Under the pieces are notes generated by a model. It ran no database searches. It saw only the letters and a program-made list of their open reading frames with translations, and was not told the origin of the DNA. Of a stretch of DNA of 64,000 bases, positions 1 through 64,000 are shown piece after piece. The stretch is from Idiomarina loihiensis. Lineage in GTDB: Bacteria; Pseudomonadota; Gammaproteobacteria; Enterobacterales; Alteromonadaceae. The stretch spans positions 2,356,001 through 2,420,000 of the forward strand of contig NZ_CP074112.1 of NCBI RefSeq assembly GCF_024584785.1. Direction: 5' to 3'. How positions within the stretch are numbered: the first letter of the stretch is position 1; the number at the start of each line of letters is the position of its first letter. The position numbers and the translations under genes are program-made.

Positions 1-1025
1 TTGGCTGTACGAATATTGACATGACCAACCTTACGGCCCGGGCGAGCTTCTTTGTTGTACCAATGACAATCGGTATCGGCATGGTGCCACAATCCAGCTG
101 GAATTTGTTCGGCACCAATCACGTTTAACATCAGCGTGGGCGTTAATCTTAATAACGGCAATGGCATGCCAGTTAGCGCCCGAATATGCAGGTCAAATTG
201 GCTACTATTGGCGCCGGTCATGGTCCAATGACCCGAATTGTGTACGCGCGGGGCAATCTCGTTTACCAACAACTTAGTTTGTTGCTGTTCTTCCACCACA
301 AAAAATTCAATCGCAAGCACACCGACATAATTTAACGCATCTGTAAGACGTTTAAAGCATGCCTCAGCTTGCTGCTGCAATGCATCTGACACAGGGTCTA
401 TCGCACCTAAGCTATAACTTAAAATACCGCGCTCATGAACATTGGTAATCAGTGGATAGCAACAAATACTACCATCCTTACTGCGCGCTCCTACCAGCGA
501 TACTTCGCGCTCAAACGCTATCATTTGTTCAGCGATACCGGGCGCTTGGCCGGCAGCAGCAGCTACTTCTGCTACCTCATCAGCCACCCCAAAACGCCAC
601 TGCCCTTTACCGTCATAGCCGCCACGAGCTGCTTTAAGAACCAACGGCTGTTCCGCCTGCTGGAGGATCTTGGTTAGCTCATCGGCGTTGTGGTAAGTTT
701 GCCACGGAGAGGTTGGCACTTGGCAATCATCAAATAATTTCTTCTCGGCGCGGCGATCGGTAAGGCTCTTAATGCGCGCGGGGTCCATCAAAAATTTATC
801 ATGCGCTGCAGCGATGATATCCGCCGGAATATCCTCGTGTTCCCAGCTAACCACGTCCGCCCAAGCAATAGCTTCGGCTAAGCTCATGCTCAAGTCTAGT
901 TGTGCACTCAAAGGTTTAACGGTGTTACTACGGGTACTAAAAAGTAGACACTCATGGCCATGGCTAATCCCGCTTGCGCCAAGCATCTGACCTAGCTGGC
1001 CGTCACCGATAAACAGAATTTTCAT
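1..1025 (-). CDS. purK: 5-(carboxyamino)imidazole ribonucleotide synthase PurK (C-terminal end outside window)
   Basis: PurK makes N5-CAIR from AIR, ATP and bicarbonate in purine synthesis. The leftward frame opens with [16 protein letters not shown], the glycine-rich N-terminal strand-turn of the PurK ATP-grasp fold. It continues with the ATP-grasp segments around [16 protein letters not shown] and [10 protein letters not shown], and [14 protein letters not shown] near the right distance for the metal-binding end. About 341 codons lie inside the window, and the gene runs off its left edge without a stop, so only the last few residues are missing. Its ATG overlaps the purE stop as ATGA, which implies translational coupling in a purE-purK operon, as in E. 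coli. Confidence 0.95.
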
Positions 1026-1513
1026 GCATCTAACTCCAGCTTAGACCCTTGTAATACTTGCTCACGCTGGTGGGCTCTAAAAGCCTGAACCTTAGCGCGT
1101 ACGGTGGGATCAAACGAACCGATAACCTGAGCCGCCAACAAACCAGCGTTTGCGGCACCGGCGTCACCAATCGCAAGAGTACCTACGGCTACACCTTTTG
1201 GCATTTGCACAATAGATAGCAAGCTGTCTAAACCCTTAAGTTGTTTGCTCGGAACTGGCACACCAAAGACCGGAATAGCAGTGAATGCGGCTAACATTCC
1301 TGGCAGATGCGCAGCGCCGCCGGCGCCAGCAATCACCACGGGCACCCCATCTTGTTCAGCTTGCTGCATCGTGGTTTGCAGTAAATCGGGAGTACGGTGG
1401 GCAGAGACCACTTGCGCTTGCCAAGCAACGCCTAAGTCTTCCAACATTTTTGCTGCGTTCTTCATTACGGGCCAATCTGATTTCGACCCCATTAAGATTA
1501 ATACCGGTGCCAT
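1022..1513 (-). CDS. purE: N5-carboxyaminoimidazole ribonucleotide mutase PurE
   Basis: Class I PurE (163 residues) converts N5-CAIR, the product of PurK, to CAIR. The conserved GSKSDW loop occurs near the N terminus, and the AHRTP and [10 protein letters not shown] segments that bind the nucleotide are present. I chose the ATG at 1513 rather than the in-frame upstream ATG at 1570. The protein then starts [14 protein letters not shown], as in the family, and an AGGAGC ribosome binding site sits seven bases upstream. The stop overlaps the purK start by four bases. Confidence 0.95.
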
Positions 1514-1572
1514 GCTAGCTGCTCCTGTTTTAAAGGAGCGAATTGTAGCCATGCTGTGCGCTCGGTGCAAAT

Positions 1573-2595
1573 TTATTGCGCAATTCTAAGCCGATCTCGA
1601 CCTTGGCTCTTCGCTGTATCCATAGCATCGTCGGCCTTTTCTAACAGTTGCTCCCAGCTTTCGCCGGGACGCCATTGAGTGACCCCAGCGCTGGCCGTTA
1701 CCCGTGCCATCATGCTTTTGATAGCAAAAGGTTCATGGCGTAAATTATCCAGTACACAGCCACTGTACTGCGCGGCCTCCCGTAAACTGGCATTAGGAAA
1801 AATCACAATAAACTCTGCGCCATTGCCGCGAATAAAAATATCATCTGGACGACAGCAGGCGCGAATACGGCGAGCCGTATCTTGCAATACCGCATCGCCA
1901 AACATATAGCCGAATTTATCGTTGACCGCTTTAAAGGCATCTAAGTCTATTAACATCAAACACAAAGAGTGCTGACGCTGCTCAGCTTGTTGTAGGTGGT
2001 GTTGCAGTAATTCATCTAAATATTCGCGTTTGTAAAAACCAGTGAGAGGGTCTGAGGTGGTCGCCTTAATCAGATTACGCTGCATGTTCAGCATCATCAC
2101 TAAAAAGGTTGCGCCAACCGCAATTAGAACCAACATGGAGAGACCGATGCGCCACGCGTAGTCGAACGGTAAAAACTGATACATTGCCGCGGCAAAAAGC
2201 GCGTACACCAGCATAATGACCAGAATGAAGATGGTTTTATCGAACATAAAAAAGACCATCGCCAATACCGGGTACATCCAGTACACCGCCATCATGCCGG
2301 CACTTTTCATGCTAAAACTAACCAATGCGCCTAGCGCACAAACAAACACGAAGTTAATCCACTGTGGGGCCAAGTGCTGTTGATATCTCCACCAGGTCAC
2401 CACAAAGGCACCGCCCACCAAAAGTAATACCAATGCTTGCCACCAAGCCTTGTCCATGGCTGCTAAGACCGCTAGCATGAGCAATATTGCTCCTACGCCA
2501 AAGTAGATGGTGCGCATCGCAACTAAGCGAAAACGCTGCCAGACGTTCGTTGGCATGATTGCAGCGGTAGGCATAAAGGAGCTAAATTCGGTCAT
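1573..2595 (-). CDS. Membrane GGDEF-domain protein with degenerate active site
   Basis: The first 170 residues contain about five or six hydrophobic segments. A cytoplasmic GGDEF domain follows at about residues 175-340. The metal-binding D217/D219 region ([12 protein letters not shown]) is intact, but the signature motif reads NGAEF at 258-262 instead of GG(D/E)EF, so the acidic residue at the third position is an alanine. An RxxD inhibitory-site motif (R249-D252) lies at the usual five-residue spacing upstream. Established knowledge: GG(D/E)EF loss normally abolishes diguanylate cyclase activity, while an intact I-site can still bind c-di-GMP. A receptor role is therefore an inference. The start overlaps the end of the upstream related ORF by 14 bases. 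ATG codons at residues 8 and 14 are alternative starts. Confidence 0.85.
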
Positions 2596-2890
2596 GGGTT
2601 GGCATTCCTGTCGGCACTTGACTCACTTGATTACGACCCTGTTTCTTGGCTTCAAGTAAAGCAGTATCTGCTTGATTAATCCATTGGCTCCAAGTCATTT
2701 CTGCTGCCAATTCTGCCACCGCCGCGGCAATAGCTCCGGCCACTAGAATCATCAAAGTTTGCCACCAGTGCCCCATCCAGCCTTGCACTGCAGCCAACAA
2801 CAGGGTGGTGCCCGCAATAAACCAGACGATATTGCCGGTTACCTTGTTTCTAAACTCTTGCAGCACCGCATCAGCGGAAATCGGTTGCAT
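2582..2890 (-). pseudogene. Remnant of a tandem GGDEF paralogue (internal deletion)
   Basis: This 102-residue ORF has two membrane segments (about 17-35 and 43-65). It then jumps directly to WINQADTALLEAKKQGRNQV, the closing helix of a GGDEF domain. Everything between, including the active site, is absent. The membrane part resembles that of the downstream GGDEF protein (matching hydrophobic pattern around WWQ-L-LVGGA), which suggests tandem duplication followed by an in-frame deletion of some 200 codons. The reading frame is open and may be translated as a small membrane protein, so 'pseudogene' is my interpretation. Confidence 0.6.
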
Positions 2891-3026
2891 CTGGACCGCA
2901 TCCTTGTGATGTTCTTGTTTAAATTAAACTAACAACTTACTATGGTTTCTATCAAACTATAACTAACCTCTATTAAACGCAATAGCTTTTGGCTGACTTG
3001 TATTACCTCTAGAAAAGGAAGATGAC

Positions 3027-3575
3027 ATGTTACTTCGTGCTGAAGATACAGTTGTACTTATCATTGATGTACAGCAGAAACTCGCTCCGGTGATTCACCA
3101 AAGCGATAAAGTAGTGGCAAGAGTGCGCTGGTTAGGTGAAATTGCTAACGAGCTCAATGTTCCGATTCTGGTCACTGAGCAATATCCTAAAGGGTTAGGC
3201 ATCAGTGTTGACGAGTTGGCTGGGGTGATTGAAAACGCCCAGGTTATCGAGAAAATGCATTTTAGTGCCATGCAAGAACCTAATTTTACCTCTGCTTTAG
3301 CCGACATGGATCGCAATCAAGTGGTGTTGATGGGGATGGAAACCCATGTCTGTATTCTACAAACCGCCATCGACCTCATTAGTACCGGCAAGCAAGTGTA
3401 TGTGGTGGAAGATGCCGTGAGTTCTCGCCGCGATAGCGACAAACAAGCCGCTCTGCATCGTTTACGCCAAGCCGGTGCCATCATCATCACGTCGGAGATG
3501 GCTGCTTACGAATGGCTACACCGTTCCGGCACAGATACTTTCCGCCATATTACTAAAAACTGGATTAGGGGCTAA
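3027..3575 (+). CDS. Isochorismatase-family cysteine hydrolase
   Basis: This is a 182-residue single-domain hydrolase of the isochorismatase/nicotinamidase superfamily. The family triad is visible: D14 in LIIDVQ, K76 in EKMHFSA and C109 in METHVCI, together with the cis-peptide region before the cysteine. A good ribosome binding site (AAAAGGAAG) precedes the ATG. It resembles the YcaC-like branch rather than true nicotinamidases. The substrate cannot be told from sequence. It stands alone between the GGDEF pair and cspA. Confidence 0.88.
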   Translation: MLLRAEDTVVLIIDVQQKLAPVIHQSDKVVARVRWLGEIANELNVPILVTEQYPKGLGISVDELAGVIENAQVIEKMHFSAMQEPNFTSALADMDRNQVVLMGMETHVCILQTAIDLISTGKQVYVVEDAVSSRRDSDKQAALHRLRQAGAIIITSEMAAYEWLHRSGTDTFRHITKNWIRG

Positions 3576-3616
3576 GTTGGCGGTTAAGCAATCAACAAGC
3601 GTTAATAAATCTTTAA

Positions 3617-3644
3617 TTGACTCTTTAGGTGATCAGCGTATACT
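3617..3644 (+). promoter_or_regulatory. Sigma-70 promoter for the cold-shock gene
   Basis: TTGACT, a 16-base spacer and TATACT lie 145-172 bases upstream of the cold-shock start codon. Transcription would begin near 3651 and leave a leader of about 137 bases. A long leader is typical of cold-inducible csp mRNAs, whose leaders act as RNA thermosensors. Confidence 0.6.
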
Positions 3645-3788
3645 GGCGGTCGCTAGAAAAAATTCGGCTGTCTAATTGTGGCCTGTTACGAAGTCTATTG
3701 CTGTACCTCGTTTTGTAAGTCCCAAGTAATACACGTATTTTTATTAGCATTACCCTAGATTTTCACATGCAATACGAGGAATCACGGC

Positions 3789-3995
3789 ATGTCTACAGTA
3801 ACTGGTAAAGTAAAATTCTTTAACGAAGCTAAAGGTTTCGGTTTCATCGAGCAAGAGCAAGGCGCAGACGTATTCGTACATTTCAGCGCTATTCAGTCTG
3901 ACGGTTTCAAAACCTTAGCTGAAGGTCAAACTGTTCAGTTCACTATCGCTCAAGGTCCTAAAGGCCCACAAGCTGAAAACGTAGTACCTATGTAA
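3789..3995 (+). CDS. Cold-shock protein, CspA family
   Basis: This 68-residue single cold-shock domain binds single-stranded RNA and acts as an RNA chaperone. RNP1 (KGFGFI, 15-20) and RNP2 (VFVHF, 27-31) are intact, and the length matches CspA-type proteins. GAGG lies about nine bases before the ATG. A strong sigma-70-like promoter lies upstream and a strong terminator follows, so the gene is monocistronic. Which csp paralogue it corresponds to cannot be said. Confidence 0.95.
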
Positions 3996-4033
3996 GACGT
4001 TGCCTTAGCAACGCATTTAGCGAAACGCATTCT

Positions 4034-4062
4034 AAAAAGCCGCTCAATGAGCGGCTTTTTTT
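4034..4062 (+). terminator. Rho-independent terminator of the cold-shock gene
   Basis: A seven-base-pair stem (GCCGCTC/GAGCGGC) with a three-base loop, preceded by an A run and followed by seven T. It sits 39 bases after the csp stop. Confidence 0.92.
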
Positions 4063-4116
4063 CGTCTAAAGACCCATATTCAAAGGCGCCGATCCAAAGG
4101 TGCCGATCCAGAGATG

Positions 4117-4911
4117 TTAGTGCTGTTCGCGCTTGCGCTGCTCTGCAGCTGCTTTTTCAGCATCAATAAAATCTTCATCGTCCAGTTGCACTTGGGGTAT
4201 TTCTTCGCAGACATTACCACCTAGCTTGTTTACTGCGCAGCATAAGTCACTAACCTTCTGGTCCAGTACATGCACATGGTCGAGCATGCGACCAATGGCG
4301 GTTGCTACTGGGTCCGGATTATCCGCTGAGATGGCGTAGGCATCAAAGCCGTATTGCTTAGCCATTTGTTCGCGCCGCTTGGTGACTTCAGCATTGACTG
4401 GTGAGCCTGCTACTCGCGCCGGAATGCCGACGACGGTATTTTCAGCTGGTACATCTTTTACGACCACCGCATTTGAGCCAATCCGCGCATTTTTACCAAT
4501 GGTGATAGGCCCTAAGACTTTGGCCCCTGCCCCAATCACCACCCCATCGGCTAGCGTTGGATGGCGTTTGCCTTGGTTCCAACTGGTACCGCCCAAGGTA
4601 ACCCCATGATAAATGGTCACATCGTCACCAATCTCAGCGGTTTCACCAATCACCACACCCATACCGTGATCAATAAAGAAACGGCGCCCAATGCGTGCAC
4701 CTGGGTGGATTTCAACGCCGGTAAGCCAGCGCGCTAAGGTAGAAATAAAACGCGCTAACCAATAGCAACGCCATCCCCACAATTTGTGCGCCATACGGTG
4801 CCACCAAATAGCGTGTAAGCCTGGATAGGTCGTCAGAACTTCAAAACTGTTGCGTGCCGCAGGGTCGCGAGCGAAAACACTGCGAATATCTTCTCGAATA
4901 CGCTTAAACAT
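4117..4911 (-). CDS. cysE: Serine O-acetyltransferase CysE
   Basis: CysE acetylates serine with acetyl-CoA, the first step of cysteine synthesis. The N-terminal helical SATase domain (starting [13 protein letters not shown]) is followed by the left-handed beta helix made of hexapeptide repeats, with [28 protein letters not shown] containing the catalytic histidines. The C-terminal tail is charged and about 60 residues long. The frame is open up to 4983, but the start at 4911 gives the N terminus seen in the family. No clear ribosome binding site is visible there, so the start is moderately certain. Confidence 0.93.
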
Positions 4912-5117
4912 AGGGTTGTGGCCAGTAAGAATTAAACGACGGCTAGTATAACAAAAGTTGCTCTTTAGCGTTACCTTAAGCAAGTGCTTTTGTGGGACTG
5001 TTGTCTAACATTTGACCTAACCCCCAAGACAGCGCTATGGTGAAAGTCAGCCGCCGCTCAGGCAGCACTGGCGCACCTATTGCTCCAGCAGAACAACAAT
5101 AACAGCGAGACTACAGC

Positions 5118-6392
5118 ATGCGTACATTACTATCAGCTTCAATCCTTTTAGCTCTATCAGGCAGCGCCTACGCGGACACCCTGGTCTATGCGGGGACCTT
5201 AATAGACGGCACCCAAAATAAACCACAGCAACAAATGACTATTGTTATTGATGAGGGCCGTATCATTGGCATCGAACAAGGCTACAAACCCGCTACCGCT
5301 GGCGATCTCGTCATCGACCGTAAAGACAGTACTGTTATGCCGGGATTTATTGATATGCACACTCACCTTACCTCGCAGTTGGGTCCTGGCAGTTACATGA
5401 ATAAGTTCACCAAAAGCGCGGCGGATGTCACACTAGATGCAGTGAGCTATGCCGAGAAGACGCTGTTAGCAGGTTTCACCACAGTGCGCGAGCTAGGTGA
5501 CTCCTACAATGCCAGTATCGCCTTAAGAGATGCTATTCAGGCTGGTAAGGTGCGAGGTCCTCGTATCTATTCAGCGGGTAAATCCATTGCGACCACAGGC
5601 GGCCATGCAGACCCCACCAATGGTGCCAAAGAAGGCTTATATGAACAACCAACCCCAGCGGATGGTGTCGTTGATGGCCCCTATGACGCACGGAAAGCGG
5701 TCAGAGCTCGCTATCAAGATGGTGCGGATCTGATCAAACTAACCGTAACCGGTGGTGTCTTGAGTGTTGCAAAAAGTGGCCACAATCCACAGTTCATGAT
5801 GGATGAACTGCGCGAAATTGTAACAACTGCCAAAGACTACGGCATGAAAGTCACCGTCCACGCCCATGGTAAAGAAGGCATGTTACGCGCCATTGAGGCC
5901 GGGGTAGACTCTATTGAGCATGGCACCTACATGGATAAAGAAGTGATGCGTGCGATGAAGAAGAATAACGTCTATTATGTGCCAACCATCACCGCCGGAC
6001 GTTCGGTAGCAGACCGCGCCAAGATAGACGGTTATTTTCCCGAGTTAGTGCGACCTAAAGCTGCCGAGATTGGCCCTAAGATTCAAAACACCTTTGCTGA
6101 AGCCTATAAATACGGTGTCAAAATAGCTTTTGGTACCGATGCGGGGGTTTATGACCACGGCGAGAACTATCGTGAGTTTCAGTACATGGTTGAGGCTGGC
6201 ATGCCACCTCTTGAGGCCATTCGCGCTGCTACGGCTGAAGCTGCTACCCTACTCGGAGTAAGTGACATTGGCACCCTTAAAGCGGGCAATAAGGCCGATG
6301 TGGTTGCTGTCCCAGGTAATCCACTTGAAGATATCAGCTTGATGAGTGAGATCAATTTGGTTATCAAAGACGGGCAGGTCTATAAGCAATAA
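5118..6392 (+). CDS. Secreted metal-dependent amidohydrolase (Xaa-Pro dipeptidase/imidazolonepropionase-like)
   Basis: A 424-residue amidohydrolase-superfamily enzyme with a cleavable signal peptide (residues 1-19, ending SAYA). The binuclear metal site is readable: H81 and H83 in MHTH, the probable carboxylated K207 in LIKLTVTGG, H248/H250 in HAHG, H268 in EHGT and D341 in FGTDAG. The C-terminal ATAEAATLLG and KAGNKADVVAV segments complete the fold. Relatives include periplasmic prolidases that cleave Xaa-Pro or N-acyl amino acids. The exact substrate is not predictable. It stands alone, convergent with the DUF2489 gene. Confidence 0.88.
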   Translation: MRTLLSASILLALSGSAYADTLVYAGTLIDGTQNKPQQQMTIVIDEGRIIGIEQGYKPATAGDLVIDRKDSTVMPGFIDMHTHLTSQLGPGSYMNKFTKSAADVTLDAVSYAEKTLLAGFTTVRELGDSYNASIALRDAIQAGKVRGPRIYSAGKSIATTGGHADPTNGAKEGLYEQPTPADGVVDGPYDARKAVRARYQDGADLIKLTVTGGVLSVAKSGHNPQFMMDELREIVTTAKDYGMKVTVHAHGKEGMLRAIEAGVDSIEHGTYMDKEVMRAMKKNNVYYVPTITAGRSVADRAKIDGYFPELVRPKAAEIGPKIQNTFAEAYKYGVKIAFGTDAGVYDHGENYREFQYMVEAGMPPLEAIRAATAEAATLLGVSDIGTLKAGNKADVVAVPGNPLEDISLMSEINLVIKDGQVYKQ

Positions 6393-6410
6393 CGTGTTTG
6401 GCAAACTGCA

Positions 6411-6435
6411 GGACTTTGCTAGTTAAGCAAAGTCC
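6411..6435. terminator. Stem-loop between convergent genes
   Basis: A perfect nine-base-pair inverted repeat (GGACTTTGC / GCAAAGTCC) with a seven-base loop sits between the amidohydrolase stop and the end of the DUF2489 gene, whose stop codon lies in the loop. There is no T run on either side, so its role as a terminator is uncertain. Confidence 0.35.
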
Positions 6436-6911
6436 TTCAGTAACTGGCGTACATCATTCAAAATCTGCTGCTCTAGCTCCACTTCATAGCCTTCACGCTC
6501 GCGATCCATTTTACGGATCTCTCGCTTTGGATACTGTTTGCGGGCGTCATGAGTAGGCATGTGCTTAATCCGTTCATACATATCATGCAACGCTGGATAA
6601 CGCTCAGCATACTTTGCCGTATTGGATTCGACCCGCAAATCAAGCAGCACCACTAATCGTAGTGCCCCCTCAGAATGCGGACATTGCCCCTGCTCCATGG
6701 CCTTGGCGATGGTCACAATGCTTTCTAGCAGGCGCTCATTACGTCCCGCTAGGGCTTCATCGCGACGCTGATCCAACTGACGCCGCTGAAGCTTGACTTG
6801 CGCAATCAAACGTCCAGCATAAAAAGCTAAGCCGGCAATGATCAGAACCCCAGCAACAAGTATTAGCCAACCCCACCAGGGCATGTTTGCATCAATCATC
6901 ATCATCCTCAT
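6423..6911 (-). CDS. DUF2489 membrane-anchored protein
   Basis: The protein has a single N-terminal membrane segment (about residues 12-31), then a basic helical linker and a soluble helical domain containing CPHSEGALRLVVLLDL, the conserved core of DUF2489. The function is unknown. It overlaps the end of yihI by 20 bases, so the two are cotranscribed. Several ATG codons in a row (residues 1, 3, 4, 5 and 10) make the start uncertain by up to nine residues. Confidence 0.82.
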   Translation of the reverse strand: MRMMMIDANMPWWGWLILVAGVLIIAGLAFYAGRLIAQVKLQRRQLDQRRDEALAGRNERLLESIVTIAKAMEQGQCPHSEGALRLVVLLDLRVESNTAKYAERYPALHDMYERIKHMPTHDARKQYPKREIRKMDREREGYEVELEQQILNDVRQLLKDFA

Positions 6912-7350
6912 CGTCGTTTAGATCTAAGCCCAATAGCTCTGCTAGTTGCTCAAAGCGCGTGGTACGTTCATCTACATAACGAGATTCAGCTACAGATAGT
7001 TCATCGCCTTCATCTAAACGGTCCAATAGATCCTGCAACCGCTCATCATTTTCTATGGCTGCGAGTTCCGCCATAGCTGCTTTACGGTCAAAACTTGGTA
7101 CTACGGGTGCCACTGCATCTGCGGCCATAAGGGTGATGGGTTTTTTACTACCTAACCGTGGATCATGGACATTAGCCTGAGCCGTTGCCTGAGCTTTACT
7201 GGCTGGTGCAACGTTGAATCTACTCCCAGGTTTACGACCTTTGCCAGCGTGCGCGCCTGAGGCATCGGGTTTGCTCTTTTCCCACTCGGGAATAACGCGT
7301 TTTGAAGGGGCTAATGGCCCTGTTTTGCGGGTTTTTTTACGGCGTGTCAT
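6892..7350 (-). CDS. yihI: Der GTPase-activating protein YihI
   Basis: YihI stimulates the ribosome-assembly GTPase Der. The protein starts MTRRKKTRKTG, with the lysine/arginine-rich N terminus followed by GRKPGSRFN. It ends in an acidic helical domain with LDRLDEGDELSVAESRYVDE and a poly-aspartate tail, the family layout. The frame is open five codons further upstream, but the ATG at 7350 gives the family N terminus. Its position beside the engB/csrC-like locus matches E. coli, where yihI follows csrC. Confidence 0.9.
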   Translation of the reverse strand: MTRRKKTRKTGPLAPSKRVIPEWEKSKPDASGAHAGKGRKPGSRFNVAPASKAQATAQANVHDPRLGSKKPITLMAADAVAPVVPSFDRKAAMAELAAIENDERLQDLLDRLDEGDELSVAESRYVDERTTRFEQLAELLGLDLNDDEDDDD

Positions 7351-7415
7351 ATAGTGCCATTCCAACTGTGGAAGTGAATAAACTGGCTACTAGTTTACCT
7401 TATCTTGGCGACAAT

Positions 7416-7440
7416 AAAAAAGGCGATGTTGCCATCGCCT
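7416..7440 (-). terminator. Rho-independent terminator upstream of yihI
   Basis: Read leftwards: stem AGGCGATG/CATCGCCT with a four-base loop, followed directly by six T. It would end a leftward transcript before yihI. The nearest leftward protein gene, cytochrome c4, already has its own terminator, so this one points to an independent RNA in the gap. Confidence 0.8.
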
Positions 7441-7660
7441 GATTTATTCTCATCTTTCCACACAGCGCACGTGCGATTTTCGAGAACGGTTGTCACTATC
7501 TTCCTTGTTTTTAATTATAACGTCCCTGAGCTTTTTATTATTATTGTTATTATGTTAAGCGCATTAACCGAGCTCTGTTATTTTTATTGTGCTTGGTTAA
7601 AAGGCGGCCTCCTGGCCGTGTTGTTATTCCCTGGATTATTATTCTTTTCTACTTGAACCT
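7416..7660 (-). ncRNA. Candidate CsrC/CsrB-type regulatory RNA
   Basis: No gene of convincing coding character lies between 7351 and 7932. On the minus strand this stretch has five GGA triplets (complements at 7628-7630, 7610-7612, 7523-7525, 7502-7504 and 7457-7459). Three of them sit in CARGGA contexts (CCAGGGAA, TCAGGGAC, ACAAGGAA). One lies in a textbook CsrA-binding hairpin, CGGCC-AGGA-GGCCG, at 7604-7617. A strong terminator ends the transcript at 7416-7440. In E. coli, csrC lies between engB (yihA) and yihI in the same orientation as yihI, and the synteny here agrees apart from an inserted cytochrome c4 gene. The 5' end is not defined by any clear promoter. Identity is inferred. Confidence 0.5.
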
Positions 7661-7872
7661 TTTTGGGTCATTCTTGCCTTAATTAATAACCCGCTTGATT
7701 CTCGCTACGCCACTAATCACGTGGGCTTGCTTGATTTCAATGGCATTCAGACTACTGATTCACAAAATTTAATCAATGACTTTTATGTTATAAGAAAGGC
7801 ATTTCATATAACCATAATTGACAAATCGTTATTTTACGCGGGTTTAACAGTCATTTGGATGCAACAAAAAAA
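7661..7872. other. Non-coding gap between csrC-like locus and cytochrome c4
   Basis: About 210 A/T-rich bases without a credible gene. It may hold the promoter of the candidate RNA. I did not find a convincing -35/-10 pair or a palindromic UvrY/GacA box. Confidence 0.5.
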
Positions 7873-7873
7873 T

Positions 7874-7904
7874 AAAAAGGGCAGCTATCAAGCTGCCCTT
7901 TTTG
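7874..7904 (-). terminator. Terminator of cytochrome c4 gene
   Basis: A GGGCAGCT/AGCTGCCC stem extended by A/T pairs, with a four-base loop and a T-rich tail when read leftwards, 29 bases after the cytochrome c4 stop. It is nearly symmetric and could work in both directions. Confidence 0.9.
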
Positions 7905-7932
7905 CTCATATTTTGTGCGTTACCCGCTAGGC

Positions 7933-8559
7933 TTAGTACAAGCCTTGGATGTATTGAGACAAAATTTCAATATCTTTATCGGTCAGTTTACTGGCAACGT
8001 CACGCATCATATTGTTCATATCGTTGGCACGTTCACCGCTGCGGAACAATTCTAACTGTTGTTTCATATAAGCCGCATGCTGACCAGAAATATCTGGGAA
8101 ATTAGCTAAACCCATGCCGTCGCCACGCGGACCATGACAAGCTGCACAAGCTGCAATACCACGAGTTTCATCACCAGCGATAAATAGCTTTTTACCGGCA
8201 GCAATGACATCTTCAGGTGCTTCGCCACCGCTCATGTCTTTACCAGCATAGAAAGCCGCCAAGTCAGCCATGTCTTGCTCACTTAACATCATTACTTGGC
8301 CCTGCATGATTGCGTTAGCACGGCCTTGCGAGCCGCCGGTTTCAGCAGCTAGCTTATAATCTTTTAATTGTTTAAACAGGTACCCTTCATGCTGACCCGC
8401 AATTTTCGGGTACATATCCGATGGAGCATTACCATCAGGTCCGTGACATGCGGCACATACGGCGGCTTTTTGTTGACCTGCTTCGGCATTACCAGTAGCC
8501 GCCATGGCAAACCCGGTCAAACCAACGTAGAGGCCTACGAACAATGCAATTTTTTTCAT
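7933..8559 (-). CDS. Periplasmic dihaem cytochrome c4
   Basis: A signal peptide (MKKIALFVGLYVGLTGFAMA) is followed by two cytochrome c domains, each with a CAACH haem site and a downstream methionine ligand. At about 208 residues it matches cytochrome c4, a soluble or membrane-attached electron donor to terminal oxidases. The start at 8559 gives a normal Sec signal, while the open frame upstream to 8607 would bury it. It lies between engB and yihI, where many gammaproteobacteria keep this gene. Confidence 0.94.
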   Translation of the reverse strand: MKKIALFVGLYVGLTGFAMAATGNAEAGQQKAAVCAACHGPDGNAPSDMYPKIAGQHEGYLFKQLKDYKLAAETGGSQGRANAIMQGQVMMLSEQDMADLAAFYAGKDMSGGEAPEDVIAAGKKLFIAGDETRGIAACAACHGPRGDGMGLANFPDISGQHAAYMKQQLELFRSGERANDMNNMMRDVASKLTDKDIEILSQYIQGLY

Positions 8560-8671
8560 GATCGATATCTCTGCTCTGGATGTTGTAACAGACGCTATTT
8601 TACACAAAAGTTGTAAGGATTAAACGCCTAATCATGCTAGTATACGCTTTCTATTGAGGTCTGGCACGTCT

Positions 8672-9343
8672 ATGAGCACCATATTAAACTTTCAACCAAC
8701 AAAATTTATCACCAGCGCAGCCGATATTCGACAATTACCTGATGACTCAGGGGTCGAGATTGCTTTTGCTGGGCGTTCTAATGCCGGTAAATCTAGCGCA
8801 TTAAACACTATCACACGGCAGAAGGCGCTGGCTCGCACCAGTAAGACTCCTGGCCGCACCCAACTAATCAACGTATTTGAGGTACTTCCGGGTAAGCGTC
8901 TTATTGACCTACCTGGTTATGGATACGCAAAAGTACCGATTGCGATCAAAGAAAAATGGCAACAAGCGCTAAGCGAGTATTTACAAAAGCGTCGCTCGCT
9001 CAAAGGCCTCGTATTATTGATGGATATCCGTCACCCCTACCGTGATGTCGATCAAGAATTATTGCATTGGGCCACCGAGAGCGAAATCCCGGTGCTGGTG
9101 CTGCTTACCAAAGCGGACAAGCTTAAACCAGGAGCCCGTAAGTCAACCTTATTACAGGCACGCGAGGCCGCTATGGTGTTTGGTGGTGACATCACCATTG
9201 AAATGTTCTCATCGCTGAATCGCTTAGGCCTGCCAGCAGTTGAGGCAAAACTGAGTGACTGGTTAAATCAGCCCGTCGTTGACGAAGCTGTAGAGCTTGA
9301 TGACAGCTTGGACACGGAGTCAGTATCACCGGATCATGAATAG
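8672..9343 (+). CDS. engB: Ribosome biogenesis GTPase EngB (YsxC/YihA)
   Basis: EngB is a TRAFAC GTPase needed for 50S assembly. Visible motifs are G1 GRSNAGKSS (34-42), the G2 threonine region in [11 protein letters not shown]3 DLPGYG (79-84) and G4 TKAD. The ATG at 8672 gives the usual [16 protein letters not shown] start. The acidic tail of about 25 residues is longer than in E. coli. Its last codons overlap the start of the EamA transporter gene. Confidence 0.95.
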
Positions 9344-10244
9344 CACACAGTCTCCTGAGGTACCGCCATTAAAGGCTTGGTTGCTGCTGTTACTTTTGGC
9401 CCTGATTTGGGGCAGCTCGTTTTTGTTGATCAAAAAAGGGTTGCTCACTTTTAGTCCAGATCAGTTGGCTGCGTTGCGAATTGCCTCAGCTGGCTTGGTA
9501 CTGCTTCCGCTCATAGTGAAGCGAGTGCATAATGTGCAGCGTCATCATTGGCCCAAGCTCATAAGTGTTGGCTTGGTTGGTAGTTTTATTCCAGCCTTTC
9601 TATTCGCCTTCGCTCAAACTCAGTTACCCAGCGGCGTTACCGGCGTCCTCAATACCTTTACTCCGCTTGCGACCCTTGTGATAGGGGTCTTTATTTTCAA
9701 GCAAGTAGCAAAGCCGCAACAATGGTTAGGTATTGCTATAGGTTTAGTAGGTACGACGCTACTCGTAACTGCAGGAGAAGCCGGAGCGTTTGCGTTTAAT
9801 CAGTATGGATTACTGATTCTTGCTGCCACCGTGTGTTACGGCCTCAATTTAAACCTCATCAAACACCATATTCCTGATCTTAGTGCGCTAACCATTACTG
9901 GCGTGTCGTTATTTCTAGTAGCGCCACCAGCCTTGTTGTATCTGCTGTTTGCCACGCCATTCATCGCCCAAGTGAGCGATTTTGAGAGCGTTCAGCTATC
10001 CTTGGCGGCGGTATTAGTGCTGGGTATTGTAGGTACGGCAGCAGCTCTGGTTATCTTTAACACAGTCGTGAAATTAACCGACACCACCTTTACTAGTTCA
10101 GTCACCTACCTGATTCCGATTGTTGCCCTCATTTTAGGCGTACTTGATGGTGAGCCGTTCTTAATGGCCCATGGGTTTGGTATGGCTGCTATTTTATTCG
10201 GTGTTTGGATTGCCAATCGCCGGTCGCGTAAAAAGCCGCTTTAA
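9336..10244 (+). CDS. DMT-superfamily (EamA) transporter
   Basis: About 302 residues with ten predicted membrane helices arranged as two EamA repeats ([18 protein letters not shown] at the start of the first). This is the layout of drug/metabolite exporters. The ATG at 9336 overlaps the engB stop by eight bases, suggesting coupling. The transported compound is unknown. Confidence 0.87.
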
Positions 10245-10252
10245 CCTCGCTT

Positions 10253-10283
10253 AGAAAAGAAAAAGCCCGGCACAAGGCCGGGC
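10253..10283 (-). terminator. Leftward terminator downstream of polA
   Basis: GCCCGGC/GCCGGGC stem with a five-base loop, followed on the minus strand by TTTTTCTTTTC. There is no T run on the plus strand, so it serves leftward transcription from polA or a small RNA. Confidence 0.88.
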
Positions 10284-10360
10284 AAAAGTCATACTACAAT
10301 CCAGGGAGAGAACATCTCTGAAAGGTTAATCAAACGACACTTAAAAACTCGTTTAATGCG
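10253..10360 (-). ncRNA. Possible small RNA in the Spot 42 position
   Basis: The 226-base gap between polA and the EamA gene folds on the minus strand into an AAACGA/TCGTTT hairpin (10332-10354), an AGAGA/TCTCT hairpin (10307-10319) and the strong terminator. In E. coli, spf (Spot 42) lies just downstream of polA in the same direction. I cannot align the Spot 42 5' region convincingly and see no clear promoter, so this may be only the polA 3' UTR. Confidence 0.3.
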
Positions 10361-10470
10361 CCTTTCACTAATTCAGACTGGCTAAATTTTGATAAGTTCC
10401 AAAAACCTGAATTTTTTTTGCATAATTTGCCAATAAGTTCATAACCATTTGTTTTTAAATACTTTAAAAA

Positions 10471-13251
10471 TTAATGCGCTTCATCCCAGTTGTCGCCTAC
10501 CCCAGCTTCGGCAATCAATGGCACTTGTAGTTCCGCGGCTTGCTCCATCACTGCTACCAGCTTAGCTTGATAGTCTGCGACCTTGTCGGTTTTTACTTCA
10601 AAGACCAATTCATCATGTACTTGCATGATCATTCGAACATCGTCAGTCGTCGCTTCTGTCTCGATAAAATCAGCCACCGCTATCATCGCACGCTTAATAA
10701 TATCCGCAGCAGAGCCCTGCATTGGGGCGTTGATCGCGGCTCGCTCAGCGGCCTTTCTACGCATCGCATTTTGAGCTTTGATTTCTGGCAAGTGCAGTCT
10801 ACGTCCGTAGATAGTTTTCACGTAACCATCTCGTTTGGCTTGTTCGCGGGTTTCTTCCATGTACCGCAGCACTCCAGGAAAACGGTCAAAATACTTATCC
10901 ATGTACAGCTGAGCTTCATGACGCGGAATATCCAGTTGACGGGCTAAACCAAACGCCGACATGCCGTAGATCAAGCCAAAGTTAACTGCTTTGGCGCGAC
11001 GCCGCTGTTCGCTAGTGACAGCATCTAAGGCGACACCGAAAACTTCTGCGGCTGTGGCTTTATGAATATCCCGACCTTTAGAAAACGCCTCAACCAAAGC
11101 TGGGTCTTGCGATAAATGAGCCATAATACGCAGCTCAATTTGACTGTAGTCGATAGCCATAATGGAGTAACCCGCAGGCGCGGTAAAAGCTTTACGAACT
11201 CTCCGCCCGGCTTCATTTCGAATAGGAATATTCTGCAAATTAGGGTCACTTGAACTCAAACGACCGGTGGCAGTTACCGCCTGATGGTAAGAAGTATGAA
11301 TACGTCCGGTACGGGGATTCACCATCTTAGGTAGCTTGTCCGTGTAGGTTGATTTCAGCTTACTTAGGCCACGGTGGCGTAGAATGATATCTGGTAGCGG
11401 ATAATCTAAGGCTAGTTCTTGCAGCACGTCTTCAGCGGTCGAGGGGGCACCCTTGGGCGTCTTTTTCTGCACTGGAATTTGCAGTTTCTCAAACAAGATC
11501 GTCTGGAGTTGCTTGGTCGAGCTTAAGTTAAATGTCTCGCCTGCAATCTCGTAAGCTTGAGCTTCTAGCTGCTGTAATTCTTTCGCTATCTCATGACTTT
11601 GTAGCGCTAACTGCTGAGCATCGATTTGCACGCCTTGTTGCTCAATAGCCACAAGGATTGGCACGAGTGGCAGTTCGATGGTTTCTAACACCGACTTAAG
11701 CTCGGTCACATCAGCAACTTGGGGCCACAACTGTTGATGCAAGCGCAAGGTGACATCGGCATCTTCAGCGGCATAAGGTGCGGCTTGTTCTAAAGCAATT
11801 TGATTAAAAGTGAGCTGTTTGGCACCTTTGCCAGCAATCTCTTCAAACGAGATAGACTTATGACCAAGAAACTGCAAGCTTAGGCTGTCCATATCATGGC
11901 GCGATGCCACACTGTTCAAGACGTAACTATTGAGCATGGTATCGTTCTTGATACCCGCTAATTTAATCCCGTAGCGGCGTAGAATATGGCTGTCATATTT
12001 CAGGTTTTGGCCAATCTTTTGGGGCTTTGTGTCTTCTAACAAAGGTTTAAACAAAGCTAAGACTTCGGCCCGATCAAGCTGATCTGGGGCCCCAGGGTAA
12101 TCATGAGCAAGCGGAATATAGCAAACCTCCGTTGCCGAAGTCGCAAAAGACATGCCCACCAGTTCGGCTTCCATATAATTCAGACTGGTCGTTTCAGTAT
12201 CAACCGCAAAATAGTCGGCCTGCTGTAATTTCTCCAACCACTGCTGCAACTGGGGCATGCTAGTGATGAGCTGATATTGGTCCGGTTGGAATGGCGCTCC
12301 TGCTGTTGGTGCAGCAGCGGCCGCAGCCGGAGTTGCAGCCAATCCGAGCGCTTGGTCCGTGCTAGCACCTTCAGCTAGGACCTCAGCTAACCAGCGTTTA
12401 AATTCATACCTTTGATACAAGCTTACCAACTGCTCCTGATCGGCCGGCTTGATCGCTAGTTGATCTGGAGTAAAATCTAGGGCTACATCAAGCTTAATGG
12501 TAGCTAATTCGCGCGAGAGCTTAAGAATATCGCAATGCTCACGCAGCTTGTCGGGCATGGTCTTTGCCCCACGAAAACTTAGTTGTGCTAGCGCATCAGG
12601 GTCGGCCAGCATCGCATCGATCGAACCCATGCCAGTTAACATGGCTAAGGCGGTTTTTTCACCTACTTTAGGTAGCCCCGGAATATTATCTGAGCTATCA
12701 CCCATCAAGGCCAAATAATCGATGATTTGTTCAGGTTCAACCCCGTATTTAGCAACGACACCGGCTTGGTCTAATAAGGTATCCGTCATGGTATTAATCA
12801 ACATGACATGGTCATTCACCAATTGCGCCATGTCTTTGTCACCGGTACTGATCAAGGTAAAACGCCCCTCCTCGCCGGCTTGACGAGCAAGGGTACCAAT
12901 CACGTCATCAGCTTCTACACTATCAATGCATAACAAGGGTAATCCCAATGCCCGTACTATGTCGTGTAACGGCTGAATCTGCTGACGTAGGTCATCAGGC
13001 ATAGGTGGCCGATTAGCCTTGTACTCAGCATACATATCATTTCGGAATGTGGGGCCTTTGGCGTCAAAAACAACGGCCATATGCGATGGCTGATATTTCT
13101 TCAATAAACTGCGAAGCATATTAACGACACCATAAATGGCTCCAGTTGGCTCCCCTGCTGCGGTGGTAATATGCGGTGGCGCATAATATGCGCGAAATAA
13201 ATAAGATGAGCCATCAACTAATATGAATGGATTCTTTGGAACTTCAGCCAT
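10471..13251 (-). CDS. polA: DNA polymerase I
   Basis: A full-length 926-residue family A polymerase for Okazaki-fragment maturation and repair. The N-terminal 5'-3' exonuclease (residues 1 to about 290) has the acidic metal sites in VEADDVIG and ISTGDKDM. The 3'-5' proofreading domain keeps [11 protein letters not shown]. The polymerase domain has motif A DYSQIELR, motif [14 protein letters not shown] and motif [10 protein letters not shown]. An alanine-rich linker sits between the exonuclease domains. Transcribed alone. Confidence 0.98.
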
Positions 13252-13771
13252 GATGTGTCTCTACTTGAGCTTCGTTGCTTTAGGGTGCATAGGTGTTATG
13301 CCAGTCGTGTTGCTAGGATGCCACAGGCGCCGTTAAGACGCCAGAATGATACCTTAGCTCAACTTGAATACAAATGTGGACAACCTGTGCATAAGTCTGT
13401 GTGCAACGACCTATCGCACCAGCTAAAGGTAATCAACCTCTGGTGTGTATTTTTGAATCAAGGGCTTTTAAAACAAGGGGTTACGAACTAGAAATCCCCA
13501 TAACTGCGTTTTATTTTTATTTTTCTTTCAGTTGTGGAAACTGATTTAAAGCTACAGCCAAATGGGCGCTAAGCTTATGCGGTTTTTTGCTAACCGGTCT
13601 GAAAGACTACCATAAAGAAAATGGAATACCAGCCTAATTTTTGATCTTTTTAGATCATTTTTTAACCTTGCTGATTTCCTTATAAATTTAAAAGGAATCA
13701 ACATTTGCTTAGTTTTCGTATATACTCACTGTCATAGTTCGGCGATATCTGATCTATACTATTGTTTTAAG
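13252..13771. other. Intergenic region upstream of polA
   Basis: About 520 bases between divergent genes. I see no convincing gene. It holds one TTATNCACA-type DnaA box on the minus strand (TGTGCATAA near 13390), a weak A/T-rich stem-loop TGATCT/AGATCA followed by T at 13642-13663, and a possible promoter TCAACA-N17-TATACT at 13698-13726 reading towards the small ORF that follows. Confidence 0.5.
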
Positions 13772-13870
13772 ATGACAGTGGCCAAAGCTGATCAACCTAT
13801 CATCCATAGGTTATACTTGCGCCAAACTTGGGTAACTAGCTACGCACGTGGTGTTATGGAAACTGAATCA

Positions 13871-14134
13871 ATGAAACTCAGCACAGAAGAACTTCGGCAA
13901 CTTGAAGATTTTGAGCGCCGACGTATTGCATTGAATCAGTCAGAGTGGTGGGAACGCCTCTCGATGGACCAGAAATTTGGTGTCTACCAGTTACAGAAGT
14001 TTGGCTATGACCTCGCCTTTATTCGCAACACCGAGGCAGGTCCGCTTGCTGTGGTTAGGCGCGGCAGTGAGTTTGCGACCGTAAACCATGAAGGTGATGT
14101 CGATTTAAGCCCCAATATTGTGTTGCGTGACTAA
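13871..14134 (+). CDS. Conserved-looking small hypothetical protein
   Basis: I do not recognise the family. The protein is about 87 residues, hydrophilic and charged, starting MKLSTEELRQLEDFERRR, with a WWERLSMDQKFGVYQLQKFGYDLAFIR core and an acidic end (EGDVDLSPNIVLRD). The composition and absence of a membrane segment suggest a small cytoplasmic protein. In-frame starts at 13772 and 13856 are also possible. A promoter-like TATACT at 13721-13726 fits any of them. It is convergent with aroE, with five bases between the stops. Confidence 0.65.
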   Translation: MKLSTEELRQLEDFERRRIALNQSEWWERLSMDQKFGVYQLQKFGYDLAFIRNTEAGPLAVVRRGSEFATVNHEGDVDLSPNIVLRD

Positions 14135-14139
14135 TCCTA

Positions 14140-14983
14140 TCATTGTTGCAATTGTTGCTGTAAGCGCTGATGTACCAGCCTAGTATCAAGTTCTATCCCC
14201 TGATGCCATAACTGAAACGCCAGGCCCGCCTGCTCAATCAACATCCCTAGCCCATCAAAGGTGCGTGGTGCTCCTGCTTTCTGTGCTTGCCGGCGAAAAG
14301 GCGTGAGCAGACTAGGATTTGAGCTATAACTCATATCATAACAAGCCGTTGCCTGGGCAAATATCGCGGGCGCTAAGGCCAGTTGATCACCATGAATACC
14401 AGCACTCGTCGCATTGATTAACAGATAGGGTTGCTGTAAGGGTTCTAGCTGGTTCTCCAGTTCAGCTAAGCTAGCAACACTAAGGCGCGCATGCTCAAGG
14501 CCTTCCACGCATTGCTGAGCCTTACTAAGTGTTCGATTAGCTAACACTAAGTTAGCCGCGCCAGCATCTAGCAAAGGCTGTAAGCAGCCACGGCTTGCTC
14601 CCCCCGCACCGATCAGCACGATAGTTAACTGGGTCAGATCAAACCCTAAGCGCTGTAAGTCACGCACCAATCCGTAGCCATCCGTGTTATCTCCCAATAA
14701 TTGGCCGTGTCCGAGTGCAACTATGGTATTCACCGAGCCAGCACTGGCCGCTCGAGCTGTAACATGGGTCACCAACTGATAGGCTTGTTGTTTGAACGGT
14801 GACGTTACATTGGCTCCTGCGCCGCCACTGCGAAAAAATGCCGCAACAGCTCGTGAGAACTGTGCCGGAGATGTTAAACTGCGCGAATAGTTGAGGCTTA
14901 CTTGCGCTTGTTCAGCAAATAATTGATGGATTTGTGGCGATAGGCTTTGTGCAATTGGATTTCCAAATACGGTAAAAAGCGCC

Positions 14984-14985
<2 letters not shown>
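14140..14985 (-). CDS. aroE: Shikimate dehydrogenase AroE
   Basis: AroE reduces 3-dehydroshikimate to shikimate with NADPH. The catalytic K65 (NVTSPFK) and D102 (GDNTDGYG) fall at the family positions. The nucleotide-binding GAGGASRG loop and the NRT motif for NADPH specificity follow. Length (281) is normal. Its ATG shares two bases with the ATG of the divergent globin gene. Its ribosome binding site (CGGAGA) lies inside globin codons 3-6. Confidence 0.95.
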
Positions 14986-16880
<1,895 letters not shown>

Positions 16881-16910
16881 GTTCTTTCTCGCTAACGCTA
16901 AAACTGCGGA

Positions 16911-17306
16911 TTATTTTACTGGAGATTTGTAGTCGCAGGTATCTTTTGCGCAAATTAGGCGCTCACCCGCACTGGTTTTTTTGCGTAATAACAACCCGTA
17001 ACCACAACTCGGGCAAATTTCTGCCACCGGCGGTAACTTCACGGAATAACGACATGAGGGGTATTGATCGCAAGCATAAAAGGAATGACCGAAGCGGCTA
17101 GTTTTTTGTACCATCTTACCTTGCTGGCATTCAGGACAGCGGGCATCGGTACCGGGATCGAAATCTGCGGCAGTCATGTAATCACAAGCGGGATAACCAC
17201 TACAACCAACAAAAAGGCCGTAGCGGCCTTTTTTGAGTTGTAAATCTCGCTGACACTTGGGGCAAGGAACTCCGAGTGCTTGGGGCTCTAGAAAGTTGTC
17301 ACTCAT
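16911..17306 (-). CDS. Topoisomerase-I-type zinc-finger protein (YrdD-like)
   Basis: A 131-residue protein built of three zinc fingers, each with two CPxC/CxxC-type pairs (CPKC...CSGYPAC, CPEC...CDQYPSC, CPSCGYG...CAKDTC). They resemble the C-terminal repeats of topoisomerase I. The function is unknown. Nucleic-acid binding is likely by family. It directly abuts smg, whose stop lies one base upstream. Confidence 0.88.
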   Translation of the reverse strand: MSDNFLEPQALGVPCPKCQRDLQLKKGRYGLFVGCSGYPACDYMTAADFDPGTDARCPECQQGKMVQKTSRFGHSFYACDQYPSCRYSVKLPPVAEICPSCGYGLLLRKKTSAGERLICAKDTCDYKSPVK

Positions 17307-17780
17307 TTAATGCAATAAACCATCTGGCTCTTCAAACAACAAACCTTCCATTTGATTATAGGCATCTTCATGGCCGGGCACGTTGAACAACACCATCAAC
17401 ACCACCCACTTTAAATCATCTAGAGTGAACTCTTTTGCATCGAGCTCCATCACTCTATCGATGACCATTTCTCGGGTAGCAAAATCCAACACCCCAAGAT
17501 TTTCTAGGTACATGATAAAGCCGCGGCTGGCGCAATCAATTCGAGCTACTTCTTCTGCTGTGTAAGCCCGCGTCGATTTGCTTTGACTACGATTCAGACC
17601 CGCCTTCAGATCGCTTTCTTGCAGATCAGCTAAGCGCTCTAACCATGCTAAAGCTTTCTGAATTTCTTGCCGATGAAATCCCGCCCGAGTTAACTCATCG
17701 GTTAACTCATCATGATTCACGACTACTTCCATATCAGAATGAATGTAGTTTTCGAATAAATACATGAGGATATCAAACAT
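17307..17780 (-). CDS. smg: Smg family protein (DUF494)
   Basis: A 157-residue protein beginning [13 protein letters not shown], the Smg hallmark, with an acidic helical body and the C-terminal [23 protein letters not shown] segment. The gene is a constant neighbour of dprA and the zinc-finger gene in gammaproteobacteria. Its role is not established. Two bases separate it from dprA. Confidence 0.93.
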
Positions 17781-17782
17781 GG

Positions 17783-18853
17783 TTAGCGCCTCCCCACTTT
17801 TATGTAGCCGCCGGCAACAGAAGTCACTCTCCCTTCTAATTCAAGCAATACCAGTTGCTCTGATACAATCGCAACTGGAAGTTTGCTGCGCGCTACTATG
17901 GTATCTATTGAAGTGACCTCATTGCCCACATTAGCCAACAATTGCGTGTTTGCCAAGCTCGGTTGCGAATTAATTTCGTCCTCTGCTGAAGTAGATGGGG
18001 GCAAACTTGGTAAATTCAATTCTTGCCGCACATCATTAATCGACATCGCTAACCCTGCACCTTGTTGCAATAACATCAGACAGCCCCCCATTCCTTGGTC
18101 CCAAATGCTTCCGGGCACGGCAAAGAGGCTACGATTTTGCTCAAGGGCTTGTTTTGCTGTATTCAGCGAACCGCTCCGTGGTTTGGCTTCTACCACCAAC
18201 ACCAACTGAGCTAAGGCGACGATAATACGGTTGCGACGGATAAAATGATCGCGCTTACTTGGTACTCCGGGCGCGAACTCTGAAACGAGTAAGCCCGCTT
18301 GCGCGATCTGTTGTTGTAGTTGCCGATTTCGGGCTGGGTAGTAAACGTCTGGCCCACCCGCTAGTACCGCAATGGTGCGGCCAGTCGCCAACGCACCACG
18401 ATGGGCGGCGGCATCTATCCCCATGGCGAGCCCACTAATAATCACTACCTGACTACTCGCTAAACCACGGGCAAAATAATCCGCTGTATGTTGCCCGGTA
18501 GGGCTAGCATTGCGGCTACCGACAATAGCAACAGCGCAGCACTGCAACAGCGCCACATCTCCATGACAAAACAACACTAATGGGGGCTGACTTACATAGC
18601 GTAGAGCTTCAGGATAGGAGGCGTCAAAATAACTCACAACCTGGGTTTGCGGTAATTCAAGCCAACGCTCTAACCTGGCCACGTGCGCCGCTTCAATGAC
18701 CACGTCAGCTGCGTGCGGTGACCTCTGCGCCAGCTCGATGGCGTTAGTAAATGAGCTGGCTTTGCGACATTCTCGTCGGAGCTTACCGTTGCCAAAAGCG
18801 AGTAATAAAATACCGCGATGATCCTGTGCCATCATTGCTTTGCATCCTTGCAA
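17783..18853 (-). CDS. dprA: DNA-processing protein DprA (Smf)
   Basis: DprA binds incoming single-stranded DNA and loads RecA in natural transformation. The Rossmann-like core has [38 protein letters not shown] and [12 protein letters not shown]. The C-terminal winged-helix region follows. The N-terminal part is shorter than in E. coli and the start is uncertain: ATG codons at residues 7 and 8 are alternatives. It belongs to the leftward dprA-smg-zinc finger-tsaC-hemF group. Confidence 0.92.
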
Positions 18854-18885
18854 TTGAAATTGTAAAAAAGCGAGCTAAGCCCAGC

Positions 18886-20028
18886 TTAGCGCTGCATTGC
18901 AGCCACCTGCATGGGTAAAAAGGTAGCCCCAACCCGCAACCATTCTGGTGCCCTCAACACAATGGCAAAGCTGCTATGCTCCTGCACTTGCAAGACCATC
19001 AGCTCAGCGGTTTGTTGCAGCGGCAATTCAGCGGTGGTTCGCCACAGCGATGAAATAGCGTGGCTGGGTTTATAAGGGTTCACTAAACTGATAGATTCGC
19101 CATCGACAAACACCCGAGTACCCGCGCGTACGGCACGATACATTTGTCCGGTAGTAACACCTTCTGCTCGGCCTTGGTCTAACACCACCAAATCAAACTT
19201 ACCTTGCTCACGGCGCTCATTTAAAGACCCGATAATATGCCCCATAGGGACGGCTCCATTACTAGGAACTATCAGCTCGGGTAGCTCGGTAGGCGTTAGC
19301 GGCAGGAGCACATCGCCGCGGCGAATTTCGCGTTGTAACTTACTAACCTCCCCTTGCCAGTAGCCATCTTGCGCATGGGTAATTTGGACGTTGGCTACTA
19401 AGCGTAACAGTTGCCCCTGGGCTAACTCTGCGACCGGGGTGAAGATAGCATATTCTTGCTGCTCAAGTTGTCCAGCAGCAGCATCGATAAAGACTGGCGC
19501 TAAGCCGTTCACTCGGGGGGCACCGCGATTGTCGCCGACAATCACCGGTAGCTGAGCCAAGTGTTCAGCACTTACCAAGCGATGTTCCGTAAGTAATGGT
19601 TCTAACATATCGCGCGCAAAGGTTGGAATCGGCTGTCGTTTTGCTTGTACTGTACCCTCAGGTAAGAGGGTCCGCTGCGGTTTGCGAGTAAGCTGAGGTC
19701 GCCCATCTACCCATACCAAATACAATTTGTCGCCTGGGTAAATGAGATGTGGATTGGCGATGTCAGTATTTATCCGCCATAACTCGGGCCATAGCCATGG
19801 ATCATCAAGAAAGAGTGCTGAGATATCCCATAAGGTATCGCCTTTTTTCACCACGTATTCGGTTGGTGCGCCTTGCTTAATTTGCACCAGCGTCCCCCGA
19901 CTTTCAGCCCCCACAGCGGGCTGTGGTAGCGGTTGTGAATCAACCAGCGGTGCAGAAGCTAACGCAGAATGGCAACTAAGGCTGAAAAAGCCGATAGCCG
20001 CAATCGTACAATAATGCTTCTTAGTCAT
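18886..20028 (-). CDS. Exported LysM-domain protein
   Basis: About 380 residues with an N-terminal signal peptide and one LysM domain at about 57-107 (YVVKKGDTLWDISALFL... NPHLIYPGDKLYLVW), predicted to bind peptidoglycan. The remaining 270 residues carry no motif I can name. The ATG at 20028 follows a GGAG ribosome binding site by seven bases. Divergent from def and upstream of dprA, it matches the LysM gene found at this locus in many gammaproteobacteria. Confidence 0.88.
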   Translation of the reverse strand: MTKKHYCTIAAIGFFSLSCHSALASAPLVDSQPLPQPAVGAESRGTLVQIKQGAPTEYVVKKGDTLWDISALFLDDPWLWPELWRINTDIANPHLIYPGDKLYLVWVDGRPQLTRKPQRTLLPEGTVQAKRQPIPTFARDMLEPLLTEHRLVSAEHLAQLPVIVGDNRGAPRVNGLAPVFIDAAAGQLEQQEYAIFTPVAELAQGQLLRLVANVQITHAQDGYWQGEVSKLQREIRRGDVLLPLTPTELPELIVPSNGAVPMGHIIGSLNERREQGKFDLVVLDQGRAEGVTTGQMYRAVRAGTRVFVDGESISLVNPYKPSHAISSLWRTTAELPLQQTAELMVLQVQEHSSFAIVLRAPEWLRVGATFLPMQVAAMQR

Positions 20029-20109
20029 GGGGAGCTCCATTGTAAAACCGTGTGTTTAACCTCAAATTACGTTAAAATTAGCCAATATGAAACAAGCGAA
20101 TGACAGGTT

Positions 20110-20616
20110 ATGACTAAATTAACAATTTTAAAATATCCCGACGAGCGTTTACGCACTGTCGCACAGCCTATTGCGCAGGTAGATGATGCCCTGCGTGCTG
20201 ACATCGACAACATGTTTGAAACCATGTACGAATCTGAAGGCGTTGGCCTAGCTGCTACTCAGGTGAATATTCACCGCCGTTTGTTTGTGGCCGACTGCAG
20301 CCCAGATCAGAACGAACCCCTCGTCTTCATTAACCCTGAGATTACAGCACAAGAAGGCCATTTTACCAATCAAGAAGGCTGTTTATCCTTTCCTGGAGTC
20401 TACGCCAATGTTGAGCGTGCCGGCAAAGTAACAGTGCAAGCGTTGGATAAAAACGGTGAATCTTTCAGTCTTACCGCTGAAGGCTTGCTAGCCATTTGCA
20501 TTCAGCACGAGATTGACCATCTTGATGGTAAATTGTTTGTCGATTATCTATCGCCGTTAAAACGTGATCGCATTCGCAAAAAATTAGAGAAAGAAGCTCG
20601 TTTATATGGCCAATAA
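20110..20616 (+). CDS. def: Peptide deformylase
   Basis: A 168-residue deformylase that removes the N-formyl group from nascent proteins. All three motifs are intact: GVGLAATQ (44-51), EGCLSFPG with metal ligand C91, and QHEIDHLDG with H133, E134 and H137. It is the first gene of a def-fmt-rsmB-trkA run with overlapping ends, the classic gammaproteobacterial order. Confidence 0.97.
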
Positions 20617-21589
20617 GCTGCGCGTAGTTTTTGCTGGTACGCCAGATTTTGCAGCGCAACATCTGGCGGCATTACTTAAGGATGACACCATCGAGGTGGT
20701 GGCTGTCTACACTCAGCCAGATCGCCCGGCTGGGCGTGGTAAGAAATTACATGCCAGCGCCGTCAAAGAGTTAGCGCTAGCGCATCAACTGACGATTGAG
20801 CAGCCGCAATCTTTTAAATCAGAATCAGCAAAACAAACCTTAGCAGATTATCAGGCCGATGTGATGGTGGTGGTTGCCTATGGCATCATCTTGCCCCAAG
20901 CTGTGCTTGATTTACCACGCTATGGCTGCATCAATGTGCACGGTTCCTTGTTGCCTCGTTGGCGTGGTGCAGCACCTATTCAGCGGGCCCTATGGGCTGG
21001 CGATAGCGAAACTGGCGTTGCTATCATGTTGATGGAGGCGGGTCTTGATACCGGCCCGGTATTACTCGAACGACGGTTACCGATCCGTCCAAGCGATACT
21101 TCCGCGTCCTTGTATGCCAAGCTGGCCGAGTTAGGGCCGCCGGCGTTGTTAGATACCCTACACCAACTCACTGACCTGCTGCCACAAGCCCAGGTTCAAG
21201 ATGCGCAATTAGCCACTTACGCCACCAAGTTAAGTAAAGAAGAAGCTCAGTTGGACTGGCAGCAACCCGCCGCAGTACTAGAGCGTTGGGTGCGCGCCTT
21301 TAATCCGTGGCCCATCTGTTGGCTGCTTGCCAGTAACAACGAAGTGGTAAAAGTTTACCATGCCACCGTGGTACCCTTTGAGCAATCAGAATCTATTGCA
21401 CCTGGCACCGTGATCAGCGCAGATAAACAGGGTATCGTGATTAGCACGAGTCAACAGGCCTTGTGCCTCCAAACGTTGCAGCCATCCGGCAAAAAACCTA
21501 TGCCTGCAGCAGATTTCCTTAACGGTCGCAGTGATTGGTTTCAACTAGGGAGTCGATTAGCAGCTCCGCATAAGGTATCCCATGACTGA
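20606..21589 (+). CDS. fmt: Methionyl-tRNA formyltransferase
   Basis: Fmt formylates initiator Met-tRNA using 10-formyl-THF. The N-terminal catalytic domain has the [18 protein letters not shown] segment with the catalytic Asn/His/Asp set (INVHGS, GLDTGP). A C-terminal OB-like tRNA-binding domain follows. 327 residues is slightly longer than E. coli. It overlaps def by 11 bases and rsmB by 8. Confidence 0.96.
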
Positions 21590-22883
21590 GCTTCGTCCTG
21601 GTGCAGCAAGCCGCGCCGCGGCAGCCCAAGCTGTGTTTCAAGTGCTTGAGCACCAACGCTCGTTAAGCACTGCGTTGCCGGTGGCAGCGAGTAAACTTTC
21701 TGCGCGCGATCGTGGCATGGCTCAAGCTCTCGCATACGGTGTTTTGCGGCATCTACCGCAGCTTAACTTTATGCTAAGTAAGCTGCTTACCAAGCCTCTC
21801 AAAGGTGAATTACTAATCTTAAACTCACTATTGTTAGTGGGCGCTTACCAACTTGTCTACATGGGCGCAGCCTCGCATGCCGCGGTATCCGCCACCGTTG
21901 ATGCAGCCATTACTTTAGGTCGTAATCGGCAAAAAGGCTTAGTAAACGGTGTCTTGCGTAACCTGCAACGGCAACAGTCTGAGTTACTAGAACAAATTGC
22001 CGCCCGCGCCGAGTTAGCCCATGGCCATCCTCGCTGGCTGGCTGAACTTATTCAACATGCTTACCCACAACACGCAGAAGCTATTTTAGCGGCGAATAAT
22101 CAGCAAGCGCCCATGTGGCTTCGTGTCAACCAACAGCATCACACACGCGAGCAGTATCTGGCATTATTAGCTGACGCTGGCTTAGCGGCAGCCTCTGATA
22201 GCCCACTAGCTTCGGCAATTCGCCTAGAGCAGCCGGTAGATGTGCAGCAGCTACCAGGCTTTGCACAAGGCTGGGTTTCGGTACAAGATGTTGCTGCGCA
22301 GCATGCAGCTAGCCTGTTACAACCTCAACCCCATGAACGCATTCTAGATTGCTGTGCAGCTCCTGGTGGTAAAACTGCTCACCTATTAGAGACAGCTCCT
22401 ACGGCCGCGGTCTTGGCATTAGATGCCGATGCCCAACGCTTGCAACGGGTGCATGACAATTTGGCGCGTTTACAATTAACAGCCGTTGTGAAACAAGGTG
22501 ATGCTACTAGTGCCGACTGGTGGGATGGTCAACTGTTTGACCGGATTTTACTTGATGCCCCCTGCTCTGCCACGGGCGTGATTCGTCGTCATCCTGATAT
22601 CAAATGGCTACGCCGCGCGAATGACATTAGCGCCCTAGCTGAATTACAGGCAAGGATTCTTGATAACCTCTGGCCAATGTTAAAGCCAGGCGGTACCCTA
22701 GTTTATGCAACCTGCTCAGTGTTACCTGCAGAAAACAAACAACAAATAGCAGCATTTTTGACGCGCCATGCGGATGCCAAACAAATAGCTATAGGGCCTG
22801 GTACCGAGCTTGATTGGCAGTGGCTTCCGGGTGAGCAACATGGCGATGGTTTCTATTATGCAAAACTGGAAAAACGCACATGA
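21582..22883 (+). CDS. rsmB: 16S rRNA m5C967 methyltransferase RsmB
   Basis: RsmB methylates C967 of 16S rRNA with SAM. The N-terminal NusB-like domain is followed by the methyltransferase domain with [13 protein letters not shown], the motif [16 protein letters not shown] cysteine and the motif VI ATCSV cysteine, the two catalytic thiols of this family. 433 residues. The stop overlaps the trkA start by four bases. Confidence 0.96.
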
Positions 22884-24256
22884 AAATAATCATCCTCGGT
22901 GGCGGTCAAGTAGGCGGTACACTAGCAGAAAACCTAGTGGGCGAAGACAATGATATTACCGTGGTTGACTCAGATATTGGGCGTTTAAATTATTTATCAG
23001 AATTGCATGATATTCGCACCATAGAGGGCTATGCTTCGCATCCTCGGACGCTACGCCAAGCCGGCTGCGAAGATGCTGACATGCTGATTGCGGTAACGCC
23101 AAGCGATGAAACCAACATGCTGGCATGTCAGATTGCCTACACCCTTTACAAGACTCCCAAACGCATCGCGCGCATTCGCTCAGAAGAATACAGCGATTAC
23201 AAAGATAAGCTTTTTCATAAAGACGACATCCCTGTTGATCACCTCATTTCACCCGAACAAGAAGTGACCGACTACATCAAGCTGCTGGTGGATTACCCTG
23301 GCGCTTTGCAGGTGATGGAGTTTGCTGGCGGGCGCGCCAGCCTCGTCGCAGTACGAGCCTATTACGGTGGCAAGTTAGTTGGCCATGCTATTTCTACTTT
23401 GAAAGACCATATGCCTAATGTCGAAACCCGAGTCGCGGCAATTTTCCGGCAAGGGCAAGCCATCAAGCCGATGGGAACAACCATCATTGAAGCCGGCGAC
23501 GAAGTTTTCTTTATTGCCGATACCAGGTATGTCCGCATGGTTATGGAAGAAATGCAGAAGCTTGAGCATCAGTATCGCCGCGTCATGATTGCCGGAGGCG
23601 GTAACATAGGTGCGGGATTGGCGCGCCGTCTGGAAGAGAATCACCATGTAAAACTCATTGAACGCAACCGAGATCGTGCCCTCATGCTCAATGAAAGCCT
23701 GCAAAACACCACCATTCTTGAAGGTGATGCATCAGATCAACGGCTACTGATTGAAGAGCATATTGAAGATATGGACGTGTTTATTGCGGTTACCAATGAT
23801 GACGAAGCTAATATCATGTCCGCCATGCTTGCAAAGAAAATGGGCGCGAAAAAAACCATGGTGTTAATTCAGCGCCAGGCCTACGTCGATCTGGTGCAAG
23901 ATAACGTCATAGACATTGCGATATCTCCGCAACGAGCGACTATTTCGGCACTACTATCACTGATTCGTAAAGGTGATATTGTTAATGCCTATTCACTGCG
24001 TAAAGGTGCAGCTGAGGCTATTGAGGCGATCGCTCATGGCGACGAAAACACCTCTAAAGTTATCGGTAAAACCATCAGCGAAATTAAGCTGCCTCCGGGC
24101 ACCACCATAGGTGCTGTCGTGCGCGGCAATGAAGTGCTTATTGCTCACGACGACACTGTCTTACAAGCCGATGACCACGTTATTTTGTTCTTGGTAGATA
24201 AAAAGTACATTCGCGAAGTGGAACGCTTATTCCAACCTAGTGCGTTATTCTTTTAG
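22880..24256 (+). CDS. trkA: Trk potassium uptake regulatory protein TrkA
   Basis: TrkA is the cytoplasmic NAD(H)-binding ring that gates TrkH. The 458-residue protein is a tandem duplication: two Rossmann TrkA-N domains (starting [17 protein letters not shown] and [17 protein letters not shown]) each followed by a TrkA-C domain. It is the last gene of the def operon and is convergent with trkH, its membrane partner, only 21 bases away. Confidence 0.97.
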
Positions 24257-24273
24257 GGCCTAGTTCAGGCCCT
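24255..24273. terminator. Stem-loop between trkA and trkH
   Basis: AGGGCCT/AGGCCCT with a five-base loop, overlapping the trkA stop in the short convergent gap. No T run follows on either strand, so terminator activity is uncertain. Confidence 0.4.
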
Positions 24274-24277
24274 ATTG

Positions 24278-25729
24278 CTAGCTGCGCCAGAATGTTGGGG
24301 TGAGTAACACTAAGATGGTAAAAACCTCTAAGCGCCCAAATAACATGGCAATCACCAATAGCCACTTGGCCGCGTCCGGGATGTCAGCGTAATTAGCTGC
24401 CACCTCACCTAAACCTGGCCCTAAGTTATTCAAACAGGCTGCGGTAGCCGAAAAGGCTGTCACATCATCTAAACCCGTTGCCAGCAAGCCGAGCATGATG
24501 ACCACAAAAACCAAGGCGTAGGCGGCAAAGAAACCCCACACTGCCTCAACCACTCGTTGCGGCATAATGCGCTTACCTAGTTTAACGGAATAGACCCCAG
24601 CTGGATGTACTAAGCGGTTGAGTTCACGCACCCCTTGCCGAAACAGCAACATCACCCGCACCACTTTTAAACCACCCGCTGTTGAGCTGGCGCAGCCACC
24701 GATAAAGCTGGCAAAGATAAGCAAAATAGGTAAAAACAACGGCCAAGATGAAAAGTCTGTGGTCGCAAAGCCGGCTGTGGTGCTAATTGAAACTGCCTGG
24801 AACATCGCTTGATTAAAGGCCTCTTCGGTCGACGAAAACAGGTCGTGTACCAGCACCGTAAGAAAGACCAGAATAATTAACGCAACCTGAATCAACACGA
24901 ACGCCCGTGCTTCAGGGTCACGGAAATACCCAGTAATTGAACGCCCTGTTATGGCCGCATAATGCACCGCAAAATTTATCGATGAAATGATCAAAAACAC
25001 CACACAAATGGTGTTAATGGTGGCACTGTCAAAGTAGCCCATGCTGGCATCGTAGGTACTGAAGCCACCTACCGCAATGGTTGAAAACGCATGGCCAATA
25101 GCATCAAACCAGCCCATACCCGCAAGCTTATAGGCAATAGCACAAGCGGCGGTTAAAGCCACATAGATGTACCAAAGATGTTTCGCAGTATCGGCAATTC
25201 TAGGGGTCATTTTGGCATCTTTAAGGGGCCCCGGAATTTCCGCTCGATACAGCTGCATACCCCCGATACCAAGCATCGGTAAAATTGCCACCGCCAAAAC
25301 GATAATCCCCATCCCGCCTAACCACTGCAACTGCTGACGGTAAAACAAAATACTGTGGGGCAAGTGTTCAATGCCGGTCAAAATGGTAGCGCCCGTGGTC
25401 GTTAAACCAGAGAAAGACTCGAAGGCAGCATCGGTAATACTCAATGGAACTTCGGCGGTGAACCACAAGGGCAAAATACCCACGGCCCCTAACACCGTCC
25501 AAAACAGGACGGTTAGCAGAAACCCGTCTCGAACTTTAAGATCAGAACGCTCGTGACGGTTCGGATACCAGACGCAAAAGCCAACCACTAAGCTCACCAC
25601 AAAAGCCAGTAAAAAGGCTACTCCACCACCATCTTGATAGATTAACGCAACTACGCCTGGGGGCACCAAGGTAATGCTGAACAAACAAATAAGTAGCCCT
25701 AAAATTCTGAGAATGCCGCGAAAGCGCAC
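24278..25729 (-). CDS. trkH: Trk potassium transporter membrane subunit TrkH
   Basis: A 483-residue membrane protein of the Trk/Ktr superfamily with four pore loops. The filter regions are visible as SGLTTTGAT, STIAVGGFSTYD, STTAGFATTD and CLNNLGPG. It should take up K+ with TrkA, encoded convergently. The upstream yigZ gene ends at the base where trkH starts, so they are probably cotranscribed as in other gammaproteobacteria. Confidence 0.95.
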   Translation of the reverse strand: MRFRGILRILGLLICLFSITLVPPGVVALIYQDGGGVAFLLAFVVSLVVGFCVWYPNRHERSDLKVRDGFLLTVLFWTVLGAVGILPLWFTAEVPLSITDAAFESFSGLTTTGATILTGIEHLPHSILFYRQQLQWLGGMGIIVLAVAILPMLGIGGMQLYRAEIPGPLKDAKMTPRIADTAKHLWYIYVALTAACAIAYKLAGMGWFDAIGHAFSTIAVGGFSTYDASMGYFDSATINTICVVFLIISSINFAVHYAAITGRSITGYFRDPEARAFVLIQVALIILVFLTVLVHDLFSSTEEAFNQAMFQAVSISTTAGFATTDFSSWPLFLPILLIFASFIGGCASSTAGGLKVVRVMLLFRQGVRELNRLVHPAGVYSVKLGKRIMPQRVVEAVWGFFAAYALVFVVIMLGLLATGLDDVTAFSATAACLNNLGPGLGEVAANYADIPDAAKWLLVIAMLFGRLEVFTILVLLTPTFWRS

Positions 25730-26352
25730 TAGCCTGCCTCTTTTAGAATAATTAACTCAAGTTGACCTTGAGTTGAGTTTTTTAATTGGGTTGCAAGCTC
25801 TGTTGCTGATGCGGCAACCACTGCTAGCCTTAATCGTACCGTATCCGTGAATTCTTGTTCGATAATATCTGCCTGATAACGCTGCAATAAATGCTGTACA
25901 ACACTTTGATGCTGGTAATCGTAGTTTAAACGGGCTGATTTGCGTAGTATTTTTTCTGCTGTTGGTAAAACTTTCATGAGCTCGGCGATAGCTTGGCTGT
26001 ATGCGCGTTGCAAGCCTCCGGTTCCGAGTTTCACCCCACCGAAATATCTCACCACCACCACAGAAATTTCTCCTACCCCACTAGTTTGCAATACTTGAAA
26101 CATAGGTTTACCGGCGGTACCACTGGGTTCACCGTCATCACTCATCGCATAAGCTTGACTGTTATTGGGCGCACCCCATAAAGCCGCCGTACAGTAATGA
26201 CTTGCTTGCGGCCACTGTTGTTTACACCAAGCCAGATGCGCAGCCACCTCAGCGGCACTACTAGCGAGCTGTGCATGAGCAATAAACCGACTGTTTTTAA
26301 TGACCAGCTCATGGGTCATGGGCTGCGCCGGAATTAAATAGTTTGCACTCAT
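25729..26352 (-). CDS. yigZ: YigZ/IMPACT family protein
   Basis: A 207-residue protein with an N-terminal IMPACT (UPF0029) domain, recognisable by SDDGEPSGTAGKPMFQVL and VVRYFGGVKLGTGGLQRAYSQA, and a C-terminal ferredoxin-like domain. The molecular role in bacteria is not settled. It precedes trkH without a gap, a common arrangement. Confidence 0.93.
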   Translation of the reverse strand: MSANYLIPAQPMTHELVIKNSRFIAHAQLASSAAEVAAHLAWCKQQWPQASHYCTAALWGAPNNSQAYAMSDDGEPSGTAGKPMFQVLQTSGVGEISVVVVRYFGGVKLGTGGLQRAYSQAIAELMKVLPTAEKILRKSARLNYDYQHQSVVQHLLQRYQADIIEQEFTDTVRLRLAVVAASATELATQLKNSTQGQLELIILKEAG

Positions 26353-26382
26353 GATTTATTTGAACACACCTTGTAGTTCAGA

Positions 26383-28413
26383 TTAATCGCCACTGTTAGC
26401 GGAGGTTGTCGGCAACTTACCAATGCGCATAGGTACGACCTGCTGAAATAGTTCTGGTTGCTGTTCACCTTGACGCAAAGCTCGATAAATCTGCTGGTAA
26501 GCCAGTACATTCTTCACGTAGTTTCGTGTTTCTGCATATGGAATCGTCTCAATCCAGCGATCTGCAGCTAGCGGTTGCGCCGGAATCCAATCATAAACCC
26601 GATAGATGCCCGCATTATAGGCTGCCGTTGCCAATAACCAATTACCTTCTAGCCGTTGTTGTAAATGAGATAAATAGCGAGTACCTAATCGAATATTGGT
26701 TTCAACATGAAATAAATCGCGATGGTTTAATGGCTTATCCTCCATTAAACGAGCGGTACTGGGTAATAGTTGCATCAATCCATAAGCACCTGCGTGCGAA
26801 CGCGCATCATGACGAAACGCGCTTTCACGCCGTGACACCGCCAACGCCCAGTTCACATCAATCTGCGCAGCGTGAGCAAACTTTTGATGTTGCTCTAAAT
26901 AGGCCTCGGGAAAACGCTGTGCCACGGCATCAAATTCTCCCGCTTGGCCGAGCGTATATATCGCTTGATCATGCCATCCCCACTCACTTGCCAAAGCTGC
27001 TAGTTGCAACTGTTGCGCAGGGGTCACCATATTCACCATATAAAACCATTCGCGCCGTGCATCTAGATGCCGATCTAAAGCTCGTAATTCGTAGGCCCGC
27101 TGCACCCCATCAAGCTGCCATAGTGCTTGGCGCTGCTGTTCTGATAATTGCAACGGCTGACGCTGCAGGTTAAGTGGCACATCTAGTTTGGCGGCAGCGA
27201 GAAACCCGTAATAACTGCGTGATTGCGCCAACTCACGCCACAATGGTGCCGAGACCCCGGGCTGTCCTAAACTTTCTAGCGAGCGCGCAAACCAATATTG
27301 CCACTGATCGGACTCTCGTTCGGTATCGGGCAAGCGCGGCATAAATTCAATGATTTGCTGCCAAGCACCTCGCCGTACCCAATCGGCCAACTGCCATTGC
27401 CGCGTGGTGTCATTATGCTCGTTAGGTGCTAGTCGCGCTAGCCAAGTTTCCGCTTGCGGATGGTTTTTCACACTCAGTGCGGTGGCAAACGTCTGATTTA
27501 GGCTAAGCTGCTGCTCGGCGGTCCAGACAATGTGAGATGGTAGCTTGGCTAAAGTAGCCAAGGCTAAATCGGGATCGCGCCAGATAAGGCGACGTAATCC
27601 ATAACTTAAGATTTGCGCTTCGTGTTCAGGATAGGCTTGAGTCAGTGCGCTGAAACGCGTGACATATGATGGGTTAACCCGTACCCGCCGATAATGCTCA
27701 GCCAAGTACTGCATAGGTTCAGGCAACAATCGGCCGAGATAAGGTAACAACGTGTGTTGTCCTCCCTCAGCAGCTAGTACCACCCGCTCCCAGATTAATT
27801 CTGGGGTGCGTAACCCGGCCTCGGCCCAAGCCGCTAAAATGGTGTCGCAAGCTTTGGGTAACGATGAGCCATTGCGCCACACGGTATCGACTTGACGTAG
27901 CACCTGCAACCGATTCACATCCGCTTGGTCAGCTGTGTGCTGCTCTGTAGGCAATAGTGCCAGCTGAGCTTCAATCAAGAAACATTGATGAGTTTGCGAG
28001 CCTGGCGCTTTAAAATCACGAACAAAGCGCTGATAGTCACCCTGTCGCATCAAGTAATCTAACCAAGGCTGTCGTGCTTGCCAATCCAACGGACTCTGTT
28101 GATACCGGTCAAAGAAACTCAGTACGTAGTCCTCATTGGCGATATAGCCAATTTGCCCAATTCGATCAAGCTCGAGATAGGGTAACAAAGGATACCCTTC
28201 TAGTTGCTGTACCAACTGTTGATATTCTTTGATGCGCCGACGCTTGACTGCAACTTCAGCTTGCTTGAACAGTTCGCGCTGCTGCTCACGCACACTTTCG
28301 TCAACCACACTGGCACTGGGCGGCGCCGCCAAGGCTATTGGAGCTATCAGCAAGGCGCCAGCCAGCACACCAGCTTTGATAGAGTTCTTTGATGTTATCT
28401 GAGCTTTCCACAT
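26383..28413 (-). CDS. slt: Soluble lytic murein transglycosylase Slt
   Basis: Slt cleaves peptidoglycan to 1,6-anhydromuropeptides in the periplasm. The ATG at 28413 gives a short basic N terminus and a signal peptide ending near ALAAPP, which I prefer over the open frame to 28491. A long helical superhelix follows, then the catalytic lysozyme-like domain with SRRESAFRHDARS (the Glu is the catalytic acid), GAYGLMQLLPSTAR and ATAAYNAG. About 676 residues, close to the E. coli enzyme. Confidence 0.94.
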   Translation of the reverse strand: MWKAQITSKNSIKAGVLAGALLIAPIALAAPPSASVVDESVREQQRELFKQAEVAVKRRRIKEYQQLVQQLEGYPLLPYLELDRIGQIGYIANEDYVLSFFDRYQQSPLDWQARQPWLDYLMRQGDYQRFVRDFKAPGSQTHQCFLIEAQLALLPTEQHTADQADVNRLQVLRQVDTVWRNGSSLPKACDTILAAWAEAGLRTPELIWERVVLAAEGGQHTLLPYLGRLLPEPMQYLAEHYRRVRVNPSYVTRFSALTQAYPEHEAQILSYGLRRLIWRDPDLALATLAKLPSHIVWTAEQQLSLNQTFATALSVKNHPQAETWLARLAPNEHNDTTRQWQLADWVRRGAWQQIIEFMPRLPDTERESDQWQYWFARSLESLGQPGVSAPLWRELAQSRSYYGFLAAAKLDVPLNLQRQPLQLSEQQRQALWQLDGVQRAYELRALDRHLDARREWFYMVNMVTPAQQLQLAALASEWGWHDQAIYTLGQAGEFDAVAQRFPEAYLEQHQKFAHAAQIDVNWALAVSRRESAFRHDARSHAGAYGLMQLLPSTARLMEDKPLNHRDLFHVETNIRLGTRYLSHLQQRLEGNWLLATAAYNAGIYRVYDWIPAQPLAADRWIETIPYAETRNYVKNVLAYQQIYRALRQGEQQPELFQQVVPMRIGKLPTTSANSGD

Positions 28414-28539
28414 ACTTTCAAACGCTCGTTTAAAAAATGATTGAAAATTTAACCTATTCGGGCCAAACTCTAGAGCGACTATAAGAACCACTTTAACCCA
28501 AAGCTATCTGAGAATCAGTAACCGCTGAAGGAGAATTTT

Positions 28540-30681
28540 ATGATTTATCAGGGTGACAATATTCGGGTTGAGTTTGTTGAAGACGGAATTGCAGAGTTAC
28601 AATTTGCTGCAGCCGGCTCAGTTAACAAGTTCGACCAGAAGACCTTGGAAGAATTCAGTCAAGCACTTACGCAACTAGCCAGTACTGATGGATTGCGTGG
28701 CGTGATTGTAACTAGCAGTAAATCTACTTTTATCGTTGGCGCCGATATTACTGAGTTTTTAACGCTCTTCGCTGATGTAGAACAAACCAAAGTGTGGGTA
28801 GCGAAAGCTTCTCGTGTGTTTGATCAGCTTGAAGACCTGCCGGTACCAACCGTTGCCGCAGTAACAGGCTTTGCCTTAGGCGGCGGCTGCGAGGCAGCCC
28901 TAGCCTGTGATTATCGTGTGGTAGATACCACAGCTACTATCGGTTTACCTGAAGTAAAACTGGGCCTCATCCCAGGGTTTGGTGGCACCATGCGTTTGCC
29001 ACGGATTATTGGTCCGGACAATGCCCTCGAGCTGATCACCACCGGTAAGAACAATCGTCCTGAAGATGCCTTGAAAATTGGCTTGGTAGATTCAGTTGTT
29101 GCCCCAGAGAAATTACGTGAAGCTGCCCTAACCATGGCGAAAGCTGCTGCAGCGGGTGAATTGAACTGGCAACAAAAACGTCAGCCAAAACTCGAAGCCC
29201 TCAAGGCTAACGATGTTGAATTAACTATGACTTTGGTGACCGCCAAAGGTATGGTCGCAGCCCAGGCCGGCAAACACTATCCAGCGCCTCATGCTGCGAT
29301 TCGCGCGATTGAAGAAGGCGCTCGTCATACCCGTGAAGAAGCCTTAAATGCTGAAAACCGAGCCTTTGTTAGCTTAACTCAAACCGACGCTTGTAAAGCA
29401 CAAGTAGGTATTTTCCTAGCCGACCAATTGGTCAAGGGTAAAGCCAAGAAAGCTGCGAAGCAGGCAACTAAAGAAATCAAACGAGCAGCGGTATTAGGTG
29501 CTGGAATTATGGGCGGTGGTATTGCCTATCAATCTGCCTATAAAGGCGTTCCGGTAGTGATGAAAGACATCCGCCAAGATGCGCTTGATTTAGGTATGCG
29601 CGAAGCCAGTAAAATCCTCGGCAAGTTAGTTGAGCGCGGCCGTTTAGACCATAAAAAAATGGCAGCGGTGCTCTCCTCTATCACCCCAAGCTTGCTTGAT
29701 GAAAGTGTGAAGGGCGTCGACATCGTCGTTGAAGCCGTGGTTGAGAACCCAGATGTGAAAGGTAAGGTTCTTGCCCAAATGGAGTCTGTGGTAGATGCCG
29801 ATACCATTTTAGTATCGAACACCTCGACCATTTCTATCGACCGTTTGGCTAAAAATCTGAAAGACCCATCGCGCTTCTGCGGCATGCACTTCTTTAACCC
29901 AGTGCACAAAATGCCGTTAGTTGAAGTGATTCGTGGCGAGCACACCTCTGATGAAACCGTAGCTGCAGTTGTTGCCTATGCCGCGCGCATGGGTAAAACC
30001 GCCATCGTGGTCAATGATTGCCCTGGCTTCTTAGTGAATCGAGTACTGTTCCCATACTTAGCAGGCTTTGCCGGCATGGTCGATGAAGGCGTTGATTTCG
30101 CTGGTATCGACAAAGTTATGGAGCGCCAATTCGGCTGGCCGATGGGCCCTGCCTACTTAAGTGATGTCGTAGGTATTGATACCGCTGATCATTGTACGCT
30201 CGTGATGGCGGATGGCTTCCCTAGCCGCATGCCACGCGATGCCAGCAGCGCCATTGCAAAACTAGCTGCGGCTGAGCGATTTGGTCAGAAGAATGGTAAA
30301 GGCTTCTATAACTATGGCGTCGACAAAAAAGGTCGCCCGAGTAAAGAACAAGCCCCTGAGGTTTACGAACTGCTGAATATTGGTGACAAGCAACTGAGCG
30401 CCGACGACATCATTGGTCGTTGTATGGTACCTATGGTGAACGAATGCGTACGCTGCCTTGAAGAAGGCATTGTAGCTTCGGCCGCAGAGTGCGACATGGC
30501 ATTGCTCTATGGCCTAGGCTTCCCTCCTTTCCGTGGCGGCCCGTTCCGTTATTTAGAAACGGTAGGTTTAGAGAACTTCATTGCCTTAGCTGATAAATAT
30601 GCTCACTTAGGTGAAATGTATCAAGTAACCGATGGCCTGCGCGAAATGGCCAAGTCAGGTAAATCTTATCTGGCCGGTTAA
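28540..30681 (+). CDS. fadB: Fatty acid oxidation complex alpha subunit FadB
   Basis: A 713-residue multifunctional enzyme of beta-oxidation. The N-terminal enoyl-CoA hydratase/isomerase domain shows [18 protein letters not shown] and [14 protein letters not shown]. The 3-hydroxyacyl-CoA dehydrogenase domain starts with [15 protein letters not shown] and includes [23 protein letters not shown] precedes the ATG. It is followed by fadA after 30 bases, forming the fadBA operon. Confidence 0.97.
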
Positions 30682-30699
30682 TCATTAGCGCAGAGCTAA

Positions 30700-31878
<1,179 letters not shown>

Positions 31879-31893
31879 CCTAGGTTAAGATCG

Positions 31894-31931
31894 AAAAGCC
31901 GCTGCAAGGCCATCTTGCAGCGGCTTTTTTT
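31894..31931. terminator. Terminator shared by fadBA and tusA
   Basis: A 15-base-pair stem (AAAAGCCGCTGCAAG and its complement) around a five-base loop with T runs in both directions, placed between the convergent fadA and tusA genes. Confidence 0.93.
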
Positions 31932-32169
31932 ATGCTTTTTTAATCAGGTAACGGTACGGTAAGGTATCGGTTTGGGCAGCCACCAACTCATGGTCCATAA
32001 AGCGACAAAAATTGGGTATGTCGCGGGTAGTTGCTGGATCGTCGGCGATAATCTCGAGGACATCGCCAACGTTGAGTTTACGGATTTGCAACCGCACCAT
32101 CATCACCGGCTCAGGACAACGTAAACCTAGAGCATCGAGCGTCGCGGTCGGCGTTATTGCATCACTCAT
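31930..32169 (-). CDS. tusA: Sulfur carrier protein TusA
   Basis: TusA carries persulfide sulfur from IscS towards tRNA 2-thiouridine synthesis. The 79-residue protein has the sulfur-accepting C18 in [12 protein letters not shown] and the [13 protein letters not shown] and ELPYRYLI-type segments, nearly identical in layout to E. coli TusA. It follows the GNAT gene with five bases between, in a leftward tag-GNAT-tusA group. Confidence 0.95.
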
Positions 32170-32174
32170 GATGG

Positions 32175-32654
32175 CTACAGATACTTTTGCCAGAACTCGG
32201 CTTTGCCCATGGCGTCATCAAGCTGATAGGGCTTAAAGCCAAACTTCTCATAGGCGATTTTAGCGGGTTCATTACCCTGCAGCACTTCTAAGGTGAGCTT
32301 GCAGCAACCACGAAACTGCGCCAACGTTTCGACTTCTTGTAATAAGCGTTTGGCAATGCCCTGACCACGACAAGCTTTAATCACAGCAATGTCATGAATG
32401 TTCATCACCGGCTTGGCGGCAAAGGTTGAAAACCCTTCAACACAGTTAGCTAATCCAACTGGCTCATCATCCTGAAATGCCAACAGCGAGAACACATGGT
32501 CGCGCTTAGCCATCTCGTCGATTAAGGTTGCTTTCGTTTCTTCTGGTAGCGCCTCGCCACCCCCCATAGGATCTTGCGCATAATCATCTAGCATATCTAA
32601 CACCGCCTGGCGGTGTTTCGGGTTGCTGTAATCAGCGAGCACGATTTCTAACAT
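32175..32654 (-). CDS. GNAT-family N-acetyltransferase
   Basis: A 159-residue single GNAT domain. The acetyl-CoA-binding motif A reads [10 protein letters not shown], followed by [19 protein letters not shown], the usual C-terminal part. The substrate is unknown. It lies seven bases after tag and just before tusA, which suggests cotranscription but gives no functional hint. Confidence 0.85.
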
Positions 32655-32661
32655 GGTTCAC

Positions 32662-33261
32662 TCATTTGGTTAAGGTAAATTCTCGCATTAGCTGACACGT
32701 GGGCTGATAACAATGACAATCAACGAGATGGTCATTCACCATACCAACGGCTTGCATAAAAGCGTAACAAATTGTGGTGCCAACAAAGCTAAAACCTGCT
32801 TTTTTAAGCGCCTTGGCCATAGTATCAGAAATTTCATCGCGGGTAGGAATATCTCCCCCGGTTCTAGCGAAGATCCGTGGCTGTCCGTCGCTAAATTGCC
32901 ACAAAAATTCATTGAATGCTTGGCCACTATCACGTAATTGAATATACGCTCGAGCATTTTTGAAGATAGCCTCTATCTTTAAACGATTGCGGATAATTCC
33001 TGCATTGTGCATGAGCTCCTGTTGATAACTTGCTGGCATGCTAACAATTTCATCTGGGTCAAAGTTGGCGAAGGCTTGCCGGTAATGAGCTTGCTTGCGC
33101 AGCACCGTAAGCCAACTTAAGCCTGCTTGCTGACCATCTAGACAGAGCTTTTCAAACAGCTCTTGGCTATCGCCAACGGGGCGGCCCCAGACATTATCAT
33201 GGTAGGCAACGTAATCAGCTGCAGTACCGCACCAACTACAACGTTGAATTGTTTCAGTCAT
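32662..33261 (-). CDS. tag: DNA-3-methyladenine glycosylase I
   Basis: Tag excises 3-methyladenine from alkylated DNA. The ATG at 33261 gives the family start MTETIQRCSWCG. The zinc ligands (the N-terminal Cys and the C-terminal VNDHLVDCHC His/Cys pair) and the WGRPVGDSQELFEKLCLDGQQAGLSW segment are intact. 199 residues. Divergent from glyQ. Confidence 0.94.
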   Translation of the reverse strand: MTETIQRCSWCGTAADYVAYHDNVWGRPVGDSQELFEKLCLDGQQAGLSWLTVLRKQAHYRQAFANFDPDEIVSMPASYQQELMHNAGIIRNRLKIEAIFKNARAYIQLRDSGQAFNEFLWQFSDGQPRIFARTGGDIPTRDEISDTMAKALKKAGFSFVGTTICYAFMQAVGMVNDHLVDCHCYQPTCQLMREFTLTK

Positions 33262-33354
33262 TTCGCATGGTATCCTGTATGCAGTCCTGTAACCAAAGCA
33301 CAACACAGGGTATAATTTACGCTAATTCGTCACAAAAAACAGTACGAGAATCGC

Positions 33355-34263
33355 ATGGCTAGCTACGATGTAAAAACCTTTCAAGGGCTTATTCTTGCCC
33401 TTCAAGATTACTGGGCCCAACAGGGCTGCGCGGTGGTTCAACCGTTAGATATGGAAGTAGGTGCGGGTACCTTTCATCCGATGACCTTTTTACGCTCGGT
33501 CGGCCCCGAGCCGGCTAGCTTTGCCTACGTGCAACCTTGTCGGCGCCCTACCGATGGACGTTACGGTGAAAACCCTAACCGTTTGCAACACTATTATCAA
33601 TTTCAAGTGTTGATGAAGCCCTCACCAAGTAATCTACAAGAACTGTACTTGGGTTCGCTACAGATGCTTGGTTTTGATCCGCTAGTGCACGATATCCGCT
33701 TTGTTGAAGACAACTGGGAATCACCCACACTCGGTGCGTGGGGGCTTGGCTGGGAAGTTTGGCTTAATGGTATGGAAGTGACTCAATTTACCTACTTCCA
33801 GCAAGTTGGTGGACTAGAGTGTAAGCCAGTTGCTGGTGAAATCACCTACGGGCTTGAGCGCTTAGCTATGTACATCCAAGGGGTGGATAGCATCTACGAT
33901 TTGGTTTGGACCGATGGCCCACGCGGTAAAATTTTCTATCGTGATGTGTTTCATCAAAACGAAGTTGAGCAGTCAACTTATAACTTTGAGCATGCTGATG
34001 TTAACGTGCTATTCGCACGGTTTGAGGCCTGTGAAAAAGAATGCCAGCACTTGTTAGAACACAATTTGCCCTTACCAGCCTATGAACAAGTGATGCGTGC
34101 CTCGCATGCGTTTAACCTACTCGACGCCCGCCACGCGATTTCGGTAACCGAACGCCAGCGTTATATTCTGCGGGTAAGGACAATGGCCAAAGGCTGTGCT
34201 GAAGCCTATTATGCAGCGCGCGAAGCGCTTGGGTTTCCACTAGCAAACCAACCAGGAGCATAA
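33355..34263 (+). CDS. glyQ: Glycyl-tRNA synthetase alpha subunit
   Basis: The catalytic subunit of the bacterial alpha2beta2 glycyl-tRNA synthetase, 302 residues. The segments [46 protein letters not shown] and [22 protein letters not shown] are those of the class II active site in this family. Followed by glyS after three bases. Confidence 0.97.
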
Positions 34264-34266
34264 GCT

Positions 34267-36333
34267 GTGCAACGGGATATTTTATTAGTAGAAATTGGTA
34301 CTGAAGAGTTGCCACCAAAGGCGCTTAAGGGTTTAAGCGACGCCTTTACCGATGCTCTTGCTGGGTTACTTAGCGAACATGACTTTAGCTTTTCTACAGT
34401 CACCGGCTTCGCTTCAGCTCGTCGGTTAGCTGTACAGGTTCATGAATTAACCGCCACTCAAGCAGATAAAGTAGTCGAAAAGCGTGGCCCTGCGATAAAT
34501 GTCGCCTTTGATGAACAAGGCCAGCCTACTAAGGCCGCCGAAGGCTGGGCGCGAGGCAATGGTATAAGCGTCGCAGAAGCTGAACGTTTAGTGACTGATA
34601 AAGGTGAATGGTTACTCTATAAGGCAGCGGTAAAAGGCCAACCACTGGCTGATGTATTGCCAGAATTGGTACGCCAAGCCTTGAAGAAGCTTCCTATCCC
34701 TAAGCCGATGCGCTGGGGCGCCGGCAGCGCTCAATTTATTCGCCCGGTACATACAGTTACCATGCTCTATGGGAATGAATTGATAGCTGGTGACGTATTA
34801 GGTGTAGCAAGCAGTAATCACTTATTGGGCCATCGTTTTCATTGCCCACAAGGTACGAGCCTAAGCTACGCTGGTGACTACGAACAAGCCCTTGAACAAG
34901 CCTGGGTTATTGCTGATTTTGCTAAACGTCGGCAACGTATCGTAGAAGCTATTGCTACGCTAGCTGCAGAGCTTGGTGGCGAAGTTATCCAAGATGACGA
35001 CCTAATCGATGAAGTGACAGCTTTGGTTGAGTGGCCAGTAGCGCTCTCTGCACAGTTCGACGAAAAATTCCTAGCGGTACCGAAAGAGCCATTGATTGTG
35101 ACCATGAAGGACGATCAGCGCTACTTCCCGTTACACGATAAAGAGGGGCATTTATTGCCTGCCTTTATCTTTATCACCAATATCGAAAGCAAAGACCCGC
35201 AGCAGATTATTTTAGGTAACGAGAAGGTGGTGCGTCCACGCTTAGCCGATGCTCAGTTCTTTTTTGAGACTGACAAAAAAGTGAGTCTGCACAGCCGCGT
35301 CTACGGCCTTGCCAATATTCTGTTCCAAAAAGAACTTGGTTCAGTGAAAGATAAATCAGAGCGGATTGCAACAGTAGCTGAGCAGATCGCAAAGCTGTTA
35401 GGAGCCGACGCGGCTGTAGCCGCACGTGCCGGCTTGCTGTGTAAGGCAGACCTTGGCACTCAGATGGTGCTAGAATTCCCTGAAACCCAAGGGGTGATGG
35501 GAATGCATTATGCCCGTCACGACAACGAAGCTGAGGGTGTTCCAGAAGCGATTTTTGAGCATTATCTGCCCCGCTTTGCCGGCGATATGCTACCTGCTTC
35601 AACTGCAGGCGCCGCTGTTGCGCTTGCCGATAAGCTAGATACGTTAGTAGGTATTTTTGGTATTGGCCAGATCCCGAAAGGCGACCGTGACCCCTTCGCC
35701 TTGCGTCGTAGTGCTATCGGCCTGCTGCGTATTTTGGTTGAGAAGAAACTAATGCTAGATTTGGTCACCCTGATCGATATCGCAGCTGATAGCTTTGCTG
35801 GTTTACTATCTAATACCGACGTGAAGAACGATGTGCTTGAGTTTTTGATGGGCCGCTTCCGCGCCTTCTATCAAGATCAAGGGATAGCGGTGGACGTCAT
35901 TCAGGCCGTGTTAGCTCGCCGCCCTACCTTGCCGCTAGACTTTGATCAGCGTGTTCATGCAGTCAGTGCCTTCCGCTCGCTTCCAGCAGCTGATGCGCTA
36001 GCCGCAGCGAATAAACGCGTCAGCAACATTCTAGCTAAAGTAGAAGGTGATATCCCTGATCAGGTTGATGAGCAGCTCCTAACAGAAGCAGCTGAGCAGC
36101 AATTGGCGCAAGCGATGAAAGCGGCAGCACAGGCTGCCACAGTGGCATTGAGTAACAACGACTACAGCTTAGCATTGAATGAACTCGCTGCTTTGCAGCA
36201 ACCGGTAGATAACTTCTTTGAAGAAGTTATGGTAAACGCCGAAGATGCAAACATTCGGGCTAATCGACAAGCCTTGTTGAATCAGCTACGCGAACTGTTT
36301 CTTCAAATTGCGGATATCTCCGTTTTAAACTAA
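34267..36333 (+). CDS. glyS: Glycyl-tRNA synthetase beta subunit
   Basis: The 688-residue tRNA-recognition subunit. It opens [19 protein letters not shown] and contains the HD-like domain and the C-terminal anticodon-binding domain (DALR-type). Translation starts at GTG, three bases after the glyQ stop. Ends before a strong terminator that also serves the convergent gyrB. Confidence 0.97.
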
Positions 36334-36393
36334 ACTAGGCGCATAAAGAATTAAGTTACTTGATAACTGGCTTGATTCTTTTGTTTCCAAAAT

Positions 36394-36426
36394 AAAAAGG
36401 GAGCGTTGTATAACGCTCCCTTTTTT
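36394..36426. terminator. Terminator between glyS and gyrB
   Basis: AAAAAGGGAGCGTT and its complement form a long stem with a four-base loop, with T runs on both strands. It lies in the convergent glyS/gyrB gap. Confidence 0.93.
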
Positions 36427-36451
36427 CATGCCTATTTGACTCAGTTAAAGA

Positions 36452-39966
<3,515 letters not shown>

Positions 39967-39985
39967 AACAAGCTTGCTATGCGCC

Positions 39986-41086
39986 TTAGAGGCGCATAGG
40001 CATAACTACATACAACGACGAATCATCATCGTTGTCTTCAACCAAACCACTGGCATCAGGACCTGAAAGCGTTAACTTAACCTGGTTACCCTGGATGGTG
40101 TTCAATACGTCAATTAAATAACTGACATTGAAACCGATCTCCAGACTAGCACCTTGGTAATCGACTTCGATCACTTCCTCAGCCGTTTCTTGTTCAGGGT
40201 TGTTCGCAGTTAAGCACATCTCGCCGACACTCAAATTAACCCGAACACCTCGATACTTTTCATTAGACAAGATCGACGCTCGTGAACAGGCTTGCTTAAG
40301 TGTATCGCGGTCGGCGACCACAACTTTATCACCGCCACTTGGTAGCACGCGACGATAATCTGGGAAACGCCCATCAACGAGTTTACTGGTAAAACCAATG
40401 CCGTTCGTTTCAACACGAATATGATTGTTGCCAATCAAGACTTTCACTTCAGTATCAACGTCATCTAGTAGACGCAATAACTCTGTGACACCCTTTCGCG
40501 GCACTATAACTTGGCGCGCTGCCAAATTAGGTTGACCAATGGAGCAACTGCTCATCGCTAGGCGGTGACCGTCTGTTGCAACAGTACGCAACGTATTTGC
40601 ATCCGTCTCAAACAGCATACCGTTCAAATAATACCGAACATCTTGGTTAGCCATCGAGAAGCTCGTGCGTTCCATCAAGTCTTTCAAGGTAGACTGACTC
40701 GTCACTAACTGAATATCGCTATCCCAGTCATCGATGTTAGGGAAGTCTTCAGCCGGCAAGGTTGCTAAGGTAAACTTACTACGACCCGAGCGAATCATCG
40801 CTTTATCAGCTGATGCGCTAAACTGAACGAGCGCACCTTCTGGTAGACTTCGGACAATATCGACCAGCTTCTTGGCTGGCACTGTCACTTGCCCCGCTTC
40901 ACCATCATCAATGGCACAAGACGACACCAGCTCTACTTCAAGATCCGTACCGGTCAAACGAATGCCATCAGGCTGAACTTGAATCAGCACATTAGACAAA
41001 ATTGGAATTGTATGACGGCGTTCTACCGCGCCACTTACAACCTGAAGTGGCTTGAGAAAAGCATCGCGATTGATGGAAAATTTCAT
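39986..41086 (-). CDS. dnaN: DNA polymerase III beta sliding clamp
   Basis: A 366-residue clamp of three repeated domains that tethers DNA polymerase III. It starts MKFSINRDAFLKPLQVVSGAVERRHTIPILSNVLI and ends in VMPMRL, the conserved C terminus. I took the ATG at 41086, with AGGGGA eight bases upstream, rather than the one two codons earlier. Second gene of the dnaA operon. Confidence 0.98.
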   Translation of the reverse strand: MKFSINRDAFLKPLQVVSGAVERRHTIPILSNVLIQVQPDGIRLTGTDLEVELVSSCAIDDGEAGQVTVPAKKLVDIVRSLPEGALVQFSASADKAMIRSGRSKFTLATLPAEDFPNIDDWDSDIQLVTSQSTLKDLMERTSFSMANQDVRYYLNGMLFETDANTLRTVATDGHRLAMSSCSIGQPNLAARQVIVPRKGVTELLRLLDDVDTEVKVLIGNNHIRVETNGIGFTSKLVDGRFPDYRRVLPSGGDKVVVADRDTLKQACSRASILSNEKYRGVRVNLSVGEMCLTANNPEQETAEEVIEVDYQGASLEIGFNVSYLIDVLNTIQGNQVKLTLSGPDASGLVEDNDDDSSLYVVMPMRL

Positions 41087-41131
41087 CCCCACATTCCCCT
41101 GTTGTGTTTATCCCAAACGCTGCGGTACCAA

Positions 41132-42523
41132 TTATGCCGACAACGTACGGATTAAGTTTCTGTAGTCTTCTTTTATATCATTCTGCGTGTCTTTTAGTGA
41201 TTTAATTTTTCGACACGCGTGTAAAACTGTTGTGTGATCTCGCCCACCAAAGGCATCGCCAATTTCTGGCAAACTATGGTTGGTTAATTCTTTCGCCAGC
41301 GCCATGGCCATCTGCCGTGGCCGCGTTACTGAACGGCTACGTCGCTTCGAGAGCAAATCCGCAATTTTGACGTGATAATACTCTGCCACAGTTTTCTGGA
41401 TATTATCTATGGTTACCAACTTTTCTTGCGCCGCAATCAAGTCGCGTAAGGCCTCACGAACAAAATCTATGGTTATCTGACGGCCCGTTAAATTCACGTT
41501 AGCCGCTAACCGGTTGAGTGCTCCTTCTAATTCCCGCACGTTTGAACGTAAACGTTTAGCGATAAAAAATGCAACTTCATGAGGTAAGGTAATGCCTCGT
41601 TCTTGTGCTTTACGGATAAGAATCGCCACCCGCGTTTCTAATTCCGGCGGCTCAATCGCTATCGTTAGGCCCCACCCAAAACGTGAGCGCAATCGGTCTT
41701 CTACCCCTTCAATTTCTTTCGGGTAAAGATCGCTGGTCATGATGATTTGCTGATTACCTTCAAGTAACGCATTGAAAGTATGAAAGAATTCCTCTTGAGA
41801 CCCTTTCTTGTTGGCAAAGAAGTGAATGTCATCAATCATCAATGCATCAACGGAGCGATAATAACGTTTAAATTCATCGATGGTGCTGTTTCGAATCGCA
41901 TTAACCATATCCTGCACAAATCGCTCAGCCCGCATATAAAACACCTTAGCGTCTTTCTTATGCGCCATGATGCCGTTACCCACCGCATGCAATAAGTGAG
42001 TTTTACCTAAACCCGTACCGCCATAAATAAATAGCGGGTTGTAAACACCACCGGGATTTTCGGCAACTTGTTGTGCTGCAGCTAGAGCTAATTGGTTTGA
42101 TTTACCTTCAACGAAATTATCAAAGGTATACTCCGGCACAATATTGCACTCAAATGCAGGCGCTGGCGTACTTTCAGTGGTCCATGGTGTATGCCGCATC
42201 GCAGGCTTGCGAGCTGGAGCAGCTTGCGGGGTGGGTGCTACCGGGGCTGCTGACGGAGCCGCCGCTTGCTGAATACTGCCTACCGTAAAAGCAACGTGTG
42301 GTGCCTTGCCCTCTTGCTCTGCTGCTAACTCGCCTAGGTAATCATTGATGAGGTTTAGATACTTATCTTTAACCCAATCCACCACATACATATTAGGTGC
42401 ATACAAGGTTAAGGTGTCATCTGCTATTTCTGCCTGAAGGGGACGGATCCAGGTATTGAAGTGCTGCGCTGTTAATTCGCTTTGTAATCGTTCCGCACAT
42501 TGTTGCCAAAGCGATTTATTCAC
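41132..42523 (-). CDS. dnaA: Chromosomal replication initiator DnaA
   Basis: Domain I ([14 protein letters not shown]...) is followed by a proline/alanine linker. The AAA+ domain has Walker [14 protein letters not shown] and Walker [10 protein letters not shown]. Domain IV carries the box-recognition signature [20 protein letters not shown] prefer the GTG at 42523. It has GGAG six bases upstream and gives MNKSLWQQC, aligning with the M-x-x-SLW start of relatives. In-frame ATG codons at 42535 and at 42583 (the latter with its own AGAGGA) are alternatives. Confidence 0.97.
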
Positions 42524-42698
42524 ACCTGACTCCATTATTTTGCTTTTATAGTTATGGTCTAGATTTGACTGCCCACGGATCATCTCGATCCTCTGTATTT
42601 ATTGGTTGTTCAGTCACCGAATAATGAATTTGATTGTACTGAAAAGCCCCGCAGATCGCTAGCGTTTGCGGTAAAATAACTAGGCACTTGTCGCATCT

Positions 42699-42707
42699 TT
42701 ATCCACA
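42699..42707 (+). promoter_or_regulatory. DnaA box
   Basis: TTATCCACA, an exact match to the high-affinity DnaA box, 117 bases before the rpmH start. Confidence 0.8.
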
Positions 42708-42732
42708 ATCAGAATCATTCTCAACTCAGGTT

Positions 42733-42741
42733 TGTGGATAG
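42733..42741 (-). promoter_or_regulatory. DnaA box, one mismatch
   Basis: Reads CTATCCACA on the minus strand, one base from the consensus, facing the perfect box 25 bases away. Confidence 0.6.
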
Positions 42742-42750
42742 CTTTTTACG

Positions 42751-42779
42751 TTGACTTTGATCCTTTTAACCGTTAGAAT
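42751..42779 (+). promoter_or_regulatory. rpmH promoter
   Basis: TTGACT, 17-base spacer, TAGAAT: a near-consensus sigma-70 promoter 45 bases before the rpmH ATG. Confidence 0.78.
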
Positions 42780-42802
42780 TCGCGCTCTAAATTTTTAGGT
42801 AA

Positions 42803-42958
<156 letters not shown>

Positions 42959-43351
42959 TTGAAGCAGAACTATCATTACGGGCGGGAGTTACGACTACTA
43001 ACTCCCGCGCACTTCCAAACTGTATTTAACTCCCCTCCGGTGAAAGCCGTTACGGCTGAGCTTACCGTGCTCGCTGTTCCCAATTATTCTGATCATCCAC
43101 GCCTTGGCGTTACTATCTCCAAGAAAAAAGCAAAGCGTGCAGTTGATCGAAATCGCATTAAACGCAAGATTCGCGAGAATTTTCGGCTAAAACAGCATAA
43201 AATACCGGCATTCGATATTATCGTTATAGCGAAAAACGGTGTCGTAGACCTTTCAAGCGAAGACCTACAACAACGTCTGGATTATTTATGGCGAACTTTA
43301 AGCAAGCGTTGCGAGCAATACCTATCGGCTTTATCAGACTCTACCAGCTGA
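42959..43351 (+). CDS. rnpA: Ribonuclease P protein component
   Basis: A 130-residue basic protein that assists the RNase P RNA in tRNA 5' processing. The RNR motif region is [21 protein letters not shown]. Translation begins at TTG immediately after the rpmH stop, giving the family N terminus [10 protein letters not shown]. Translational coupling to rpmH is likely since no separate ribosome binding site is seen. Its last 64 bases overlap yidD. Confidence 0.95.
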
Positions 43352-43572
43352 TAATTAGTCCGTTAATCGGCCCCAGATGTCGATTTACCCCAACCTGTTC
43401 ACAGTACGCCATAGAAGCTATCCAAAACCATGGTATGATGCGTGGCTTCTGGCTTGCCAGTAAACGCATTATAAAATGCCATCCGGGCCATCCCGGTGGA
43501 TTCGACCCGGTGCCAGGAACTGAACCTGTACCGGACCAAGAACATCAAAGTAAAACAGAGACGAAGCACTAA
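43288..43572 (+). CDS. yidD: Membrane insertion efficiency factor YidD
   Basis: A 94-residue protein of the YidD/DUF37 family with [28 protein letters not shown] and the [13 protein letters not shown] end. It assists YidC-dependent insertion. Overlaps rnpA in another frame and precedes yidC by two bases. Confidence 0.95.
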
Positions 43573-43574
43573 TT

Positions 43575-45245
43575 ATGAATTCGCCACGTTCTATCTTGTT
43601 TATTGCTTTTTTGGTTGTGAGTTTTTTTCTCTACCAAAATTGGCTGATTGATACCGCTCCCGGCACTGAGAAAATTGCCGGTACTGAACAAACTCAATCA
43701 CTAGATTCTGGAATTCCAGAAGCCCGTACTGACACAGGCGTAACTAGCAGCAGTGTACCTAATGCGACTAACGCAGATATGCCAGCTACTGCAAACGCAC
43801 AACGCAGCCAGTGGGTGACCGTAACAACAGATGTTCTTGATATTCGCATCGATACCCTAGGTGGTGATGTGGTCAACGCACAACTCTTGAAGTTTGCTCG
43901 TACCCAAGACTCTACCGAACGTTTTGAGTTGCTCCACGCAGAAGCCAATAACCTCTATATTGCTCAATCTGGTTTAGTGGGTACTGATGGCACCGACTCC
44001 GCCGCTGGCCGCCCGACGTTCCACGTGGAACAGACCTCTTTTGAAATGCAAGGCGATGAGTTACGGGTTCCTCTTCATTTAACCCTAGAAGATGGCTCAA
44101 GCTTAACTAAAACCTTCGTCTTTACCGCTGGTTCGTATGCCGTTGACGTGATTTACAGCATCCGTAACGCTGGCACCGAGCACAAGCAAATGCAGTATTA
44201 TGCTCAGCTCAAGCAGGTGATCACTGAAGGTTCTGGCAATATGATGATGCCAACCTATCGCGGTGGTGCTTACTCTTGGGATGAAGATCGCTACGAAAAA
44301 TATGCCTTTGATGATATGCGTGACCAACGCTTGAATCGCTCAACCGAAAAAGGTTGGATTGCGATGTTAGAGCATTATTTTGTGTCTGCTTGGATTCCTC
44401 GTGCTGAAGGCACCAAAACATTGTTTTCTCGAGTTATTGGTGGTGACCAGGCCATCATGGGCATGATGTACCCAACCACGGTGGTTGCTCCAGGTGCCAC
44501 TGCCGAAATCAAATCAACTTTGTTTATGGGTCCTAAAGACCAAGACGCTATGGAGTTGGTTGCAGAAGACCTTAACCTCACCGTAGATTATGGCTTCTTA
44601 TGGTGGCTAGCTCAGCCCATCTTTAAGTTACTGCAGTTCTTGCAAAGCTTCTTGATTAACTGGGGCTTGTCTATCATCGCCGTCACCGTGGTGATTAAGC
44701 TGGTGCTCTATCCGCTAACCAAAGCACAATACGTGTCTATGGCTAAAATGCGCATGATTCAGCCCAAAATGCAGGCATTACGTGAGCGCTACGGCGACGA
44801 CCGTCAAAAAATGTCGCAAGCCATGATGAAGATGTACAAAGAAGAGAAAGTAAATCCTCTCGGTGGTTGTTTGCCGATGTTACTGCAACTCCCAATCTTC
44901 TTAGCCTTGTATTGGGTTCTGTTGGAAAGCGTTGAATTACGCCATGCACCGTTGTTCCTGTGGATTTCAGATCTTTCTGCAAAAGACCCGTTCTTTATTC
45001 TACCGATTTTGATGGGTGCATCTATGTTCTTTATGCAGCGGTTACAACCAACCCCTGCTACGGATCCGATGCAGCAAAAACTACTGCAGTTTATGCCATT
45101 GATTTTCACTGTCTTCTTCCTGTGGTTCCCATCAGGCTTAGTTCTGTACTGGTTAAGCAGCAACTTGATCACTATTGGTCAGATGCAGTGGATTTACCGC
45201 GGCCTTGAGAAGAAAGGCATGATGGAACGTAAGAAGAAGAAATAA
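43575..45245 (+). CDS. yidC: Membrane protein insertase YidC
   Basis: A 556-residue Oxa1-family insertase. The N-terminal signal-anchor is followed by the large periplasmic beta domain (about 60-340). Five membrane segments follow, with the hallmark GGCLPMLLQLPIFLALYWVL and a basic C-terminal tail ending RKKKK. Lies between yidD and mnmE. A parS-like palindrome is embedded in the periplasmic-domain codons. Confidence 0.97.
   Translation: MNSPRSILFIAFLVVSFFLYQNWLIDTAPGTEKIAGTEQTQSLDSGIPEARTDTGVTSSSVPNATNADMPATANAQRSQWVTVTTDVLDIRIDTLGGDVVNAQLLKFARTQDSTERFELLHAEANNLYIAQSGLVGTDGTDSAAGRPTFHVEQTSFEMQGDELRVPLHLTLEDGSSLTKTFVFTAGSYAVDVIYSIRNAGTEHKQMQYYAQLKQVITEGSGNMMMPTYRGGAYSWDEDRYEKYAFDDMRDQRLNRSTEKGWIAMLEHYFVSAWIPRAEGTKTLFSRVIGGDQAIMGMMYPTTVVAPGATAEIKSTLFMGPKDQDAMELVAEDLNLTVDYGFLWWLAQPIFKLLQFLQSFLINWGLSIIAVTVVIKLVLYPLTKAQYVSMAKMRMIQPKMQALRERYGDDRQKMSQAMMKMYKEEKVNPLGGCLPMLLQLPIFLALYWVLLESVELRHAPLFLWISDLSAKDPFFILPILMGASMFFMQRLQPTPATDPMQQKLLQFMPLIFTVFFLWFPSGLVLYWLSSNLITIGQMQWIYRGLEKKGMMERKKKK
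44017..44032. other. parS: parS-like site (in yidC), one mismatch
   Basis: CGTTCCACGTGGAACA differs from the two recF sites only in its first base. Translated as FHVEQ within yidC, about 4.5 kb from the nearest recF copy. Confidence 0.7.
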
Positions 45246-45248
45246 TTC

Positions 45249-46622
45249 ATGAGCTTTCATTTGGCTAACGACACCATTGTTGCTCAGGCCACGCCCCCAG
45301 GGCGTGGCGGTGTTGGTATCGTTCGCGTGAGCGGACCCGCTGCACGTGTGGTGGCTGAACGTCTCCTGGGTCACTGCCCGGTAGCACGTAAAGCTGAATA
45401 CCTGCCATTTAAAGATTTATCCGGCAATCTCCTTGATGAGGGGATTGCCCTATTCTTTCAAGGTCCTCATTCTTTTACCGGCGAAGATGTGCTGGAGTTG
45501 CAAGGCCATGGCGGTCCGATCCTGATCGACATGATCATTAAGGCCATTCTAGACTTTCCAGATGTTCGCCCCGCTCGCCCCGGCGAATTCAGCGAGCGCG
45601 CGTTCCTAAACGATAAGTTAGATTTAACTCAAGCCGAAGCTATTGCTGATTTGATTGATACCACCTCAGAACAAGCTGCCAAAGCGGCTTTACAGAGCTT
45701 ACAGGGCGGTTTCTCGCATGAAATTGATCAGCTCGTTGACCAAGTTATTCACTTGCGTATGTACGTCGAAGCTGCCATTGATTTTCCTGAAGAAGAAATT
45801 GATTTTTTAAGCGACGGCAAAGTTTCTGGCGATTTAGAAGCCATCATTGACCGGCTCCAACAAGTGATGGTGCAAGCCAAGCAAGGCTCTTTGTTACGCG
45901 AAGGCATGAAGGTGGTGATTGCAGGTCGCCCCAACGCCGGCAAATCGTCGCTCTTGAATGCTTTGGCGGGGCGTGAATCTGCCATAGTGACAGCCATCGC
46001 TGGCACCACCCGCGACGTTTTACGCGAACATATTCAAATTGACGGCATGCCACTTCATATCATCGACACCGCTGGCTTACGCGAAAGCCCTGATGAAGTT
46101 GAGCAAATTGGCATTGCCCGAGCCTGGGACGAAATACGCGGCGCTGACCGCGTCCTGTTTATGGTTGATGCTACCGAAACAAACGCTGTACATCCTGCTG
46201 ACATTTGGCCGGAGTTTTTCGCTCAATTACCTGACGACTTACCTTACACAGTAATTCGCAACAAAGTAGACCTCAACCAAGAACCGGTAGCTTTAGAGGA
46301 TATTGGTGGTATTCCAGTGCTCCATCTTTCGGCTAAAACTGGGCATGGCGTTGAATTGCTGCGTCAGCACCTTAAACACTGTGTGGGCTATCAAGCTACC
46401 AGTGAAGGTAGTTTTATGGCTCGAAGACGCCATTTAGACGCCTTAGAACGCGCCCGTGACCACCTGCTGATAGGGCAAGAACAGTTAGAACTAAATTTAG
46501 CGGGCGAGTTGCTCGCTGAAGAGTTACGTCTAACCCAGCAGCATCTGAATGAAATCACTGGCGAATTCACCTCTGATGACCTACTAGGCAAAATTTTTAG
46601 TAGTTTCTGTATCGGGAAATAA
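45249..46622 (+). CDS. mnmE: tRNA modification GTPase MnmE
   Basis: MnmE, with MnmG, makes the cmnm5 modification of wobble uridine. The N-terminal folate-binding domain ([15 protein letters not shown]) precedes the helical domain. The G domain has [15 protein letters not shown] and NKVD, and the obligatory C-terminal CIGK motif ends the protein. 457 residues. It is not followed by mnmG, as it often is in pseudomonads. Confidence 0.97.
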
Positions 46623-46644
46623 AACGACCATCTACCGCCAGTAC

Positions 46645-49112
46645 TTAGCTATTCAACAAGGCCAAAACCGTTTCAGGAACAGCGTTGGCTTGGGCTAATA
46701 CGCTTTGTGCGGCTTGGTTGATTATCTGTGCTTTGGCTAATCGAGAAGTTTCCAACGCATAATTTGCATCCATAATCCTACTTTTGGCAGCACTTAGATT
46801 GGTTACCATCCCTGCATTATGATCAATAGCTGCACTCAACCGGTTTTCCATCGCCCCCAAGTAACTGCGTTTGGCATCAACCATACCAATAGCTCTATCC
46901 AAAGCTGCTAATGGGTTGGGTGGCTGACGCAAACGGAAGTCTTCACCCATTTCGCGAATATTCAATTGAGTATGCGCCACCCCATCATCGACAAAGCCAT
47001 CGGCATCGGTGATGGCTGTAACACTATAATTAACACCCGCTGAGACATTACTTGGATAGTAAAAAACCACCTCACTGCCACCATTTTTAGTCCGTATTAC
47101 AACCTCTCCGGTACTATCTAAGTCGACCAAAGTCGCTGTTTTATAGCCGCTAAAGTCAGTACTTGAACTCGGTAGTTGAAAAAAGTAATTACCATCGTCA
47201 CTTTGCCGCAACACATCCGTATAGGTTTGTCCTTCAAGATCGGTATAATTCACGCTTACATTGCGGGTATCGATAAGGATTTCAGAATAACCAGATACAC
47301 GGTCCTGCTGCTGAGCTGTTGTACCTAAAACCAGAGGAGTAGTTTGGGTTGCATCCGCTCGCACTGCGCTCAGTTGCTGTTGCCCATCAAACTCGAGGTC
47401 AACATTCGCGTTAAAGTAGGCCTGCTACCATCGGCTTGCTCGCCACGAATCACCCATTGCCCCAACCCATCATTTCGTTGCACGAGAGTGAGGTTTGATA
47501 ATCCGGAAAAGTCTGCACCACTAAATTCTACGTTCGCAAATGCAGTAAAATCCGTAGCGGGTGTCGCCCAGCTTGAAACGCTCGCTGCGCTGGCCAAATC
47601 AACACCAGTAAAGCTTTGGCTAGCCGCCGTCAACGCTAAGTCGTACTCTTCACTTATATTACTCAACGCGTAATAGCTATTATCTGCTGCTTGCAGATAC
47701 AAATCGCCGCTAGCTGTGTCTTCTACAAGAACAGCCCCAGGATAATTGATGATCACTTCATCAACCGCGGTTAAGGCGTAGTCATTACCAGCAAAATTAA
47801 AGCTATCACTCACTGCAACAAAGGTCTCCGACCCAGTCAGGGTGGTGGCGCTTGCTACTGCATCCAGGCGCAAACGATCGGTTTGTTCAATAGCGGCTAC
47901 GCGTTGATAACGCATGTCACTCCCGCTACCACTTTGAATATAGAACTCGCTGGTGCTATCTGCTTGCACTAATGCCGCAGAGGGTAACGAGTTACCACTA
48001 TCGCTCACAAAACTAACGTTTGCGGCTGCAGCTAGGTTGTAATCGATACCAGCAATAGTAAAGTCATTTTCAACCGCCGTGTAGCTCCCCATTTCCGGAT
48101 TCGATGGAGCATAACTGCTTTGTGCCGGATACACTTTATAGGTGTAGGGATTACCATCGATGTCATACCCCGTCGCCCAGTCTTCTTCGTATTGCAGCAA
48201 GGTATTGGCCTCACGGTAACTCAAACTATCATCGGCGTTGCGAGACTCAATGTAAAAGGTGCCATCCGCTTCTAGCAGACGCTCATTAGGGTTAAGCGCT
48301 GGCAAATCGTTACTTCCTGCATTCAGCGAAGGGTTAAATAAGTCATAAGCTGGCGTGATGGTCACCGAGCTAGTATCCGTGGCGGTAGTATGGGTCGCCG
48401 CAACATTTAACCGGACAACCCCCTCAGCACCGTCACTAGCGTAATAGCCCACACTTGGATTGTAGAACAGCGGCAGATTCACCCCATCTGCGCTCAGCGT
48501 TGTAGCTGCATCATACAAGCCAATGTGCTGAGCTACACCGGTTAACTGATTGCGCTCAGTAATGGTTGTTGGTGGACCAGCGATGTTAAATCCGGCCAAG
48601 CCTAGCGCATCAGTAGAGAACCCTGGGCCGGTCAGATCAAGCTGCAGCGTTTGTTGGTCGTTAGCCCCCACTTGCATGCTGATTCTGTTTGCACCGCCGT
48701 TAAGGAGCTTTAATCCGTTGAAGTTGGTCTTTTCGGCGAGGCGGTCGATTTCTTTTAAATGCTGATTAATTTCTGCCTGAACCGTATCTTTGTCTTGTTT
48801 ATTTAAGTTATCACTTAAACCTTGCACACTGAGCTCACGAACTCGTTGCAGGCGCTCATTGATACTATCAAGCACACCATGGGCTGTTTGACTCAACGAA
48901 ATGGCATCTTGAGCATTACGAGACGCTTGCTGTAAACCGCGCGTTTGACTACTAAAGCGATTAGCTATCGCAGCACCGGCAGCATCATCTTTGGTATGGT
49001 TAATTCTTAGCCCCGACGACAGTCGTTCAAGAGCGACTGCCACCGTTGATTTCGCTTGCCATAAATGGACTTGACCTTTCTGCGAAAGAATATTGGTATT
49101 AATTATCGACAT
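46645..49112 (-). pseudogene. fliC: Giant flagellin, interrupted by one frameshift
   Basis: The start MSIINTNILSQKGQ... with LERLSSGLRINHTKDDAAGAAIANR is the flagellin D0/D1 N terminus. The end (NPLAALDRAIGMVDAKRS... ETVLALLNS) is the matching C terminus. Between them is a roughly 550-residue central region with four or five related blocks (ALVQADS-EFYIQ, AVLVEDT-DLYLQ, RLLEADG-TFYIE, LTLVQRN-QWVIR). The reading frame changes once, between about 47372 and 47427. Upstream reads ...RGEQADGS then runs to a stop at 47370, and the other frame resumes YFNANVDLEFDGQQQLSAVRAD. Restoring one base gives about 822 residues. AAGGA precedes the ATG and a FliA-type promoter lies upstream. A sequencing error cannot be excluded. 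Confidence 0.85.
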
Positions 49113-49170
49113 ACCTGTCCTTGCCATATTCCATAGGTAAAAGTAGGAACTCAATGATGCTATACAGAAG

Positions 49171-49197
49171 TTATCGGATAGCCGGCGACATTCTTTA
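49171..49197 (-). promoter_or_regulatory. FliA (sigma-28) promoter of the flagellin gene
   Basis: Read leftwards: TAAAGAAT, an 11-base spacer, TCCGATAA, against the consensus TAAAGTTT-N11-GCCGATAA. It lies 59 bases upstream of the flagellin ATG, and fliA is encoded 2.8 kb away. Confidence 0.82.
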
Positions 49198-49345
49198 ATC
49201 TCTATGCGCCAGTTCATGACGCGACATCAATCGCAAGGCCCTAGCTGCTGAACTAAAACTTTTCCCCCTTAGTGACTTTATTTGCGATAATGCAACGGCA
49301 TAAATAAGTCATCACGACACATTTTTATAATAACGAGAGAACATC

Positions 49346-50494
49346 ATGGGTCTTATAATCAAACTCATCCTAGGGATTGTTGCAGGTACACTTATTGGCC
49401 TCTACACCCCCGATTGGATGACACAGCTGCTACTAACCTTCAAAGCAATTTTTGGTCAGCTGTTATTTTTTACCATTCCGCTGCTCATCCTGTTTTTTAT
49501 CACAAGCGGTATCGCTGGATTACCAAAAAATTCTGGAAAACTACTCGGACGCACCCTTGGTATCGCCTATTTATCCACAATCATCGCCGGTATTGTCGCC
49601 TATTTTGTGGCCAGTATTGTGGTGCCTTTCTTAACGACTGCCGCTAAGAGTGCTAAACAAACAGACGCTAACGCGCTGGAACCATTTCTTACCTTAGATA
49701 TGCCCCCCGTATTTGGGGTTATGACAGCATTGGTCCTGGCTTTTATATTTGGGTTAGGGATTGCAAGCACCAAGGCTGAAAACTTAAAGCAAATAAGTGA
49801 CCAGGGTCGTGACATCATCGAGTTACTATTAGGCAAGGTGATCATTCCTTTATTGCCGATCTATATTGCTGGCGTATTCGCAGAAATGGCCGCTGCCGGC
49901 ACTGTTTTCGCCACTCTCAAAACCTTTGGTATCATCTTGCTGCTAGCAGTTGCACTGCACTGGGTTTATATCACCGCGATTTATACCCTTGCCGCGCTGA
50001 AATCAGGGCGTAATCCTTTTGCGCTTATCAAAAACATGTTGCCAGCCTACTTTACTGCGCTTGGTACCATGTCTAGCGCTGCGACTATTCCGGTCACCTT
50101 GCAGAGCGTGAAAAACAATAAGGTTAATGATGACGTGGCCAACTTCGCCGTGCCTTTGTGCGCGACGGTGCATTTGGCAGGTTCAACAATCACCATTGTT
50201 AGCTGTACTCTTGCGGTAATGTATTTACATAGCGCACTCGCTATTCCGTCATTTCTTACCATACTGCCATTCATTTTGATGCTAGGCGTGGTGATGTTGG
50301 CTGCGCCAGGAGTACCAGGAGGTGCCGTGATGTCGGCGGTTGGTTTGCTGGGATCTATGCTGGGTTTTGGCGAGACCGCCATTGCACTTATGATTGCCCT
50401 TTATATGGCCCAAGATAGCTTCGGCACTGCCTGTAATGTTACTGGCGATGGTGCGATTGCGCTGCTAGTCGATTCGTCACGGCAGCAAGCATAA
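49346..50494 (+). CDS. Dicarboxylate/amino acid:cation symporter (DAACS family)
   Basis: A 382-residue secondary transporter of the glutamate/aspartate (SLC1) fold: about eight membrane helices and two re-entrant loops. The motifs GTMSSAATIPVTLQ (first serine-rich loop), GSTITI, AAPGVPGGAV and DSFGTACNVTGDGA are those of the family. The substrate is probably an acidic amino acid, dicarboxylate or small neutral amino acid. A monocistronic unit with its own terminator. Confidence 0.92.
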   Translation: MGLIIKLILGIVAGTLIGLYTPDWMTQLLLTFKAIFGQLLFFTIPLLILFFITSGIAGLPKNSGKLLGRTLGIAYLSTIIAGIVAYFVASIVVPFLTTAAKSAKQTDANALEPFLTLDMPPVFGVMTALVLAFIFGLGIASTKAENLKQISDQGRDIIELLLGKVIIPLLPIYIAGVFAEMAAAGTVFATLKTFGIILLLAVALHWVYITAIYTLAALKSGRNPFALIKNMLPAYFTALGTMSSAATIPVTLQSVKNNKVNDDVANFAVPLCATVHLAGSTITIVSCTLAVMYLHSALAIPSFLTILPFILMLGVVMLAAPGVPGGAVMSAVGLLGSMLGFGETAIALMIALYMAQDSFGTACNVTGDGAIALLVDSSRQQA

Positions 50495-50512
50495 TTAATT
50501 GGTTTTATAAAT

Positions 50513-50542
50513 AAAAACCCGCCTTTATAAGGCGGGTTTTTT
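50513..50542. terminator. Terminator between the symporter and OmpA-like genes
   Basis: A stem of AAAAACCCGCCTT and its complement with a three-base loop and T runs on both strands, between convergent genes. Confidence 0.93.
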
Positions 50543-50579
50543 GATGGTTAATAACTAGCGTTGCCAATGCGCTTAAGCG

Positions 50580-51206
50580 CTAAGCTTGATTTGGCACTAT
50601 TCGTAACTCGACGCGACGGTTTAACTGCCGCCCAGACTGAGTATTGTTATCTGCAACTGGCATGGTTTCACCATACCCAACTGTCGTAACTCGGCGACTA
50701 TCCACTGCTTGGCCTACTAAATGATTACGTACAGCATTTGCACGGTTCACACTGAGGGTTTGATTATATTCGGCAGCCCCGGTGCTATCCGTGTGACCTT
50801 CCACAATCATGGTGGTTTTGTTGTATTTATTCAACACCTTAGCAACATCATTAAGAACCGGATAAAAACCTTCGCTGACCACCGTGCTATCGGTAGCAAA
50901 GGTTATGGCGCTAGGTAATTGTAGGCGAATATTGTCACCATCACGGATAACTTCAACACCGCTACCTGCTAGCTCTTGGCGAAACTCCTCTTCTTGCTGG
51001 TCCATATAGTTACCTATCGCGCCACCGGCGATAGCGCCTACGACAGCACCCCATGCATACCGACTTTTATCATGGTCGCCCGTGCCTTTACCTAATACGG
51101 CACCTGCTACAGCGCCGATTGCTGCGCCTTTTTGCGCGTTGGTCATATTGGCACAACCGGTAGCCACTAGGGACGACATGGCTACCACTAACATAAGCTT
51201 TTTCAT
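50580..51206 (-). CDS. OmpA-family lipoprotein with glycine-zipper segment
   Basis: The 208-residue protein has a lipoprotein signal (LVATGC, lipidated C18), a glycine-zipper region (GAAIGAVAGAVLGKG, GAVVGAIAGGAIGNYMDQQE) and a C-terminal OmpA peptidoglycan-binding domain (VEGHTDSTGAAEYNQTLSVNRANAVRNHL, GYGETMPVADN, NRRVEL). The layout is that of E. coli YiaD. Probably outer-membrane and cell-wall anchored. It is not obviously part of the flagellum although it lies in the motility region. Confidence 0.92.
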   Translation of the reverse strand: MKKLMLVVAMSSLVATGCANMTNAQKGAAIGAVAGAVLGKGTGDHDKSRYAWGAVVGAIAGGAIGNYMDQQEEEFRQELAGSGVEVIRDGDNIRLQLPSAITFATDSTVVSEGFYPVLNDVAKVLNKYNKTTMIVEGHTDSTGAAEYNQTLSVNRANAVRNHLVGQAVDSRRVTTVGYGETMPVADNNTQSGRQLNRRVELRIVPNQA

Positions 51207-51329
51207 ACAAGGTTCCTTTTAATGCTGATTCAAAACCAAACATAGCTTACTAGCTTTCTTTACAATGAAAGTAGCACATGCATCCTGACAATAAAGCTTT
51301 CTTTGCGTGTTCTTTACCCTCAACCAAGC

Positions 51330-51827
51330 TTACTTAGTAGCTGGGGATTGCGGCGTTCTACGAACAAAAAATGCCACCACCAACGAGGTGAGAACCCCCA
51401 TCACAAAGGCCCCAAGCACGGCTTGCAACATGTAGCTTTGCAATGAGAAATATTGGGCCGCAGCCGTGGCCTCCATGAGTCCGTTCTGCACCGCATAGTC
51501 TGCCATATTAGTGAAGAAATGCGGACTAATCAGGGTATGGATAACCCATTGCGATAGTGGCGTTAATAAGGCGACAAAAACACTGATTAATAGGCCGCAT
51601 TTAAATGCTTGCCCCCAACTAATCAAGCCTCCAAAAACACGATCTCGCTTATCCCGTAGCGCCAGCACATAGATGGTTATTGCTACAATCGCGAACACAT
51701 TAGTATAAATCGCATGTTCTTCTATACGTGTGCTATGCAATCCGAACAATCGCTCGATCAGCATCCACACCCACATCGCTAGAGTAAAGATAACGGCCCA
51801 GCGCAATTCTAGTTTGATAGCATTCAT
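51330..51827 (-). CDS. DUF4199 membrane protein
   Basis: A 165-residue protein with four membrane helices. The layout and the FGGLISWGQAFKCGLLISVF segment match DUF4199, whose role is unknown. It lies between fliA and the OmpA-like gene in the same direction, but 63 bases from fliA and without flagellar hallmarks. Confidence 0.75.
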   Translation of the reverse strand: MNAIKLELRWAVIFTLAMWVWMLIERLFGLHSTRIEEHAIYTNVFAIVAITIYVLALRDKRDRVFGGLISWGQAFKCGLLISVFVALLTPLSQWVIHTLISPHFFTNMADYAVQNGLMEATAAAQYFSLQSYMLQAVLGAFVMGVLTSLVVAFFVRRTPQSPATK

Positions 51828-51890
51828 AGGGTTGTCCTTGTTTTATTATAGTTCTTATTGCGATAACAACTTCAAGAGGTATAGCAGAAA

Positions 51891-52595
51891 CTAGTTATAT
51901 TGCCCAATTCGCGCGCGAATACGTTTAATCGCTTGGCTATGCAATTGACTCACTCGAGATTCGGTGACATCAAGCACCGCACCAATTTCTTTAAGATTTA
52001 GTTCTTCTTGGTAGTAAAGCGTCATCACCAACTGCTCACGCTCGGGTAAGGCTTCTATAGCCTGCAGCAAGAGTCCTTTGAGTTCGGCATCACCAAAGAG
52101 ATTCTCGGGCTGGCTGGCTGGATTTTCCGCAGACTCGGTGTGAGAGCTATCCTCCAACATATCGTCGTAAGACATGATAAGCCCGTTATTGGTATCCAAT
52201 AACAGCTGTTGATAATCGCTCAAAGACATATCTAAGGCTGCTGCAATTTCGCGCTCTTCGGGGCTGCGACCCAACTGCTGTTCTAGCTTGCGTATCGTCT
52301 GTTCAAGTTCGCGTCCGCTGCGGCGCACACTGCGCGGCAACCAATCGCGACTCCGCAGCTCATCAATCATGGCGCCACGAATACGTTGATGGGCATAGGT
52401 TGAAAACGCCACACCTGCCTCAGCATCAAAACGCTCGACACAACTTAACAGGCCTTCAACGCCAGCTTGGATAAGATCGTCCACATCGATACTCGCCGGC
52501 AACCGCACCTTCAAGCTAAAGGCTTGTTTGCGCACCAGCGGATAGTATTGCTCTATCAAGCTCTGTTTGTTGATTTTTCCTGCAGCCGTATACAT
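51891..52595 (-). CDS. fliA: Flagellar sigma factor FliA (sigma-28)
   Basis: A 234-residue sigma-28. Region 2 (DVDDLIQAGVEGLLSCVERFDAEAGVAFSTYAHQRIRGAMIDELR), region 3, and region 4 with the helix-turn-helix (LKEIGAVLDVTESRVSQLHSQA) are complete. It should transcribe late flagellar genes; two matching promoters are visible in this window. Last gene of the flhB-flhA-flhF-flhG-like-fliA run. Confidence 0.96.
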   Translation of the reverse strand: MYTAAGKINKQSLIEQYYPLVRKQAFSLKVRLPASIDVDDLIQAGVEGLLSCVERFDAEAGVAFSTYAHQRIRGAMIDELRSRDWLPRSVRRSGRELEQTIRKLEQQLGRSPEEREIAAALDMSLSDYQQLLLDTNNGLIMSYDDMLEDSSHTESAENPASQPENLFGDAELKGLLLQAIEALPEREQLVMTLYYQEELNLKEIGAVLDVTESRVSQLHSQAIKRIRARIGQYN

Positions 52596-52624
52596 GCGTT
52601 AGGGTCCTGTTTTATTGCACCAAA

Positions 52625-53125
52625 TTAAGACGACAAGACTAATAATTCAATATTAAAGTAGCGTTTGGCGACATCTTGTAAGTTAGCCAGTAAACCTCGC
52701 CGCGCCAAGCTTGCTTGGTGTAATGCAAGAATTTGCTTCGGTGCACCCGCCTGGTGCATGGCTTTCAAGGCTCGATATGCCCGTGCGAAACTATCCAAAT
52801 CATCATTGACCCAGAGCGCCCAGCGTTGGTAAGTACCCACCAACCTAGTCATCTCAGGATAATCTGATGCAACTGGTATCACCCGCCATTGGCTTGCATC
52901 ACCCACCCATTTTTTACCAGCCGCAGCCCAGCGTTGAAATACCTCTAATGCCGCTAAGGCATGTTGCTCATGCAAACTAGGCAAGCCGAGCACCACCACT
53001 TGCTGCCCGTTGAATTGTGACTCATTCGATGGACTCACCTGTTCACTCACCGCTTGCTGCTGGTCTTGCGATTGGTCTTGCCGCTGCGCAGCCCACTGGC
53101 GCAAACTTGCTGCTTGATCACTCAT
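52625..53125 (-). CDS. Reduced FlhG-like protein without ATPase motif
   Basis: A 166-residue protein starting MSDQAASLRQW, which resembles the DQAxGLR helix by which FlhG stimulates FlhF. The C-terminal half (DSFARAYRALKAM... GLLANLQDVAKRYFNIELLVL) resembles the end of FlhG (TDAYALIK..., RFLDVxLxxxG). The MinD-type GKGGVGKT P-loop and switch motifs are absent, and a normal FlhG has 270-300 residues. It sits exactly where flhG lies, ten bases after flhF and 29 before fliA. I infer a degenerate or specialised FlhG that may retain only the FlhF-binding function. Confidence 0.65.
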   Translation of the reverse strand: MSDQAASLRQWAAQRQDQSQDQQQAVSEQVSPSNESQFNGQQVVVLGLPSLHEQHALAALEVFQRWAAAGKKWVGDASQWRVIPVASDYPEMTRLVGTYQRWALWVNDDLDSFARAYRALKAMHQAGAPKQILALHQASLARRGLLANLQDVAKRYFNIELLVLSS

Positions 53126-53134
53126 ACTACTGCG

Positions 53135-55279
53135 TTATGCTCCTGCTTGTCGCCCTGCTGCCACCAACGCTTGGTGAGCCTGTAGAACTCGCAACATACC
53201 AGGCACTAATTTATCCCCCTGCACGCGTCCTCGCTTACCGGTTAAGCTAAGTAACTCACCGCGTAAATGGGCCGCTTCAGGGTGCTGACTGTACTCTAAC
53301 TGCAAAGCGGCGGCGGCCAGAGTTCCAGCCAACAGTAACTGCAATGGTTGCCCGGCCTCACGCATGGTAGTCTTCAACTCGTGCCATGCCAACCTGGTCA
53401 AACGGCTGTACTCTTCGCTTTGCAGCATTGCTTTAACCCGAACTACGAGTTGCTCCGCACTACATCTGCTATCAAGCATCCAATAACGACGCTGCACGGG
53501 GTTTTTACCACTGCCGCCATGTAATTCACCATAAACTACCTGATAAGGAGCATCTGCTTGATGACTGTCTGCGGCAGCAATGCGCAACTCTAACCGGCGC
53601 ATTTCGCCACGATACAGGAGGTTCTGTTTGGTTAGCGGAATAGCATGCTTCTTAACCAAATCAACGGCTGCAAGCTCAGCCCCTTGAAAGCTTAATTTGT
53701 GGTTTAGATTTAAACTCACCAACCAACCGGTTCCATGTTCGATAAATATCTCTAACAGGGTGGTCGCGGGTAAATAATCAAATAACTGCACCGGTGCCAA
53801 CTGATAGTCCGGTTGCAACTCATCAGCTTGCTGCAATACCGCCGGTAATTGTGGCGCACCGTCGGCGTTTAGGGCCAAATGGGGCGTGCGATGCTGCCAA
53901 CCTTGCAAGGGTTGTGGTGCCGCCCAACGCAACAGCGGAGGAGCCGCTGCAGCAGTGCTAGCGTTTTCCGTAAAGGCCATAGCTTGTAGAGGACTGGGCC
54001 ATTGCTGGGTGCGCCAAGCTTGCTCAAATTCGGTAAACCCTGCCAGTTGTGCTCGTAGCGCTTGAATACTCGACTGAATCACCGAGCCTTGACTGATCAC
54101 TTGGTTAGCCGCCAAACCGGTAGCCAAAGGTTGCTCCCACTCGGCTTGGGCCAGCACTGATTCATTCACCTCGTTCGCTAAACTCTGACTGATCAGCGCG
54201 GCAATATCTGGTGCCTGAATATCTTCTGGCACGCGTTGCCCGACCGAACACGATTGAATGGTCAGCTTATGCCGAATAACCGTATCTAACACGCCACCAA
54301 GTAGCGCTGACTCGTCTAGTTTGGTAAGCACACAGTCTCTTACTGGTAATCCACTTTCGGTACCTAAACGCTGATAAATAGAAGCTACTTCGGCTAGGGT
54401 TTCAGGTTGCGACGCGGCATTTAACAGCAATACCACGCGCGTAGAATCTTTGTAATCATCAGCACCTAGAGCCGCGATTTTCTGGGCTAAACGCTGGTCT
54501 CTTTGACTCATGCCGACCGTATCCACTAACACCAAACGCTTGCCCTGCATTTTTTCCTGCAAGCTGTTCATGGTGTCGCCTTCGGCCAAGGCATGCATCT
54601 CTACATTAAGGAGCTCAGCATAAATAGCCAGTTGTTGTTGAGCCCCAATCCGATAACTATCCGTTGTTACTAACAACAGGCTATCGTGGCCATGGCGCAT
54701 CACGTAGTGAGCTGCCAACTTAGCTGTGGTGGTGGTTTTTCCCACCCCGGTCGGGCCTACTAACGCAAGCACCCCTTGGTGCTCAAGTAAGTCCCAAGTT
54801 CCAGCATGATGGCTTATGCGTGCACCTAATTGCTGCTCAAGCCATTCTTGTGCTGCGGTTAACTGCTTGGCGGAATGATTTAAATGCACCGGTAGCAATG
54901 CTACTAATTGGCGGGCTAGCTCATCGCTATAGCCGCCCGCTCGCATCTTGCGATACAGCTTACGTTTATTGTCGTCGGGTACTTTTAGCCCTTGCTGTTG
55001 GTGCAACATCGCCCGCATGTCCTGCACGTCGCTTAACAGCTGCTGTGCCACTTGTGAAAAGTCGCTACCGGCAATAACACCCGAGGTGGCCTGATGCCCG
55101 TTCGTTGACGGAGCTGTAGTGTCACTTAACTGCAACAGTTCTGCTTCAGCAATGGCAAAAATCTCTGCCCCTTGTGCCGTTTTGCGGGATAACACAATCA
55201 CCGCATCATCGCCCAACGCATCACGTACTTGTCGCATTGCATCTTTATGGCTGGCCGCTAAAAAGCGCCGAATACTCAT
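53135..55279 (-). CDS. flhF: Flagellar SRP-like GTPase FlhF with long C-terminal extension
   Basis: FlhF sets flagellar position and number. The N-terminal MSIRRFLAASHKDAMRQVRDALG segment is followed by an N domain. The G domain has GPTGVGKTTTTAKL (175-188), DTVGMSQRD (253-261) and TKLDES (319-324). The NG unit ends near residue 368, where most FlhF proteins finish soon after. Here another 345 residues follow, with no motif I recognise, predicted soluble and mixed alpha/beta. It overlaps flhA by four bases. Confidence 0.9.
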   Translation of the reverse strand: MSIRRFLAASHKDAMRQVRDALGDDAVIVLSRKTAQGAEIFAIAEAELLQLSDTTAPSTNGHQATSGVIAGSDFSQVAQQLLSDVQDMRAMLHQQQGLKVPDDNKRKLYRKMRAGGYSDELARQLVALLPVHLNHSAKQLTAAQEWLEQQLGARISHHAGTWDLLEHQGVLALVGPTGVGKTTTTAKLAAHYVMRHGHDSLLLVTTDSYRIGAQQQLAIYAELLNVEMHALAEGDTMNSLQEKMQGKRLVLVDTVGMSQRDQRLAQKIAALGADDYKDSTRVVLLLNAASQPETLAEVASIYQRLGTESGLPVRDCVLTKLDESALLGGVLDTVIRHKLTIQSCSVGQRVPEDIQAPDIAALISQSLANEVNESVLAQAEWEQPLATGLAANQVISQGSVIQSSIQALRAQLAGFTEFEQAWRTQQWPSPLQAMAFTENASTAAAAPPLLRWAAPQPLQGWQHRTPHLALNADGAPQLPAVLQQADELQPDYQLAPVQLFDYLPATTLLEIFIEHGTGWLVSLNLNHKLSFQGAELAAVDLVKKHAIPLTKQNLLYRGEMRRLELRIAAADSHQADAPYQVVYGELHGGSGKNPVQRRYWMLDSRCSAEQLVVRVKAMLQSEEYSRLTRLAWHELKTTMREAGQPLQLLLAGTLAAAALQLEYSQHPEAAHLRGELLSLTGKRGRVQGDKLVPGMLRVLQAHQALVAAGRQAGA

Positions 55280-57357
55280 GCCCTTTCTCCGATTACGGTC
55301 ACTACTTGTATACTACGATCGTCTGGAATTTCAGCCTGCGATAATACTACCAAATCACGTAGCTGACGGCGCAAAAAGTGAGACAACAGTGGCCGTAAAT
55401 TAGGTGCTACCACTAATACCGGTGGTAGACCCATAGCCTCAGCTTTGTGCATGGCCTGCTCGGTTTGTTGTTGTAACGTCATCGCTAAGCTAGGTTCAAT
55501 TGAGCTATTTTGCTGCAAAGCTTGGCTTAACATGGTTTCTAGCTGCATGTCTAAGCCCATTACTTGCAGATTACGCTCACCGCCAAACCATTTTTGCGTG
55601 ATATTTCGCCCTAAAGCTATACGCACTCGGGCCGTTAATTCATGCACATCAGACTGTTGTCCTTCAAACTCTGCCAGTGTATCAAAGATCGAGCGTAAAT
55701 CGCGGATAGATACGTCTTCTTCTAGCAAGTATTGCAGCACCCGCTGTAGGGTCGTTACGGTCACGCACTTAGGAATAACGTCGTCAACTAACGCCTTATT
55801 CTCTTCGCCCAGTTTATCTACCAACTGCTGCACCTCTTGGCGACCGAGTAAATCTGCCGAATAGCGCTGTAACAGATGGTTTAAATGAGTTGCCACTACG
55901 GTACTTGCATCAACCACCGTGTAGCCAAAGATTTGTGCATGCTCACGTTGATCCGCTTGAATCCAATGGGCCGGCAAACCAAACGCAGGGTCAGTGGTTT
56001 CTATCCCTTCTATCGCGCCAGTTACTTGGCCCGGATTAATCGCCAGCCAACGATCCGGGTAAATCTCCGCACGACCAATCTCACCGCCTTTCAGGGTAAT
56101 GGTATAGGTGTTTGGTTTGAGCTCTAAATTATCGCGAATATGAACCACAGGTGGTAGAAAGCCCACTTCTTGGGCAAACTTCTTACGCACACTTTTTATT
56201 CGTCCTAGCAGTTCACCTTGCTGATTATCATCCACCAGTGCTATCAATCGATGGCCAACTTCCATGCCCAAAGTATCCACTAACTGCACATCTTGCCAAC
56301 TAGCTTCAGGGCTACTGAAGGTGGGTGCAGGAGCTGCTTCGGTGGCGCTGGCTGCGGCTTGCTGTTGCTGCTGCTTTTGCTGTAAATACCAAGCAAATCC
56401 GCCCAACATGGCGGTGAACAACAAGAAGATAAAGTTTGGCATGCCTGGCACTAAACCAAGCAAACCAATCACCCCGGCCGCCAAATACAACACCTTAGGG
56501 CTGACAAAGAGTTGCTTTATAAGCTGCTGGCCAACATCTTGCTCGGTGTTGACCCTAGATACAGTTACCCCGGCTGCGGTTGAGATAATCAGCGCAGGAA
56601 TCTGTGCCACCAAGCCGTCTCCGATGGTCAGCAACACATAAGTATGGGCTGCGTCACCGGCACTCATATTGTGCTGCATAACCCCAATTAATAAGCCGCC
56701 GATAATGTTCACTACCATGATCACAATACCGGCTACAGCATCACCACGAACAAACTTACTGGCACCGTCCATCGACCCGTAAAACTCGGCCTCTTGAGCA
56801 ACTTCTTGGCGGCGTCGACGAGCTTCTTCTTCACCAATCAGGCCGGCGTTAAGATCGGCGTCAATCGCCATTTGCTTGCCGGGCATAGCGTCTAACGTGA
56901 ACCTAGCTCCAACTTCAGCAATACGTCCGGCACCCTTGGTAATCACCATAAAGTTAATAATGACCAAAATGGCAAAGACCACTAGGCCAACCGCAAAATT
57001 ACCGCCTACCAAGAATTCACCAAAGGCTTCAATCACCTTGCCTGCCGCGTCACCTCCGTTATGCCCCTCCATCAACACCACTCGGGTTGAGGCCACGTTC
57101 AAGCTCAGACGCAATAGCGTGGTAAACAGCAATACAGCAGGAAATGCAGCAAATTCAAGAGGCTTTTCGGTGAACATACTCACCAATAACACCATCAAGC
57201 TGAGCGCAATGTTAAAGGTAAACAAAAAGTCCAAGGCAAAGGGCGGCAATGGCAATACCATCATCGCCAAAATCATCAAAATTAGAACCGGGCCTACCAG
57301 CACTTGCAGCCGTGCAGTGGTCAAGCTACCCGCGAGGGCTTGATAGCTTAATTTCAT
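55276..57357 (-). CDS. flhA: Flagellar export gate protein FlhA
   Basis: The 693-residue export gate. Eight membrane segments occupy the first half, with the FHIPEP-type loop region ([24 protein letters not shown] here as [14 protein letters not shown]). The cytoplasmic C domain that receives chaperone-substrate complexes fills the second half. Overlaps flhB by four bases and flhF by four. Confidence 0.97.
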   Translation of the reverse strand: [693 protein letters not shown]

Positions 57358-58496
57358 GATGCGGGTACCTCATAATCTGCAGGAACAACAATGTTTTCAG
57401 GCGTTGGCGGCACAGCGACGGTGCCTTGCTCTGCGCGTTTTAACTGGAACGCCCAAGCTAAAACCTCGGCCACAGCGGTATAGAGAGCGGCAGGGATCTC
57501 ATGCCCTAAATCAACGTGAGTATACAATGCTCGCGCCAAGGGTGCAGCCTCTAAGCGGGGGATCTGGTGTTCATCACCTAACTCTCGAATACGCTGAGCC
57601 ACCAAATCTGTCCCTTTCGCAATCACTCTGGGGGCACCCATGGCACCATCTTGATACGACAAAGCCACGGCATAGTGAGTTGGGTTAGTAATAATCACGT
57701 CGGCTTTTGGCACCTCACTCATCATTCGGCGCCGGGCCATAGCTTGTTGCTGCTGTCTAATCTTACCTTTAACGTGCGGGTCACCCTCTGTTTCCTTGTT
57801 TTCTCGTTTTACTTCTTCTTTGCTCATCCGCAATTTTTTTGTATGGGTGAATAATTGATAGGGCACGTCAAACAGCACCACCACTATTAGAGTTAGAATC
57901 ATCAAGAGGCAGGCGAGCGCAGCAAGTTTCATGGCCTCAAACAAAGCACTCTTAACGTTTAGTGACATCAGCGCCAAAAAAGTATCGCGGTGTTGCCATA
58001 AAAACAGCATCAATACGCCGCCCACCAAGATCGACTTCGCCAAAGCTTTACCTAATTCTGCCAACGCCTGGCTCGAGAACGTGCGCTTAAGTCCTTTTAG
58101 TGGGTTAAGCTTTTCAAATTTCGGCTGCAAAGATTTAGCCGACACCACCCAACCACCTAATAGCGCCGGAGCAATCAAGGCCAACAGCAGCATCACGGCA
58201 AACAAAGGCAACAGCGCCAGCAGTGCTGATTGGCCCAACTCTAGAACATTTTGCAGCATAGGCCCGGCTTCAGACACTTGTAGGCGTTCAAACAGAAAAG
58301 CTTGCTCCATCACCCTACCCAAGTTTTGATAAAGGGTTTCGCTTACGGCCCAAAGTACGCCAACGCCGCCAAACAGTATGACAAATGTCGTTAAATCACG
58401 CGATCGTGCAACCTGACCTTCTTCCCGCGATTTTTCAATTCGCCTGGCCGTGGGGTCTTCTGTTTTTTCCTGATCGCTGGTTTGTTCTTCTGCCAT
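57354..58496 (-). CDS. flhB: Flagellar export switch protein FlhB
   Basis: A 380-residue substrate-specificity switch. It has four membrane helices after a charged N terminus (EKTEDPTARRIEKSREEGQVARSRDL), then the cytoplasmic domain with the autocleavage site NPTH at N271-P272 and HYAVALSYQDGAMGAPRVIAKG. A second, orphan FlhB C-terminal-like protein is encoded in the same cluster. Confidence 0.97.
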   Translation of the reverse strand: MAEEQTSDQEKTEDPTARRIEKSREEGQVARSRDLTTFVILFGGVGVLWAVSETLYQNLGRVMEQAFLFERLQVSEAGPMLQNVLELGQSALLALLPLFAVMLLLALIAPALLGGWVVSAKSLQPKFEKLNPLKGLKRTFSSQALAELGKALAKSILVGGVLMLFLWQHRDTFLALMSLNVKSALFEAMKLAALACLLMILTLIVVVLFDVPYQLFTHTKKLRMSKEEVKRENKETEGDPHVKGKIRQQQQAMARRRMMSEVPKADVIITNPTHYAVALSYQDGAMGAPRVIAKGTDLVAQRIRELGDEHQIPRLEAAPLARALYTHVDLGHEIPAALYTAVAEVLAWAFQLKRAEQGTVAVPPTPENIVVPADYEVPAS

Positions 58497-58596
58497 CGCT
58501 GCTGCTACGCAATAAAAACTTAGAGTTAGGGATATTGCGCTCTAGTATGCCGCAGTTGAGGCGGTTTGAAGGACTGAATAACGGGGTTAGAACCCT

Positions 58597-59547
58597 TTAT
58601 TTCGAGGACTGTTTGGTGCTTGGTGGATCGCTAACACGAGGGTCGACCACTGACGGGTCTATAGCTTCAGGGTCAGCAATGGGAGCTGGTTCAGCTTGCT
58701 GATCTTGAGGGAAAAATCCTTGGCGCTTAATAAAAGCTGCCGATTCTGGCGTATGCACCACTATAGTAATGCGTCTATTACGCGGATCAGCCGGGTCGGT
58801 ACCGTCTAAGGGAATCCGGTCCGCCGCTCCCATCACCAGTAACAACTGGTCCGAGTTAAACCCGCCTTGCAGCAAAGCTTTGCGCGACTCGTTGGCGCGA
58901 TCGGCTGACAATTCCCAATTACTGTAACCTCGCTCACCACCGGCATAAGGTAAGCTATCGGTATGGCCAGCAATGGTTATTTCATTGGGTAACTCATTTA
59001 ATAAGGGGGCTAACGTCTCTAATAGGCGCTGCATGTAGGGTGCTATCGTGTCACTACCGATCTCAAACATGGGTTTGGTCTCGGTGTCTAACATCATGAT
59101 GCGTAAGCCTTCGCGAGTCACGTCAAAACGTAACTGTGCTTTGAGTGCACGCAGAACGGGGTCGCGATCTATCTCAGCCTCTACCCGTTGCCGTAAGTTA
59201 TTGAATTGTCGGCGCGTAAAGGCTGGCCGCGTCTCACGACGCAGATCGATACGAGCCTGCTCGCCAGCGCTATGAGAGGGGTCATCACCACCTCCTTTGA
59301 TAGCACTGGTACTGGCCGACGCTCGGTCACCACCAGCCATAGCTACTAACAAGGGTGTGCGAAAATACTCAGAAATACTTTGCTTCTGCTTTTCCGACGA
59401 CATCGACAAAATCCACATCACCAAAAACAACGCCATCAACGCCGTCATAAAGTCCGCCAGCGCAATCTTCCAACTGCCGCCGTGGTGTTTCTTTATGATT
59501 TTCTTGCGCCGAATAATAATCGGTCGTTGTTGCTGGTCATTCATCAC
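58597..59547 (-). CDS. motB: Flagellar stator protein MotB
   Basis: A 316-residue stator subunit. A basic N terminus is followed by one membrane helix with D32 in ALADFMTALMALFLVMWIL, the proton-carrying aspartate at the same number as in E. coli. The OmpA-like peptidoglycan-binding domain has IAGHTDSLPY and NWELSADRANESRKAL. A proline-rich tail follows. It overlaps motA by four bases. Confidence 0.96.
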   Translation of the reverse strand: MMNDQQQRPIIIRRKKIIKKHHGGSWKIALADFMTALMALFLVMWILSMSSEKQKQSISEYFRTPLLVAMAGGDRASASTSAIKGGGDDPSHSAGEQARIDLRRETRPAFTRRQFNNLRQRVEAEIDRDPVLRALKAQLRFDVTREGLRIMMLDTETKPMFEIGSDTIAPYMQRLLETLAPLLNELPNEITIAGHTDSLPYAGGERGYSNWELSADRANESRKALLQGGFNSDQLLLVMGAADRIPLDGTDPADPRNRRITIVVHTPESAAFIKRQGFFPQDQQAEPAPIADPEAIDPSVVDPRVSDPPSTKQSSK

Positions 59548-60410
59548 GAAGCGTCCGATTTTGCTCCACGTACATAGTCTTCAAGCTCGTTGAAGCTAGG
59601 ACGCTCTTCCGAGAACAACGCCTTACGGCCAAATTCAACCGCCAATTGCGGTGCATAGCCATGCATACTGGCAAGGAGAGTCACTCGAATCACCTGGAGG
59701 GTTTTCGACATTTCTTGCACTTGCCGTTCAACGCGACTGGCAAGCGGATTGATAAAGCCGTAACCCAATAAAATACCGAGGAAAGTTCCGACCAATGCAT
59801 GAGCAATCATGTTACCCATAACATCCGGCGGTACATCGGCAGTACTTAATGCCCGCACTACCCCGAGCACAGCTGCAACGATACCAAAAGCCGGCATGGC
59901 GTCACCTACTTTGCTCAAGGCATCCGCTGGGATTTCTCCTTCGGCTTCAAAGGTTTCTATCTCGTGCAGCATCAACTCATCTAGTTCTTGTGGGTTCATG
60001 TTGCCACTAATCATGAGGCGTAGATAATCTGAGATGAAGTTCAGCATCATCTCATCTTCTAGCACATCAGGATGTTCGCTGAAAATGGCACTTTCGGTAG
60101 GATTTTCAATATCGCGCTCTACCGCCAACATCCCGTCTCGGCGCATTTTATTGAGTAATTTATAAATCACTGCCAGTAATTCAAGGTAGGTTTCGTTGGT
60201 GTATTTGGTCGAGGGCTTAACTCGCTTAGCCATCTTTAAGGTAGCTTTTATAGCCTTGCCATTATTTGCCGCAATAAAGGCTCCAAGCCCAGCACCACCA
60301 ATGATGACAAACTCCAACGGCTGGAACAAAGGCCCTAACGAACCACCAGCCAAGGCATAACCACCAAATACCGAAGCAATAACAATGATAAACCCTAGAG
60401 GAACGAGCAC
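59544..60410 (-). CDS. motA: Flagellar stator protein MotA
   Basis: A 288-residue proton-type stator. R90, E98 and P173 lie at the same positions as the functional residues of E. coli MotA, including the MRRDGMLAVERDIENP cytoplasmic segment. Translation starts at GTG. A near-consensus FliA promoter lies upstream, so motAB are late genes, as in enterics. Confidence 0.96.
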   Translation of the reverse strand: MLVPLGFIIVIASVFGGYALAGGSLGPLFQPLEFVIIGGAGLGAFIAANNGKAIKATLKMAKRVKPSTKYTNETYLELLAVIYKLLNKMRRDGMLAVERDIENPTESAIFSEHPDVLEDEMMLNFISDYLRLMISGNMNPQELDELMLHEIETFEAEGEIPADALSKVGDAMPAFGIVAAVLGVVRALSTADVPPDVMGNMIAHALVGTFLGILLGYGFINPLASRVERQVQEMSKTLQVIRVTLLASMHGYAPQLAVEFGRKALFSEERPSFNELEDYVRGAKSDAS

Positions 60411-60443
60411 GGCCTAATCCTTCTCTTTTTTACTATAAGAATT

Positions 60444-60470
60444 TTATCGGCCACAACAGGCGAAACTTAA
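60444..60470 (-). promoter_or_regulatory. FliA (sigma-28) promoter of motAB
   Basis: Read leftwards: TTAAGTTT, an 11-base spacer, GCCGATAA. Fifteen of the sixteen consensus bases match. The -35 element overlaps the flhC stop codon, and the -10 ends 34 bases before the motA start. Confidence 0.9.
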
Positions 60471-61012
60471 GCAGGTTTTGTTGCTTTTGGAGATTTATTT
60501 TTCAACGGTTTACCGGCTCGGGAGGGGGGTGCGCAAACACCACATACGTAGTCTTTATCTGGGGTATGAGCATGATTAACGAATTTTAGCCCACAACAGT
60601 TGCAGCTAGACAACTGAAACATGTCGCTTTCAAAAAACCGAATGAGTGTCCAAGCGCGGGTGAGCGCCAACACATCTTCTTCATTGCATAACCGAATATG
60701 TTCTTGATAGAGCTTGTAGGCCTTGATAAAAGCTTGCATCCGCTCTAATTTTTGTTGCTCGCGCAAACGCAGGTAAATGTTGTAGAAAAAAGATGCATGT
60801 ACGTTCGGTTGCCACGTCATAAACCAGTCCGTAGAAAAGGGCAACATACCTTTTGCTGGTGATTTACCTGCGACTTCTTTATACAAGCGAACCAAGCGAC
60901 CACGGTTAAGACTAACTTCTGATTCAAGCACTTGCAATCTGGCACCCAGCTCTATCAACTCGATGGCGAGTTGCACTTGGTTCAGTTCATCAAGTAACTT
61001 GGTAGAGCTCAC
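60467..61012 (-). CDS. flhC: Flagellar master regulator subunit FlhC
   Basis: A 181-residue zinc protein that, with FlhD, forms the FlhD4C2 activator of class II flagellar promoters. The zinc ligands C137, C140, C157 and C160 sit at E. coli numbering, around SSCNCCGLKFV and DYVCGVC. The C-terminal tail is basic. Nine bases after flhD. Confidence 0.96.
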   Translation of the reverse strand: MSSTKLLDELNQVQLAIELIELGARLQVLESEVSLNRGRLVRLYKEVAGKSPAKGMLPFSTDWFMTWQPNVHASFFYNIYLRLREQQKLERMQAFIKAYKLYQEHIRLCNEEDVLALTRAWTLIRFFESDMFQLSSCNCCGLKFVNHAHTPDKDYVCGVCAPPSRAGKPLKNKSPKATKPA

Positions 61013-61021
61013 AAGCTATCC

Positions 61022-61321
61022 TTATACCGATGCCATCAACATCGCTAAATGAGTTTGTTGCATGCCGGTGTCGCGTTTATTACCAAGCACCGCTTGTAAC
61101 TGTTCTACTGGACCCAAACTTGGTTTAAGTAGACTGTGTGGCTGGCGTGCAAGCAAGGTGAGTTCTTTGGCCGACAAGCCTTCAATAAGATCAGCAAGAT
61201 CCTCGTCAATTTTAAGACGAAACATAGCAGTATCGCGATCTTCTGCAATTAACTTTTGCACCAGCATCAAGTAACTTAAATTAAGTTCTTGTAGCTCAGC
61301 GATAATTCTATTTTCAGACAT
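61022..61321 (-). CDS. flhD: Flagellar master regulator subunit FlhD
   Basis: A 99-residue helical protein: ELNLSYLMLVQKLIAEDRDTAMFRL and LTLLARQPHSLLKPSL are FlhD signatures. First gene of flhDC. A possible housekeeping promoter (TTGACT near 61389-61394, with a poor -10) lies in the 126-base gap upstream. FlhDC is common in enterics and betaproteobacteria but unusual in Alteromonadales, which mostly use FlrA-type regulators. Confidence 0.94.
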   Translation of the reverse strand: MSENRIIAELQELNLSYLMLVQKLIAEDRDTAMFRLKIDEDLADLIEGLSAKELTLLARQPHSLLKPSLGPVEQLQAVLGNKRDTGMQQTHLAMLMASV

Positions 61322-61447
61322 GTACTACAGTCCCAGATCCATTAATCCATACAATTAATGGGATCTTTAACAAATATTAACAGTGCAAGTCAAGATTTCG
61401 GCATAATTAAAACGGTTAAGCACTCATAGCCACATGTTGCCACGTTG

Positions 61448-61741
61448 TTATTTTGGTTCGTTTTTTGAGCTGTTTTGAGCATCAATCTCTAAACCTTTCG
61501 CCCATATTAACAACTCAGCCACAATGACCCACATCGTTTGGGGTACATAGGTATCGAGTTCCAGTTGCGACAACAAATCCACCAACTCCGGCGAATCATG
61601 CACAAACACCCCATGCTCATTTGCCAGTGCGATCATCTCTTCCGCCACTAGCCCCTGCCCCTTAGCAATCACCTTGGGCGCAGGTTCAAATTCTTGATAT
61701 CTTAGCGCTACTGCTTTCTTGTTTGGTTTATCATGATTCAT
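61448..61741 (-). CDS. FlhB C-terminal-domain homologue (FhlB)
   Basis: A 97-residue protein equivalent to the fragment of FlhB after its autocleavage site: AVALRYQEFEPAPKVIAKGQGLVAEEMIALANEHGV aligns with HYAVALSYQ...PRVIAKGTDLVAQRIRELGDEH of the full FlhB in this cluster. It has no membrane part and no NPTH. Such orphan paralogues (FhlB/YlqH type) occur beside fliK in other bacteria and can partly replace the FlhB C-terminal fragment. Overlaps the fliK-like gene by 11 bases. Confidence 0.88.
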   Translation of the reverse strand: MNHDKPNKKAVALRYQEFEPAPKVIAKGQGLVAEEMIALANEHGVFVHDSPELVDLLSQLELDTYVPQTMWVIVAELLIWAKGLEIDAQNSSKNEPK

Positions 61742-62537
61742 TGGCTAGCACCCCTACAGCAATGGGATCGACCTGCAATCCTGTCATTTGCCTTAAGCGT
61801 TGGGCTAACATATCTACCTGAGACCGTACCAGCTGCACTTGAGAATCTGTGCATTGTACCTGCATCGTGAGATGTTGATCACCTAGCCTAAGTTTGGCTC
61901 GCAATACTCCAAGCACTGGTAAACTCAATTTTATCTCACTAGTCCAAGCTGCGGCTTCGGGCTCATCTCCCTGTTGTCGCCGTTGCTCATCACGCCAACG
62001 TTGCACTAGAGGATTAACCTCGGGTTGCACCAACCATTGCAGCGTGGCTTGAGGCCATAACTCGGTTTCAATACGCAACATGCCGCTATTAAGTAGGTCG
62101 ATTTGCTGCCCTAAAATAGATTGAATAGTACTGGGAGTGCGATTTTGCGGCTGTTGTTGCAGCAAGTTTATTGGCGCTTTTTGTGCAGCCCAGCGGGCTA
62201 ATAACGTCTCGTAGAATACGCCAGAATCTTTCACTAATGTCTGTAATTTGCTAACTAATGCAGCGACATTCAAGTTAGTCGCTTGAGCTGGGAATAATTG
62301 CCCCGCAGTTTGGATAAAGGCTGATTGCGAACCACGTGGTGGGAGTTGCTGCTGCCAGCTGTCTATTAGCTGTAATAAGCGCGCTACTTGCTGACCCGCT
62401 TGGCTAAATTCAGTGGTGGTTGCGGCGGCTTGAATGGGGGCAACTGGTAAAGGATGTCTGGGCAGAGCTGCCACCGGGCTGCGCTGCTTGGCAACCTGGT
62501 GGACTAACGTATCGAGAAGAGGTGTGATGCTGCTCAA
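61731..62537 (-). CDS. FliK-like hook-length/export protein (short form)
   Basis: A 268-residue glutamine-rich protein. Its C-terminal part (LSLPVLGVLRAKLRLGDQHLTMQVQCTDSQVQLVRSQVDMLAQRLRQM) resembles the C-terminal domain of FliK, which talks to FlhB. The N-terminal 'ruler' part is short. With fhlB it forms a pair that fits a specificity-switch module. Whether a full fliK exists elsewhere is unknown. Confidence 0.65.
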   Translation of the reverse strand: MSSITPLLDTLVHQVAKQRSPVAALPRHPLPVAPIQAAATTTEFSQAGQQVARLLQLIDSWQQQLPPRGSQSAFIQTAGQLFPAQATNLNVAALVSKLQTLVKDSGVFYETLLARWAAQKAPINLLQQQPQNRTPSTIQSILGQQIDLLNSGMLRIETELWPQATLQWLVQPEVNPLVQRWRDEQRRQQGDEPEAAAWTSEIKLSLPVLGVLRAKLRLGDQHLTMQVQCTDSQVQLVRSQVDMLAQRLRQMTGLQVDPIAVGVLANES

Positions 62538-62836
62538 TTGCGATAACTATGCTCTAGTTTTTGTTTTTTATTCATACTGCGCAAGGTTTGCTCAAGCATG
62601 GTTCGCCGTGCAACCAAGCGTTCGCGAATCTCGCGGTCTTGATCCATGATAGTGCTTAGCAACTGCAATTTATCGAGCTTTTGCTGGTCACTCAACTCAA
62701 CTTCTGCTTCAGCAACGCTCAACCGTTCCACTTCTTCAACGTATTGTAGCTCAGCTTTAATTAAGCTATCCCAGTCTTCGTTACGCACACTAGCTAACAT
62801 CTGGTTTGAGTGCTCGAGTAAAGTGTAATACGACAT
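62534..62836 (-). CDS. fliT: Flagellar chaperone FliT
   Basis: A 100-residue helical protein, MSYYTLLEHSNQMLASVRNEDWDSLIKAELQYVEEVERL..., with the layout of FliT, the FliD chaperone and FlhDC antagonist. The ATG at 62836 has GGAGG five to six bases upstream and is preferred over the open frame to 62902. Lies after fliS, overlapping the fliK-like gene by four bases. Confidence 0.85.
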   Translation of the reverse strand: MSYYTLLEHSNQMLASVRNEDWDSLIKAELQYVEEVERLSVAEAEVELSDQQKLDKLQLLSTIMDQDREIRERLVARRTMLEQTLRSMNKKQKLEHSYRN

Positions 62837-62898
62837 AATAACCTCCGTCGCAGAGAGAGCATAGGTGCGGGCAACTCGCTCAGATGCTGACACTGCGA

Positions 62899-63297
62899 TC
62901 ATGCTCCTTCAACCTGTGGCTGAATTTCTTTCCAAGCAGCACCAATTTGCTCCAACAACGCTGCAGCTTCGTCTAGTTTCGCTACATCATTGTGCAAATT
63001 AGCTTTCAGTAGCAACTCAGCCACGTAGGTATAAAGGGCCTCTAAGCGTTCAGCTAAGTCACCACCTTGTTCTTTATCTACGGCAGCCAACAAACCTTGG
63101 TTCACAATATCCAACGCCTTGCTAATTGACTGAGCTTTAGCAGCTATGTTCTTTTGCGCAATGTGTGCTTTCGCGCCTTTAATGGCTTGAATAGCCCCAT
63201 CAAATAATAAACTAATCAGTTTGTGCGGGCTCGCTGAAAGAACATGGCTTTCAATTCCTACTCGACCGTAAGCGGCCGCTCCACGCATACCGTACAT
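62899..63297 (-). CDS. fliS: Flagellin chaperone FliS
   Basis: A 132-residue four-helix protein that keeps flagellin from polymerising before export. It has AYGRVGIESHVLSASPHKLISLLFDGAIQAIKGAKAHI, the FliS signature. It lies 15 bases after fliD, in the standard fliD-fliS-fliT order. Confidence 0.95.
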   Translation of the reverse strand: MYGMRGAAAYGRVGIESHVLSASPHKLISLLFDGAIQAIKGAKAHIAQKNIAAKAQSISKALDIVNQGLLAAVDKEQGGDLAERLEALYTYVAELLLKANLHNDVAKLDEAAALLEQIGAAWKEIQPQVEGA

Positions 63298-63312
63298 AGG
63301 TAGTTACTCCTG

Positions 63313-64000
63313 CTACTTCTTATTGCCTAGCTGCGCATTTAAAGCATCAAACTGCTGCATTAAATACGAACTAGTAGAATTCATATTAGCGATCATGCTG
63401 TCTAGCTGACCAAACTGCACTCGATACCGCTCTATTGTTCGAGCGATGCTGACTTCTTCTCGTGCATAACGTTCTTCAAGACGTTCTATCGCACTCTTCA
63501 TACCTTCGGTACCCAGCGCTATCGGACCATTTTCGTCCAATAACTGAGTGACCGTATTACCAGCTTTAGCGACGAAGCCATTCGCCTCGTCAGTACCAAC
63601 GTTTTCGGTACCCGTGAAGAAGTTACTTAATTGCGTTAGTTGTGTACTGGTTAGCTCTTTCAGCTTATCTGTGTCTAGTTCTAACGAACCATTGAGCTGT
63701 CTGCTGATACCGATCTCGCTTAAGGTATTAAGCCCCTCGCCATCTACAGCTTCAGAAAAAATGCTACGCAAGCGCGTTTCTACGGTGCGCAAACCACTAT
63801 CACCCAACAACCGGCCAGCGGTCTGAGTTTCAGCGTTGTATTTGCTTAAGTCTTTGATGGTGCTTTGTAAGCTGTTATAACTTTTCACAAAGTTCTCAAC
63901 AGCACCCGTGATAGCCGCTTCATCTCGGGTGACATTAACCGTGGCAGTCTGCCCTTCTTGTTCAAGAGTAAGGGTTATGCCCTGCAACGCATCGGTCACT
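63313..64000 (-). CDS. fliD: Flagellar cap protein FliD (C-terminal part; start outside window)
   Basis: The C-terminal 228 residues of FliD, the filament cap. The frame enters from the right edge without a start. TDALQGITLTLEQEG, VKSYNSLQSTIKDLSKYNAETQTAGRLLGDSGLRTVETRLRS and LNTLSEIGISRQLNGSLELDTDKL are typical FliD segments, and the end is the helical D0 region. First visible gene of the fliD-fliS-fliT-fliK-like-fhlB run. Confidence 0.95.
   Translation of the reverse strand, partial: VTDALQGITLTLEQEGQTATVNVTRDEAAITGAVENFVKSYNSLQSTIKDLSKYNAETQTAGRLLGDSGLRTVETRLRSIFSEAVDGEGLNTLSEIGISRQLNGSLELDTDKLKELTSTQLTQLSNFFTGTENVGTDEANGFVAKAGNTVTQLLDENGPIALGTEGMKSAIERLEERYAREEVSIARTIERYRVQFGQLDSMIANMNSTSSYLMQQFDALNAQLGNKK

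Follow-up and report, generated by a model that had tools for sequence, protein, structure and literature searches.

The gap under study lies in a window of 64,000 nucleotides, the whole stretch analysed here, and the Idiomarina loihiensis genome that was searched consists of one contig of 2.90 Mb. The gap is flanked by yihI and by a c4-type cytochrome gene, beyond which stands a GTPase gene that we take, from its position, to be engB (Table 1). Very probably the gap is occupied by a gene for a small RNA, which is a reduced equivalent of E. coli CsrC. The gene order in E. coli K-12 is yihA(-), csrC(+), yihI(+), and the sequence-only reading had claimed the same neighbours and orientation for the gap. 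The relative orientation was borne out, and the gap RNA has the position and strand of csrC between engB and yihI. The immediate adjacency was not, since engB and the RNA are separated by the cytochrome gene.

Table 1. Features of the yihI-upstream gap and of the partner RNA locus (window positions, except for sRNA2)
Feature	Position	Strand	Basis
yihI	6892-7350	minus	PF04220, 2e-28
Intrinsic terminator of the RNA	7413-7440	minus	terminator scan and RNAalifold consensus
Putative full-length small RNA, ~330 nt	7413-7742	minus	terminator; 5' end placed from promoter-like element
Conserved RNA block (alignment A1, model R1)	7413-7637	minus	24 genus sequences
3' hairpin closed by UUCUC/GAGAA	7447-7486	minus	RNAalifold consensus; pairs hardly vary, no covariation support
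Pairing core UGACAACCGUUCUC	7482-7495	minus	complementary to sRNA2 GAGACCGGUUGUCA with one mismatch; covariation
GGA site 4, CANGGAWG type, adjoining the pairing core	7502-7504	minus	invariant, 24/24
GGA site 3, CACGGACG type	7523-7525	minus	invariant, 24/24
Nearly invariant A-rich stretch of AAN repeats, possible Hfq (ARN) site	7532-7553	minus	alignment; putative Hfq role
CGGCC-AGGA-GGCCG hairpin, GGA site 2 in loop	7605-7618	minus	motif search, RNAalifold, hairpin comparison
Block A AAUCCAGGGAAUAA, GGA site 1	7624-7637	minus	complementary to sRNA2 UUCCCUGGAUU
Conserved upstream region with promoter-like element	7739-7817	minus	second block of blastn matches and alignment
-10-like TAGTCT, 16 nt after the -35	7749-7754	minus	putative assignment
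-35-like TTGATT	7771-7776	minus	position conserved in genus and g52; putative assignment
Two-way terminator-like hairpin, boundary of cytochrome gene and RNA gene	7874-7903	unassigned	terminator scan
c4-type cytochrome gene (c-type)	7933-8559	minus	PF00034 and PF13442
engB-type GTPase gene	8654-9343	plus	name from position
sRNA2, ~110 nt	G000:C1:1617002-1617114 (L096 1535-1649)	plus	between ruvB and ybgC

The leftward intrinsic terminator that had been noticed in the gap was recovered, with AGGCGATGGCAACATCGCCTTTTTT beginning at 7440. Upstream, a promoter-like element at 7776-7749 was recognized, and because of it a start near 7742 and a length of ~330 nt are more probable than the roughly 220-280 nt proposed earlier. 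The 16-nt spacer of this element was found in all 25 genus loci, with the -10-like variants TAGTCT (16), TACTCT (5), TACATT (3) and TACCCT (1), and a similar element precedes the copies in g52, one of two other genera carrying the RNA (labelled g52 and g35). The element was not listed by a simple consensus promoter scan. The predicted fold of the 331-nt RNA (7412-7742) had a z of -3.58 and was equalled in stability by none of 100 shuffles. Within the genus, RNAalifold returned a covariation term of -0.11, with two-sided changes in three of 31 pairs.

The conserved block was full-length in 24 of the 26 genus genomes, our own included, shortened in G015 and cut by a contig end in G023; 101 of the 225 reference positions of alignment A1 (24 genus sequences) were invariant. 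In the G015 copy (L027) the promoter-like element and the 3' half remain, but the 5' portion, and with it GGA sites 1 and 2, is missing. The covariance model R1 also matched in seven g52 genomes and in all 17 g35 genomes. Two adjacent matches each were observed in G059 (L071, L080) and G248 (L180, L184), which suggests a longer or two-domain RNA there. On the evidence of sequence, a conserved gene is established at this locus, and it is presumably expressed.

The yihI-upstream gap was also inspected in 26 genomes of 20 other genera, picked for weak model hits or for being at hand and thus not a random sample. It was GGA-rich on the yihI strand in 10 of these genomes (8/20 genera) and not in the remaining 16. 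The 10 rich gaps held 7-13 GGA within 260 nt, and of 300 shuffles between 0 and 19 attained the value. A pattern search located a GCGA...TCGC terminator in seven of them, and related hairpins were seen by eye in the other three.

GGA sites, the AGGA hairpin and the Csr setting

The five GGA triplets reported on the minus strand of 7416-7660 were exact (starts 7630, 7612, 7525, 7504 and 7459), as were the CARGGA contexts of three of them and the presentation of one as the tetraloop of CGGCC-AGGA-GGCCG; no further minus-strand GGA was found from 7660 up to 7870. A count of five is not above chance, since dinucleotide shuffles gave a mean of 3.87 and 339 of 1000 reached five; the case rests on conservation. 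Four GGA were kept across the 24 genus sequences: CCAGGGAA, the AGGA loop (ACGGA in one sequence), the CACGGACG type and the CANGGAWG type. This conservation is partly explained by the pairing with sRNA2 described below. In the same alignment of 24, the columns were fully invariant for three of five GGA trimers, compared with 24 of the 190 remaining trimers, and a fourth site was retained in 24/24 once one indel was allowed.

An AGGA or ACGGA loop closed by at least four pairs is unusual, arising in 13 of 1000 shuffles of our own block. None of the 24 genus sequences lacked the AGGA hairpin, again with at least four pairs, and 13 of the 17 g35 genomes had it; in g35 the search covered a longer stretch than in the genus, so that chance is somewhat higher there, and a different hairpin in G168 was left out of the g35 count. 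At the outer of the four stem pairs, every genus sequence of the 24 has GC, and g35 has CG (10), UA (1), AU (1) or a UG wobble (1). The covarying GGA hairpin that the earlier reading had advised looking for in related genomes was thus found, as an AGGA stem with compensatory changes in g35. All seven g52 genomes lacked it. Of the four conserved sites, one is held in a hairpin loop on a covarying stem.

A search with the Rfam CsrB, CsrC and Rsm models, a check that had been suggested, gave no Csr family match at the gathering threshold in the window and none up to E 10 over 6900-8200. A total of 29 sub-threshold Rfam matches were set aside as lying under their family cut-offs, one of them a CrcZ match at 7482-7547 (20.4 bits against a gathering score of 95). 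Separately, an Rfam AsdA match (antisense RNA of dnaA) was observed at window positions 41945-42025, plus strand, opposite a dnaA-like gene (41132-42583, minus). Under strict filters, RF00018 (CsrB) was detected in none of the 26 genus genomes; over all 59 genomes searched, 18 matched at E up to 1 and nine passed the cut-off. The abundance of GGA typical of CsrB and CsrC was not observed, with four to five per sequence and a count at chance level. The nearest match to the UvrY/GacA box TGTAAGN6CTTACA (7789-7806) carried three mismatches, and the window held 26 such matches against 28 expected by chance. The earlier description as a reduced or diverged CsrC-like RNA is supported by locus, strand, conserved GGA sites and AGGA hairpin, and is not supported by Rfam match, number of GGA or UvrY box. 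By position and anatomy it is largely right to call the gap RNA a reduced, diverged CsrC counterpart outside the Rfam family.

The genome carries two csrA-type genes. As read from the translations, one follows an alaS-like gene and the second (L002 1471-1656) seems to lie among phage replication genes. The UvrY counterpart adjoins uvrC (L158 1495-2148) and has 34% identity along its length to E. coli UvrY. Pfam recognized only a GerE domain in it and no receiver domain, and serine takes the place of Asp54 in the alignment, the position (D54) that was mutated in UvrY of Shewanella (PMC3171408). This counterpart without a recognizable receiver domain, together with the lack of a detected Rfam CsrB in the genus, makes the Csr circuit look rewired.

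A second RNA, sRNA2, and its predicted pairing with the gap RNA

The R1 covariance model gave a second match in our own genome (L081). Its assignment as a second Csr RNA on the same strand was ruled out, as the conserved promoter (TTGAAA-16-TATAAT) and terminator lie on the opposite strand, where they delimit sRNA2. This RNA, at ruvB-ybgC, was found in all 26 genomes of the genus, though incompletely in one; its body is highly conserved, and it had no Rfam match at gathering score. Its model R2 matched the same seven g52 genomes as R1 and, with E of 0.1 or lower, 14 of 17 g35 genomes, of which two exceeded 0.01. In two of the three g35 genomes missed by R2, sRNA2 was recovered by a pattern with two mismatches; it was not found in G248 with either the model or that pattern. 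Weaker R2 matches occurred in 22 genomes of other genera, and all 13 that were checked lay beside ybgC and/or ruvB. Upstream of the sRNA2 promoter, at a distance of up to about 150 nt, two conserved elements resembling palindromes were observed, TTGGTC...ACCAA and ATTAG...CTAAT, the former presumably FadR/PdhR-like.

The sequence-only reading was incomplete in that this partner RNA and a covarying pairing had been overlooked. The predicted duplex of the two RNAs in our own genome reached -58.2 kcal/mol, compared with -34.4 +/- 3.8 for shuffled sRNA2 (0/300 as strong), and none of 300 shuffles of the gap RNA was as strong either. Among 13 pairs tested, of 33 available, 12 gave a duplex z below -2.5; the duplex of G014 was not significant (23/150 shuffles). 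In the 24 genus pairs the best duplex always included the core and GGA site 4; it took in site 3 in 19 pairs, site 2 in three and site 1 in two. The 5' block AAUCCAGGGAA, which holds site 1, adds another 11 nt of complementarity to sRNA2, and a separate ungapped Watson-Crick run of at least 10 between this block and sRNA2 was present in 21 of the 24 pairs. Our genome has exactly two copies of TGACAACCGNTCTC, one within the gap RNA and one on the strand opposite sRNA2; when one mismatch was tolerated, three occurrences were counted against two for a reversed control pattern.

The core pair changes between genera. In most genomes of the genus UGACAACCG faces CGGUUGUCA, in g52 UGACAACCA faces UGGUUGUCA, and in g35 the combinations include CGACAAUCG with CGAUUGUCG and CGACAACAG with UUGUUGUCG or CUGUUGUCG. 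At the four variable core columns, Watson-Crick pairs were formed in 41, 45, 45 and 37 of 46 genomes and standard pairs in 45, 45, 46 and 42. The non-standard pairs were at the last column in G001, G107, G246 and G243, at one more position in G243, and at the first column in G150. Permuting partners among the 46 genomes, a procedure that ignores relatedness, gave a mean sum of 120.2 against the observed 168 (0/20000), and within g35 alone 36.3 against 51 (0/20000). By our reading of the sequences, no more than about four compensatory changes are independent, to which one joint loss can be added. In G209 both RNAs lack the core, with no GACAA in the 481-nt RNA region and no TTGTC in the sRNA2 region. 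The sRNA2 of G059, missed by the model, was found separately, and its core is complementary to the G059 RNA. Between sRNA2-like RNAs and yihI-upstream RNAs of other genera, no pairing above shuffles was detected in any of six pairs.

At the level of comparative sequence, the conservation of the gene, the covariation of its hairpin and the covariation between the two molecules are demonstrated. Specific base-pairing of the kind described for McaS is supported by sequence covariation and duplex energy, and the UGACAACCG block is highly conserved because of the predicted pairing with sRNA2, which overlaps GGA sites. The co-evolution of the two RNAs in sequence suggests that they pair and jointly tune one global regulator.

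Proposed mechanism and comparison with known systems

The reading that we consider likely is that of a ~330-nt positional counterpart of csrC, with about four CsrA-type GGA sites, which combines weak CsrA titration with sRNA2 pairing in a mutual antagonism. The AGGA hairpin and the CAN-GGA sites would give the gap RNA a weak capacity to titrate CsrA; that it binds CsrA we infer. It would also base-pair with sRNA2, in a duplex that joins the core UGACAACCG, GGA site 4 and mostly site 3. As for the outcome and its direction, sRNA2 may free CsrA by masking or destabilizing the CsrC-like RNA, and/or the CsrC-like RNA may soak up sRNA2. The masking of GGA sites favours silencing of the decoy by sRNA2, and sequestration of sRNA2 by the decoy is somewhat favoured by the wider spread of sRNA2-like RNAs and by their CU-rich, SD-complementary segments. 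A more ambitious version, in which the pair forms a two-RNA Csr switch where sRNA2 masks the CsrA sites of a CsrC-type RNA and so controls free CsrA in place of the UvrY phosphorelay and a canonical CsrB, is offered tentatively, as somewhat less probable than its negation. In that version the CsrA decoy itself would be the conserved partner of a small RNA.

Selection for pairing, and not for CsrA, could have preserved GGA sites 4, 3 and 1; site 2 alone is mostly outside the duplex (paired in 3/24). The strongest of the rival explanations is that the RNA is a base-pairing RNA or a sponge of sRNA2 with no CsrA role, most of its GGA being kept as the complement of the CU-rich sRNA2. The frequent inclusion of sites 4 and 3 in the best duplex, the 11-nt complement of site 1 in sRNA2, the chance level of the GGA count, the resemblance of the AAN repeats to Hfq sites and the presence of sRNA2-like RNAs in more genera than the pairing all speak for this view; however, the AGGA loop of site 2 persists on a covarying stem, and GGA-rich stretches occur at the same locus in other genera, and we regard it as unlikely, though deserving of attention. 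Much less probable is that the RNA is the ordinary CsrC of this lineage and that its pairing with sRNA2 is a side effect of CU against GGA composition. The csrC position and the GGA-rich counterparts at the yihI-upstream locus agree with it, but the core UGACAACCG, which covaries with sRNA2, is free of GGA, and shuffled sRNA2 of equal composition pairs much less. Finally, that the conserved stretch is a yihI leader, or chance, is hardly credible: it lies just upstream of yihI on a common strand, but an intrinsic terminator precedes yihI, a terminator-like hairpin follows the cytochrome gene, and conservation drops soon past the terminator.

The favoured reading, a weak CsrA decoy that pairs with sRNA2, can be compared with several described RNAs. 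With E. coli CsrC the gap RNA shares place and strand relative to yihA/engB and yihI, a terminator just before yihI of a similar GGCGA...TCGCCTTTTTT form, and a CGCC-AGGA-GGCG hairpin like that of g35. In contrast to CsrC, which has 14 GGA in 246 nt, it carries four to five, and it further differs in the lack of an Rfam match, the intervening cytochrome gene and the pairing partner RNA. McaS of E. coli, in the available part of its description, is a weak CsrA sponge with four GGA that acts on csgD mRNA (PMC10729762). The gap RNA resembles it in its four GGA and in the proposed combination of weak sponge and base-pairing RNA, but McaS pairs with an mRNA (PMC10729762), whereas the partner detected here is a small RNA.

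Among Csr RNAs of the same order, Pf1, Pf2 and Pf3 of Pseudoalteromonas fuliginea are likewise little conserved in sequence between genera (PMC9927453, PMC11882849, as far as the accessible text goes). However, they contain 9-25 GGA, Pf1 has a putative GacA box, and no partner RNA is noted for them in that text. CsrB1 and CsrB2 of Shewanella oneidensis, also Csr RNAs of a related marine gammaproteobacterium, depend on BarA/UvrY and, in the sections available, are described with numerous AGGA motifs and UvrY boxes, whereas the UvrY counterpart here has no Pfam-recognized receiver domain (PMC3171408). Control of Csr decoy RNAs has been described, in the excerpt available, at the level of transcription, by BarA-UvrY, and of turnover, by CsrD with RNase E (PMC5574718). 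No RNA that pairs with CsrB, CsrC or RsmY and no Csr RNA of Idiomarina was recognized among the papers listed from the open-licence literature, which is weak evidence of novelty. The partner RNA and the covarying pairing are new here.

If the favoured reading is true, a partner RNA that pairs with Csr decoys would add another layer to their control, one supported by the covariation between two unlinked genes, and the pair would form a directly testable two-RNA module. Moreover, Csr-type RNAs that are missed by family models may be findable by locus and by partner.
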